Shown here: positions 1-64,000 of the stretch, piece by piece
Position numbering within the stretch: the stretch's first letter is position 1
Layout: each line of letters starts with the position of its first letter
Source: Sialis fuliginosa
Taxonomy: Eukaryota; Arthropoda; Insecta; Megaloptera; Sialidae
DNA: 64,000 bases
Assembly: GCA_961205875.1 (NCBI GenBank)
Contig: OY540817.1
Coordinates: forward strand, 4,189,001 to 4,253,000
Direction: 5' to 3'
Position numbers and translations under genes: made by a program
The notes under the pieces: generated by a model
The model's database searches: none
Seen by the model: the letters and a program-made list of their open reading frames with translations, nothing else
What the model was told of the DNA's origin: nothing

Positions 1-546
1 GTGCATTTTCTAATGTTATTATTTGATATTGGAAAAATAGTTGTTATTTTCAATGAAATAGTTACTAGTTGAATTTTTTTTTGGAAAATAGTTGTTAAAT
101 AGTTTTTTTTTACGATTTTAATTAGTGCAAACGAAGCAGTAAAAAGTGTCGAAAATAGTTGGAATAGTAGTTGCAAATAGTTGATTTCAAATTGTGTTCA
201 ATCAAACCAGTTTTCTGAAAACGGTGGAGATATGTAATAAAAATTACAACAAATGCATTTTTACGCAATAGTTGAAAAACTATTTTTCCAATCTCTAGTT
301 ATTATTTAGATTTTAATACACTGATTTCAATTTAATCACCTAAATTAAATTCAAAAGTTAGGGACATTTTTTTCAAACTCAAATACATTTCAAAATTTAA
401 TTTATAACAATATAAAAGTATAATTATAAAAATGAAATTTGAACCATGAAATATGACTAATTTTTTAATGTTTTTAATTTCGTTAAAGATATGTTTAGTA
501 AATTATAGAAAAAGGCGTACAAGTAGAAATTTTCAAACCGCAAGTC
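1..546 (+). repeat. Dispersed ~550 bp repeat, copy 1 (continues left of window)
   Basis: Nearly the whole stretch is repeated at 800-1350 in the same orientation. Landmarks are the first 30 bases, a run ending TTTTTACGCAATAGTTGAA, and the end TTTTCAAACCGCAAGTC. A related end occurs near 52450. No ORF or terminal inverted repeat is seen. Confidence 0.85.
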
Positions 547-593
547 TTGTTAAGTGTTAGCTTGTTATAGTTTTTTGCTCCCTCGTTTTCCAG

Positions 594-631
594 CGAATTG
601 AGTTTATAGGAAATTATTCAAAATGAAAAAG
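594..631 (+). CDS. TpnC: TpnC exon 1 (5'UTR plus codons 1-3)
   Basis: The ATG at 623 has an insect-like context (TTCAAAATGA) and is followed by two Lys codons and a strong donor, AAG|GTATGT, at 632. It joins exon 2 in phase 0. A long pyrimidine tract ending in CAG at 591-593 looks like a real acceptor. The exon therefore probably begins at 594, and a noncoding leader exon and the promoter lie upstream of this window. A tiny first coding exon is usual in insect troponin C genes. No other in-frame ATG joins exon 2 as well. Confidence 0.7.
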
Positions 632-3600
632 GTATGTAAGTGATATATAAATGTATGTTATTGAATACTTGAGAAATGTTAGTTTTAATTTCTAATAATT
701 ACTAAATAATAATTTGTACTGTTTAAGATAAAAGTGAAATGATTAATTTTTAAATGATTTATTTAATATCATATAAACATAAGTTCTATTTAATTTTTAG
801 TTCATTTTCTAATGTTATTATTAGATATTGGAAAAATAGTTGTTATTTTCAATGAAATAGTTACTAGTTGAATTTTTTTTCGGAAAATAGTTTTTTTTAC
901 GATTTAATAATAATTAGTGCAAACGAAGCAATAAAAAGTGTTGCAAATAGTTTTAATATAGTTGGAATAGTAGTTGCAAATAATTGATTTCAAATTGTGT
1001 TCAATCAAACCAGTTTTCTGAAAACGGTGGCGATATGTAATAAAAATTACAACAAATGCATTTTTACGCAATAGTTGAAAAACTATTTTTCCAATCTCTA
1101 GTTATTATTTAGATTTTGATACACTGATTTCAATTTAATCACCTAAATTAAATTCAAAAGTTAGGGACTCTTTTTTTTAAACTTAAATACATTTCAAAAT
1201 TTAATTTATAACAATATAAAAGTATAAGTATAAAATTGAAATTTGAACCATGAAATATGACTAATTTTTTAATGTTTTTAATTTCGTTAAAGATATGTTT
1301 AGTAAATTATAGAAAAAGGCGTACAAGTTAAAATTTTCAAACCGCAAGTCTGTATCTCTAACCATTCTCGAGAATTTTAGATTTAGTAAAAATCTATATA
1401 TGTATGTTAATGACATGTATAATACTTTAAAATTCGGAAAAAAAATAATTTTGGTTGAAAATCAACATTTTGAATTTCTTTCAATTTTTCGACAGTTTTT
1501 TTTCGTATATTAATTATTGTTTTTGCATGTCATTATGTAGATTTTTATAGGCAGATTTCAAATCCGTCAACTAAAATCAATTCCGACTACCCGTTCAAAA
1601 GTTATGGTTATTTTAACAAAATTCATAGTTCAAATTTCATATTTTATAGAAATATCAACTCAAATACATTTTAAAATAAAATTTATAACATAATATATTA
1701 AATTATTTCACGAACCGTGAGCAAAAATTACTCATAATCCAGGATGGTACCGAAATTTGTTTCATTTGTGAAGCTCATGAAGTAAAAACGAATCTTTCAG
1801 TTGAAAACTTCAATAACTCGATGAAAAAAATGTCTAGAAATAGGTTTTTCTTCAAAAAATTCCCCCCGAAAAATAAATGTGTGAATTCAATATTGTACAT
1901 GGGTCCCCAAAATTCATGTTTGGGCTCCACATTCCACATATATGTCAAATGTTAATATTTATAACTACTAATATGTTTATAATAAATATATTTACAAGAT
2001 ATAAAAAATATTGTAATGTTTTTTTACAGACTGGAGTCTTAGATGAAGAACAAATAACAAGTAAGTTTCTGTTTCTTATAATGTGTCTTATATAACTATT
2101 AATACTAACACTATCCTGATTCATCAGGATAGTGTTAGTATGAATGTCGTAGTTATAATAAATGATAATTCAATTAATTTTAAGTGTTAATTTATTTATA
2201 TAAAAGTAATTTATATTGTAGACATTAAAATTAACACTTAAATTAATACATCCAAGTTGTGTTTGTACAGAAGTGTAAACATTTATAGTATTTTAAGAAT
2301 CTTCTAAATAGTATTTGTATAACAAAAAACTAAATAACATTCTTGAAATATATCTAACTAAGGTACTGGCACAAGTTTAGGCCACAAGGTATATTGTTTT
2401 TTTGGGATTGATGAGCTTCTTTTTTGTAATTCTTGTGAATTCATGTTACAAATAAAACAAGTACCTCTTTATTAAATTAAAAGTTAGCAAATAGTTTTTT
2501 TTTAAATATAGTCTTTTATTTTGTTTATGATTTTTCTCCAGTAATGGGCATCCAGTGAATAACGAAAGTTATAAAATAAAAAGAATAGTAAAATTTCTAT
2601 GATAAATAATTACACTAATAATTAATTTAAATGTCCACCATTTTGACACCTATTGGCCGATTATCATCAAATTATGGTGTTTTACAGTTAAATGTCTATA
2701 AATTATGTTTCAGTAATGGCAGTGGAGTATTTTAAGATTTGGCGCCCTGGGCCTATAAGGTTTGTCGCCCCATAAATTAACGAAAAAAGCAAAAATCTTT
2801 TAATAATGAAAAAAGGTCATACAAAAAATAAACACTATTTATTAAATATTTTAAAAATTGTGCGATGCACAAATGTGTTGACAAATTCGTCAATAACACT
2901 GTCATAATTAACGGATTTCGTTAAGTCAGCTTCTATATTAAGAGTGGCTAAACTGTTCGAACCACAGAACATTAAATATAAACGTTCTTCGCTTATACGG
3001 GAACGTAGATAATTTTTTATTCTTTTGAGTACGGAAAACGAACGTCATTTTTTTATTACCTTGAAGAACTTTTTTTTAGGGGATTTATTAAGGGATTGTA
3101 AAAGGGTTGAAAAATTTATATGGGGAATTTTTTTAGTAATAAATATTTCACCCCCTGTCACATATGAAGGGTTGTAATTAGTTTTATTCGATCCGGCGGA
3201 AAAAATATCATGGGGATGGGGGTTTCGAAATACACGCGAGCGAAGCCGCGGGTAGCAGCTAGTAGACAATATAATAATATCCGCAATTATAAATTTCAGT
3301 GTTACGCCGGGCATTTGCAATGTTCGATTCCGGTAAAGTAGGTCGAATAGAAAAAGAAAAAGTGCGAACGATTCTTAACACTTTGGGGCACACATACGAC
3401 GACGAGATGCTGGATGCATTGTTGGAAGGAGAAGATGAAGAAGGTTTGTATTTTTTATTTATTTTTTCTAAACGCAAATAAAAAATTCATGAGTAGATTG
3501 AATTTTGATTAAGTACCTATTAACTATTTCTAGGAAGTGGAAAATTGAACTTTGATTCATTTTGTCGAGTCGCTATCCATTTCCTAGATGAGGATGACGA

Positions 3601-6600
3601 AGCGCTTCAAAAAGAACTCAAAGAAGCTTTCAGATTGTACGATAAAGAAGGTAAGGTTGCTTCTAAATCCGAATTATAACATCCCGGGAAAAAATTTCAG
3701 ATCTGAAGTGATCTCGGTTGATCTTCATTTTGGAACAAATCAGATCTTTTTGGATCTTTGTAGATCGTTGTAGGTCTTTGCAGATAGTTGTAGGTCTCTG
3801 TAGATCTTTGTAGATCGTGATCTTTGCAGATCGTTGTAGATCGTTGTAGGTCTTTGCAAATAGTTGTAGATATTTGCAGATCGTTATAGATCTTTGCAGA
3901 TCGTGATCTTAATAGATCGTTGTAGATCTTTGCAGATAGTTGTAGGTCGTTGTAGGTCGTTGCAGATCTTTGTAGATCGTTGCAAATCTTTGCAGATCGT
4001 GATCTTTATAGATCGTTGTAGATCTTTGCAGATCGTTGTAAATCTTTACAGATCGTTGTTGATCTTTGTAGATCGTTGTACATCTTTGCAGATCGTCGTA
4101 GATCGTGAGATTGAAACGTATTGTTTGTATTTTAATCAATTAAAAAAAAAATGTGTATTTGTTATTTTAACAATACGGGCCTTAAATATCACTTAATACG
4201 TGTCTGGACTTTTTTTTCATTTTATTAAATTTAATAATAATATCTTATGTTTCTATGCTGTATTAACAGTAAATATTGAATTTTTCTCTGTTTCACTACT
4301 TATGGTATTCATTATAGAAAATCGTAAATATCTCGACTCCTGTGCTAGATAGAGGGTTGTTTTGCCCCCCACACCCCTAGTATCCCGAAGTATTTTTCCC
4401 GCTTAATCGAATGAGACCAATTACAACCCTTCATCTGTGACAGAGGGTGAGTTGTGAATTTATTTATTAATTTAATACACGGGCCTCAAATATCATTCAA
4501 TACGTTTCTGTACAATTTTTTTTTAATTGATTAAATTATAAACAAGGTTTCTATATAGTATATGTGTATTTGTTATTTAAGGTAGACAAAAGTTTATTTA
4601 TGAATAAGTACATATTATTATGTATCTATATTGTATGAATATCGCAACATAGCTCTCGCCAACACAGTATTTTCACTTTCATTCGTATATATAAGCCAAG
4701 TCGAATCAGTTAGTAATAAGGTAATACAATACATATATGGTGGTTCTCTTCTCCAGGATTGCTCTTCGAACCCAGTTACTGCGGGAAGTCAAGCTGTGTG
4801 TGTGTACAAAAACATAAATAATCAAATCCCCGATCTACGCAGATCTGTGTTGATCTGCGTTGATATGTTCCAAAATGGAGATCAAAACAGATCTGTAAAA
4901 ATGCAGATCTGATTTTGATCACTTTAGATCTGAAATTTTTTCCCGGGATTATATAGATTTGTTTTATCGAATTACTTTTTAATAGTGACAAGTGTTGGTA
5001 TAATTTAAATCGCTCTTAAGCCGGTACTAGTTCTACAAATTAGGGGCCCGTGAATAAAATAGATTTTTTTCAAAATTTACAAAAGCTTCAATTTAGCATA
5101 TGTAATTTTAAAATTATATTTGAGATATATTCAAATTAGATAACTATATAAAATACGGTATGTTATTTCCTCCCCTCTCAACTATGCATCTAAAAAATAT
5201 TAAGATATATTATGTACTAAGTAAATGATTATAATTATAATAATAGTTTTGTATTTTAAATTTTAGGTAATGGATATATACCAACTTCAAGTCTGAGAGA
5301 GATCCTGATGGCCTTGGACGACCAGTTAACTCCCGACCAATTAAATGAAATGATAGCAGAAATCGATACAGATGAATCGGGCACAGTAGATTTTGACGGT
5401 TTGTACAATAATAATATTAGATAATAAATTACATTTCTTACAAAAAGAAAGAAAAATCTTCAATAAAATAACATTTGTGTTTTCCATTACATGTAGAATT
5501 AGAAAATAATAATAACTAAAAGCTCCCTCATTTACTCAATATATTTTGATTAATTATTAATTAATATTAAACATTGATAATACTTATTATAATAAATAAA
5601 TAAAAATAAATAATAGTTTCGCAAGTTATTTTAAAGTATTTCTCAACTATAGCTGGTCCCGCGCGGCTTCACTCGCGTGGACTACGAAATTATTGTTTTG
5701 GATTAAAAAAAAAATATAGTTGAATTAAGTACAAACACGATTTGTTATTATTGTAATAAAAACCATACAACACTTAAATTACCTACCTAACAATAACGAA
5801 TCAGAAGAAAAAGTAAAAATAATTTTTGTACTGTTTAAAAAAAATTAATTATTGAAAACAAAATAACCATTGACAATCAAAAGAATACCGGCTGAGATCA
5901 TCCTTCTGCCCTGCGTCTACTCGGTACGCCACCTCCTTCCCGCATAATATGTTCCCGTATGTAATTTTTGATATTTTCTAAACTATACGACCAAATTGGA
6001 TGGTGTAAAGCGCAAATTATATCTTCATTAAGTACTTATGACGATGAAATAATTTATTTCGATAAGGATTAATGTTTTGCAGGTCATAAGTCCACGTAAA
6101 CAGAACCCAAATATTTTAAATTTTCTTTGTAACATAAAAGCAGTAATTGTGGCTTAAATACAAAAGTTAGATATATGTTGTCGCGGACTTTATTGTAGAT
6201 TTTTTGATTCTACATAGTTCTTTAATACTTTATTTTGTTCAGTATTGAACGGTTTAGGCAGCGTGCCGACGGCAAAATTTTTTCCGACTTGATTTACAAT
6301 TATCGTCACTGCTTAGTTGTTATGTTACCTAACGTAACAAAATATATCCTATAACCTGGCCAGAGAACGTAACCGATGTAAACTGACTTATTTTCTCTTA
6401 TGCATCTACTCATCGCTCTCTCAATGATGTGGCATATCTCATCTTGAAAACATGTATTTCAAAACGTGTCGGCGTCCATCCAATTCACTAGCTCACTAGA
6501 GATGTTCCACTTCAAAAACATACCCCGGGTAGATTTTAATTAGTAAGACCATAAAAACAAAATGTAAATCTTTACAAAGAACTTTGATAGCAAGAGAGCG

Positions 6601-9600
6601 GCGGGCGTCTAAAAGTTATATGTAACATAATTTGTTAGATCTTGGAATTATATTTAGTGAGTGAATGAGGAATCTAATTTAGAGCGTATAAAACGCCCCT
6701 CTATTTGAACAGTGAGACAATTTGGCGTCTCTACAAAATGAACTGCTTAAGGTAAAATATACATCTTCTTTTATCTTTTTGATACCAAAGTTTAATTGCG
6801 CGTTGAAATTTACATTCTTTAAGCTTTTCAAAATAAAGTAATACATTGTAGGTGGTATGATATTATATATCTTTTACTTTCTTATAAGTATAAAATAAAT
6901 ATTGTATAAGCAGTTGCACACTCATGGGGAGACGGGTTAAGAGTCGGACCCCCCCCCCCCCTCCCGAAGTTTTATACAGAAATCTTGTTAAATGAAGATT
7001 TTAATAATAACAAAACGTTTATGTACAGTCACCTGCATTAATGGTCTTGCAGTTTGTATTCATTTTCGTTTATCACAAACTTAGTAGGCTCCTCCCATTT
7101 TATTATTATAATATTTAAATCATTTCTCCATGTATCAAACAAAGACAGATATTTTGAAATTCATTTGCTAGGTAAAGAACTATTCTTCGTTTATAGTACT
7201 CATATATATTTGTGCAATTAAATTATTATGTAATCTATTGAAAATTGTATACGTAAATTTTGTGGCAATAAATATTTGATATTCCTAATTTTAGTATTTA
7301 AATATATTAAACTTGATAGAAAAAGATAACCAATGATGTTTGTCTTTAAATTTGGAATCTGTTGTAAGCAATTCTAGCCTTTAGGGTGCCAGACGAGTTC
7401 TGCAGGCGACTGTACATATTTTAATTTCTTGAATTGCCAGCTTTCATTTGATACCCCATTCACCGAAACGGGGAATCCCTGAATTTACATGAAAAATCGC
7501 ACCGCGTAATTTCAAATCTGCGTTAAAAGAGACCTTACTGTATATTATTGAATTTAACAATATTATCGTAGATAAAAAATGACAATTATATGTAATTAAA
7601 AAAAAAATTATCCTTCTTCCGATTTTTTTTGGGTGCGCTGCTGATTAAAAGTAAGTTAATAAATAATTCGTTATACTTATTGGAAATATCTCTTTCAAAA
7701 ACACCAGGTATACTTAAATTTTAAATAATATAAATCATTTAAAAAAAATATTAATTAACTGTAATTTTATATCTAACAAATAATGTATAGGGGAAAGTGG
7801 GGTAGTTACGAACACCTAAGGGAGAAATCAAATAAATTACAATCTAACAATAAGTAAGAAACCAATATATGTATTTTATATTATTATTAAATAATTTATT
7901 ACTTATACATTTTTACTTGGCAATTTTACTATTGGTCTTTTTTTACTACATTCGGAATTTCCTCATCTAATTTGTTCGTCATTACCCCACGAGCTTGAAA
8001 AAAATAAATATAATTTTTTTTGAGGTTAGGATCATATAATAAGCAATACTGGTGACATCAAATACTGTTTGATCGAGGCTTAGTTGGGCATAACTTAATC
8101 ATATTTATATTAATTACATATAATATCTGATATGTACATGGCTTTTATTTTAATAAAAAAATAGATGAAATATGATATAAAAATTGAAGTAACAAGGATC
8201 CATCAAAATGGGTTACAGTATTTGAGCTAAATAATCTATACTATTCTATACCATGGCTTAGGCTTCCATAGACTAGCTCCATTGTATGTTTCATTTTGGC
8301 TAATGGGAGAAAAAGTTTTTTGTAATTTCGATTTGAATATTCCCAGAATATTCCATACAATTCAATTCTCCATGCTTGAAAATGTGTATTGGAGTTTTTT
8401 GGCATGAGAAAACCGAATCCGACGTTTATTTTGCGTTATAATGAAGTTTTATACACTTCCCATACAAAAATTTGCTGAAATCAGCAGTTTACTATACGTG
8501 TAAAATTAAAAATTTTCTATTCTAGGAATATTCAAATCGAAATTACAAAAAACTTTTCTTCCCATTAGCCAAATGGACCATGCAATGGAGCTAGTCTATG
8601 GTTGACCTAAGCCATGGTATAGGTCAGGCCTACACAACTTAAAATGTAAGGCGGGCCATAATACTTTATGAAAAACTTGTGCGGGCCGAAAGAAAATTTT
8701 TTACTCGAAAACTATAAACTTTTAAGAAAAATTAAAAAAATATTTAGAAGTAAGCAAGCATTCTGGGAGAATTGTTTTTAAAATGTATTAATAATTTTTT
8801 TATGCGACTTTCTTATAAAGAAAAAAATCTGAAAAAAAAATGAATTACATATTAAAAAATAATTTAGTGAGAATCTTTGCATAAATCTAAGTACTTTACC
8901 TCTTGCGATTTTTTATAAAAATTAGTAGGTCATTTTCGAGTAAAAAAGTATGGAAAATCCAGAACATTTTCTTTGGTTTGCTCCTTAATAATAAAAAATT
9001 GACATTTTCAGAAAAAATGTTTCAAATAAAAACTGTTTAATTTATCTCTTGAATTACTAATCTGCATAAAAAAATGAAGGTTTAGATTTGAAAAAGAAAA
9101 GTTTAACCTAAAAACCCATCAAAATGACCTTTCTAAGCTCACCCCATAATGTCAATATTTAGCCCCCTCAAAACCATGAAACTTTATATATATTAGGTAC
9201 CTTTCATAATATTATAAATAAATAAGCTAGGGAATATTATTTTAAATTTATAATATTATGAATTTTCACTAGTCTTCGCGGGCCGCAAAGTTGGTGCTGG
9301 CGGGTCGTATGTTGTGCAGGTCTGGTATAGGTGATTTCGCTCAAAGACCGTAACCGATATTGATGGATCCTTGTTAAGCTTACTTTGTACTGTGAGCATG
9401 TTAACGTTAGACATAGGTCCAACTATCGGTAAGTTTAGAGAGAACATTAGCTTTCCTCTTCTAATATACTGAAAACACTCAATTCGCGATTACCCCACGT
9501 TCGTTAGTACCCCACTCTCCCTTACTTCAACACATTTTGCAGTTTTATAAGAGATCGGTATTTTTGTTCTATTTCCTTTGCTTCATAGAAGCATACTTAG

Positions 9601-9723
9601 AAAAAAACTACATACATACAAGTACGCAATTGACCTAATTGTACTATTCTTTTATGTTATATTCTTACTGAGATTTCTGTTCTAATTTCAGAATTTATGG
9701 AAATGATGACAGGGGACTACTGA
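623..9723 (+). CDS. TpnC: Troponin C, EF-hand Ca2+ sensor of striated muscle (six coding exons)
   Basis: Coding segments are 623-631, 2030-2060, 3300-3443, 3534-3650, 5267-5398 and 9692-9723. They total 465 nt, which is 154 residues plus TGA. Every junction has GT/AG ends and keeps one frame. Troponin C is the thin-filament Ca2+ sensor that relieves troponin I inhibition of muscle. Four EF-hands are visible, with loops at about residues 23-34, 59-70, 98-109 and 134-145. Loop IV has D, D, S, T, D, E at positions 1, 3, 5, 7, 9 and 12 and is canonical. Loop I lacks usable ligands. Loop II has Ser instead of Glu at position 12. Loop III also ends in Ser. The linker has the insect-type [13 protein letters not shown] stretch, and the C terminus reads FMEMMTGDY. 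The length fits insect troponin C (about 150-155). The one-site pattern recalls F1-type isoforms, but the paralog is not settled. Calmodulin is unlikely because of the degenerate loops. Confidence 0.94.
800..1350 (+). repeat. Dispersed ~550 bp repeat, copy 2 (TpnC intron 1)
   Basis: Direct copy of 1-546 with a few small indels. The two copies enclose TpnC exon 1. The downstream part (1351-1700) is AT-rich and resembles the 52440-52690 region, so the full family unit is probably longer. Confidence 0.85.
2030..2060 (+). CDS. TpnC: TpnC exon 2
   Basis: Acceptor TTTTTTACAG ends at 2029 and donor CAA|GTAAGT starts at 2061. The exon reads [10 protein letters not shown] and leaves one base (A), which completes a Met codon with exon 3. 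This is the N-terminal helix that precedes EF-hand I. Confidence 0.9.
2091..2157 (+). other. Long perfect hairpin in TpnC intron 2
   Basis: ATACTAACACTATCCTGA (2102-2119) is followed by a 4-base loop TTCA and its exact reverse complement (2124-2141). An outer 8-bp stem (2091-2098 with 2150-2157) encloses an asymmetric internal loop. It lies 31 bp after the exon 2 donor. It may be a small foldback remnant or a pre-miRNA-like hairpin. The single 18-bp stem is short for a miRNA. Confidence 0.6.
2360..2733 (+). mobile_element. Truncated copy of the GTACTGGCACCAGT MITE family
   Basis: It begins AGGTACTGGCACAAGT and contains the family core AATGTCCACCATTTTGACAC followed by CTATTGGCCGATTATC. It matches the complete copy at 23134-23714 until about 2733, where the match stops before the right terminal repeat. 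Confidence 0.75.
3055..3266 (-). mobile_element. Retroposon fragment in TpnC intron 2
   Basis: It ends in cgcgagcgaagccgcgggta, which read on the minus strand is the usual 'cgcggcttcgctcgcg' head of a common insect retroposon. The CACCCCCTGTCACATATG part has a related inverted counterpart at about 4420-4455 in intron 4. Confidence 0.6.
3300..3443 (+). CDS. TpnC: TpnC exon 3 (EF-hand I and start of loop II)
   Basis: Acceptor AATTTCAG ends at 3299 and the donor GTTTGT at 3444 is a weaker variant. The exon encodes [10 protein letters not shown], then a degenerate first loop, then helices up to GEDEE at the start of loop II. Length is 144 bp and both ends are phase 1. Confidence 0.94.
3534..3650 (+). 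CDS. TpnC: TpnC exon 4 (rest of EF-hand II, linker, start of EF-hand III)
   Basis: It follows a 90-bp intron. Acceptor is TTTCTAG and donor is AAG|GTAAGG. It reads [10 protein letters not shown], the linker helix with an acidic DEDDEA stretch, then [10 protein letters not shown]. Length is 117 bp and both ends are phase 1. Confidence 0.94.
3681..4949. mobile_element. GATC-rich inverted-repeat element in TpnC intron 4
   Basis: The ends are inverted copies, ATCCCGGGAAAAAATTTCAG at the left and its complement at the right. The similarity continues through AGATCTGAAGTGATC and the GATC-rich subterminal DNA for about 70 bp. Next to the left end is a tandem array (about 3741-4113). The interior holds no ORF that looks like a transposase, so this is a non-autonomous DNA element of unknown superfamily. 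No clear target duplication is visible. Confidence 0.75.
3741..4113 (+). repeat. ~20-bp GATC minisatellite
   Basis: About 18 imperfect copies of AGATCTTTGCAGATCGTTGT form a half-palindromic array. Both strands stay open for about 75-100 codons only because of this periodicity. It belongs to the surrounding inverted-repeat element. Confidence 0.85.
5267..5398 (+). CDS. TpnC: TpnC exon 5 (rest of EF-hand III and most of EF-hand IV)
   Basis: Acceptor is TTTTAG and donor is ACG|GTTTGT. It reads [14 protein letters not shown], then [10 protein letters not shown], then [12 protein letters not shown], the only canonical Ca2+ loop. Length is 132 bp and both ends are phase 1. Confidence 0.94.
5651..6367 (+). 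mobile_element. Retroposon copy (family shared with 62211-63030)
   Basis: It starts with the CGCGCGGCTTCACTCGCGTGG-type head. For about 700 bp it matches 62211 onward, including TTACCTACCTAACAA, AAAAGAATACCGGC, TGAACGGTTTAGGCAGCG and CTATAACCTGGCC. This copy lacks the gacagacag tail seen at 63 kb. It lies in TpnC intron 5. Confidence 0.8.
6368..6516 (-). repeat. Reverse copy of the satellite-progenitor repeat
   Basis: Read on the minus strand it matches 26037-26205 and 41361-41520: GAAGTG...CTAGTGAATTGGA...GACACGTTTT...GAGAGCGATGAGTA...CATCGGTTACG. It carries the equivalent of one diverged 80-bp monomer. Confidence 0.75.
7024..7414 (+). mobile_element. TACAGTCACCTGCA MITE, complete copy
   Basis: Terminal inverted repeats TACAGTCACCTGCA and TGCAGGCGACTGTA enclose about 390 bp with no ORF. 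A second copy, split by an insertion, lies at 53161-56395. A TA duplication, as in Tc1/mariner MITEs, is likely. Confidence 0.85.
8247..8621. mobile_element. Palindromic MITE with TATACCATGGCTTA ends
   Basis: The two arms of about 105 bp are imperfect reverse complements (TATACCATGGCTTAGG, GACTAGCTCCATTG, then a long match up to AATATTC). They surround about 165 bp of spacer. No ORF. Confidence 0.85.
8625..9324. mobile_element. Non-autonomous hAT element, 8-bp TSD GTATAGGT
   Basis: It starts CAGGCCTACACAACTT and ends with the inverse of CAGACCTGCACAAC. It is flanked on both sides by a perfect GTATAGGT (8617-8624 and 9325-9332), the 8-bp duplication typical of hAT. The 700-bp interior has no transposase. 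Confidence 0.9.
9692..9723 (+). CDS. TpnC: TpnC exon 6 (C terminus and stop)
   Basis: Acceptor CTAATTTCAG follows a 4.3-kb intron. The exon supplies the last loop Glu and FMEMMTGDY, followed by TGA at 9721. The loop-IV codon split by the intron (G|AA) restores the essential position-12 Glu. Confidence 0.93.
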
Positions 9724-9833
9724 CTCCATATCAACAAAATCAACAAAGCACTAATCAAGATATGTTCTATCGTATTATTATTTCAAAGAATGTATATATA
9801 TTTGTATCATTTTAATTCAAATTAAGTTAAACT

Positions 9834-9839
9834 AATAAA
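9834..9839 (+). terminator. Poly(A) signal of TpnC
   Basis: An AATAAA lies 111 bp after the stop codon and is followed by a T-rich stretch. This gives a compact 3'UTR of roughly 130 nt. It is the first good signal after the stop. Confidence 0.8.
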
Positions 9840-9892
9840 TTTTTTATTTGTAAAAAATATTTTCGCATCATTATAAAAATTGTAAAACGTTA

Positions 9893-10650
9893 TACAGGTT
9901 GAGTCATAATAGGTGGATCAGGGACTTGAACCGGAATTTATTTATGGTTCGGGTTCGGTTCGGGTTCAAACATAATTTTCGGTTCTTGTTCGGGGTTGGG
10001 TTCAACATGTTGCAAACTATTTGGGTTCAATAACCGTTATTTTTTTAGGGTTCAGGTTCGGGTTCGAGTTAAGGTTTATAATAGAAATAAAATTATTTTG
10101 TTCGAAAAAAAATTATAATTAACAAATAAAACATTTTCCGAAGAAGAAAAAACCATTAATAGCCATTAAAATATTGCTAGAAAAAAGGGCAAAAAATAAA
10201 ATTACATTTTAAAGATTGAAATTTCTATTTTTCAGATTTTTTTACAAAGTTAAATTTAATTCAGTTATAGAATTAAAAAAAGAAATAAAAAATATGTAAA
10301 TTTCAGTAGTTGACTTGATAAGTCACATAATACTATAAAATTCAAACAGATTTCTAGTATAAGTACATTTTATAATCTTTTTTAAAAATTATTGGAGGAA
10401 AATATTAAAAATAATTTATTGAACCTTTTTTAAATATATTACCGGTTATCCATGAAAAGGTTCGGGTTCAGATTCAGGTTCGTTGACTTTGAGATATAGC
10501 GGTTCGGTTCGGGTTCGGTTAATGAAAAATACAGGTTTTTTCGGGTTTACGGTTCGGGTTCGGATTCAGGTTCAAGTCTCTGGGTGGGACAAACTTGACC
10601 AGTGGATCAAGGAAAATATTTCAAGTAAAAAAGTTCATATAAACATGTGT
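9893..10650 (+). repeat. Dispersed repeat split by a hAT element; related copy at 56876
   Basis: The flanks (caggttgagtcata on the left, caaacttgac...tcaag...aaaaagttcatataaacatg on the right) join to match 56876-56985, which has no insertion. The match gives a near-empty-site comparison for the element at 9919-10582. Confidence 0.7.
9919..10582. mobile_element. hAT-like MITE with GGTTCGG subterminal arrays
   Basis: Ends CAGGGACTTGAACC and GGTTCAAGTCTCTG are inverted. Many GGTTCGGGTTCGG units lie within about 150 bp of each end. Flanks AGGTGGAT and GGTGGGAC look like a decayed or slightly offset 8-bp duplication. No ORF; open frames here are artefacts of the array. Confidence 0.75.
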
Positions 10651-10769
10651 CTGGAAATTCTTCGTGAAGGAGCTACAGACTCCCAAAGATTTTGCCTAAA
10701 AGTAGTTGTAAAGTATCGAGCGAACGGAAGTAAAATCACAGCTCAGCAAAAATACCACATTCTTTAAAA

Positions 10770-13118
10770 TTACCTACTCAAGTAACTAACGTAATGATTA
10801 AATGTTTTAAGTCATCTTAAGAATGTAGAAAATGTGCATTTTTGCTTGGTTGTGATGATTTGCAGTTCAATTGGGGCCAGCGAGGCAACTATATAAAGTA
10901 AACGCGTATAATATAAAAAAAGACAGATTTTAAGTCTGATTCACGGGGGAGACTTTAAGCCGGGTTTTGGGCGTGTAACTATGAGATACTCCTGCGACGT
11001 AAGTGCAATGTAAAATAACGCACAATAGAAGAAGGGGGGGGGGGGGGGGTAATGGTCAAATTCTAAATTCATAGTTTAAGTGTGCTGCCGAGCTAGGACA
11101 TGTAAGTTTGTAATTGCTTTATTATTTTAATTATATGTGAAAATAATATTTTATTCTAGAGTATCAAGTTCAGTAAATGTTATGTAATTCAATATCGCCA
11201 TGCATGTACCTTTCGTCAGCAAACTTAAGTCTATTATTATAATTGTTTCGGGGTTTTTATTCTTATCATAGTTAAATGAAACGCTTAGTATGAATTTGTT
11301 TATAATAATAATTTAAAGGATTTAAATTCATGTATCAATTTTATATTTCAATTGTTGTAGGGATTTTATGGGGTTTATTTAAATGTCATTTCTTGTAGAG
11401 TTGGAAAGTCAATAATTTAAAATATATATTTATATATTGTTTCACTGTTGTCTATATAGTTGAATTTCGTATTGATTAATTATATTTTATTGGTTTGGAG
11501 TAAATTGTCTATTGTTGTTTTTCATAAGTAGGGATTCAAACATAAACGATTAAATAGGGGTTGAGTCAATTTAAATATATTTTTGTTTTGTTTAATTAAT
11601 GTATAAATTGTTTTGTTTTTGTTATTAAATTTAATATAATTTAACAGTTTGTTAATTTGGTTGTCATTGTTGAAATCCACATCGTACGTATCCCAGTTTT
11701 CCCTGAACATTCCTACAAAGTAGGTATTCCAACTGGACGGCTATAAGCCGGGTTCAGTTGTACGACTATTAGGCTCGTATTTGCTGAATGGACCCAAAAA
11801 CAAGCGACCCTACCCTGTATATTTTCCAACTTTTTACGCTACCATATAAATACAGGGTGGGCGAGCAACATAGTGTTTATTTAATATCTAGAGAACCCAT
11901 TGTGCTACAGTAATGAAATTTGATAAGCAATTTAGTATTAATACGTGTTATCGATTTCCAGTATTAACCAATGATTATTTAGACCAGGGATGTATGGTGC
12001 CAGTGGGCCTTTTGATTTTTATCTAGTATTTTTTTTGTTTTTAATTTTTTTCCTATGTTTGGCACTTTTATAAGGTCATATGACACAAAATACACATAAA
12101 TATACTTTGTTAATTTGTCATAAGATCAACCGTTTACGCGAAATACGACAGTAAAGATAGTATTGCAGAATTTGACTTAATAAGGATGTTTCAAATTACA
12201 CGAAATAAATATAAATATATTCTTGTTCTAGGATTAAAAATAAGAAAAAAATAAATTTTCGAAAACAAAAAATTGGTTTTTCGAGGTTATTTCAGAAATG
12301 AGTCGGATAAGGTGCTATTTTGACCTCAAATTTGAATTCACCGCATTAAAATACATACAATAGTCTCCGAAAAAGTTCTTAACCTTTTTTTGTGTGGCTC
12401 TATATTATTATATAGAAATAAATAAATAAATATAATATATAATTGACTTACCTGATGGTATATTAAAAATAAATGTTATTCATTCAAAAATTCTTCATTA
12501 TTAATTCATTGATTATATTATATATTTTATTCACTATTCTGATTATTGAAATTATGTATTTTTTACTGTTATTTTACAAAACAAACATATGTCATTATTA
12601 TACAATCAATAAATTAATTAAGAGATTAATATATTCATAGAAAAAAGGGCAATATTTAAAATTATGTAATTATGATAAAAAAATGACGCACAGAAATAAT
12701 TTAAAAAATTATAATTTATTATAAAAAAACATCATTAAATGTATTTTAAAGAGAAAAGTTCAGGTTATTAAAACATTTTCGAACGAATGTACGATTATTT
12801 TTTTAACACTTTACCCAATACAACAATTTTGCTAAGATGTTAAATAATTTCGCGAAAAAATTGTAAATCAAATTTAATAAAAGCATTTTGTAGCTCAAAT
12901 TTAAACAGTTTCAAATAACACAAATTTAACCCCACGCAACCTTTTAAAATTTGCAAAAAAATATATTTTTTGTTTTATTTGATTTAAAACACCATAAAAT
13001 AAATAATAAAAAATCAATCAAAATGATTTTTATTTATTTCTGTACATCGATTTTCACCATAATTACATAACATTGAAAATTCCCTCTTTTTTATATGAAT
13101 ATTTTGAAATTTTCTGAC
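10770..13118. other. AT-rich intergenic stretch without a recognised gene
   Basis: It contains a poly-G run (11034-11049). Near 11750 is an ACGGCTATAAGCCGGGTTC stretch followed by AT-rich DNA with a 62-codon minus-strand frame of no recognisable family. A CAGGGTGGGCGAGC motif of transposon-end type lies near 11861. No splice-linked exons were found. Confidence 0.5.
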
Positions 13119-13121
13119 ATT

Positions 13122-13486
13122 GGGAGCGTTCACGTCTGACCAAAAAACGGAACAACGAGTTTTGATTGGTTGATTCATGGAATTTCTGGTGGAATGTACT
13201 AGAAATTAAAAGAATTCCATTTTTTAAGCGTGTAAGGAAGTGAGAATGAAGTAACTAGAAAGAGATAGAAACTAGTGACCAGGCTAACCAAAGAACTTTT
13301 ATGTTCACTCCATGTTGAGCGTTTCTGCCAGAACACTAGTTTCTATCTCTGGTTACTTCTTTCTCACTTCCTTACACGCTTAAAAAATGGCATTCTTTAA
13401 ATTTCTGGTACATTCCACCAGAAATTCCATGATTCAACCAATCAAAGCTCGTTATTCACTGTTTTTGGTCAGTCGTGAACGTGACC
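13122..13486. mobile_element. Palindromic MITE with GGGAGCGTTCACG ends
   Basis: Arms of about 160 bp are reverse complements (GGGAGCGTTCACGTCTGACC outside; TTACACGCTT and GAGATAGAAACTAGT inside). The spacer is about 40 bp. ATT flanks both sides, so a 3-bp duplication of PIF/Harbinger type is possible. Confidence 0.85.
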
Positions 13487-14093
13487 ATTAACCTTCATAA
13501 TTTCATATAATAAACATGCGTTTTCAAAAAGTCAAAACTTGATCTATGCAGACCTACATAAAATCTTAATTAAAAAAAAAACAAATATATTTGGATATAT
13601 CATATATAACTTATTTGCCAATCTGAAATAAATATAATATATACTAAAAAAATTTATAAACCATTTCTGATGAAATCATGAAAAAAACACACGATGAGAA
13701 AAACGCCTTATCTCTATATAAATAAAACATTCTAAATTATATGAATGAAAAAATGGAACACCATGCAAAATGCAGAGTATATTTTGACTATGCAAACGTA
13801 ACTTATTTTCTATTAAAAAAATATGACTTCCAGGATCATTCCCAAAAAAGTTAATTTATAAATTTTAAAAATGTTGCAACTTATTTTTTTTGGTAAATAA
13901 GAATTGTGTAGTTTTGAAAAAACGATTAAAAATAGATAATTTAAAAAAATTAATTTTAAATATGTTTTGAAGGCTGTTACTACAACAAATTGTCCATAAA
14001 GTCCTTGTTACCTGCGCTCCTACACCCCTTTCTTCGTTTTAGAACTATTATATTAAATTACTTGTAAAACATATTTAAAATTCATAAAAATAT

Positions 14094-14467
14094 CAGGGCT
14101 TCGAACCGTTATTTTGTTCGTTTCGGTTTTCGTTCCGGTACGAGTAAAAAAATATATTTCGGTTCGGTTCCGGTTTTCGTTCCGAAAAAAAAACGGTTTT
14201 TTCGGTTTTCGGTTCAGCTCCGAGTGATTAATTAAAAAAAAATTATTTGTATTGAAAATGTATTTTCTACCATCATTTAGAACATTTCATGGTACTTGTA
14301 TGTTAGCCCGAAAGACAATTGAAGTGGGAAATAAGATTATATTAAACGCGCGTATTTTAATATGTATTGAACTGAAAAAACCGATATTTTTATTTCGTTT
14401 CGGTTCCGGTTTTCGTTCCGGCAAAAAATATCGGGTTTTCCGGTTTTCGGTTCAGTTCGAAGCACTG
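14094..14467. mobile_element. hAT MITE with TTCGGTTTTCG arrays, TSD AAAAATAT
   Basis: Ends CAGGGCTTCGAACCG and the inverse of CAGTGCTTCGAACTG are flanked by a perfect 8-bp AAAAATAT (14086-14093 and 14468-14475). Subterminal DNA is full of TTCGGTTTTCGTTCCGG units. Length is 374 bp and there is no transposase. Confidence 0.92.
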
Positions 14468-14519
14468 AAAAATATGATATTTGTTTTTGTTATAGTAAAT
14501 TCGATATTTAATTAATTAA

Positions 14520-14690
14520 AATAAGTTGCAACGAGTTAAAAACAGAACATGGTCTGCCCTCTATGTAGCGAGCATGGCACTAAGCTAGTTCAGGCCGCCG
14601 CGCGCCGCCTCTAGAAGGCGCCTCACTCATAGTGCGTCTTTTTACCTGACTGATACTTCTAAAGCTACTTGTACTAGCGCTTCTTGCCTG
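14520..14690. other. GC-rich patch
   Basis: A locally GC-rich segment (CAGGCCGCCGCGCGCCGCCTCTAG near 14591) in AT-rich DNA. No tRNA-like promoter boxes or ORF are convincing. It may be part of an old repeat. Confidence 0.3.
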
Positions 14691-14983
14691 AAAACAAATA
14701 CAAATTAATGTCAGAATAACGTCTTATATTTTACGGCAGAAACTGGGTGGGCATTTCAGAAACTTGATGTAACGCGCTGAGATCAGTTTGCGCGCTAGCA
14801 AAAATTTATAATCAGTGTATCTCAACACTCAGAGCAGCTACCAAGCGGGTATTGGTCTCAAATTATAGATTTTGATTAGATCTACGAGATACAAGTACAA
14901 AACAAAACTTTTTTTTTTAACCAGTTTTAATCAGTGAAAAACTTCATACTATAAAAAAACAACAACAAAAATTAAATGCACAG

Positions 14984-15768
14984 TGCTTCCTCGTGCTAAA
15001 TTCACTAAAACCGATAGTGTTCAGATAAATTGCCTGGCATTGGTTAACCATTTAATTTTTATACAAATTTTACTAAAAAATCTTAGTTCGAATTTTTTCT
15101 TAAAACGCACCTGAATATTTTTTCATATATTTTTAATTTTTTGACAATTTCAATCTAAATCTAAATTTATGCAAATGTCAAAATGACATTTAAAACGTCA
15201 AAGTGACATTTAAAACGCCAAAGTGACATTTAAAACGTCAAAATGACACTTAATATATCCAATCAAATATCAATTTAGAAAAACAAAACACGAATTTTTA
15301 AAATTAATTTAGATAAATCTTTGTAAGGGAATATTTTACAACAAACGTAGTAGACCCATATTATAGGAAATTTAATTCTCTACAAGAAATATTCTATAAA
15401 ATTTTCTCGTAACATGTGTCGTTCTTGAGATATCTTGAAAAAATAAATATTTTGGGGTGTCACCCTTCCCCCTTACACACGATTTTGATGATTTTGAAAT
15501 GGGACCGTCCTCAAACCAAACCCAACCATCCGACCAAGTTTCAATAATATCGGTTCAGTGGTTCATGAGTTATGCGTGTGACAAGGATTCAGGGGACAGA
15601 CGGACGGACGGACGGACACACGGACAGACAGACAGACACGGAACGAAAAGTGTTTGTCTTGACGTGAAACGGATAAATAAATTTAAAATTTTGAAATTGG
15701 AGAACTTTTTTTTTGTCTCAATCTGAAACGATCACATAATCTTCTCGTATCGATATTGCGAGGAAGCA
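14984..15768 (+). mobile_element. TGCTTCCTCG-ended element, copy A
   Basis: It starts TGCTTCCTCGTGCTAAATTC and ends ATATTGCGAGGAAGCA, a 10-bp inverted terminal match. Inside are a 21-bp tandem repeat (about 15175-15255, TTTAAAACGTCAAAGTGACA units) and a tail with CAGGGGACAGACGGACGG. Related copies lie at 15913-16595, 57010-57266 and 57275-57706. Confidence 0.7.
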
Positions 15769-15912
15769 AAAACAGTGTATAAGAAGATATTCTATAAGCC
15801 GTAATTTTTAAATTGTTGTAATTAAGATAGTTTTACATTTTCATATGTATGTATTTCATTAATCTTAAAAATTATAATTAAAAGAATAAAAAACATCTGC
15901 CATGTAAATGCA

Positions 15913-16595
15913 CAGTGCTTCCTCGTGCTAAATTCACTAAAGGTCGGTCTGTCCGTCCGTGTGTGTGTCCGTCTGTCCCCTGAATCCTTGTCACACGCAT
16001 AATTCATGAACCACTAAATCGCTATTGTTGAAACTTGGTCGGATGGTTGGGTCTGGCTTCAGGACGGTCCCATTTCAAAATCATCAAAATCATGTGTAAG
16101 GGGGAGAGGTGACATCCCAAAATATTAATTTTTTCAAGATATCTCAATATCGACACATGTTACGTGAAAATTTTATAGAATATTTTTTGTAGAGCATTAC
16201 ATTTCCTATAATATGGGTCTACAACGTTTGTTGTAAAATATTGCCTTACAAAGATTTATCTTAATTTATTTTAAAAAATCGTGTTTTGTTTTTCTAAATT
16301 GATATTTGCTTGGACATATTAAATGTCATTTTGGCGTTTTAAATGTCATTTTGACGTTTTAAATATCATTTTGACGTTTGTATAAATTTAGATTTAGATT
16401 GAAATTGTCAAAAAATTAAAAATATATGAAAAAATATTCAGGTGCGTTTATATTTCGAATTAATATTTTTTAGTAAAATTGTATAAAAATTAAATGGTTA
16501 ACCAATTCCAGGCAATTTATCTAAACTCTATCGGTTTTTATTTAAATTGTTCAATAATTAACTACCTTTGGTGAATTTAGCACGAGGGAGCACTG
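15913..16595 (-). mobile_element. TGCTTCCTCG-ended element, copy B, inverted and rearranged
   Basis: Reverse-orientation copy of 14984-15768, including a three-unit version of the 21-bp repeat (16320-16380). Its inner end carries the 5' terminal sequence CAGTGCTTCCTCGTGC instead of the 3' end, so both ends of this copy are the same terminus in inverted orientation. Confidence 0.7.
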
Positions 16596-17560
16596 TACAT
16601 TTACTTGGCAGATGTTTTATATTTCTGTAAGAAAGCAAACGTGTCAAAACGTTATGAATTTTCATTGGATTTTTGAGCAGTGGTATAATAAATTAATTAG
16701 TTCAAATGTTTGCGCTTAAATAAATTCGTTTAGTCGAGATCTTTATTATATATAAATATCTCCCTATCTCTCTCTCGAGATACGCATAACCCAATTCGCA
16801 GACAAACTCAATACAAAACGCAAAGAACTGGTTGATTCATAAGTTCTCTCATAGACGGCGCCACAGTAATTTGACATTTCAAAACAAATGAATCCATCTT
16901 TTTCTTTCTGCAGCACATCCTTGATACTCTTCCTGCTTTCAGAAGATAAGGGTGAAAGATTTATTTTTGTATAAGAATAATATTTTTCCGATAATATTAT
17001 AGTGCGACGTCCTCGGAACATTTATACATATATATTTCAATATCTTTTATGTTTCTTCTGTATACACAGTTATTGTAGTTTAATTTTTCTCCACTAAATA
17101 TATTTTCAAATATACAGGTATCTTTTTACGCGGTAGATACGTTCCACAGCAAATCGCGTATAAAAAAATCGCACAAAAAAAATATTACAATGTAAAAATA
17201 TGCCGAAATCTCGTAAAAAAAAAATTAAAGAAAAAAATAAACGAATACCTAGAAAAAAAACACAAAGTTTTTTTTTAGTTTGTTTTTCATTTTAATTTAT
17301 TTAATTTTATTGAAAATTAACATTTATATAATAATAATATAACACCCGGTATATTAATTTTTTTTAAATATGATCTTACTGACTGACTCATCAACGTACA
17401 GCCCAAACTCCTGGACCTAGAAATATGAAATATTACAGTTGTTTTCCTTTTATAACGGAAGCTTCTACTTACAAAGAATTTTACAAAAAATGGGAAGGAA
17501 AGGGGTACTAAATTTTTATTTTTATTTTGGTACATTTATTTGCATCATTTAGTATTATAA
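16596..17560. other. No recognised gene
   Basis: AT-rich. An 85-codon minus-strand frame (16764-17021) has no recognisable domain and no splice partners. Nothing else supports a gene. Confidence 0.5.
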
Positions 17561-17562
17561 CA

Positions 17563-17760
17563 TCCGCGAGCGAAGCCGCGGCTGGACTACTATTATCATG
17601 ATTTTGTGTTTACTTTCGCATTTATAATATTAGTATGAATGGTAGTTTATTTTATTTTTTATAAAAAATCAAGATCGGTTGGACGGTCTATCTTTAGAAA
17701 GGTAACAAACTAACAGACAGACAGACAGAGAGTTACTTTCGCATTTATAATATTGTAGTA
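17563..17760 (+). mobile_element. Retroposon tail fragments
   Basis: It contains cgcgagcgaagccgcggctg, then two copies of the tail ttactttcgcatttataata, the second preceded by aagatcggttggacggtc and gacagacagacagag. These are 3' ends of the common insect retroposon class seen elsewhere in the window. Confidence 0.65.
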
Positions 17761-17822
17761 TCGATGGTAGTTAATTTTTTTTTTATAAAAATAACTATAA
17801 TGTATTAAAACAGCTACATAGA

Positions 17823-18369
17823 GTACGTTTACACAGCGCTTTTTCCGGTTTAACTATAACCGATGTAATAAAACCGGGTGTAAAAGTCCGTGTAAACGGC
17901 ACTTTATACCCGACATAACTAATCGGGTTTAGTTATGTTATTCCTCTTGGTCTACGGGAATAGCATAACTAAACCGGAATAGAGCAGGAATAAAAATGTG
18001 TGTAAACTGCATGGACATAGTTATACCTATTTAGCCAACCTCAAAAAATATAAGTATCTACGGAGTGTAGGGATTTCATCGTAATGCACTTCGCATTAAC
18101 ATTTGAAAAAGCGTCGTCAGTTAAAATATGATTAAAACACCTGAGACGAAGAGATGGAAAACAAAAGAAACGTGATTCGTGGGACATAAAAGAGACGAAA
18201 TATTTTTGAGATTTCTTGTTGGTACACCATCGAACTTATAGCGTATTTCAAATCGGAATTATAATTCCAGTTGACGTCACTTATTCTCGTATGTGTAAAC
18301 ACCACCACTTAAACGGTTTTATTACATCGGTTATAGTTAAACCGGAATAAAAGCGCTATGTGAACGTAC
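17823..18369. mobile_element. DNA element with ~45-60 bp inverted ends (TACGTTTACACAGCGC)
   Basis: Left GTACGTTTACACAGCGCTTTT and CCGGTTTAACTATAACCGATG are mirrored at the right end. Flanks ACATAGAG and TCATAGAG suggest an 8-9 bp duplication. No ORF. Confidence 0.85.
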
Positions 18370-18667
18370 TCATAGAGTAGAAAAGTCAAACTGTGCAGGA
18401 AAATAGAAGAAACCCATTGCAATTTTAGTTTAGAAAATCACCGGCGATTATGGTTCATCAAATATAACGAATCGCGAACTGAATTCATGAAAAGAAAATG
18501 AACGTAGTTGGAAAATGAATCGTAAAATCTTATTTCTGGAAACAGAATGTTCTAATAATTTATTAAAGAAAGAATTCGTAACTGAATTGGTCCATTCATC
18601 TCGTTTTGATTCATATTTAAAGTACATACATATATAGTATACAATACCCATGCCTATACTATATATA

Positions 18668-18775
18668 CTAATACATATTATAAATGCGAACACGGGTAAA
18701 CTGCTGAACCGATCTTGATGAAATTTGTTATCCTGAGGAAAGACGTAGACTACTTTGTACCCCGATAAAAAAAAT
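18668..18775 (-). mobile_element. Retroposon tail, minus strand
   Basis: Read on the minus strand it gives 'caaatttcatcaagatcggttcagcagttt...cgcatttataat', the same 3' tail as at 63437-63632. Confidence 0.65.
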
Positions 18776-18829
18776 ACAAATTAGGTTGTTCTCAATTATA
18801 AGTCATATTAATGAGTTTTCAGGATTGGG

Positions 18830-19060
18830 ATGAAAACCTTTTATTTTTGAAAACGATCATTCAACCGGATACAGATGTTTACTGATATCGATTTTTAAAT
18901 GTTTCGATTTATTTTTGAAACAGTGCGAATAATGGCCAAGTTCAAAATTTATGTTCTATTAATTTTTTCAAAACAATAAAAAAATAAAAAATTAATTACA
19001 TTTAAAATGGTTCATAACAGAGAAGAAATTATGCCATGAGTGCATTGGGACTTTCTTATA
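18830..19060 (-). repeat. Dispersed repeat, reverse copy of 58480-58720
   Basis: Shares GAAAACGATC, CAACCGGATAC, a GTTTACnTnnnTCGATTTTTAAA block, GAAACAGTGCG and TAAAATGGTTCATAACAGAG in reverse orientation with the 58.5-kb region. It is probably a retroposon 3' part. Confidence 0.65.
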
Positions 19061-19269
19061 CGTATTATAGAGATTGAACAGTGTATGTGTTTGCAATAGG
19101 TAACATGGGACTTTCATATACGTAAATAATGTAGGTGATTTTTATTAATTTTGTAAAAAAAAATTTTGTGGTTAAATCATAAATCACATTTAGTGATCGT
19201 TTTAAAATGTAGGTGGTTGTCTTCTCAGATGAAAATTAACCCTAAATATAAAATTTTATCTTTCTGTTA

Positions 19270-20119
19270 TTATACCGAGTGGTCTATTTAAATTGAGACA
19301 AGTAAATATTTCGAAAACTAAAGAATTTCAGAGAAAATGTTTGGTACAAAAGTTGCAGGGTTAGGAAGGGGAAAACTAATGAATGTAAAAAAATTGAACT
19401 TCAACTTCATTTTTTTAAATGGAAATATATATATATATATTTTTGCATATTCGTATTCTACAATAAAAAGGAAATAACTTTTGTCTAAAAAGTTTTTTCG
19501 AAAACCTTCCTGTTGAAACCACATTCTTCTTTTTTCTTCATCAGTTAGCTTATGTAGTTCATATAGCGCTTGATCCAAAAAGTTTCGATATTTTACACCA
19601 TTCAAGTTTCCATAACAACAATTTATTTGGAAAGGCTTTCAGTTTACCAGTTTGGCTAGGCTTTCGAATTATTTTGAAATATCTAATTATTATCGTGTTG
19701 AAAAATGTATTGAAGTTGATGGTTATCACTTCGAATATTTATTATTTACATTAATAAAACATTTTAAATTTCCATTATTTTTAGTTTCATTTTTTCTAGA
19801 AGATTAATTTCAGATATTTTTAACAAAAAAAAATTCTTTTTTTTTTTAATTAAAATTGGGATTAAAAAAAACTTTTTAGACAAAAGTTATTTCCTTTTTG
19901 TTGTAGAACACGAATATGTAAAAAAATATATATATTTCCATTTAAAAAAATGAAGTTGACCTCAAAATGACCTTAAAACATACACTCAAGTTCAAATTTT
20001 TTACATTCATTAGTTTTCCCCCTCCTAACCCTGCAACTTTTGTACCAAACATTTTCTCTAAAAATTCTTGGTTTTTTAAATATTTACTTGTCTCAATTTA
20101 AATAGACCACCCGGTATAA
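19270..20119. mobile_element. Foldback element with ~235-bp inverted arms (TTATACCG ends)
   Basis: Left TTATACCGAGTGGTCTATTT and right TTATACCGGGTGGTCTATTT (inverse) continue as imperfect arms to the AGACAAAAGTTATTTCC part. TA flanks fit a Tc1/mariner-like MITE. The 95-codon minus-strand frame is an arm artefact. Confidence 0.85.
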
Positions 20120-20724
20120 GTCGTTAAAAAAATTTATTTATTATCATGTAAAGAATATTATTTTCTATAATTTTTGTCTCATTCATTTTATTATATCTTT
20201 TATTGATTTATCAGTATTACGTTAAAGAAAATCCCGTGGCTCCCATGTCAGATATTTTTATTCAGGTTAAAAAAAATAAAAATAAAATTTCAAGATCTAA
20301 TTTATCTCCTCATGTTGAATTAGCGAGTTTCAATTTCGATGAATCGATCAAGAGGGTAACACAGAATGCTTTTATACGATATAACCACTTACTTCTGTCA
20401 ATATTTATTGTTTATATACAAACTTACATCTAGGCCTTGTATATATGTATCACAAACATACACACTTTACATGAGTGTAACTTGATAACAAAAAACATGT
20501 TTATCAAATATGTTTACATACAAATCTTAAGTTTACATCGTCGCATTATAATTTTATTTAATTTATTGAAATGCGGGTACTTATCTAATATCTATGTATT
20601 TGCAATTAACTAATTAGTTGTTTTTGCAAATGTAATGGACTGAAGATAAGTTAAATGAAATTTTAGAAACCACTTTAGTTTGGACTAAAAATTTTGCAAT
20701 GCGACATGAAATATCAATAATTCA

Positions 20725-21518
20725 TTAAGGATGTATGGCAGGTATCTAATTTCAACGAGAAATAGTTGAAGTTTGGAGAAGTTACTCCTTTATAAATATT
20801 AAGTATCCACACAAAATTTCAAAAGGTTTTACAACATAGTTTGAAAGTTATTATTTTTTAAAATTAACATGGGCTCTTATGGCAGAATGGTGTATTTACG
20901 GTTAAAGTCCAATAAAACACATGGTTCAAGCATCGAGAAAAATCTGAAATTTTCACAATATTACACTTACATATTTAGCAACAAGTTTCATAAAAAAAAT
21001 TATACACATACAGAACTAAATTGTGAGAGAAAAAATAATTATTGCTGAAAAATATAAAAAAAAAAAATGGCGTACTGAAATGTAATGATTTGTTTTTATT
21101 ACATATATTTCATATATGTAAGCATATGAAGTACTTATATTATTATTTTTATTACATTTGTATGTTCCACATAATATGTTCTAAATAGTGATATTTAAAA
21201 ATAAAATATTTTAATTTATGTCATTTATAACAATAAAATACTTTTGTTTTTATATCTGACAGATGAATTCAGAATAAAATTTTTTCGTATTATCAACATA
21301 AATATTAATTTTTTGGTTAAAATTCTAAAAGAACAGTCAATAATGGGAAATAAGGTTTTAAACAAATGTATTAATATAGTTTATGTAGTATATAAATAAA
21401 CCAATTTGACTTTCTTATAAGCATTTAAAGTGAATAATTCATAATTTGATTTTGATAGTTCATTGCATCTAGATTTACATTATTTTTGACTCAGACTGTA
21501 CGTGCCATACATCCTTAA
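20725..21518. mobile_element. TTAA-flanked MITE (GGATGTATGGCA ends)
   Basis: GGATGTATGGCA and TGCCATACATCC are perfect inverted ends flanked on both sides by TTAA, the piggyBac-type duplication. No transposase inside. Confidence 0.75.
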
Positions 21519-21884
21519 ATAACCCTTAAAAATATCAATTCGACTTATTTTAGTAGATACTTATTTTAAACACTTACGATTTATAAACAAGAGTTATTTC
21601 AATTTTTTTATAAACTATTTTAGCTACATTATTCGTTATAATTTTCAGTGAAAGTACTAATTAAAAGCTACATTTTGAATTTTTAAAAGATTTTTTGAAG
21701 AAATAGTTTAGAAATTAGGGGGTGGGAACGGTCTGATAACGACATTAAAATGCAAATATATCGTGACTGAAGGGTTAAAATCAAAAGATCATATAACATT
21801 TTTTGTTGCATTTTAAGAGACCTATTTAATGACATCTCACTCAATGGGGTAAGTGAAAAAAAATATGTGAGTTCACTTTTCAGT

Positions 21885-22034
21885 CTATGGAAATGGGGTC
21901 CAAAAACATTTTTTTTTTCAAAAATGTTATCATTCTTCGTCCGTATACCAAATTTCATCTGAATCGGCTTAAAATTTTTGAGGACGGACATGGCGAAACT
22001 ATAAGGTTTCCTAGTTTTCTACGGAAACCTAAAA
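21885..22034 (+). mobile_element. Retroposon tail ('gttttctacggaaacc' type)
   Basis: The pattern 'ccaaatttcatctgaatcgg...ggacggacatgg...tttctacggaaaccctaaa' closely parallels 32652-32855. It is a tail type frequent in moth and butterfly genomes. Confidence 0.65.
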
Positions 22035-22058
22035 ACCCTGAAAAGTATACAATAATTA

Positions 22059-22372
22059 AATTGAACAGTTTTTGAAGTCGGTTTCAATTTTTTTTACTCC
22101 AAAAACTGTTTAATTTAATTTTAATATACTTTTTAGTATTTTTAAAGTTTTCTTGAAGTTTTATTTTTCCTTCTTGAGTATTGTATCTTCAAACTTCATG
22201 GTCAGATTCTATTAAAATTTTTATGGGGCCACCTCGGGAGTATACTACATATTTCAAACAAACAAAAAATCGTCTAAATTGGTGCATATTAATCGGAGTA
22301 AGATAAAAAAAATATTTATATTGTCGATCGAATTGAGAACCTCCTTTTTTTTGAAGTCGGTTAAAAACTGAA
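22059..22372 (+). repeat. Dispersed repeat shared with 38733-39020
   Basis: Both copies share CAAAAACTGTT(T)AA, 'actttttagt', 'gtatcttcaaa', CAGATTCT, 'gaGTATACT' and 'cattcaaat' landmarks in the same order. It ends in a gaagtcggttaaaaactg-like tail. Confidence 0.65.
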
Positions 22373-23133
22373 AAGTTATGTTTTTTTTTATTCGTTCTAC
22401 AATAAAAATTAATTGCAGCTTTCTACCGTGTCATTTAGTAACTAGAAACCCTCCCTTCTAAAAATATATAATACATCGTCTATTTAGTAACTAGTACCCC
22501 CCCCCCTCTTAAAAATATATAATACATCGCCAAAACAATAAATGTCTTTTTATTTATCCTATCAATTCAATAGCATCGAGATCCGAGTTTTCTTGTTAGA
22601 AAAACGATTAGGGATAATACGCAGTTATGACATATTACAGATTTGATATCATATAATATATTGCGTAATGTGTTTCTCATATCCGTTTTCACAGTGAATT
22701 CCTCCCGGGCAGGTACAAGTAGCAATCAGTTATATGTGTTATAATAAATTACTTTATTACGTCAAAACAAATCCTTTAAATTGGGAACAGAGCTTGTTTA
22801 TAATTTGTATTTCTGCATGGGCATCTGTAATTTCATATCATTTATATTTGTTACGAATTTAAATTTAAGTGACTCGAGTGTAATTTGTTTTCTACTTTAA
22901 AAGCATTTGAATCTTGTATTTTAGTAAAGCCAATATAATAACTAAACCGTCCCAGCTTACACCCATAAGCCAAGACTCACATAAAGAGCATATTTTTATA
23001 CTTTATTCTAGGTTAAAATATTTGCAAGGACATATCCTTAATAATACAATAAAATCGAATATAATTTAATACTACACTGATAGGCGAAAAACTCGCCTTA
23101 TATACCCATGGATTTATTTAATACTAGAAAAAT
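22373..23133. other. No recognised gene
   Basis: AT-rich DNA with a small local duplication: 'tttagtaactag...cccctctt(c)taaaaatatataatacatcg' appears twice (22434-22475 and 22482-22530). No coding signal. Confidence 0.5.
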
Positions 23134-23714
23134 AAGGTACTGGCACCAGTGATGGTCGCTATAAGAGCAAGGTTTACTGTTTTTGTGATTGAGGGGCTTC
23201 TTTTTTGTAATTATCATGAATTCATGTTATTAATAAAACAAGTAACTCTTTATTTAATCAATTTAATTACCAAAGTCGGCAAATATAGTTTGTTTTTTAA
23301 ATTATAGCATTTTATTTTGTTTATGTTTTTTCTCCAGTAATGGATAAAATAAAACAGTAATGAACACGCAGTGATGGAAACTTGCTAATGATTACAAAAT
23401 GATAAGTACTACGACACAAAAGATATAAATGAAAGAATCGTCAAAAAAACAATATAAGGCAGTTGCTGTGATAATACATACATATTATAATAATCATTAA
23501 TTAATAAATTATATTAATAATTAGATTAAATGTCCACCATTTTGACACCTATTGGCCGATTGTCGTCAAATCACGTTGTAAGACAGTTAAATGTATATAT
23601 TTTTAATATTCAGAAATGGTAGTAATCAAATATCAACAAATATTTCTAATTCAGTACATTTAATTTAAAAATAGCTATTACTGGGGTCATATTCAAGACT
23701 GGTGCCAGTACCTT
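23134..23714 (+). mobile_element. Complete AAGGTACTGGCACCAGT MITE
   Basis: Perfect 17-bp inverted ends (23134-23150 and 23698-23714) enclose 547 bp with no ORF. Other copies are 2360-2733 (truncated), 34420-37462 (inflated by insertions) and 59555-59915 (reverse). A lone end lies near 58135. Confidence 0.92.
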
Positions 23715-23939
23715 ATATGTATAAAGAAAGAGTACTAAATCGGAACAAAAGTAAATGAGAAAACAAGCTTTGGGTGGGGTGAGACCCTTTAGGTCCACAC
23801 AATCAACTTCCCAACACGGTATGATTATAAATACTTGAATACTGATTATTTATTGTTTCCGTTTATGTGAATATTTTTTAAATATGTACATTGTACATGA
23901 AAAATTTTAATGGAATTGGTCAGAAATAAAACTCACCTT

Positions 23940-24170
23940 TGTGTTATGAATATTAGTTTTCTAATATCCTAATTCCTAATGTCAATAATATAACACACAT
24001 TTTTAGAATAACTAATTTGACAATTTGAATTAAATTGCATTTGTTTTTATAATAACTAATCTGACAATTTTAATTTAATTGCATTTGTTTCCAAGGCAAC
24101 ATGAATTGTAGATTTATTTATTAGTATTTAAAATTCAAATTTTAATGGCTGTTTAGGCACGTATACCAAA
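23940..24170 (+). repeat. Fragment of the 28.3/60.9-kb repeat family
   Basis: Shares TTTTCTAATATCCTAAT, AATTTGACAATTTGAATT and TTCCAAGGCAACATGAATT with 28490-28600. It includes a small internal duplication of the 'gaca.tttgaattaaattgcatttg' block. Confidence 0.7.
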
Positions 24171-24659
24171 AAAAATTCTGAAATATATTTTTCATTATTT
24201 GTATTGTAGAATATTTATGCTAAGTTTCAAATAAATTCGACAAAAAAGACTTTACACCCCTTTTTACCTCCTTAGGGGTTGAATTTTAAAAAATCCTTTC
24301 TTTCAGATCATAATCACGTCTAGACGCTTCGATTGGTACCCCAACGAAGTCAATAGCATTTTTTATTTACAACACACAGACATCTTTCTGAAAATAGTTT
24401 AAATATAGGTACTATAGTGACCTTAAAACACAATTATGTTGAAATTTTTGATTTTGATTTTCGGACCGATTTCAATAACTTCCAGTTGGAAAGTTAATAA
24501 CCTAAACGTCAATTAACACGTTTAGTCCATAACTAACGACCATCGAGTTGGTTGTATTGGCTCCTAAAAGACCCAATTTTCACCGCAAAACTTGGATGTA
24601 CCCGATGAACATATTATCCGTTTTGAAATGAAGTCATGGCCGCTGCGATCACCGATATA

Positions 24660-24785
24660 GGTAAATGTTACACAGCCGCCTCGGTGATTGGAAATAACGC
24701 GCGGTGCGTTATAGGTGCAGGGAGGTGGCGGGAGGGGGTGGTAGAGATAAAACCGCAGATCTGGAACATCTGTGTCAGGGTTTGA
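24660..24785. other. GC-rich patch
   Basis: A locally GC-rich stretch with a purine-rich GGAGGTGGCGGGAGGGGGTGG part (near 24720). No ORF or splice sites of note. Confidence 0.3.
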
Positions 24786-24980
24786 TTTATCTCGATAACA
24801 CTCACCACGTATATTTAATTAAATTATTGCGGTTCAGGATTTTGCACAGCATCCTGTCTTAAATCTGTTACCCGTGATTTAATATCTACGGGAAGTTTTT
24901 GTGTTTTGATTGATAGTCGCTTCTTGTTTTTAATAATTTTTTATCATGATGGCTATAGTAAATAGATTCATTTCATGTTA

Positions 24981-25888
24981 CTAGCTGTTACCGGCGACTT
25001 CGTTCCCGTGGAATTTAGGTAGGAGCTGTCAGAAAAGAAGCAAAATCCACTTGACCTAAAATCAGTGCCGGATTAACTTCGTAGCAGGAGTAGCAAATGC
25101 TACGGGCCCCGCGGCTTTTCGAAAAAATATCTATTATTGGATTTATCATCTACCGTCCAATGATTGATAGGGGGTGTCCAAATCTATAGTAATTAATAAT
25201 TTAATTTTAGGGTTTCTAATCTCGATTTGATTTAATCTAAAAATCGATTTTTAAAGCTCCGATCTTTGATTTATTTAATCGATTTTTCTAAATTTGCCCA
25301 CATTAAACACCCGTCTCATTTGTTAATAAAATAAAGCCTATTTATCTCCTTTTTTGGTTATTTTAAGCTTCCAAGGGATAAAATGTCTAATAAATTGAAT
25401 TATTTGACTTTTTTTTTGGCCATTGTCATGTCTATAAGGGGTGATGACCGTTCAATTTATAAAAAAAAGTCCACTGATATTTCTTCTGTCAAAAAAATCA
25501 CAGGGGGTGACACTCGCCTAATGTACAAAAAATAACTCTATTGACTTTTAAACGGGAGGGGGGGGGGGGGGGCGCACTATCGATTTCCGCCATGGCCCCG
25601 CACTGACTTAATCCGGCACTGCCTAAAACTCACGAAAAGAAGGTTAGGTAATACAGATTTCTGTAATTATAGTCGATAAAACAGTTCGCGCGTAAAAAAT
25701 GTTACATACACTTTTTTTTATTGTTTTTCGGGATACAAAATAGCCTATGTTCTTTCTCAGGATTTACGCTTTCTCCCTGTCAAATTTCATTAAGATCGGT
25801 TCAGTGGTCTAATCGTGAAAGGGTAATAAACAGTCAGACATACAAACAGAGAGACAAAGACACTTTCGCATTTATAATAATAGTATGG
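24981..25888 (+). mobile_element. Retroposon split by a hAT element
   Basis: The head ctgttaccggcgacttcg and the tail 'gtcaaatttcattaagatcgg...cagtggtctaatcgtgaaag...cgcatttataataatagtatgg' are one retroposon copy, interrupted at 25063-25621. Confidence 0.8.
25063..25621. mobile_element. hAT element, TSD CCTAAAAT/CCTAAAAC
   Basis: Ends CAGTGCCGGATTAA and TTAATCCGGCACTG are perfect inverted repeats. The flanking 8-mers (25055-25062 and 25622-25629) differ at one base. A poly-G run (about 25554-25572) lies near the right end. No transposase. Confidence 0.9.
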
Positions 25889-25936
25889 AATAACATAAAA
25901 CTTAAAAACTAAATCTAATCACAATAAAATAATGTC

Positions 25937-25980
25937 ACTCGACACGTGTTTCGACTTTACAATAGCATTCATCAGGAGTT
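25937..25980 (-). ncRNA. Decayed hammerhead-ribozyme-like motif
   Basis: On the minus strand it has CTGATGA, GAAAC, ACGTGTC and a 4-bp stem I (ACTC with GAGT). The segment between CTGATGA and GAAAC no longer forms a good stem II. The upstream context matches the 50-kb copies (ACAATAAAA.AATGTCACTCG). Confidence 0.5.
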
Positions 25981-26036
25981 TAATATTTCCAGACTGTTTT
26001 CCAATAGTAAATTTTATTAAATATTTCATGATAATT

Positions 26037-26210
26037 TCTGAAGTGAAACTTCTTTGACGAGCTAGTGAATTGGAATGACTTCGACACGTTTTAAGACACG
26101 ACAGGTTTTTAAGATTAGATGTACCTATAAGAGAAAGATGGATGAATAGTGCATGCGTACAAATTAGTTTAAGTCGGTGTCAAGCTACGTGTTTAATATG
26201 TTTACAAGTA
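26037..26210 (+). repeat. Satellite-progenitor repeat with one monomer
   Basis: Matches both flanks of the 41.4-42.5 kb array (GAAGTGAAACTTCTTT...GTGAATTGGAATGAC and AAGTCGGTGTCAAGCTA). It carries only one unit of ATAAGAGAAAGATGGATGAA followed by GCATGCGTACAA. The right part continues after 27643 (TTTTATTTATTTAATTC), split by the element at 26216. Confidence 0.85.
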
Positions 26211-26215
26211 AACAT

Positions 26216-27643
26216 CCCCAGGTGTCACTCTCCGATTTTAATGAAACTTGGTAAAAATGTTCTTTGGGTAAATATTAAGGACATGTTTTAGTGACTGTGT
26301 GCAAGGTACAAACTTAATGATAACACTTTTGAAGTTTTAGTAATTATTTATTTATTAATTATTGTATAAATCTATTGTATGAGATGTATAATGTATTATG
26401 TGTAGTAATCAGCGCGAAGGTACTGTAGTGAGATGTTAACCATGTCAGGAGTTGAAACCAAGTGTCTTGTTTAGAAAAATGAAAGATCCTGTTTTAGAGA
26501 AGGGGAAAAATTCAGAGCGTACTTAGAACGTTTGGAAAAACCCCGGTCGGCATGTTTGAAACCTTAAGCTATATTGGACCGTTACCGCCGATCCTGGGAT
26601 ATCCAAATCGAACGTGTTTAAAACTAAATTAACAGGCTTAAGAAATTTTAAAATCGTTATAATATTGTAAACTAAAGAATGTTGTCGGCTGACTGCAAAT
26701 AAAGTTGTTTCTTAAAAATAAATGTGTGTATGAAATATTTACATTAAAATTTTGGAAATCTAATATTTTAGCGTGGGAACGTCGCTACAATGTATTTTTT
26801 TATATGTGCCCGTTTTTAAGTTTAGGTGGTGAAATCGACCCTTGAAAAAGAGGGTAAAATTTTAAATTTGTAAATAGCTCGTAAACCGCTTGGAATAGTG
26901 ACTTGTGTATAGTACAAAATTTGTTTAGTATTACAAAAGCTATAAAATAGCATAAATGTGGTACCCCCTATAATTTTTATATGGGGGTTATAATGGACAC
27001 CCCTTAACTTTTTTCAAAAATTATTATTTTCTCTTTCATAAATCAATAGAGTGTAGTATTCTGAATACAATGACATAAAATCTCAAAATAAAGTATCTTC
27101 AAGATATTGGCATTTTTGTAGTCTGCCATATACTTAATACACTGTATAAAGTATATGCCGTCAGTCAAAGTTAGTAGAATACTTTTCAAAGTAGTGTGGT
27201 TCTATTATAAGTTGTGATATTAATTTGATAATTCATAAATATCATCAATATGGGTTTATTTTAAATTACAAAGTGTAATTTTTTTGCAAATTCATTGATA
27301 GGGGGTGTGCAACCCTTAAAGTAATGAACAATAAAATGTAGCAATTTCAAGTATTGAAAAAAATGGTTTTAAAACTATTCATGCCAAGGCAATGATAATA
27401 TTCATTGTTATGCATGATTTTTTTATAGCTCTAGTAATACCAAACAAATTTTGTACTATACACAAGTCACTATTCTAAGTGTTTTACGAGCTATTTGCAA
27501 ATTAAAGTTTTATCCTCTTTTTCAAGGGTCGATTTCACCACCTTAACTTAAAAACGGGCACGTATAAAAAATACATGACCTTAATTTTTACCCAAAGAAC
27601 ATTTTTACCAAGTTTCATTAAAATCGGAGAGTGGCACCTAGGG
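26216..27643. mobile_element. Long-armed inverted-repeat element with insertion in left arm
   Basis: Left CCCAGGTGTCACTCTCCG and right CGGAGAGTGGCACCTAGGG are mirrored. The arms continue through GGTAAAAATGTTCTTTGGG, GTGCCCGTTTTTAAG and GACTTGTGTATAGTAC, about 240 bp in all. The left arm is interrupted by about 503 bp (26287-26789). Confidence 0.85.
26287..26789. mobile_element. Inserted ~503-bp segment, possible solo LTR
   Basis: The empty sequence is known from the intact right arm of the host element. ATGT occurs on both sides (26283-26286 and 26790-26793). The region carries TGT...CTACA-like ends and a GCAAATAAAGTTG poly(A)-like site near its 3' end, as LTRs do. No internal retroelement genes. 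Confidence 0.45.
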
Positions 27644-28177
27644 AGGTTTACTTGTTAGTTTTATTTATTTAATTCACCTGTTTAATGAAAACAAAATAAG
27701 TTTTTTTCAACCGTGCGCTTATGTGGGTGAGGCACACTTTTTTAATCTACAAACGATTCCTAATGTTATAAAAAATTGTATACAAAATTTCGTTCATATT
27801 TAATTTAGTGAAAGAAATAGAATTGAAATATTATTTTATTTCATTCAAAACGATCAAATACATTGAAAACCGTATTTCTTTGATCTCTTACGTTAGATAT
27901 AAAACTGAAAGAATTTATTGGAATATCGATTTGAAAACGTGTTATAAAAAGAAGATAGAATTTTTTTAAAGTCTGTATCTACATTTATACTTTTATATGA
28001 ATGAATATACCTTCAGTTACCTACTTTATGGTCATTTTCCAATAAAATGTGTGTATGAAATTTCAATAACCATTTTCATTTTTTAGATCCGTTTTTTGCT
28101 ATCATTTGTGATAAAAAACGATTATTGAAAAAACGAGTTGATATCATTACTAAAACCACAATAAAAACGATGTATTA

Positions 28178-28201
28178 GACACTACACGTGTTTTCATCAG
28201 G
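28178..28201 (-). ncRNA. Hammerhead relic lacking stem II
   Basis: The minus strand reads CCTGATGA directly fused to AAACACGTGTAGTGTC, with stem II deleted. The upstream context (ACCACAATAAAAACGATGT) matches the same repeat family. It cannot be an active ribozyme. Confidence 0.45.
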
Positions 28202-28336
28202 AAAAATCTTGTTCAAAATCTCAGATTGAAGTTCGAATCTATAGGTCTAAAAGGATTTTGTTGTGATATCATTAATTAATAGTAGTATTATTTGTTTATA
28301 ACATCTATAAAATAATATAAATATGACTTACATGTT

Positions 28337-29062
28337 CTTTCTATTTTTTAAAATAATTTTTAAATATACATTTTTTTAAATATTTTATTTATATAACCTA
28401 CTACTATGAATATACATTTCGTAATACATAAAAAAACATATAAACTTTCGACGGTTACAGCTGTTATTTCCACATGTTTATATAAATATGTTTTCTAATA
28501 TCCTAATGTCAAAAATATAATACACATTCGTAGAACCACTAATTTGACAATTTGAATTTAGTTGCATTTGTTTCCAAGGCAACATGAATTAATGACGTAT
28601 TAATTAATATTTAAAATTCAAATTTTAAGGATGTTTTTCACCCCTTCAAGGGCACGTACAAATAATAAATGTCTCTTAGGTTGAATTGAACTACAAATGT
28701 ACCAAGTCTTATCAAAATTAGTGAGATAATACTCGCAATGTTCACTTTTTAGACGAAAAAAGTTACAAAATTTCGAATATTTCCAAAACCCCTAATCCGA
28801 TTAGCACCAAAATCTATAGGTCTGAAGTACTCACTGAGACAAACATTTTCCCCAAAAATAATTTAGATCAGTGCATTTTTACAGTAGTTATCGTGAACGA
28901 AAGAAATTTCTACATTCGCACAGACGCACAGCCGCCATGCGGAAATTGACTTTTCTTTAAGTTTTGAAGTTAGTACATTTAGAATCTGCCATTATCTCAG
29001 ACATGATTTTTCGATGGTATTACAATACTTCCATTTCTTTCAGAACATGGAAGTAAAAACAA
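28337..29062 (+). repeat. Dispersed ~600-700 bp repeat, copy 1
   Basis: Matches 60897-61467 over CTTAGGTT.AATTGAACTAC, AGTCTTATCAAAATTAGTGA, CACTGAGACAAACATTTTCC and the end TTCTTTCAGAACATGGAAGT. About 180 bp in this copy (28407-28585) is absent from the other copy but present at 23.9 kb. No coding capacity. Confidence 0.8.
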
Positions 29063-29595
29063 TAAATACGTACTGTTATCAGGTAAGATATAGTTTTGTT
29101 TATTTCATAATATATCTTTCCTCCTATTTCTACGTTTTGTAATTTTCTGTAGCGTGCTTCCCTCCCCCCCTCCTCTACATGTATATCACATACATTCGCA
29201 CATCATCGCAGTTCTTTACACGATTTCCGGTCTAGATTTTCGTATATACAATCGTTCTACGATGTTTTCATCTGGAAAATTTTGATGGCACCGAATATCT
29301 TGAACAAATAATATGTTTATACCGATTGAACGTTTTTTTATGAGATTACCAAATAGTCGCGTCAACGAAGTCTTTTAGTTGGAAGTCCTCAAGAACAGCT
29401 CCGATTTTGATGAATTTTTTTTTAATTTTGTTTTTTATATTATTTAAAATCAGAAACCTTTTGGAGCGGGGACTCCCGGGAAATACACAAAAAAAAAATA
29501 AAAACAAAAAAACTTGACCGCCGCTTATGTTTAAATCATCGATGCAGCGAAAACGATGTGAGCTAGAGCAAAATTGAACAGGACCCATTTGATAG

Positions 29596-29971
29596 AGAAT
29601 GAAATTTCCTATAAAAAATAATAAAGTTCATATCTCTAAAGTTAATAATTTTTGAGTGATGGTCGTCAAAAATCTCATGACTAAAATGTAATTTTTGAAA
29701 AATGTCGCTTTATGTTCCGATCAGCTGTAAAAAGGAATATTGCTATTTAATGATTAATAAAAAAAATTCAAAAAATGCACTGTTTAACTAAATACTATAG
29801 GGATGTTATTTATGTGTTCAAAATGGTTTTCACTTTGAATTGTAACTATAGGAGCTACATCAAGATATTTTTTTTTGTAATTTTTTGCCTTTTTTTAGTA
29901 TTACGTATTTTAAAAACTATCCAACGTAGAATAAAAAAATATAATGCATTTTATAGGTGATTTTATTCTCT
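29596..29971. mobile_element. Possible MITE with GAGAAT.AAAT..CCTATAAAA ends
   Basis: A 22-bp imperfect inverted repeat lies at 29596-29617 and 29950-29971, with AT-rich interior. Only one copy is seen, so the assignment is weak. Confidence 0.4.
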
Positions 29972-30047
29972 GTAAATTGAATCTCTTGATATGAAGTTGT
30001 AAGTATAACCGTTTGCCCACAATGTTTAAATAAACACAAAATAAAAA

Positions 30048-30213
30048 ATAATTATGGGTATCAATTTTTTATATGTGCTAGCAGTGTTAACCAATGTTAA
30101 TTTTTGAAATAATGCATTACAAATTGCAATTTTTTTTCAAAAGGGGTACATGGGGATTTTAACATTGGTTAACACTGCTAGCACATATAAAAAATTGATA
30201 CCCATAATTATTT
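30048..30213. repeat. Foldback repeat, ~55-bp arms
   Basis: AATAATTATGGGTATC ... GCTAGCAGTGTTAACC is mirrored almost perfectly at 30158-30213. A TTAGGTGTTCGTAACTACCCC end of the 7.8-kb element family follows at 30362. Confidence 0.8.
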
Positions 30214-30479
30214 CGTTTTTGTCTTTTTATTTTAATTGTTAATTTTAATTTTGTTTTTCTATTTTATTAAAATTGATACTGAAAATGTATAACTAATAGA
30301 TAATTTAATAATAATACACAATACATTTTTTACTCAGGTATAATTTATTTGATTTATTCCTTAGGTGTTCGTAACTACCCCACTCTCCTCTACAGCTCTA
30401 TATGTTCGGTATTATACTTGGCCACTTTTCATCCGATATAATGATATCAAATCACGATATAATCAGTAGCATCGGTTTT

Positions 30480-30705
30480 CGATCTCAGAATATATATATA
30501 GAGAGCAAATTGGCTACATCACGGTCTCTATCATTTCGCAGTTTCGTTTAGAGGCGTTTCACTGTGTGCGATTACAAACTCGTTAGCAGCCCCGGACTAT
30601 CCACCCCTTCTTCGCGCACGGGGTACGTTTCGCCACCTTCCCTCCTCTATCGCGTGCGATGTCATCCTTGAGTGTCCTCGAACGCAGAAACGGACTGAGA
30701 TTATT
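30480..30705 (+). promoter_or_regulatory. GC-rich, promoter-like patch
   Basis: A TATATATATAGAG box (30491-30503) is followed 30-40 bp later by an initiator-like TCATTT (30531), then 150 bp of GC-rich, apparently unique DNA. No downstream ORF or splice donor proves a gene, so the call rests on composition and motifs only. Confidence 0.25.
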
Positions 30706-30709
30706 TTAA

Positions 30710-32624
30710 TTGGGTTGGCAACAAAGTAATTTTTTTTTCATGATTTCCAAAGCAATTTTATTAATAGAAATAACAAACATTAATCAATTATGTATTGGCC
30801 ATTTTGTTTGATGATCTTTTGCCATCTTTCAGTCAGCTTCATAATTCCGCTTTCGTATAAAGTTTGGCAAAAAACTGAATCAACTCATTTTTGACAGCCT
30901 CATTTGAATCAAATGTTTTTCCAATGGTTTTGAAGTGAACGGAATAAATGATAATCTGATGGTGCAAGGTCAGGACTAAAGCTGGGCGCGTATGTAATTT
31001 TTACTCACGATCACGCACGCTCACGAGATACATTTTTTTAGTCACGCCCGCTCACTCACGGTTACAAAAAAATATTCACGATCACGCCCGCTCACGAATT
31101 CTATTTTTTTACTCACGGCCGATCACGTACGGTGTGTCACGCTCGTGACCCGATTTAATCTAATTGTTGTAAATTAAATTTTGAAATGATGAAAATTAAT
31201 GTTTTTACGTGCAATATATTGTGTAGTATATTTTATATTCATATTATTCTCTTCTAAATTACATTCTAGTACAGTAATAGCAAACAAAACAATAAGAAAA
31301 TAAAGCTACAATGCATTTTTAAATCTTTTTTTGGTGTTCTGATATAGTTGGCAATACTAACCATGTGAAAGTGCTTCTAAAAATAACATTTATTTTTTAT
31401 ACTATATTTTTTAATGTCAAAATTCGTTTTAAAACATTAATATATTTATGCATTATTAGTTCAGATATTAAAAAAAGATCAAATATGTTTATAAAAAAAA
31501 TTCTCTTCAAAATATACTCACGGAATCACGCACGAGAAAAATGTACTCACGAACGGTCACGCACGGTTGTTTTAATTTGACTCACGATCACGCCCGATCA
31601 CGATTCAAGATTTGAAAATCGCTCACGCTCACGGCCGTAACCCGACGTGACTCGAAAAATTCACGGCCCGCGCCCAGCTCTAGTTAGGACTATACGGTGG
31701 ATGAGGTATCACTTCCCAGCCTAACGCCAATAATTTTTTGCGAGTGACCAAAGATGTATGTGGTCTGGCATTATCTTGATGGAAGATGACGCCTTTACGA
31801 TTTGCCAGTTTTGGCCGATTTTCCTTGATTTCTTTGTCCAAATTCATTAGCTAGCGACAGTAGTCATCTTTGAGAGTAGTTCAAAATAAACAATACCTTT
31901 GAAATCCCACCAAACACTCAGTATAACCTTCTTTTGATGAATATCGGTTTTTGATGTTAATTGCTCCACGATCTTTTTCGCATGATGTTATTGTAAGCAA
32001 CCCGTTTTTCATCGCCTGTTATGATTCGCTTTAAAAATGGGTCGGTTTCGTTCCGTTTCAGCAAGATGGAAATTCGCTTGGTGAGATGAATTTCTTTCAA
32101 TTCGTGAGGAACCCAAATATCGAGCTTATTAACGTAACCAAGTTGTTTTAAATGTCTTTCAACGCATGTATGTGATATGTTAAGCTTCTCTGCGATCTCT
32201 CGTGTCGTACTACGCCGGTTATTCTCGATCATTGCTTTTATTTTGTCGTCATCAACTTTAGTTGGGCATCCAGCGCGTGGTGCTTCTTTGAGGTCAAAAT
32301 CTTCGGAACGAAAACGAACAAATCAACTGGCGTTCTGATAATGAATCTTCACCATAAACATTACACAACTATTTCCAGGTTTGCACTGCGTTTTTACATT
32401 TTCGTAAGTAATAAAGTAAAATGTATCGAAAATGAACGTCTGGAATCTCCATTTCAAATCAATGCAAAACAATAAACAAACAACAAAACTTGAAACTTTT
32501 TTTTCATAATAATCTATGAAATATAAAATACCATATGGAGTCTGAAGTTTGCAATGAAGAAGAACGACTTAGAACGACTAAAGCCGTCTAACGAAAAAAA
32601 CCGAAATTACCTAGTTGCCAATCC
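30710..32624 (-). pseudogene. Dead mariner (D,D34D) transposon, transposase on minus strand
   Basis: Ends TTGGGTTGGCAAC (left) and GTTGCCAATCCA (right) are mariner inverted repeats. Minus-strand translation from an ATG at 32452 gives MEIPDVHFRYILL, a stop shortly after, a small deletion with frameshift, then an open stretch (32232 down to 31957) with STTREIAEKLNISH (helix-turn-helix), WVPHEL and the first catalytic Asp in ITGDEK. Farther on are FHQDNARPHTS and PYSP, then the hAT element at 30977-31682, then DLAPSDYHLF and a C-terminal part ending at about 30800. Stops, frameshifts and the insertion make it nonfunctional. Mariner transposase would cut and paste the element at TA sites. Confidence 0.92.
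30977..31682. mobile_element. hAT MITE with CTCACG arrays, copy 1, inside mariner
   Basis: Ends TAAAGCTGGGCGCG and CGCGCCCAGCTCTA, flanked by GTCAGGAC and GTTAGGAC (8 bp, one mismatch). Dozens of CTCACGATCACGCACG-like units lie near both ends. It is about 706 bp and is a homologue in opposite orientation of 40617-41331. Confidence 0.92.
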
Positions 32625-32651
32625 ATATATTGTAACTTAATTTAGTCAGCT

Positions 32652-32855
32652 ATTACGGAATTTGGGGGTATCAAAAAATATTTTTTTTCAAAAATCTCAT
32701 TTCTGTATTTGGGTTATCAACCTACGTCCACATACTAAATTTTATCTTAATAGGCACATAAATGAGAGAATGGGAGGACTGTGACATACAGACAGACGGA
32801 TGGACAGAGCGAAACTTATTAAGGATCCCTAGTTTTCTATGGAACCCTAAAAAGG
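32652..32855 (+). mobile_element. Retroposon tail ('tctatggaaccctaaaaa')
   Basis: The tail 'catactaaattttatcttaat...cagacagacggatggacaga...ctatggaaccctaaaaagg' belongs to the same class as 21885-22034. Confidence 0.7.
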
Positions 32856-32906
32856 CCAGGATATAAAAGATGTTTCAAGTTCGTATTATGTCCATTCTCA
32901 TGACTA

Positions 32907-33106
32907 AAAACTTTTGATAAAAAAAACTATCCAACAGTAGAGGTTTATAATTCTGATATGTGATAAAAAATTCCAAATGATTGATCGTTTCTTATTTGAA
33001 ATACAATTGTATTTCAAAAACAAAACGGTCAATCATTTTGAATTTTTTATCATATATCAGAATAATAACCCTTTGATGTTTGGTAGTTTTTTTATCAAAA
33101 TCTGTC
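32907..33106. repeat. Foldback repeat, ~95-bp arms
   Basis: CTTTTGATAAAAAAACTATC, ATTCTGATAT and AATGATTGATCGTTT are mirrored in reverse order. It forms an imperfect hairpin centred near 33005. Confidence 0.75.
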
Positions 33107-34419
33107 GAAGCGTTTAGTAATAAAATAAAGAAAACTGCCCTTATACGTACTAATATAACTATAGACGGCTTTGGGTATAGACTTCATAAAAATTCTATGT
33201 AGCAACGCAATTATTTTCGATATTTTACCATGGTATTATAAGCGTAACTTTTTGATAGCACTGTAGCACGAGAACTACTTTAAAGAATCCACCCCTGCTT
33301 CAATACCACTTACACCACCTAAAATTGCAACGTCATTTTGTTGCCATTGAAATGAAAGTCTAAATGCTTGATGATATTCTAATAATTGTAAATCGATACA
33401 AAAAAAACTCTACATTGCGTTTAATATAAGTAAGTACTCTCTGCGCAATTAGAACTGATTACAAAACTGCACTCGATAGATTATACAAACTAGGTCACTG
33501 GAGAATAGATAATGGTGGAACAAGATGATATCGAACTGTGAAATCGATTTGATGCTTCATAAATTTCGAGGTTTTTCTGAATACTATAAACTTGTGGCGT
33601 TGAAAATTTTCTCACTTGTGAAACGTTTTATAGAAATATAGATACTTATTTGATTATTAAAATTCTCATTGCTAGCAACATTTAATATTTATCTTAATAT
33701 GGACAAGTTTATGAACAAAACTGTCATTTATTAAATTTATAATGCATAAATACTTTCAAAATATTTGTAATTTATTTTATGATTCCAAACAATTGATTTT
33801 TTTTTAATCAGAATGATACGCCACTGATTTTACGGACCACATTTTGCGGAGTATAATAGTAACAATGTTAGGTTATTTTTCATAAAACAATGAAATATCT
33901 CTAAGTAAAGCTGTTTTTCGAAGTTGAGGTAGTTTTGTTCAATATATCGACATAATTTTTAATAAAAATTTCGAAACAATAAGTTTTACGAAAGTTGTGC
34001 TTCTGTTAATATAGATATATCTACATTCTCGGTAGCATCTGTTCCGTCAAAGCCACTATAGTAGATAACGAAAGGCAATTAGAAACCCTGACAGTGGCTC
34101 CCCCCCTCCCTTCCCCCCAACCACCAATGCACTATTGTTTGTTTGGGCAATCGTATGGTAACTTTAACCACAACAAAGCTATCAGACCATATATGTTCTA
34201 CTATTTTGATTTGTTTATGTTTATATTTACCTACATACGTTTGTTCTATTTATATATATACATGGTGGAGCATTTAAAGTGTTACAAATTTTATCTCAGA
34301 ACTATCGCATAATTGAAAAAAATGTTCAGCCAAAAAATGTCTGATGATGGTGAAGGACAAATTGAATATTAATACTTATTTGTAATTTTTGCGTGGCTTT
34401 CAAGGATATTAATACAAGT
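33107..34419. other. No recognised gene
   Basis: AT-rich stretch with a C-rich patch (34098-34125). No ORF with a recognisable domain, no paired repeat ends. Confidence 0.5.
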
Positions 34420-34445
34420 AAGTACTGGCACCAGTCTAGGACGCT

Positions 34446-36652
34446 TTAACTCTTTGGACACGAAAGTCGAATAAAGTCGATTGTATTTTTTCCCTTCGAT
34501 GCGAAAATCAACTATAGTACACGACTCGAAAAAACACCGTTGCACGTGGAAATCGGCTTTTATTTATAAAAAATGTAAATGCCAATGAAATATTCAGTGA
34601 AATCCTTCACGACACCCTTTTATATTTATGTAAAATAAAAATTATATTATACATGTTTTTTTTTACTAAAACATTAATCCTCAATATACACTCATCCAAA
34701 CAATTAAAGGAACAAGAAATTAAACATTTTTTTGGGGTGTTTTTTGAAGTGCTGTATCTTTGTGAAAAATGGTCGTATCGAAATAAATAAAAAAGCATTT
34801 TAAAGCTTCAAGTTTCTAGTTTTGAGATTTTTTAGCATAATTTTTTTTTGAGTTACGGTTATTGCGCAATCATAAGAAATAGTGGGACACAAAAATTTTC
34901 CAATTTTTAAAAATTTTTTTAAGGGTCCGCGGGCTTGGAAAATTTTTTTTCAGTTAAACCAATGCATTGGTCAGTTAACTTATTTATTCAGCTTTAATTT
35001 GTTTTTTTTTTTGGTCTTTCTCAATTTTTTTTTGCCGAGATATCTGACTTTAAATGAAAAATGATTCTTTTGTCTTTGATCATCAATATATCAGCAACTA
35101 ATTATTAAACAGTAAATTTAAGGGCAGTTTTAAAAACTTGAATAAATTTTCTACAAGACCGTTTCATGACTTTATTAGAAAAAAAATTTTTTTACCTTCA
35201 CTATTAGTTTGAAAAAGTACAAAAAAATGACCTTTTATGGTATTTTAGTAAATCTATCTCTACTTTACAAATATTGATGGGAAGACTAATGTTGCCAGGT
35301 GATTTTACAGCTTAATGTACCCCCAACAGTCCTGTAAATTTTGAAATTGATCCATCGAATCGTTTTTCCTGACCGATTGATCAAATTTTGCTTGCGTATT
35401 AATTCGATTCCAGCATGCGAGACACAAAATTATTTTACAATTTCGTACGGTTCCCGTTGCGAATGAATTAATTAATGCAATTAATTCAAGATGAGTAAAA
35501 TTATGGTACGCAAAAGCCGAATCGTGTCAAAAATGAGTCAGTATTGTTTCTTAAATGTTTTAAAAATTTTGAAAAAAAAATTCAAAATTTTTTAAAAATT
35601 TGTATTTTTTATTTTTTTGATTTTTTTTCTCCATTTCAATTTTAACAAGTAACTAATGCAAAACTGTAAAAAAAAATCAAAAAGCGAAATTCGATGTTTT
35701 CATTTTGATGATGATAACACAATATTTGATATGATTACACAATGTTATGTTACACAATACACTTGTTCCTTTAATTGTTTTGTAAAACTTTGATCAATCG
35801 GTCAGGAAAAACGGTTCGATGGATCAATTTCAAAATTTACAGGACTGTTGGGGGTACATTAAGCTGTAAAATCACCTGGCAACATTAGTCTTCCCATCAA
35901 TATTTGTAAAGTAGAGATAGATTTACTAAAATACCATAAAAGGTCATTTTTTGTACTTTTTCAAACTAATAGTGAAGGTAAAAAAATTTTTTTTTCTAAT
36001 AAAGTCATGAAGGGGTCTTGTAGGAAATTTATTCAAGTTTTTAAAACTGCCCTTAAATTTACTGTTTAATAATTAGTTGCTGATATATTGATGATCAAAG
36101 ACAAAAGAATCATTTTTCATTTAAAGTCAGATATCTCGGCAAAAAAAATTGAGAGAGACCAAAAAAAAACAAATTAAAGCTGAATAAATAAGTTAACTGA
36201 CCAATGCATTGGTTTAACTGAAAAAAAATTTCCCAAGCCCGCGGACCCTTAAAAAAAATTTTAAAAATTGGAAAATTTTTGTGTCCCACTATTTCTTATG
36301 ATTGCGCAATAACCGTAACTCAAAAAAAAATTATGCTAAAAAATCTCAAAACTAGAAACTTGAAGCTTTAAAATGCTTTTTTATTTATTTCGATACGACC
36401 ATTTTTCACAAAGATACAGCACTTCAAAAAACACCCCAAAAAAATGTTTAATTTCTTGTTCCTCTAATTGTTTGGATGAGTGTACTACACACGAATATCA
36501 AGTTTTATTTATATTATGCAATTTCATGCAAAATTGACATCATGACAAGAAAATGTAAATACAAAAAAAAATTAAATCACATTTATTTTTATCGGAAATA
36601 GTGCATTACAGAACAATAGTGTTTCGTGACATGGTCGCGTCCAAAGGGTTAA
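34446..36652. mobile_element. piggyBac-like non-autonomous element (TTAA TSD)
   Basis: CTCTTTGGACACG and CGCGTCCAAAGGG are inverted ends immediately flanked by TTAA on both sides. It lacks a transposase. Most of its present length is the foldback insertion at 34687. Confidence 0.8.
34687..36484. mobile_element. Giant foldback, ~700-bp near-identical inverted arms
   Basis: TACACTCATCCAAACAATTA starts the left arm (to about 35391), and its mirror ends the right arm (from about 35785). The arms match almost base for base. The spacer is about 390 bp. TA at both ends and the terminal sequence suggest a Tc1/mariner-type element. No intact transposase is seen. Confidence 0.92.
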
Positions 36653-36662
36653 GAGAAAGGTA

Positions 36663-37238
36663 TAGGGTCGAGCGGGGTAAATATAAAACACCGAAAAAAT
36701 GGGGTAGAAGTGAAACAAGCTTGCAACTAAAAAACTAATTTGTTTATAGGAGAATTATAAAAATTGACATCATCATTACAGGTTTGTTAAAGCGACCTGA
36801 AAATATGAATCGCCTAATAAGTGATGTGTCACCCCTACAGATTCCTCTGTTAGTCGATGTCAAAACGTGTATATTAAATTTTAATTCTTTGTACATAACT
36901 TTCTGTATAGCTCAGATATTAATTAAAGTTACAATTTCACATTGATATGCCACAAAGAAGATAAATCAAAGTTGCCTTTGTAGCTTTTCTTTTAATTTTT
37001 CGAGAAATATTTTCCATTAGAGGTCTGTTTCACTTTTTCCCAAACTAGAGGTAAAAAATGAAACACACTTTTTTCATTTTTAAAGTCCGTGTTGTATCCT
37101 ACAGTTCAAATGACGTATTTAAAATTGTTATTCATAAGCGCATCTAGTAGAAAAAATTAAAGTATGAATTTGTATCGTTAACTGTCAAAAAACATGAAAG
37201 ATTTCTATTTTGTTTCGCTCTTACCACAGTTGACCCTA
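36663..37238. mobile_element. MITE with TAGGGTCGAGCGGGGTAA ends
   Basis: Left TAGGGTCGAGCGGGGTAA and right TTACCACAGTTGACCCTA are imperfect inverted ends. 576 bp with no ORF. Confidence 0.7.
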
Positions 37239-38732
37239 CTATTTATATTATAATTAGATTACACTAATAATTAGCTTAAATGTCCACCATTTTGATACCC
37301 ACTGACTGATTGCCATCAAATTAAGCTGTTTTACAGTTAAGTGTCTATAGATTATGATTCAGTAATGGCAGTAATCAAATATCAACAAATATTTCTAATT
37401 AAGTACACTAACTTAAACAAGTATCCAACACTGGGGTATGATTCAAAACTGGTGCTTAGTATTTCTTCTAATCTAGTTTAAAATATGCATACATACATTA
37501 AAAAAATATTTTTTTAATATCTTTCACTATACTTATCTAAAAAAGTTTAAAATACAAGAAGAAACAGAGTGGGTAAAAAACTCATTTTATATTCACTATA
37601 AATTAACGCCGTTTTTCTACAATGTCGGATGGAAGTGAAAGGGAGGGGGTGAAGGCAGACGAGCACGTATTTCATTATGTGTATCTCCTATTATCTTCAC
37701 ATTTAATTCTATTTCTGTTTTTGTCTGATACTTTAATTGCTATACCTTCATTTATCCTTTTCATTTAAATGATACGGAAATAATCATGTTTATAATATAT
37801 TTGTAAAATCGTCATCTAGAGCGGAACATTTCAGTTTAATTCATTTAAAAAAATGATGAATCTCTTTCTTTGAGTAAAAAAATAGTATTTTTATTATTTA
37901 ATCCTTAGTTAAGTGACTTAAGATTAAGCAAGCAATCAACTTAAAAATGACATATCGGTCATTCCATAAATAACTGCACACTTTTTTTGTTGTTGTTACC
38001 ATTTTTTTTAATTTTTACATATGTTTTAGTACTAGTTATAAGAAGATTTTTAACGGTACTTAAAAATCGAAAAAAAATTTCCCCCCAAAAATATCGACTT
38101 TTGAAAATTTTACTTTTTTTAAAAAAAACGAAGTATCTCAAAAACTATCAAAGATAGCGTAAAAATACAAGGGATCAGTTTTGTAGGAAAATGTATATTA
38201 TTTATTTTTTAAAATATTTTGCTGCACAAAACTTTTGTTGAAATATATATTTTTTATTTATAAAATTTAGCTGAAAATTTGGGGCACATGCCAACTCTGA
38301 ATTTAAAAAATAAAAATATATGTTGTAGCTTAATCATTCCTGAGTATGTAGCACTTTGAGAATTTATGAACATATGAAAACTTTATGAAATATTAATTTT
38401 TTTAGGTAACGACGCGCGAGTCTTAGCGCGCTTACTTGGACGTATCACTGCAGTAATTATTTATTGTTGAACGCTCCGACACAGTCAAAACAGTTGAAGC
38501 GGTCGCTGCAACGGTGTCTCAATTGCCAAGGATTTAGAAATATTAAATAAACTACCTAAGAAGCTATTCGTAAAGAAGGTTTCATTAAAATATATTGCAG
38601 ATAGATCGGTCAATTCAATAATAAAAAAGTTTTTATAAAATCCTTAAAAATACTGAAAAATATATAATACTTAAATTTAACAGATTTTGCTAAAGCCAAT
38701 AAAAAACTTGTTGAGAAAAAAAAAAAATAAAC

Positions 38733-39020
38733 TTCAAAAACTGTTAAATTTAATTATTTTATACTTTTTAGTGTTTTTAGGGTATTTTTTAAATAAATCG
38801 GTTTTATTTTTTTCTCAAAAAGTTCTTTATTTTTCCCTTCTGAGTGGTGTATCTTCAAAGTCCAAACTCAGATTCTGATAAAATTTGTATGGGACCATCT
38901 CAGGAGTATACTCCTTCAAACAAACTAAAAATCATTCAAATCAATGCTTATTTGTCAGAGTTATGCCTGAACATACATAAAAAATATATTATCGAATTGG
39001 GAACATCCTCCTTTTTTGAA
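38733..39020 (+). repeat. Dispersed repeat shared with 22059-22372
   Basis: Second copy of the family described at 22059. It is interrupted on its right side by the hAT element that starts at 39053. Confidence 0.65.
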
Positions 39021-39052
39021 TGGAATATGATAAAAGACAGATCATATTACGA

Positions 39053-40267
39053 CAGCGATTTTCAACCTGTGGGGCGCGCCCCTCTAGAGCGGCGTGATAA
39101 AACTAAATGGGACGCGCGAGCATATCGAGAAAAAAATTATTAAAAAATTTATTTGATTTACTGAAAGAAAAGCAATAAAATACATTCTGACATAATAAAA
39201 AATAAAATACACATTTATACTGATATAATACACTCATAAATAGGATAGTATATCAGTACTGCCATAGACATAGAGAATGGACAGTGCATTCTGTATTAAC
39301 ACAATGGTGTAACATCTGTTCAAAAAGTGAGAGAGAGATGCAGTGTATTTTGGAATATATCTATCTCTTTTTCTAAGAATCTGATTGGTAGCTTACTGCA
39401 GTTTAGGGTAGTATTTCTGTCCGATATATTTTTGTATATTAATCTTGTGATTTTTGTGCAATAAGTTTTTTATTAGAAAAGTAAATAATATAAACAATAA
39501 AATACTATAATGGTTCATATTTCATCGAGGAAATTTAAAAAAAAACATCAATTGATCTGATAGAAATTTGTAAAATTATGAACGGATATTCTATATGCTA
39601 CCAAAAATATTAAATATATATTAATAAAAAATAGTTTTAAATCAGTTCCCATATGGTTGCTACAAAATGATGAGGTGGATTGCACTTACAAACAGCACAT
39701 ACAAGATTTACTTAACAACATTTAAATATTTTTTTTGATATTAGGTTACATTACGAAGCTACAAAAAATGAAGAACAAGATATTAAAATTGGGTCAAAAA
39801 ATTCGAAACTTATATTATTTAGAAATCAATAATTGTTTTTTTTTATAATTTTTTTTATAACGTTAATTATTTTTTGTTTTTTAACCTCTTTCTATATCTA
39901 TGAATATTTTTAAAGTTCGGGACCAAGAATAAAATAGTTACACTCCAGTTTAAAAAAGGACAAGTATATTCCAAACCTGTTTCTATCTCTTTCTTTTGAC
40001 ACGACCCTTCGAGTCAGATGCGTGGTCCATTCTCTATGTCTCTGAGTACTGCACAATTTATTTAATAATTAACTTATCAATATTACATTAAAAACAAGAT
40101 AAATAATAATTATTAGTGACTCCCTTGGGCCTGTCTTGCAGAGCAAAGTTTTCGAAAGAAGGTTTAATAAAATTATTGTATGAGGGGTGGGGTGGGGGGT
40201 GGGGGGCGATGAGAATTGTGATTGAAAATTGTGTCGCAAATACTAAAAGGTTGAGAAACGCTATATA
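39053..40267. mobile_element. hAT element (outer), TSD TATTACGA
   Basis: Left end CAGCGATTTTCAACCTGTGG and right GGTTGAGAAACGCT (inverse) are typical hAT termini. TATTACGA occurs at 39045-39052 and 40268-40275. The last few bases at the right end are altered by a short TA run. It carries a nested hAT element. Confidence 0.8.
39263..40044. mobile_element. hAT element nested in the 39053 element, TSD AGTACTGC
   Basis: Ends CATAGACATAGAGAATGG and CCATTCTCTATGTCTCTG are inverted. A perfect 8-bp AGTACTGC flanks it (39255-39262 and 40045-40052). No transposase. Confidence 0.9.
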
Positions 40268-40616
40268 TATTACGATACAAATGTTACCTTGCTACGGTTT
40301 CTTGGCGTAAAGTCTTCCTTTGACGTTTTCCTCCGCTTGTCCTTGAGTATCATACGCGCGGCTGCGAACGCCATCTTTCCAAACACAAACTTTTCACAAT
40401 CTAATTATCGAAACTGGAATATTATACAAAAGTTTTATTTGTTCGAATAATCACTCATTTGTATTGCTTCTGTTCTCACTAATATTTTATTGCTTTAAAT
40501 TTAATCGTTGTTATTATTCACTTTATTTAGGTTAATTGCTGCAAGATTGGAAATATGGATTTGATGATATTTTTAAATGTATTATGAATATTTTGAGGTT
40601 AAGTTAGAGTTGTGTC

Positions 40617-41331
40617 TAGAGCTGGGCGCGGGCCGTGAATTTTTCGGGTCACGTTGGGTCACGCCCGTGACCCGACGTGACGTGAGCGATTTTCAAATAT
40701 TGAATCGTGAGCGGGCGTGATCGTGAGTCAAATTAAAACAATCGGGCGTGACCGTGCGTGAGTACATTTTTCTCGTGCGTGAGTTCGTGAGTATATTTTG
40801 AAGATAATATTTTTATAAACTTATTTGATCTTTTTTTTTAATATCTGAACTAATAATGCATAAATATAATAATGTTTTAAAACGAATTTTGACATTAAAA
40901 CATACAGTATGAAAAATAAATGTTATTTTAGGAAGCACTTTCAAATGGTCAGTATTGCCAATTATATCAGAACACCAAAAAAAGATTTAAAAATGCATTG
41001 TAGCTTTATTTTCTTATTGTTTTGTTTGTAATTTATTTTACTAGAATGCAGTTTAGAAGAAATAATATGAATATAAAATACACACAATATATTACACGTA
41101 AAAACATTAATTTTCATCATTTCAAAATTTAATTTACAACAATTACATTAAATCGGGGCACGCGCGTGACCCGTCGTGCGTGATCGGGCGTGAGTAAAAA
41201 AATAGTATTCGTGAGCGTGCGTGATCGTGAATACTTTTTTTTGTAACCGTGAGTGAGCGGGCGTGACTAAAAAATTTTCTCTCGTGAGCGTGCGTGATCG
41301 TGAGCAAAAATTACTCACGCGCCCAGCTCTA
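40617..41331. mobile_element. hAT MITE with CGTGAGCG arrays, copy 2, TSD GTTGTGTC
   Basis: Ends TAGAGCTGGGCGCGGG and GCGCCCAGCTCTA are flanked by a perfect GTTGTGTC (40609-40616 and 41332-41339). Subterminal arrays of CGTGAGCGTGCGTGATCG units. Reverse-orientation homologue of 30977-31682. Confidence 0.95.
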
Positions 41332-41360
41332 GTTGTGTCATTCTAAAAAAATATACATAT

Positions 41361-42665
41361 TTGAAGTGAAACTTCTTTAGCAGGCTAGTGAATTGGAATG
41401 ACCTCGACTTGTTTTAAAATACAGATTTTCAAGATGAGAATGTGCATATACGTGAGAGAGCGATGAGTAAATGTATAAGAAAAAGCTGGATGAATAGCGC
41501 ATGCGTACAAGTCACTTTACATCGGTTATGCGTGAGATAGCGATGATTATATATATAAGAGAAAGATGGATGAATAGCGCATGCGTACAAGTCACTTTAC
41601 ATCGGTTATGCGTGAGATAGCGATGATTATATATATAAGAGAAAGATGGATGAATAACGCATGCGTACAAGTCACTTTACATCGGTTATGCGTGAGATAG
41701 CGATGATTATATATATAAGAGAAAGATGGATGAATAACGCATGCGTACAAGTCACTTTACATCGGTTATGCGTGAGATAGCGATGATTATATATATAAGA
41801 GAAAGATGGATGAATAGCGCATGCGTACAAGTCACTTTACATCGGTTATGCGTGAGATAGCGATGATTATATATATAAGAGAAAGATGGATGAATAGCGC
41901 ATGCGTACAAGTCACTTTACATCGGTTATGCGTGAGATAGCGATGATTATATATATAAGAGAAAGATGGATGAATAACGCATGCGTACAAGTCACTTTAC
42001 ATCGGTTATGCGTGAGATAGCGATGATTATATATATAAGAGAAAGATGGATGAATAGCGCATGCGTACAAGTCACTTTACATCGGTTATGCGTGAGATAG
42101 CGATGATTATATATATAAGAGAAAGATGGATGAATAACGCATGCGTACAAGTCACTTTACATCGGTTATGCGTGAGATAGCGATGATTATATATATAAGA
42201 GAAAGATGGATGAATAGCGCATGCGTACAAGTCACTTTACATCGGTTATGCGTGAGATAGCGATGATTATATATATAAGAGAAAGATGGATGAATAACGC
42301 ATGCGTACAAGTCACTTTACATCGGTTATGCGTGAGATAGCGATGATTATATATATAAGAGAAAGATGGATGAATAGCGCATGCGTACAAGTCACTTTAC
42401 GTCGGTTATGCGTGAGATAGCGATGATTATATATATAAGAGAAAGATGGATGAATAGCGCATGCGTACAAGTCACTTTACGTCGGTTATGCGTGAGATAG
42501 CGATGATTAGATGGATGAATGCGGACAAAATAATTTAAGTCGGTGTCAAGCTAGGTGTTTTATATACGTATTATGCGTCAAAGTTATACGTTTGATTATT
42601 AATTTAATACGTTTAGTTTTATTTATTTAATTCGCATGGTTAATGAAAACAAAATAAGTTTTACT
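41361..42665 (+). repeat. Dispersed repeat that has expanded into an 80-bp satellite array
   Basis: The flanks match the single-monomer copy at 26037 (and its continuation after 27643). Between them lies the tandem array entered separately. Confidence 0.85.
41441..42520 (+). repeat. 80-bp minisatellite, ~13.5 units
   Basis: Exact 80-bp period; GAAAGATGGATGAAT recurs at 41561, 41641, 41721 and so on to 42441. Units are nearly identical and contain TGCGTGAGATAGCGATGATT, an AT run, and GCATGCGTACAAGTCACTTT. The main variant is ATAGCGC or ATAACGC. The first unit (near 41481) is the most diverged. Confidence 0.97.
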
Positions 42666-43234
42666 TCAATGACCACTTTTTAAAATTTTGTTTTTTGTAA
42701 AATATATTTTACTTTAATTATTATTTAAATCAATAAAGTATTGGTATAGTGTAGTATATATCTATATATAGTGTAGTCAGAAATTATTATAAAAGATGAA
42801 ATACGTTTTATATAAATATTTACATAGGAATAACTTTCACCAATTAAATAATTCTACATCGAAATAAAGAAAGAATAAACTAAGCGGTGATAATTTTTTT
42901 GTGTTTCTTCTTCATAAATTTTTCGAGACCTAAATTCTTTAAGTGCTTTACGGCGTAGTTTGTTTGTTAAAAAAATAAACACCTTGTTTACAAATAAAAT
43001 AACTATTAAATTTCTTTTGTGGTGGATATAAGAAAGGCAAAATAAAAGAAAATAATACATTATTATGATATTATTGATATACCTAAATGGCTTCATTCAA
43101 AATCTCTATCATATACATAGTTTGTTCAGCAGATTTTGTCTAAAAAACATTTTCTTCAACTCCGTGTACCTACCTAACAGAATATTACATATTTTTGATG
43201 TTCACGTATTTGATTCACGTTTTTGATGTTCACG

Positions 43235-43434
43235 TACAGGGTGGTCCGGTTTGGGATACAGATATTTTAGGAGCTAATTCGGTCATTGTAAGTAAAAAAT
43301 TGTAATGAAAAGATGGATCTATCTTCAATACCCTCTGAGCTGCAGAGTATTAAAAAAATTTATTTAGAGTAGTACTTACAAACAGAGATTATCTTATAAC
43401 TTCCAAAGTAATGTAACAAGAGTAACCGCAATGA
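43235..43434 (+). mobile_element. Partial TACAGGGTGGTCC element
   Basis: Matches the left arm of the complete foldback at 50988 (TACAGGGTGGTCCGGTTTGG, AGATATTTTA, ATGAGTCAGTTTCAT). The right part is not in the visible sequence. Confidence 0.8.
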
Positions 43435-43444
43435 GTCAGTTTCA

Positions 43445-43800
43445 TGGGGTACAGACCCAACTTTTCTTTTGTATTTTTTCCTGCTGAACACGAATCTATC
43501 GTCATAATTGGGGGTTGATGAACAAAATCACGAGAAAACTAAAAAAAATCGATAAAAACCGGTTTCTCGTGATTTTGTTCATCAATTATGACGACGGATT
43601 CGTTTTCAGCGGGAAAAAAATACAAAATAAAAATTGGGTTTCTACCCAGCACACACCACCTTTTTTTAGACCTATGTTATGGTTTTTATCAGTTTTTTTT
43701 GGGTTTTCTCGTGATTTTGTACATCAACCCCCAATTATGACGACGGATTTGTGTTCAGTGGGAAAAAATACAAAAGAAAAGTTAGGTCTGTACCCCAGCA
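43445..43800. repeat. Inverted and direct repeats bordering the assembly gap
   Basis: The segment 43445-43545 is mirrored at about 43702-43800 (GGTTTTCTCGTGATTTTG, CCCCCAATTATGACGACGG, GTTCAGTGGGAAAAAATAC). A further related copy lies between them (43560-43640). Open frames here arise from the repeat. Confidence 0.8.
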
Positions 43801-43828
43801 CAGACGACTTTTTTTTCTGGACCTGTGT

Positions 43829-44028
43829 NNNNNNNNNNNNNNNNNNNNNNNNNNNNNNNNNNNNNNNNNNNNNNNNNNNNNNNNNNNNNNNNNNNNNNNN
43901 NNNNNNNNNNNNNNNNNNNNNNNNNNNNNNNNNNNNNNNNNNNNNNNNNNNNNNNNNNNNNNNNNNNNNNNNNNNNNNNNNNNNNNNNNNNNNNNNNNNN
44001 NNNNNNNNNNNNNNNNNNNNNNNNNNNN
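43829..44028. other. Assembly gap (200 N)
   Basis: Exactly 200 N, so probably a placeholder length. Sequence after it ends in CTATCTACGCCACTGG (44070), the right terminus of a CAGTGGCGTAG-type hAT element whose left part would lie in or before the gap. Confidence 0.95.
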
Positions 44029-44320
44029 AGAGGCCCCTCAGTCACCACTTGTCATATCGCCCCCCATCGTAAAAAGCTATCTACGCCACTGGAGGACGCA
44101 ATTTAAACACGCGAACGTAGTAACGGGTAACAGCTTTATAATTCCGAATTTTCCTATATAATGTGCTGAGAAAGAATGTATTGTATGAACAAAAGAACGA
44201 ATCATTCATGAATTACACATTTCAAACACATACATACATTCTGAATTAATAAAGTACTTCATTGATATACAACTGCCAAAAAATCCATTACGTTATTGCA
44301 ACCATGAATTGCCTATACTT

Positions 44321-45548
44321 CAGTGGCGTAGGAACGGGGGGGTTTTGGGGTCGCACCCCCCCCCTCGAAATATTTAATGTTTTTAAAATATATGAAATTA
44401 TTATTACAATTTTGATTTGAATGACCTTTTTTGTGACTATAACCCCCCCCGAAATATTCAATGTTCTTAAAGTATGCGAAATAATTATAATAATTTTGAA
44501 ATGAATGAATATATTTATCTGCATATACAGTTCGTTCACGATGAAAGGAACAAATTCGTTTAAAATTCAGGTAATTATTTTGTGCAAAAACGCTCGGACC
44601 CGTCGATTAGTATTTTTAGTTGCGGATTTTTTGACATAAGAAAATTGTATACATATGTAATATAATAATACATTGTAACATATGCAGTAATCATTGATTT
44701 TTTTAAATGGAACACCCTATATATTATACCATTTTTGAATTGTGCGATAAATCCTGAACACTTTTTGTACAGTATATCATATCTCTAAAATCAGTGGTTT
44801 TTGGAATAATGACGTTTGAAAATTGACATTTTGAAATACACACAAGTCAAATAAAATGTTTAAATTGAAAAAATAAACTTTGAACATTTTTTTAAAAGCC
44901 AACAAAAACATCCTGGTATTGCAAAAAAAAGAAAAAAAAAGAAAAAACATTGAACTTTTTTTTTCTTTTTTTTTTCTTTTTTTTCTTTTTTTTTTTTTTT
45001 TTGCAATACCAGGATGTTTTTGTTGGCTTTTAAAAAAATGTTCAAAGTTTATTTTTTCAATTTAAACATTTTATTTGACTTGTGTGTATTTCAAAATGTC
45101 AATTTTCAAACGTCATTATTCCAAAAACCACTGATTTTAGAGATATGATATACTGTACAAAAAGTGTTCAGGATTTATCGCACAATTCAAAAATGGTATA
45201 ATATATAGGGTGTTCCATTTAAAAAAATCAATGATGACTGCATATGTTTTTCCTGAGACACCCTGTATACAATTTTCTTATGTCAAAAAATCCGGAACTA
45301 AAAATACTAATCGACGGGTCCGAGCGTTTTTGCACAAAATAATTACCTGAATTTTAAACGAATTTGTTCCTTTCATCGTGAACGCACTGTATATACGACT
45401 AAAATAAAAAAAAAGGTCTTCAAATTTTAATTGTATGACCTTTTTTTTTTAGTTATAAAATTAAATTAAAAATTGGAAAATAATTTCGCATATTTTGGGA
45501 CCCCCGAACTTAACCTCCCCCCCGAAAATTTTTGTAACTACGCCACTG
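44321..45548. mobile_element. hAT element (CAGTGGCGTAG ends), TSD CTATACTT
   Basis: CAGTGGCGTAGGAACG and the inverse end GTAACTACGCCACTG are flanked by a perfect CTATACTT (44313-44320 and 45549-45556). A large palindrome is nested inside. Confidence 0.93.
44526..45392. mobile_element. Near-perfect palindrome, ~400-bp arms
   Basis: ACAGTTCGTTCACGATGAAA begins the left arm, and the right arm ends with its near mirror. The centre is an A/T homopolymer zone (about 44921-45003). Both strands give nearly the same 61-residue reading, which confirms the symmetry. TA flanks suggest a Tc1/mariner-type foldback. Confidence 0.93.
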
Positions 45549-45599
45549 CTATACTTGTACACATACAATACACGATTGTGGTACTACATATATGTACAT

Positions 45600-45835
45600 A
45601 GATCAGCTGTTTGTGTGTGAAGGGGAGGGGCGGGGATGTACCTACCACCGACATACGTATCTGGGTACAATTTTTCCAGCAGCGCAATCTCGTCGAGTTT
45701 CCGCCCTGGCGTTTCCGTTTTGTCTTATCTTATAGGGGGCTCCCGCGCGCTCGTTCTCGCTTCATCAGTGATGCATACCGCACGTATCCGGTATGACTAG
45801 ACCAGGTCCGGCTTTACAACACATCGCATGGGATT
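45600..45835. other. GC-rich patch without proven gene
   Basis: Composition rises sharply (AGGGGAGGGGCGGGG, GGGCTCCCGCGCGCTCG). A 61-codon + strand frame (45611-45796) has no recognisable domain. It could be an unannotated 5' exon or regulatory DNA. Confidence 0.3.
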
Positions 45836-46190
45836 ATATAGATAGCGTTCCCGGATGCAAAACGCTTAAAAAGATTTACTTAAAACAAGAGAAAATACAG
45901 TAGGGATCTGTTCTTTCTAAGTCTCGTTTATCTGAAATGCCGAGTTTCGTTTATTCGAAATTTTTTCTCCTCCTTCACCTCCCACCATTCTCGAGTCATG
46001 GCGTAATTGAAATTTTTGTAGAATTAATTAAAGACACTTATCACCGTCGTCACTCGTCACCTTGTTCATATTCGAAATTAAAAGTAAAGTAAAATTATTT
46101 AACTATCACGATTAACTATTAACGATAAATATTAAATACCAAGGTATATTAAGACATGTACAATATACATAGTCTCTATAGCTCCTTGAC

Positions 46191-46508
46191 CATAGAATAT
46201 CAATTACAAAAAATTCCTTCATTTATTCTTGTTTTCGTATTTTTAGATATTTTAACAACACATACAATCAAAGAAGTACAAATTCGACATTGTAAAATCA
46301 TAGAAACCTGTCAAAATTACAGAACGTATTGCCAACTTAAGAATAGTAAAATCGACACTTTCCAAATAGACAAAATTGTCTGTGATAGCTTTTTCATGAT
46401 TTTGCAATATCAAATTCGTACTTCTTTGATTGTATATGTTGTTAAAATATCAAAAAATACGAAGACAAGCATAAATAAAGGATTTCTTGTAATTGATATT
46501 CTATTATA
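46191..46508. repeat. Foldback repeat, ~130-bp arms
   Basis: ATAGAATATCAATTACAA is mirrored at the right end, and the arms continue through TCTTTGATTGTATGTGTTG-like and GAATTTG.TAC parts. The 122-codon + strand frame across it is created by the palindrome. Confidence 0.85.
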
Positions 46509-46538
46509 CATTTATAACATTTGAATACATTTTCGTGG

Positions 46539-46570
46539 TGACGTTAATTCCCGCGCCAACGCTGATTGGT
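46539..46570. promoter_or_regulatory. E2F-like and CCAAT-like site cluster
   Basis: TGACGTTA (46539-46546), TTCCCGCGCCAA (46548-46559) and ATTGG (46565-46569, an inverted CCAAT) stand close together in AT-rich DNA. No gene is visible nearby, so this is only a motif observation. Confidence 0.25.
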
Positions 46571-46889
46571 CAATGATCTATACATAACTTGATGGGAGCC
46601 CCGCTCGACTTCGAATAAACGCGACTTCCTCGCTTCAAAACGATTCAGAAGGCTTAGAAGAAATGAGTCCCGACTGTATCAGAATTTATTGTTTTCGTCC
46701 GGTACAATATTATTTGAAAAGAGAAATAATAATGCAGTTGGATTAAGGTTATGTTCTAATACTAGGGGATATAAATTTTAAATGTAATAAACTTATTAAA
46801 CATCGTTTTCACTTATCGCTAACTATTTACGCAGCACACGCAAGAATACCTCTCTGACGATCGTTTTTACACAAAATATCCACAAAATT

Positions 46890-47010
46890 ATACCTTTATA
46901 CCTTTCTCGTGAAACACTATCTATTCGTGAAAACCGAAATAAAATCCGTTCAGTAGTAACTGAGAAAATTATGCACAGACAGACTGACACAGCTTTGTTT
47001 TATACTATGT
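46890..47010 (+). mobile_element. Retroposon tail fragment
   Basis: The pattern 'gaaaaccgaaataaaatccgttcagtagtaactgag...cacagacagactgaca' is a degenerate retroposon tail. Confidence 0.5.
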
Positions 47011-47552
47011 ATAGATTAACCTTTTAAGGACAGGGATTTTAACGTTGAAATCGACTTTTTCATTTACACAAAATTTGTACATAAAATCAATTAATTTCTC
47101 ACGTGGCGTGCCCGATCAAGTTGATGGTCGATAAATCAACCAGTCCCGCCCGTAACAGAAAGTCCACTGTAAAAAATTCAGTTTCGACGATTTGAGGAGG
47201 TTTTCCTACGTAATTTGATGCGCTGAATACGAAAAAAATTGTGAAAAAAATCTTGGATGAAAAAAATCGCATTTCAAGATCAAATTTATTGTTGTTGCTA
47301 TTTTATGATAACTTCAAAATGTGTAGCCCACGTTTTGTGATGAGTTGAGTATGGAAAAAATATCCATATGGGTCACAAATGTAACCCCCGGTTTCGAAAA
47401 AACGGGCCGCGGTGAATGACGAGGCGCACAGCCGTCTTGTTATGCGGGCTTTTCAAATATATACAACGCGGAGGGTTCTTTACGATTGTGTAGAGTATTT
47501 GTGTAAGTAATGTATAATAATTTATTTTATTAAAAACATAATTTTTACAATT

Positions 47553-47659
47553 TAGGTCAGAAAAAAAATATTGGATGATTTGGTCCGTTTTACCTCGCTA
47601 TGAAGGTAAAACGGACCAAAAGGAGGGTTTTGGAAATCATCCAATATCTTTTTTTCTGT
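47553..47659. repeat. Hairpin with GGTCCGTTTTACC stem
   Basis: TTGGTCCGTTTTACCT, a short loop and AGGTAAAACGGACCAA form a near-perfect inner stem. An outer ATTGGATGATTT and AAATCATCCAAT stem encloses it. Confidence 0.85.
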
Positions 47660-47945
47660 AATTTATAATTAATTAATAATTAATACATATCATAAAGACA
47701 TAACGACTGATTTATGATGTTACAAAACATCAATAATAAAACATATATTTTCTTTGAAAAACTCGTTTTTTATTAAGTGAGCCGTTTTGCCTTCTGTTCC
47801 CCTAATAGAAATTGCTCCATTATGTTGTGTTTTTAAGTTATTTCCACCTTTTTTCCAAACATTTTCAACCGCATAAAAGTGAGTCCGCGTAAATGGAGGG
47901 ATAACTGTAAATATTTCTTTTATACTTTTACGTTATCTTAGATAT

Positions 47946-48326
47946 AGTCCGAGAGGTGAGCGACAAAATATTGCAACTACTTTATAAAGGCTGATTTTTT
48001 TATATTACGTCACATTTGTGGTGTAGAGATACAGCCTGCCGTCAGTCAGCTAGTTTCGTTAGCGTTTGGCGCGGGGGCAGATTTAACTTTGTAAAAAATT
48101 GATACACGTTGCAACTACTTTATAAAATCTGAAAATTTATTTGTAAACAGTATATTAAGTAAGAACCCCTTTTATCATAATCAGCCTTCAAAATATTGCA
48201 ACCGGGCGCGTCAGTAGCGCATTTAACTTTACGAGTTTAACGCGCTGCTGACGCGCCCGGTTGCAAGATTTTGAAAATCAGCCTTTATAAAGTAGTTGCA
48301 ATATTTTGTCGCTCACCTCTCCGACT
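47946..48326. mobile_element. MITE with 55-bp inverted ends, plus inner GC-rich hairpin
   Basis: GTCCGAGAGGTGAGCGACAA continuing to ACTTTATAAAGGCTGATTTT is mirrored at the right end, with TA on both sides. Inside, GCAACCGGGCGCGTCAG is mirrored at 48245-48266, a second palindrome (48180-48290). Confidence 0.9.
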
Positions 48327-50039
48327 AATATTAGTATATTAATATAAAACCCAACACATATAAGTACTTTAGTATATATACATATAGAAGTTATTTTTCA
48401 TGTTGACATTACATTTCATTTGAACCCTTGCGAAGCGGGGAGTTTAATCCGATTAATTTTATTTTGGTCTCTACTCACTTCATTTCTTCCAGCTTTTGTA
48501 TAGTGTTAACTTGATGTGGGTTTCTATAGAGAAGGCCATGCTAATGGTGTGCCACCAACTTTTTGTAGTTCTTTTTGTATAGGCAGATATATCTCAATGA
48601 AGTTAAAGAGAGAGAAATGTTGTAAATAATTAAATAACGTAATGTGGCTGTACAGAAATAAATGGCATTAGTATAATTAAAAAAAGGCTACCACGGGAAT
48701 TTCTTATAACAGACAAAAATATAAAATTTTACTCTTCTATGATTTGTCGTATATGAGTTACAGCGTGTAGTTGTAGTTTGTTTATGCAGTTGTATAAATG
48801 AAAAGTGCAGTTATAAAAGCTAATTTGTGTATATATACACACACTGCTTGTCACAATTAGTGGGACACTTTTTCAATGTAACACAGTTTTGTTAAAACAT
48901 ATCATATTAATATGAAAATTCAGAAAATTCATTAATGTGTTGTTGTTTCAAAGCTCAAAGAGTAACAGCTTTGTACGTGCTTTGATAGCGGGTGTACAAC
49001 TCTTGGGGGGGGGGGGGGGGGGAAATGGAAAGTGGCAATTTAAAGTATTGATACAAAAAGTTTAAGAACTGTTTATTCCAAGATAATGATAAAATTCACA
49101 TTTTTATACATAAAACTTATTTGGACCCTAAAGGTAATAAAAAATTTTTTATATCAATATATAATTCTATTTACCACCTGTTATCATTCCCTAAATTTAG
49201 GTCATCAGAAATATAGGGAAATATGAAAAAACATTTTTAAATCTTCAAGGGTTGTTAGAAATAATCACAATAAATATAAATTTCAATAAAATCCAGTAAT
49301 TTTCAACCACTTTTCTACCCTTCAGTATTCAACCCCCTGTGTATAACAATTAATTCGAACAACGTAGGTAAAGATAAATTTTTGAAATTTACAAAATGGG
49401 TAGTAAACTATGTAGACAACAGATCCATATGTTAAAAATCTAAAATAAATTGTAAGGGTAGGCATCAACCTTTAAATACTATACCGTCCCCAATATTAGG
49501 GTAGAAGATTCAATTCAAGTGTGATTCTATAAAAAATCAATGAAAGTTCTTATTTGAAGATTTTTGTGAAAATTGTGTGCACCAAAATTCACCCCTACGG
49601 ATGTAGCTACTCTAAATTTAAAAAAAATATACACTTTTAGTAAAACATCGTATCTAGAAATTTAGCGGAATTTTTTTATCATCCTTTCAAAAAATAAAAG
49701 ACCCACATTTGATCTTTCTTCACTGGTAAAATTAAAACAATACACTATCAGAGACAACCCTTAAACTCTTATTTCTTAAAATTAAATAAATTTTATTTCA
49801 ATTTATATACAGTAGAACTTCTATAACTTCTAAGCTACGGGACCAAAAATTCTCGGAATTAGAACTTACAGGGTACCCCTTCTATCACAATACCGATCTA
49901 ATGAACGAAAAAAATTATACAATTTTTTTTTTAATTTTCTCTTGATGAAATGACCCATATAGCTGTCAACGTTGAATCAGAAGTTTACTTTATCCTTCAA
50001 CTACTGGAAAAACGAAGAAACTGTGGTTTCTTAGTCTCT
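48327..50039. other. No recognised gene
   Basis: AT-rich DNA with a poly-G run (49004-49021) and a Tc1-like end motif (TAGTGGGACACTTTTTC near 48861) whose partner I could not find. No coding signal. Confidence 0.5.
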
Positions 50040-50079
50040 TAAACTAAAAATATACACCTTAACCACAATAAAACAATGT

Positions 50080-50124
50080 CACTCGACACGTGTTTCGACT
50101 TCTCAAGAAGTCCTCATCAGGAGC
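50080..50124 (-). ncRNA. Hammerhead-ribozyme-like motif, intact core
   Basis: On the minus strand: stem I GCTC, core CTGATGA, one extra base, stem II GACTTC with GAAGTC closed by TTGA, core GAAA, a very short stem III (AC with GT, ACGT loop), cleavage triplet GTC, then GAGT completing stem I. This is a type I fold. All core bases I can check are conserved. Confidence 0.7.
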
Positions 50125-50231
50125 CTAACAGTTCCAGACTGATACAGTCTTGGTCAAACCTTATATGTACACTAAAAGAGCTTTATAGTATAATAAGGTT
50201 TGACCAAGACTGTATCAATCTGGAACGGTTA

Positions 50232-50276
50232 GGCTCCTGATGAGGACTTCTTGTGAAGTCAAAACACGTGTCGAGT
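50232..50276 (+). ncRNA. Hammerhead-like motif with a G12-to-A change
   Basis: Plus-strand mirror of the previous motif. It reads GAAGTCAAAAC where the other has GAAGTCGAAAC, so the conserved core G before AAA is lost. Probably inactive. Confidence 0.6.
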
Positions 50277-50987
50277 GACATTGTTTTATTGTGGTTAAGG
50301 TGTATATTTTTAGTTTATCCATCACGATATGAAATATGAGTATCAGGGATGCTTTCATGAGTATTCTAGATTTTTAGAAAGAGTAAAGACGCTCTAGTAC
50401 GCAGGTCTTTGAAAAATTGAAAAAACACGTGTATTTTAAATAGGAAAATCACCCCCCTCTGGTAATGGCTATTTTATAAGATAGAGGGCTGAAACTTTTT
50501 CTACAATATTTTTGAATTATTTGGAGCTAATTTGGGGGGCGGCCCGGTCAAAATTCATCCTAACCCCATATAAGGACCACCCTAATATACATAGATGAAT
50601 GTATAAGTATATACATATATTGTATATGTATATATACAAACACAGCTATATACATATAATCTGATGTAGACAAACAAAACCGTTTTGAGTAAACATGTTC
50701 AATGAACTTAATTAATAATTGGTGTTTGTCCTAGAATCTAGAAGTCTAGAGAATCATCATCACAATGTACACTACATTGACAAGTGAATTTGATGCTAGT
50801 CAAATAATCTATGCGATGAGGAACTTGACAATATTAAGTTACTACAATATACATATATACGTATTGTACAATGTACATTAATCAGTAGTAAAGTTACTCT
50901 GTCTTGAAACGGAAATCTGTTTGCTCCGTTGTCAATTTCCACTCTCTTTCCTTTTTTATACTCATGTATATGAAATATACATCTCTA

Positions 50988-51592
50988 TACAGGGTGGTCT
51001 AGTTTGGGATACAGATATTTTAAAAGCTGATTCTTTGGCTCATTGTGAGTAAACAATTGTACGGGAAGGGAGGGTCTATCTTAAACACCCTCTGAGCTAC
51101 AAAGTATTTAAAAACTTCCTTAGAGTAGTAAACAAAGATCATCTCATAACTTCCAAAGTAACGTAACTAGAGCAACCACAATGAGTCAGTTTCATAAGTA
51201 ATTAACTAACGTATTTTTCAGTATTAGCGTTATTGCTAGCCGTGTCCCCCGTTCAATGTTATTGCTCAAAAAATTTCAAAAAAATAAACATATTTTTTGA
51301 CTTTGATGAGCAATAACTCTGAACTGGAAAGACGGTAGTAATAACGCTAATACTGAAAAATACGTTAGTTAATTACTTATGAAACTGATTCATTGTGGTT
51401 GTTCTAGTTACGTTACTTTGGAAGTTATGAGATGATTTTTGTTTGTAAGTACTACTCTAATGAAGTTTTTAAACAGCCTGTAGCTCAGAGGGTGTTGAAG
51501 ATAGACCCCACCTGTCCGTACAATTTTTTACTAACAATGAGTCAAGGAATTAGCTCTTAAAATATCTGTATCCCAAACCGGACCATCCTGTA
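50988..51592. mobile_element. Foldback MITE with TACAGGGTGGTC ends
   Basis: Arms of about 230 bp: TACAGGGTGGTCTAGTTTGG at the left, mirrored by CCGGACCATCCTGTA at the right. It is TA-flanked. A partial copy lies at 43235. Confidence 0.9.
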
Positions 51593-53160
51593 TATAAAAA
51601 TGAATGTTTGTTTGTATGAGGCTTATAGACTCTGGAATCAGTGAACCGATTTCAATGCGGTTTTCACCAATAATGAGATAATTTTTCTGAGCAATATCGT
51701 GGGTATTAATATTTTATGAAAACCTAAGATTTAACATCAGAAAACTAAAACAAATCTTTATCAAGTCGTGTTTTGTTTCCATAATGTGACATTATACAAC
51801 TGTCATTTATATAAGAACATAGCAGCCATGGAATAAACAATTATATAATTTACAAGAATTTACGGTTTCAATATTTAATTTGATTTAGGTTATTATGTAT
51901 ACGTCTCTTTCAAATATTTTGTCGAACAATTGGATGATTTTTGACATATGTTAACATGTTAAAAAAATGTATAAGCTGATATACTAAAAATGAGATATTA
52001 ACTCTTCAACTTATTTGCCAATTTATCAATTTTAATTGACATTTTCGGTGATTTTTGTATATTTTTTTAAGGGGAGAGAGAGCAAAAAAATAAATCTCGC
52101 CCAGGATGCCAGACTTACTAAAGCCGGCATTGCAGACTTTCAGGATTATGTATAAGAAAGTCCTGTGGCTTCCATGGCAGATTTTTTTTTTATAAAAAAT
52201 TGGTAAAAATTATCATAATTAAATTTTGCATCTAATGCTTGAAATCTATACTTTAGGATTATTATTATACGTAATATTTACTCACGCCTGATCATGCTCG
52301 TGACACGATATTATAAATTTAATTTTTTAAATGTATTTGAGTTGATATTTTTATGGCAAAATGATATTTGATGCATGAAAATATAGTAAACATTTATTTT
52401 ATTTTAAACATTGTTAAAGTATATTTTTTATATAAAAAATTGCGTGAAAAGTTGAAATTTTCAAACCGCAAGTCCGTATCTCAAATCGTTCTTACATAAG
52501 TTATGGCCTATCAAAGTTAAAATTTTTAGAAATTTTGGAGGAAAACTGCCATAAACTTTGAACGTGTGGTTCCACTTTTCACTTATAATAAATATAATTT
52601 TAACGAAATCTAAAATTCCAATTTTTTAATTATTTTTTCGTGATTTAAATTTCATTTTATCATAAAAATATCAACTCAAATACATAAAAAAATATAATTT
52701 AAAATAGCTCTGTATACATAAATATAACAATTTTTGATCCATACTAATTATAAATGACTACATAATTTCTTTCATAAAAAACATTAAACTTTATATGAAT
52801 ATTCGGCGCGTGCCAAATAGCATTTTAAAGTCTTCATTAGGGCAAATGCGCTGCCAACTTGCATAATTGATGAGGCAATGTCAACATCAACACAGTTCAT
52901 TTCTCCTTTAATCTATCACAAGCTAACAGGTTTTGACGACCCCTATGCAAATTGGGTTGTTGAAATTTGAAACCGTTGTAAAAATATGCTCGGGTAACGA
53001 TCAACTTTGAATATATTCATATGAGATGTGATTTTTTTTTATATCGATGTCAATTACACTCATGTAAAATACAAAAAGAATTTGTTAACGTGAAAAATGA
53101 CACTGGGAATCGGTTTTGTAAGACTTACCTTATACTATATGTATATTTCATATAGTTATG
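51593..53160. other. Repeat-derived AT-rich DNA
   Basis: It holds a degenerate element start ('gaatgtttgtttgtatgaggc...accgatttcaa' at 51600-51660), a fragment related to 58.2 kb (ATGTATAAGAAAGTCCTGTGG at 52147), and a match to the end of the repeat at 1-546 (GAAATTTTCAAACCGCAAGTC at 52455). No gene is seen. Confidence 0.5.
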
Positions 53161-54179
53161 TACAGTCAACTGCATTAATGGTCTTGCATTTTGTATTCAT
53201 TTTCGTTTATCACAAACTTAGTAGGCTCCTCCCATTTGATTATAATAATATTTAAATCATTTCTCCATGTATCAAACAAAGACAGATATTTTGAAATTCA
53301 TTTGCTAGATAAAGAACTACTCTTCGTTTATAGTACTCATATATATTTGTGCAATTAAATTATTATCTAATCTATTGGAAATTGTATAAGTAAATTTTGT
53401 AGAAATAAATATTTGATATTCCGAATTTTAGTATTTAAATATATTAAACTTGATATAAAATAAATATATGTCTCATTAATATGGATAAGGTGAAGATTAA
53501 AACGTTTTGAAGGGGGGGTAGGAGTATGTAAGCCCCCCCCCCCCACTGAAAGGCGAAGAATATTCGTTGAATGTTATGCTCCCCTTAAAAAAACTTATAA
53601 ATTTAAAGCAATAAAGGGGGTGGGATCATAGGGGTCATACCCCATAAGAAACAACATATGTAAAACTATAGCAAATCAAATAAAAATTTCTTAATTTAAT
53701 ATACTACAATTCTTTTGCTTCGAACTTCAAAACTTGTTTTGTCTACCCCCCTTTGAAATTTAAAGTTAGTATTGTTAAACCAATTTTTTCAATTTCGGAT
53801 TTTGATGGCAATATCCATTTTAACCTTCTCTGAATCCATTTTGATTATTTTCGACTTGATGGCTATGTGCCGATCTGTAGTCGTTAAAAAACGACAAAGA
53901 AAGTCCAGTGATAGTCATTGCACCTTTTTAAATGTAATTTAAAAATTTATAAATTTTAAACTAGCCATTATAATGCCTAATGATTATAAAAAAGGAATTT
54001 GAAATTTTTATATTTTGTTAAATATGTATACCTACGAGTGGGTTAAAATTAACGCATGTGTTATTGCAAAAGTAATGATTTTAATCTTTATATTTATATT
54101 ACAAGAAACGCAAATTATTATTGCAAATAAACTGCCCTGATCGACACAAGACTTTTTTATACATCATGATACAGATGAA

Positions 54180-54759
54180 CAGTGGCGTAGCTAAACCGAG
54201 CGAGGTCGTCAGCGAAATTCACTTTGCGGGGCCCTTCGACTTCAAAAGACCTTTTTTTAGTATTTAATTTCCGAAAAACATTTTTTTACCTTACAAAATT
54301 TCTATAATTTACAAAACTTTACGATAGGGCTGATAAGCAGAACTAACGAGTCTGGGAATCCAATATATTTATTTAAATAATAATAATGTTAATGTATCAT
54401 GGATGATTTAAAAAAATTTTGTGTATGAAATATATCGAGGGTTCGATTTTCAAAAAATGATTGTTGCAAATATATACATTTAAAATAAAGCACGTGATTG
54501 TCGGTGGTTGAAATGAAAATGAATTATGGGTACTAAATTTCTATTGGTAGATAGGGAAAAGAGAGGAACACGAGTCCGTTGGGAAGTGGTAGACAAAGAA
54601 AGAGCTTAAAAGGATAGAAATATAATATATCGTCAAATACGACTCTAATAAATGCTACTGACTTGTACGTTTTTTTTTAATGGTGATTTTTTGCGAGGCC
54701 CCCTAAGATGCGAGGCCGTCAGCGGTCGCCGACGTCGCCGACGCCTAGCTACGCCACTG
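54180..54759. mobile_element. hAT element (CAGTGGCGTAG ends), TSD CAGATGAA
   Basis: CAGTGGCGTAGCTAAACCG and the inverse end TAGCTACGCCACTG are flanked by a perfect CAGATGAA (54172-54179 and 54760-54767). The right end is GC-rich with GCCGACGTCGCCGACGCC. No transposase. Confidence 0.95.
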
Positions 54760-55189
54760 CAGATGAAAATTACATTAGTTAATACTTTCTGCTAAGAAAT
54801 TGAATATAAACTACATTACATTAATTGTTGTTTTTGTTAATGTTCGAGATAATATATTTTAATTCTATTCTGTGATTTTATTTCAAATGTTTGTATTATA
54901 AATCGGTATAATAATTTTTATGTTTAAAAAAATGTTGTTTTGTCAATGGCTTCTTATTTATTTAATATTTCAACAGTTTGGCACGTTTTAGATATTATTA
55001 TTTCTATACATCTATTTAATTGACAGTTATAATAATAAATGATTTTATTTTCATAGATAACTATACAGATTTCATATTATTAAAATTAATTTTAAATAAA
55101 AACTAAATTATTATTTTTGGTCAATTCATAAAAGATACAAAAAAAGAATAGAACATAAATTATAGAAAATAATGTTCTCTACAACTTTT

Positions 55190-55430
55190 ATAGTCCAGGC
55201 TGTGGAGGCTAAAATAGATTATTTTTGGGTACAGTTTTAATACTAACAGCATTTGTTACAAATATGGTGTAGAATAATACCCTAAGTTTGCTTCGAATTT
55301 GGTTGTCCGCGACAGAAATTATCCATGGTTCATTTGCAAAATTCTTAAGATTTTCTGATTTTTGGTAAATAGCGGTCTAAATAAGTATTATACAAAAAAA
55401 ATTTCATGTAAAATTTTGAAAAAAAAATTA
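55190..55430 (+). repeat. Dispersed repeat shared with 63815-64000
   Basis: Shares GTGTAGAATAATACCCTAA, TTGGTTGTCCGCGACAG, TTATCCATGGT and AAATAGCGGTCTAAATAAGT with the window end. Confidence 0.8.
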
Positions 55431-56457
55431 AAAAATGATTTGTTTATCCGTTACGCTGATTAAAATGGCTGAAAACACAAGCTGTAATAACTAATAAAGT
55501 TGAACGTTTTTTAAGTTGATATCCCTGGAAAATAAACATTGTGTAGTACAGAACATTAACTGAAAATAAGGACCTGATATTTTCAATTGTTTTTGTTTAA
55601 TTAAATTATTAATAATGGTATCATGCTTGTTTATGATTCACAATACAAATTTTTGTAAAACCTTTATTTTTGTAAAACTGTTTGTATGTGTTTCCAAAGA
55701 CTTATATAATCGATTGTCGCCATAAAAAAGTAAAATTTACCAATATGGCAAATAGTGGCATTGAAATCTTATTGTCGAGTCTTTTTTATTATAAACGAAT
55801 ACAGTTGTTTCATAGAACCAGCAACATTAAAAAAATAATAGCCAAAAACCTGCTCCGAACAATTATTTATCTATTAGTGAAAGCCGCATAAAAATCGGTT
55901 CAGTAGTTTTTTAATTATTTTATTGTATATTACACACTTCACAATTTTTATGAAAATTGATTGTTTATACAATTAATTAATTAACTCTACCTAAATAAAA
56001 AAAGTTTATTTTTGTATCTTTTACCGCTTATCTCGAAAAATATGATGTGTAAAACGTAAAATGTAATAGCAAAAAATAATATATTAATATTTAATTGTTA
56101 AAATGTATAAAATAATATCCAAATCCAATATAAATTGTAGATACATATTAGATTTAAAATATACATAAGTAAATAACTATAATAAATATAAGAAATTAGG
56201 TTACAAAAGCAAAATTTGTAATAATAAATCATTATTTGAAATGGACGTATATTTATTGTTTTTATTTAAAATGTTATAACTGCAAGTGTAAGCTCCGCCC
56301 TAGAAAAAGATAACCGATGATGTTTGTCTTTAAAGAAATCTGTTGTAAGCGACTATGGCCTTTAGGGTGCCAGACGAGTTCTGCAGGTGACTGTACATGG
56401 ATAAAAGACAGAAATAAATGTTTTTAGTAAAAATTGTAAAGAATATTACTATCTAAT

Positions 56458-56516
56458 CAAATACAAATCCCCTAACCATAAAAATTGTAAGAGTTTAGAC
56501 TTACACGTGTTTCAAT
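56458..56516 (+). mobile_element. Left half of the 60.2-kb hammerhead element
   Basis: Identical or nearly so to 60199-60270 (TACAAATCCCCTAACCAT to CAATAGCAATGCTATC). It then stops abruptly inside ribozyme stem II and continues as GGAATTCCGGCCGGAA repeats (to about 56600), which may be the end of another element. Confidence 0.75.
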
Positions 56517-57009
56517 AGCAATGCTATCGGAATTCCGGCCGGAAATCACAATTTTATTCAAGTTCCGGCCGGAATTTACGGATTTTCCGGAATTTTTAAA
56601 TTTCATTACTGCTTTCTACTAAGAAATTCATAAATAATATACATTATCTTTGTTTAAAAAATCAAACATAAATATAAAAACATTTTATTAGCAAAAATTT
56701 TAACGGAAATAAGCATTTTATAACACAAATGCAGTTTTTTAACATTTTGTGCAGCAAAAGTATGATTGTAATTATAACATTAATTGACCTTAAAAAAATA
56801 AAAATTAAAATTTTATGATAATATATTAACAAAAATGCCATTATATTACCGAGATTGAACTGTTCAATTATACAGGATGAGTCATATCAGGAAAAAAACT
56901 TGAACAGTTGATCGAGAAAAATATTTCAAGAAAAAAAGTTCATATAAACATGTGTGCGGAAATTCTTCGCGATGGAGATATTTTGTCTAAAATTAGTTTT
57001 TATTTAATA

Positions 57010-57266
57010 TTTTGAGAACCCAATTTGATACAGACCTAACCATCCCACCAAGTTTCAACAATATCGGTTCAGTGGTTTATGAGTTATACGTGTGACAAGG
57101 ATTCGGGGGACAGACGGACAAACGGACGGACAGACACGGAACGAAAAGTGTTTGTATTGACGTGAAACGGATATATCAATTTAAAATTTTGAAATCGAAG
57201 AACATTTTTTTTGTCTCATTTTAAAACGATCACAAAGCTTCTCGTATTTTCGATATTGCGAGGAAG
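57010..57266 (+). mobile_element. TGCTTCCTCG element family, partial copy C
   Basis: Matches the tail of 14984-15768 (ACCAAGTTTCAACAATATCGG, ACAAGGATTCGGGGGACAG, GAAAAGTGTTTG, end TATTGCGAGGAAGCAA). Confidence 0.75.
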
Positions 57267-57274
57267 CAATAAAT

Positions 57275-57706
57275 TGGGATAAATCTTTGTAAGGGAATAT
57301 TTTACAACAAACGTTGTAGACCCATATTATAGTAAATTTAATGCTCTACAAAAAATATTCTATAACATGTGTCGTTCTAGAGATATTTTGAAAAAATAAA
57401 TATTTTGGGATGTCACCCCTCCTCCTTACTCACGATTCTGATGATTTTGAAATGGGACCGTCCTCAAGCCAGACCCAACCATCCAACCAAGTTTCAACAA
57501 TATCGGTTCAGTGGTTCTTTAGTTAAGCGTGTGACAAGGATTCAGGGGACAGACGAGCACACGGACGGACAGACAGACAGACACGAAAAGTGTTTGTGAA
57601 ACGGAAAGATCAATTTAAAATTTTGAAATCGGAGAACATTTTGTTTGTCTCAATCTAAATCGATCACAAAGCTTTTCGTATCTTCGATATTGCGAGAAAG
57701 CAAAAC
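57275..57706 (+). mobile_element. TGCTTCCTCG element family, partial copy D
   Basis: Matches 15310-15768 (TAAATCTTTGTAAGGGAATA, GGGACCGTCCTCAA, GACAAGGATTCAGGGGACAG) and ends TATTGCGAGAAAGCA. It is tandem to copy C. A 64-codon + strand frame here is part of the repeat. Confidence 0.75.
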
Positions 57707-58232
57707 TTTATAATTTGGGAAAAAATACACATAATTATAATCATGTGATAATGTATAAATACAATTACGTGTCAACAATTTGTATACAAACAAGAAGAAA
57801 ACAGAAAATATGAAGATAGTTAACTTATAAACAGAGATGATAGTATGGTGCGACAAAGACACAAACAGCAATATTATAAGAGAGTAGAGACAGCAAATCG
57901 ATAATTTTGTGCTAGGTAAGGAAACGACAACCATCCAAGGTTTTGTTCACGAAGAGATTGTCAACAATTTGAATCAGAGAGCTTTATAAACAACACACAA
58001 GGCTATTGTATGTTCTGACTCGCTGTCGCTATTTCGTGATACCTTTAATGATATATCAATCAGTGTAATTGTTCATCTTCGTAACTTAACTCAATTAAAT
58101 ATTTATCTCAACAGAAATAACTGAAATCAGCAAAATAGGTACTGGTACCAACATGCGCGTATACAATGGGGGGTCATGACACTCCCCAAGAATTAAAAAT
58201 ATCTGCCTTGGGAACCACGGGACTTTCTTATA

Positions 58233-58253
58233 CCTAACCTAACCTAACCTAAC
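58233..58253 (-). repeat. Interstitial (TTAGG)n telomere-type run
   Basis: CCTAA is repeated four times (21 bp), which is the insect telomere motif on the minus strand. It directly follows a 'gggactttcttata' repeat end, also seen near 19050 and 52150. Confidence 0.8.
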
Positions 58254-58479
58254 AGTGAATTGCATACGTGATTCTTTGTTTATTAAAACATTTCTAACAA
58301 ACTAACAAGATAGAATAAAATGAATAATTTTATATTTATATAACAAGTGATTTTTTTAACGTAATAACTGAAAACGGATGTTTACTCTTGTAAATTTTTG
58401 GATTTTTGAATTATTTTTGAAATAAGAAAAACATGTTTTAGATAAAAAATGTCGAGTATGTTATTATCTATAATTTATT

Positions 58480-58988
58480 CCCCATACATATTTTTCTCTG
58501 TTATGAACCATTTGAATTATAATATTTCTTTTCTTCAAAAATTCGTTTTTACAAAAAAATGAATAGAACATAAATTATAGATATAGATATTACCTACATT
58601 TTTTAACTTGACCATTTTTCTCTATTTCGCACTGTTTCAGAGAAATTCGAAAAATTTAAAAATCGACGTAGGTAAACATCCGTATCCGGTTGAAAGATCG
58701 TTTTCAAAAATAGGACGTCTTCTTCCCAGCTAAAAATTAATCTTAAATATAAAATTTCACCCTTCTACGATTTGTCGTATTTGAGTTACAGCGCTTACAA
58801 ACAGACAGACAGACCGACAGATGGACACACAGACATCATGGCGAAAATAGTCAGAATGGATTCAGGGAAGGTCAAAATAGATAATTCCGTCAAAATCCGG
58901 AGTTCGAAAAAAATCGGCTTCACTATACTTACTTATACTATATGTATATTGTATATTTCATATAGTATGTACATATAGTATAAGAAAG
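58480..58988 (+). mobile_element. Retroposon 3' part
   Basis: It contains 'gatttgtcgtatttgagttacagcgc...acagacagacagaccgacagatgg' and ends in a CTATACTTACTTATACTATA-like palindromic AT stretch. A reverse copy of the first part lies at 18830-19060. Confidence 0.6.
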
Positions 58989-59554
58989 TAAAAAATACAT
59001 TAGATATTATGACGAAATCCGAAAGTTATTTAAAATAGACAGATGAGTTCAAATCACTATGTATTAATAAATTTTCAACTACAAAATCATTTGAATAAAA
59101 AATTTATATTTTAATAATTAGCTCCTTGACACGTAGAAATGAAGATTGACATACTATTTTTAATATACCTAATTAGTAAATATTTTATATGAGATAGGAA
59201 ATTGATTTGACTTCATTTCTAGTTGCAATATGTGCATCTTTCCCTACTACCGTTTATTGCAAAATTCGAATTTGTAAAATAAACAATTAAAGAATTTGCC
59301 GCCAAGAAAATGTTTGTTAACTAATATCTCGACAACAACAGTTCTAAATAAATCTTGATTCATATGTAGTTTATTAATCAGAGAATTTTTCTGAATACTA
59401 TTCTGGAATTTTTTTTTACAAAAACTAAACAATCAAAAATATTTGAGATTTATTATATGTTTATGTATTTGAAATAGATGTACATGCTGTTATTAGAAAG
59501 TTAAATTTGCATTTTTTTCTGTATGACCCCCTCCGAGAAGTTAGGCTGTATACG

Positions 59555-59915
59555 CACCTGGGTACCAATCTCGAACAATATCACAGTGTACTAAATTAGA
59601 AATATTTGTTAATATTTGATTACTGTCAGTGTATGTCAAAATGGTGGACATTTGAATTAATTATTAGTGTAATCTATTTATTTATTGTTATATTATCATA
59701 GCATCTGCTTTACATTGTTTCAATTTTTTTATTTTATAACTTTTGTGTTGTAGTACTTATCATTTTGTAATCATTAGCAAGTGTTCATCACTGGGTGTCC
59801 ATTATTGGTTTTACTTTATCCATTACTAGAGAAAAACATAAAAAAAATAAAAGGCTAAAATTAAAAAAAACAGTATATCATGCACTTAAAGCATCCGAGA
59901 CTGGTGCCAGTAACG
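59555..59915 (-). mobile_element. GTACTGGCACCAGT MITE, reverse shortened copy
   Basis: The right end GACTGGTGCCAGTAAC and the core TGTCAAAATGGTGGACATTT are on the minus strand. The left end GGTACCAATCTCGAAC is a diverged terminus. It is shorter than the 581-bp copy because of an internal deletion. Confidence 0.8.
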
Positions 59916-60006
59916 TATTTAAATGAAATTAATTAAGGGGGAATACCACTGTGCTATGATTTAAAAAAATACATATTTAATTAATTTTAAATTTATTTAA
60001 ATGTTC

Positions 60007-60179
60007 ACGATTAGTTAATCAGTTGTTTTCAAACCATGATTAAACTTAATATCAATTTGTAAATGAACAATTCACTAAATATAATAATTTTTTAGCTTAT
60101 AAAATTTATCATAACCGTGATTGTTTTTTAGAATTGACGTAGGAAATAATAGTTTTTAAACAACTGATTAACTAATCGT
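60007..60179. repeat. Short inverted-repeat element
   Basis: ACGATTAGTTAATCAGTTG... (22 bp, 60007-60028) is repeated exactly in inverse at 60158-60179. Interior is AT-rich. Confidence 0.75.
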
Positions 60180-60239
60180 TAGTTAGGTAAGAAGGTATAT
60201 CAAATACAAATCCCCTAACCATAAAAATTGTAAGAGTTT

Positions 60240-60285
60240 AGACTTACACGTGTTTCAATAGCAATGCTATCATCATCAGAGTCTT
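60240..60285 (-). ncRNA. Hammerhead ribozyme motif, tandem copy 1
   Basis: Minus strand, 5' to 3': stem I AGACT; core CTGATGA; one extra U; stem II GATAGC with GCTATT (loop ATT); GAAA; minimal stem III AC/GT around ACGT; triplet GTA; AGTCT closing stem I. All core positions fit the consensus. An extra base after A9 is known from a viroid hammerhead. Confidence 0.72.
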
Positions 60286-60294
60286 AAAGACACT

Positions 60295-60340
60295 AGACTT
60301 ACACGTGTTTCAATAGCAATGCTATCATCATCAGAGTCTT
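60295..60340 (-). ncRNA. Hammerhead ribozyme motif, tandem copy 2
   Basis: Same sequence and fold as copy 1, 55 bp away. The palindromic ACACGTGT of stem III would let two copies pair with each other, the usual way that hammerheads with very short stem III act. Confidence 0.72.
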
Positions 60341-60896
60341 AAAGACACTTATATAATATATCTTACAATTTTTATGGTTAGGGGATTTGTATTTGATAAG
60401 TCATAACCATAGTTTTTGTCTGTTGTTTGTTATAAGAAGGTATATATTAGTTTATCAAAAAATATAATTTTACCTACTGCATCTTCGTCAATTTTTAATA
60501 TTTTGACTTAACATTTTTGTATACTTTAAGAAATATTTTTTTAAATCAATTTTTTTATCCATTCCTTCTTCAACATAAATTAAAATAACAGGGATAGATA
60601 TTAACTTATTGATTCGTAAACGATTCCGTAAGAAATGGGAAACTATAAAGAAAACAAAGAAAAAGATAATAAAGAAAATCAATAATTATGAGAAGGAAAC
60701 GAAAAACAAATTCCCTTTACAAATAGGTTGTCAACATTCTGAATTATAAATACACAAGGCTTTATTTCAGGCCAATATCATTATTTAATGCATTAATTAA
60801 GTCACAATACCTATTTATGGTAGTTCGATTTTATTTTTCGTTACTAAAATAAATAATTTGATCACAAAAATAAAATATATTAAGTAAAATATCGGT

Positions 60897-61467
60897 ATGG
60901 AGAACCATACATGACTTCCATGTTCTTTCTATATTTTTAAATAATTTTTAAATATAATTTTTTTTTAATATTTTATTTATATAACCTACTACTATATAAA
61001 TGACGTATTAATTAGTATTTAAAATTGAAATTTTGAGGGTGTTTTTCACCCCTTCAATGACTGTTTAGACACGTACAAATAATAAATGTCCCTTAGGTTC
61101 AATTGAACTACAAACGTACCAAGTCTTATCAAAATTAGTGAGATAATACTCACTATGTTTACTTTTTAGAAGAAAAAAGTTACAAAATTTCGAATATTTC
61201 CAAAACCCCTAATTCGATTAACACCACAAAGTACTCACTGAGACAAACATTTTCCCCAAAAATAATTCAGGTCGGTGCATTTTTACAGTAGTTATTGTGA
61301 ACGAACGAAAATTCTACATCCGCCCAGACACACGCACAGCCGACATGCGGAAATTAACTTTTCTTTAAGTTTTGAAGTTAGTACAATCAGAATTTGTCAT
61401 TTTCTCGGACACGATTTTTCGATGGTATTACAATACTTCCATTTCTTTCAGAACATGGAAGTAAAAT
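60897..61467 (+). repeat. Dispersed ~600 bp repeat, copy 2
   Basis: Matches 28337-29062, minus about 180 bp. It ends at TTCTTTCAGAACATGGAAGT in both copies. A 66-codon + strand frame here is part of the repeat. Confidence 0.8.
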
Positions 61468-62210
61468 GGTTTTAATTTCGCAATTTTCGTGACCGAAGCC
61501 GCGAAAAATTAATAGTTATTTCAAACATATTGGTAGAGAGAGTACGCTATATACAATATAACGTGAAACAACTATTTCGCCCTCTAGCTAGAAAAATGTT
61601 TTATGCAACAGAAAAACTGATTAACTTTCTATCGTGTTTCTGTTTAAAAAATTATAATGAAGACTTGAATAAGAAAATATGTTTGCTTGTTAAATAATAT
61701 ACAGTTATAACCACAGAAGGGAAATATAAAATTCCGATAGATGAAATGTAAACTGAAAAAGCATTCAATCAAAGTGTTTTTCGTATAAATCAATTGTTCG
61801 AAATCAGAACTGCAGAGAGGAAATATATGTCACCCATTTCTGTTATTTGATATACGTTTAATGAAATTTCATTATGTTTAATTGTTATTACCGTTGATTT
61901 TGATTCCTAATTTCAAACAGTTTATTTGCAGACGTTAATGGATTTTGTTTGTAATGAAATAGAACCATTTATTTGTTCTATTTTCAAATGATTTAAAAAA
62001 ACGAAATCGATTTTTTAAATTTTTTCAAGGGTTCAACTTTCAATTTCAATAAATGCCTTTTCAATTATATATTTTTAATTGGTATGAAAAATTTAATTGG
62101 TTTGAATTAACATATTTTTAAATAGGCAATTAAAATAAGAACCCCACCCCATAAGTTTTTACGGATCCCCCCCATTCTTCTAGAAGAGTTTTTGTAATAT
62201 ATTTAAATAC
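61468..62210. other. No recognised gene
   Basis: AT-rich with no ORF, repeat pair or motif that I can support. Confidence 0.5.
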
Positions 62211-63030
62211 TAGTTTCGCTCGCGTGGACTACGGAATTATTTTTTAGGATTTAAAAAAAATATAGTTGAATAAAATACAAACACGATTAGTTATTGTAAT
62301 AAAAACCAAACAACACTTAAATTACCTACCTAACAAAAAGTAAAAATAATTTTTGTGCTATTTAAATTTAAAAGTTAATTATTGAAAACAAAATAAACAA
62401 TTGATAATCAAAAGAATACCGGCCTGTAATCATTCCCTCTGCCCCGCGGCTACACGGCACGCTCCTTCCTTACCGCACGCCGCGTCACGGGTTCTCATCA
62501 CGCGAATAATATGTTTATTTCAAGATATTTTCTAAACTATACGACCAAATTGGATGTTGTAAGGGGCAAATTATATCTACATCAAGTACTTATGACGATG
62601 AAATAATTTATTTCGATATAATGTTTTGCAGATCATAAGTCCACGTAAACAAAACCCAAATATTTTTTTCTTTGTAACATAAAATCAGTCATTGTGGCTT
62701 AAATATAAAAGTTAGACATATGATGTCGCTGACTTTATTGTAGATCTTTTGATTCTACACAATTATTTACAACATTATTTTGTTCAATATTGAACGGTTT
62801 AGGCAGCGTATTGCAAAATAGCGCGCCGACGGCAAAATTTTTTCCGACTTGATTTACTATTATCGTCACTGTTTAGTTGTTATGTTATCTAACGTAACAA
62901 AATATAGCCTATAACCTGGCCGGAGAATTAAAAAAGAAACCACGTAAATCGGATAAGTGGTTTTCGAGTGATAAGGGCACAAACGGACAGACAGACAGAC
63001 GTTCAGCTTTTTATAATATAATATAGAAGA
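62211..63030 (+). mobile_element. Retroposon, longer copy of the 5651 family
   Basis: Head TAGTTTCGCTCGCGTGGACT, body as at 5651-6367, then the complete tail 'gtaaatcggataagtggttttcgagtgataa...cggacagacagacag...tttataatataatatag'. Tail and head identify a non-LTR-type retroposon without its own coding region here. Confidence 0.8.
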
Positions 63031-63436
63031 TAAATTGAAAATATTAAATCAAAGTACTCTTCATTTTGTTGAAAAAAAGGTAAGTATTTACAAAAAGCTC
63101 TGTAAGTTTTTTAGTTTAAAATTTACCAACTCATAGCAGATCCTTTTAAAAAAACTGGCTTATTGTTATCTCCTTTCACAGAGCGGAAAATACCATACTT
63201 GGCATATCGCAAGACTTTGTGGAATTTAAGATTTATGAACACGATTTTATCAAAGACCAGGTTTTTATATCTTGTATAAAATTGAATGACTAGACATGAA
63301 ATCTTTAATTTCAAGCACATAATAAAAACATCATTTGTATATTTTATTTAACCTTTTGCGGTTTTTGCAACACTCTTATTATTTTCTAGAATAATAATAA
63401 AATAAAATAAATTAAAATTTTAATTTATTCCATAGT

Positions 63437-63632
63437 AGTTGTTACCCGCGACTTCAGTCGCGTGGATTTGTATTTTTTTATCTAATAAATTTTTGGGGAT
63501 ACAAATTAATCTATATCCTTCCTTAGAATGCAAGCTATCTCCTTGCCAAATTTCATCAAGATCGGTTCAGCAGTTTAGCCGTTAAAAGGTAACAAACGGA
63601 CAGAGAGTTATTTTCGTATTTATAAATATTAG
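63437..63632 (+). mobile_element. Short retroposon (196 bp), complete-looking
   Basis: Head GTTACCCGCGACTTCAGTCG, then 'caaatttcatcaagatcggttcagcagttt', 'aacggacagagag' and end cgtatttataaatattag. This is the cleanest example in the window of the common lepidopteran-like short retroposon. Confidence 0.8.
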
Positions 63633-63814
63633 AACGAATAGTTCAAAAATAGTACCTAGGGGGAGGGGGGAGGGTTTTTTCTTCTTCAATATTTATACTA
63701 GAGAAAATTAGAGACACTCATAGTACGAGTTCTGACAACCTGAATCGATTAATTGTAGTAATCAAATCTCACTTACAGCCATATTTTCGCATTTTCTTAA
63801 TCAATATCATTAAA

Positions 63815-64000
63815 TATACTTCAGTTTTAATACTTACAGGATATATTACAAAAGTGGTGTAGAATAATACCCTAAATTTGCTCCGATTTTGGTTGTCCGC
63901 GACAGGGGTTATCCATGGTAGAATTGCAAAATTCTTAAGATTTTCTGATTTTTGCTAAATAGCGGTCTAAATAAGTATTATACATAAAAATGTTTTAAAT
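63815..64000 (+). repeat. Dispersed repeat shared with 55190-55430 (runs off the window)
   Basis: Same landmarks as at 55190 (GTGTAGAATAATACCCTAA, GGTTGTCCGCGACAG, AAATAGCGGTCTAAATAAGT). Truncated by the window end. Confidence 0.8.

Follow-up and report, generated by a model that had tools for sequence, protein, structure and literature searches.

The feature found at 60.2 kb of the window, a 64,000-nucleotide stretch of Sialis fuliginosa DNA, is probably a small non-autonomous insertion derived from the pLTR end of a Penelope-like element (PLE), with two minimal variant type I hammerhead ribozymes inside. Its order is that of a partial inverted pLTR-like arm with a 34-nt tail, two head-to-tail hammerheads, and then a pLTR-like 3′ end, and no ORF was seen within it. 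The tandem hammerhead motifs between inverted arms described in the original prediction were confirmed as a real observation, and the overall interpretation given to them there, which combined hammerheads, a PLE, dimer action and a retrozyme, was partly supported. The features on which this reading is based are collected in Table 1, where family A refers to the 60.2-kb element and its copy, and family B to a second hammerhead family in the same window, which is AT-rich (GC 0.232–0.353 in 2-kb bins).

Table 1. Hammerhead-related and insertion-related features, in positions of the window
Feature	Position	Strand	Basis or remark
Decayed family-B hammerhead, stem II damaged	25935..25981	-	Rfam Hammerhead_1 19.8 bits, E 0.019
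Relic, CTGATGA fused directly to AAACACGTGT, without stem II	28184..28200	-	3′ sequence similar by eye
Family-B tail-like extension, 44 nt	49996..50039	-	
Family-B hammerhead, one arm of inverted repeat	50081..50124	-	Descriptor match; Rfam Hammerhead_1 17.7 bits, E 0.12
Family-B hammerhead, other arm; AAAA for GAAA	50233..50276	+	
Second family-A copy	56456..56528	-	73 nt identical, 3′ end kept, 5′ end lost inside stem II
Putative target-site duplication, left copy, TAAGAAGGTATAT	60188..60200	.	13-bp exact direct repeat
Inverted arm; 3′ end of direct (minus-sense) pLTR-like unit	60198..60235	.	38 nt, 100% complementary to 60361-60398
Hammerhead copy 2	60240..60284	-	Descriptor match at 60279; R1 model
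Hammerhead copy 2, predicted cut	between 60245 and 60244	-	
Putative 55-nt RNA freed by the two predicted cuts	60245..60299	-	Read from sequence
Hammerhead copy 1 (the 5′ one on the minus strand), spanning both strands of stem I	60295..60339	-	Descriptor match at 60334; R1 model
Hammerhead copy 1, predicted cut	between 60300 and 60299	-	
Inverted arm; partial inverted pLTR-like unit (plus-sense)	60361..60398	.	38 nt
Tail beyond inverted arm, 34 nt	60399..60432	+	
Putative target-site duplication, right copy	60433..60445	.	13-bp exact direct repeat

The two identical minus-strand motifs, reported at first as lying 55 bp apart, were recovered by TRF as a 55-nt unit present in 2.0 copies with 100% matches at 60239–60349. 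Each unit reads AGACU-CUGAUGA-U-GAUAGC-AUU-GCUAUU-GAAA-CACGUG-UA-AGUCU on the minus strand, and all the parts previously listed (CTGATGA, a 6-bp stem II, GAAA, the GTA triplet and a 5-bp stem I) are present in each. Stem II consists of 6 pairs, one of them G.U, stem I of 5 pairs, and stem III of 2 pairs closed by an ACGU tetraloop, CACGUG being palindromic, and the triplet is GUA. Missing from the earlier description were this palindromic stem III and an unpaired extra U after CUGAUGA, which can alternatively be read as a U.U mismatch with a bulged G. Both copies show the CUGANGA, GAAA and UH elements and the three stems, open at stem I, of a type I hammerhead. They depart from the canonical type I form, in which stem II sits directly on the core with no insertion, as applied in the filter of PMC3088659. 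The 60.2-kb ribozymes were thus classed as variants because of the extra U before the G.U pair or, in the other reading, the U.U mismatch and bulged G. Family B likewise carries one extra nucleotide at the base of stem II (GGACUUC versus GAAGUC). According to PMC3088659, U10.1-U11.1 is the best tolerated mispair, although an extra nucleotide or mispair beside the core would at first be rejected by the filter. Moreover, the axolotl HHR_Amex2, with U.U at the base of stem II, cleaves, reaching 22% in an hour (PMC7229834). The U.U mismatch therefore has active precedents; for an extra nucleotide beside the core, no precedent was found in the literature examined.

Several counts bear on the hammerhead origin of the motif. 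In the window, 6 matches to the simple pattern CTGATGA...GAAA were counted versus 1.28 expected, and a descriptor (stem I of at least 3 pairs, CTGATGA, stem II of at least 3 pairs with a bulge of at most 1 nt per side, GAAA, stem III of at least 2 pairs, UH), which was composed post hoc with the motif already known and which missed it in a first version lacking the stem II bulge, matched three sites, namely both 60.2-kb copies and 50120 on the minus strand. Six matches were obtained in 1500 dinucleotide shuffles, all with a stem II shorter than the 6 pairs observed. The family-B hammerhead on the plus strand was missed by this descriptor because AAAA replaces GAAA. The string GAAACACGTGT, with at most one mismatch, was found 8 times across the window (0.94 expected), and seven of these occurrences lie in a hammerhead context or its remains, at 25.9, 28.2, 50.09, 50.26 and 56.5 kb and twice at 60.2–60.3 kb, the eighth, at 50422, being a short string only.

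A further cross-check came from a covariance model, R1, built solely from the motifs at 50.09, 50.26 and 25.9 kb. Searched against the whole window, it matched 60.2-kb copy 2 at 60234–60290 with 27.3 bits (E 3e-6, the E-values of this model being rough). Copy 1, which was probably missing from the whole-window listing because of its overlap with copy 2, was matched at 60285–60344 with 24.2 bits when 60285–60398 was searched alone, with the stem I register shifted and a 4-nt insertion. This match across families, obtained from other loci of the window, supports the hammerhead origin that had been proposed, as judged from sequence, and given this match and the comparison of the descriptor with shuffles, a chance motif is unlikely. 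In addition, 6 of 13 pairs differ on both sides between families A and B, as many as were reached in 1 of 500 shuffles, and 96.3% of cells are paired in the alignment of the two families versus 25.9–39.6% with the partners slid, counts that compare one family-A row with three family-B rows and two stem-III-only fragments; the alignment behind them was fitted to the model, and 5 of its 6 rows are distinct.

The standard models gave a different outcome. The original prediction had named the lack of a hammerhead model hit above threshold as grounds for rejecting it, and in fact no Rfam hammerhead was reported at the gathering cut-off in the whole window, nor at E ≤ 10 on 59950–60650 (701 bases). 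This cut-off (34 for the type I model, Hammerhead_1) is a library threshold and not a biological definition, and since the relatives at 25.9 and 50.1 kb also score below it, the Rfam type I model is a poor test of this minimal class.

Viral contigs were also scanned, and the hammerhead core pattern was found at 5 loci, one of them (L001) hammerhead-like; neither the string of family A nor the form of family B was found in these scans. The L001 motif, at 4220–4265 of its contig, has a 9-bp stem I and GAAACACGTGT, with G at position 17 and without a clear stem II. It scored 19.2 bits (E 6.4e-4) with the R1 model, Rfam reports no hammerhead there, and it overlaps an 87-aa ORF on the opposite strand.

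The predicted folding of the tandem is consistent in part with the dimer action proposed for it. In a two-unit RNA, the palindromes of both copies are predicted to pair as a shared 8-bp stem III with a probability of about 0.9; within the 125-nt core, mutual pairing of both ACACGUGU stretches has a probability of 0.86–0.92, and both stem IIs form at 0.68–0.92. Stem I is outcompeted (probability 0.06–0.13 for the double form, 0.0 for a single copy), and the full double hammerhead, at –23.9 kcal/mol, lies 3.3 kcal/mol above the minimum-energy fold of –27.2 kcal/mol. The support for dimer action comes from predicted folding only, in which stem I mispairs. The stability of the 125-nt core is ordinary (z –1.42, 17 of 200 shuffles as stable), and the whole 201 nt is clearly more stable than shuffles (z –12.16) because of the inverted arms. 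The stem III found here, with its 2 pairs and palindromic ACGU tetraloop, is close to the axolotl type, which performs best as a dimer.

The surroundings of the tandem point to a Penelope-type insertion. The two arms (60198–60398), separated by 125 nt, form a perfect inverted repeat as had been stated, of 38 nt instead of the 37 bp first given. The element is wider than originally delimited: the insertion probably spans 60201–60432, about 232 bp between the putative duplications, with the 34-nt tail on the inverted arm. One copy of the 13-bp direct repeat directly adjoins the outer end of an arm, the other follows immediately on the 34-nt extension, and a repeat of that length was obtained in 8 of 20000 random placements. 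Among the matches listed, further 13-bp direct repeats with a spacing of 150–350 bp occur at 22.07, 34.91, 36.32, 36.53, 47.96 and 57.77 kb, and a scan for 13-mers at this spacing was dominated by tandem arrays; therefore, it is the placement of the repeat, not its length, that carries the argument for a duplication. Only one full family-A copy is present in the 64-kb window, where no empty target site was seen. The optional extension of 30–40 bp on one arm that characterizes PLEs corresponds to the 34 nt between arm end and direct repeat, and their short target-site duplication to the 13-bp repeat. The 38-nt arms of family A and the 125-nt arms of family B are putative pLTRs in inverted arrangement. 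Moreover, the tail stretch UAACCAUA is able to pair with UAUGGUUA of the arm over 8 bp, which 25 of 5000 shuffled tails do as well. The shortened copy at 56.5 kb is as in 5′ truncation, and its constant 3′ end, together with that of the 25.9-kb match, is as expected of target-primed reverse transcription. The link to Penelope-like elements made by the original prediction is thereby supported by the 13-bp repeat, the tail, the inverted pLTR-like arms and the constant 3′ end. Directly next to the insertion, at 60007–60179, lies another hairpin element, whose 35-nt arms are 89% complementary; among the matches listed no other copy of it was found in the window at E ≤ 0.001.

Family B is composed of two 125-nt inverted arms (50040–50164 and 50193–50317) that are 97% complementary, with a hammerhead in each. 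The 25.9-kb match ends at most 1 nt from the family-B 3′ boundary (among the matches listed). The candidate 7-bp duplication of family B, TTTATCC at 49989–49995 and 50314–50320, is weak, being equalled in 1098 of 20000 random placements, and another 7-bp repeat lies near it. The similarity between the tails of families A and B was matched by 30 of 2000 shuffles and is only suggestive; the untailed family-B flank showed no similarity to the tail (1959 of 2000 shuffles as good). UGUGGUU and AACCACA stand at like places in family B, a 7-bp pairing without significance by itself (equalled by 729 of 5000 shuffled tails). Folded together, arm and tail outdo 298 of 300 shuffles in family A and 190 of 300 in family B. 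Compared by sequence, UAUGG/CCAUA in family A and UGUGG/CCACA in family B look compensatory. TATA-like stretches lie between the arms in both families, TATATAAG at 60346–60360 and ACTATAAAG at 50181–50190, both on the minus strand; a Penelope pLTR with a TATA box readable both ways is described in PMC3846280.

Repeats of other kinds occur in the same window. An 80-bp satellite occupies 41447–42509 in 13.3 copies with 98% matches, and, among the matches listed, 53 nt of its unit match the sequence upstream of the 25.9-kb hammerhead with 87–91% identity, and 41362–41469 (78%) and 6400–6518 (74%) match a stretch neighbouring that upstream region. A degenerate tandem array with a unit of about 20 bp, CAGATCGTTGTAGATCTTTG, is found at 3741–4104.

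The presence of mariner transposase domains at 31–33 kb lends some interest to a reading of the 60.2-kb feature as a Tc1/mariner-type MITE, with 38-bp terminal inverted repeats flanked by TA and a hammerhead-like tandem either captured or arisen by chance. A 121-aa mariner frame there has 689 relatives, of which the 120 listed reach up to 85% identity and include bee, ant, spider and kissing bug sequences at 63–69%; mariners move between species. The perfect 38-bp arms, these transposase remnants and flanks readable as TA-TCAAATAC...GTATTTGA-TA agree with a MITE. However, one copy of the 13-bp repeat stands at the end of its arm and the other 34 nt beyond the opposite arm, at 56.5 kb the second arm is missing and AA instead of TA precedes TCAAATAC, and in the two copies examined both terminal repeats with a TA duplication were not found throughout. 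A second hammerhead family of similar anatomy in the window also speaks against it, and chance poorly explains the core in view of the descriptor shuffles and the R1 match. A MITE is therefore very improbable, and a PLE insertion, judging from the duplication, the one-sided tail and the 3′-constant copy at 56.5 kb, fits the anatomy better.

A small metazoan retrozyme, in which the units would be monomers of a circular RNA reverse-transcribed to tandem DNA, had also been put forward. The identical tandem units with type I hammerheads, and a weak stem III that dimers would aid as in axolotl (PMC7229834), are what such an element would show, but the unit, at 55 nt, falls outside the 150–450 bp of a metazoan retrozyme tandem and far below the RNAs of about 170–400 nt of animal retrozymes in the same source, and it consists of the ribozyme and nothing else, whereas the inverted arms and the tail are PLE traits. 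The circular-RNA and retrozyme part of the original prediction thus stays conjectural, and a retrozyme origin is improbable. There is a slim chance that a double cut releases a circle of 55 nt, purely ribozyme, around which a PLE enzyme would reverse-transcribe to give tandem DNA; such a circle, if true, would be smaller than animal retrozymes in the papers seen (RNAs of about 170–400 nt in PMC7229834). More serious, yet still on the unlikely side, is that the element is PLE-derived and dead, its ribozymes without cleavage and the insertion inert. The weak base of stem II, the extra nucleotide, the stem I mispaired in the minimum-energy structure and the decayed relatives at 25.9 and 28.2 kb are consistent with such a relic. 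Against it, the units are identical and the arms perfect, so that the insertion is probably young, and the core and the two variable stems persist despite sequences that differ from those of family B.

For the preferred reading, a non-autonomous PLE insertion, the following course may be proposed. The minus-strand transcript would fold with the 38-bp arms closed, bringing both ribozymes together, the CACGUG palindromes of the two copies would pair into one shared 8-bp stem III, and the double hammerhead would cut after GUA at one or both sites. Reverse transcriptase and endonuclease from an autonomous PLE elsewhere would act in trans, the helper enzyme binding the tail region, nicking AT-rich DNA, priming at the cut target and copying the RNA. 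A search of six frames of 20–30 kb and 45–64 kb gave no Pfam family at E ≤ 0.1; thus, no coding PLE (telomerase-like RT, GIY-YIG endonuclease) was seen in these regions. In the Anolis PLE (PMC11167929), two sites of reverse-transcription start delimit the tail, starts falling in an AC-rich stem-loop, and the ribozyme cuts only with protein, cutting being dispensable for insertion in vitro; therefore, the cut may here be a by-product or a late step.

The plain reading of the 60.2-kb element is that of a compact form of a known Penelope-type system. According to PMC7761336, tandem minimal type I hammerheads, possibly acting as dimers, are found in PLEs, and those described by Cervera & de la Pena (2014) and by Lunse, Weinberg & Breaker (2017), as related in PMC7761336 and PMC6155905, share with the present ones the type I core, the weak stem III, the tandem arrangement, the PLE-like surroundings and the proposed dimer action. 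They differ from the present element, where two ribozymes lie at 55-nt spacing, no ORF was seen and an extra nucleotide stands beside the core. The rotifer Penelope of Adineta vaga (PMC3846280) has inverted pLTRs with an optional tail of about 31 bp on one of them, duplications of 8–10 bp and solo pLTR insertions, features that recur here in the arms, tail and short duplication; in contrast, no ORF was seen in the present insertion, its inverted arm of 38 nt is much shorter, and hammerheads are mentioned 0 times in the main text of that paper. Animal non-LTR retrozymes (PMC7229834) are likewise non-coding and carry tandem type I hammerheads, those of axolotl being better as dimers, one of them with U.U at the base of stem II; their circles have been demonstrated, whereas the 55-nt RNA proposed here is a prediction from sequence. 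Two tandem copies of the newt satellite hammerhead similarly share an elongated helix III (PMC6155905), in a unit of about 330 bp (PMC7229834), unlike that of 55 nt.

Minimal PLE hammerheads with a proposed dimer action have thus already been published, and it is the compactness here, two ribozymes at 55-nt spacing with no ORF seen, that is unusual. So tight a hammerhead tandem appeared in no title or abstract found, a comparison outside which both primary PLE-hammerhead papers stand. Hammerheads of this minimal class can escape the Rfam models, which passed over the 60.2-kb motif and placed two relatives below the cut-off. What hammerheads do in Penelope-like elements is still called a mystery in PMC7761336, and an insertion with little beyond two ribozymes, a tail and short arms would be a natural minimal substrate for learning which of these parts, ribozyme, tail or inverted arm, the PLE enzyme needs.
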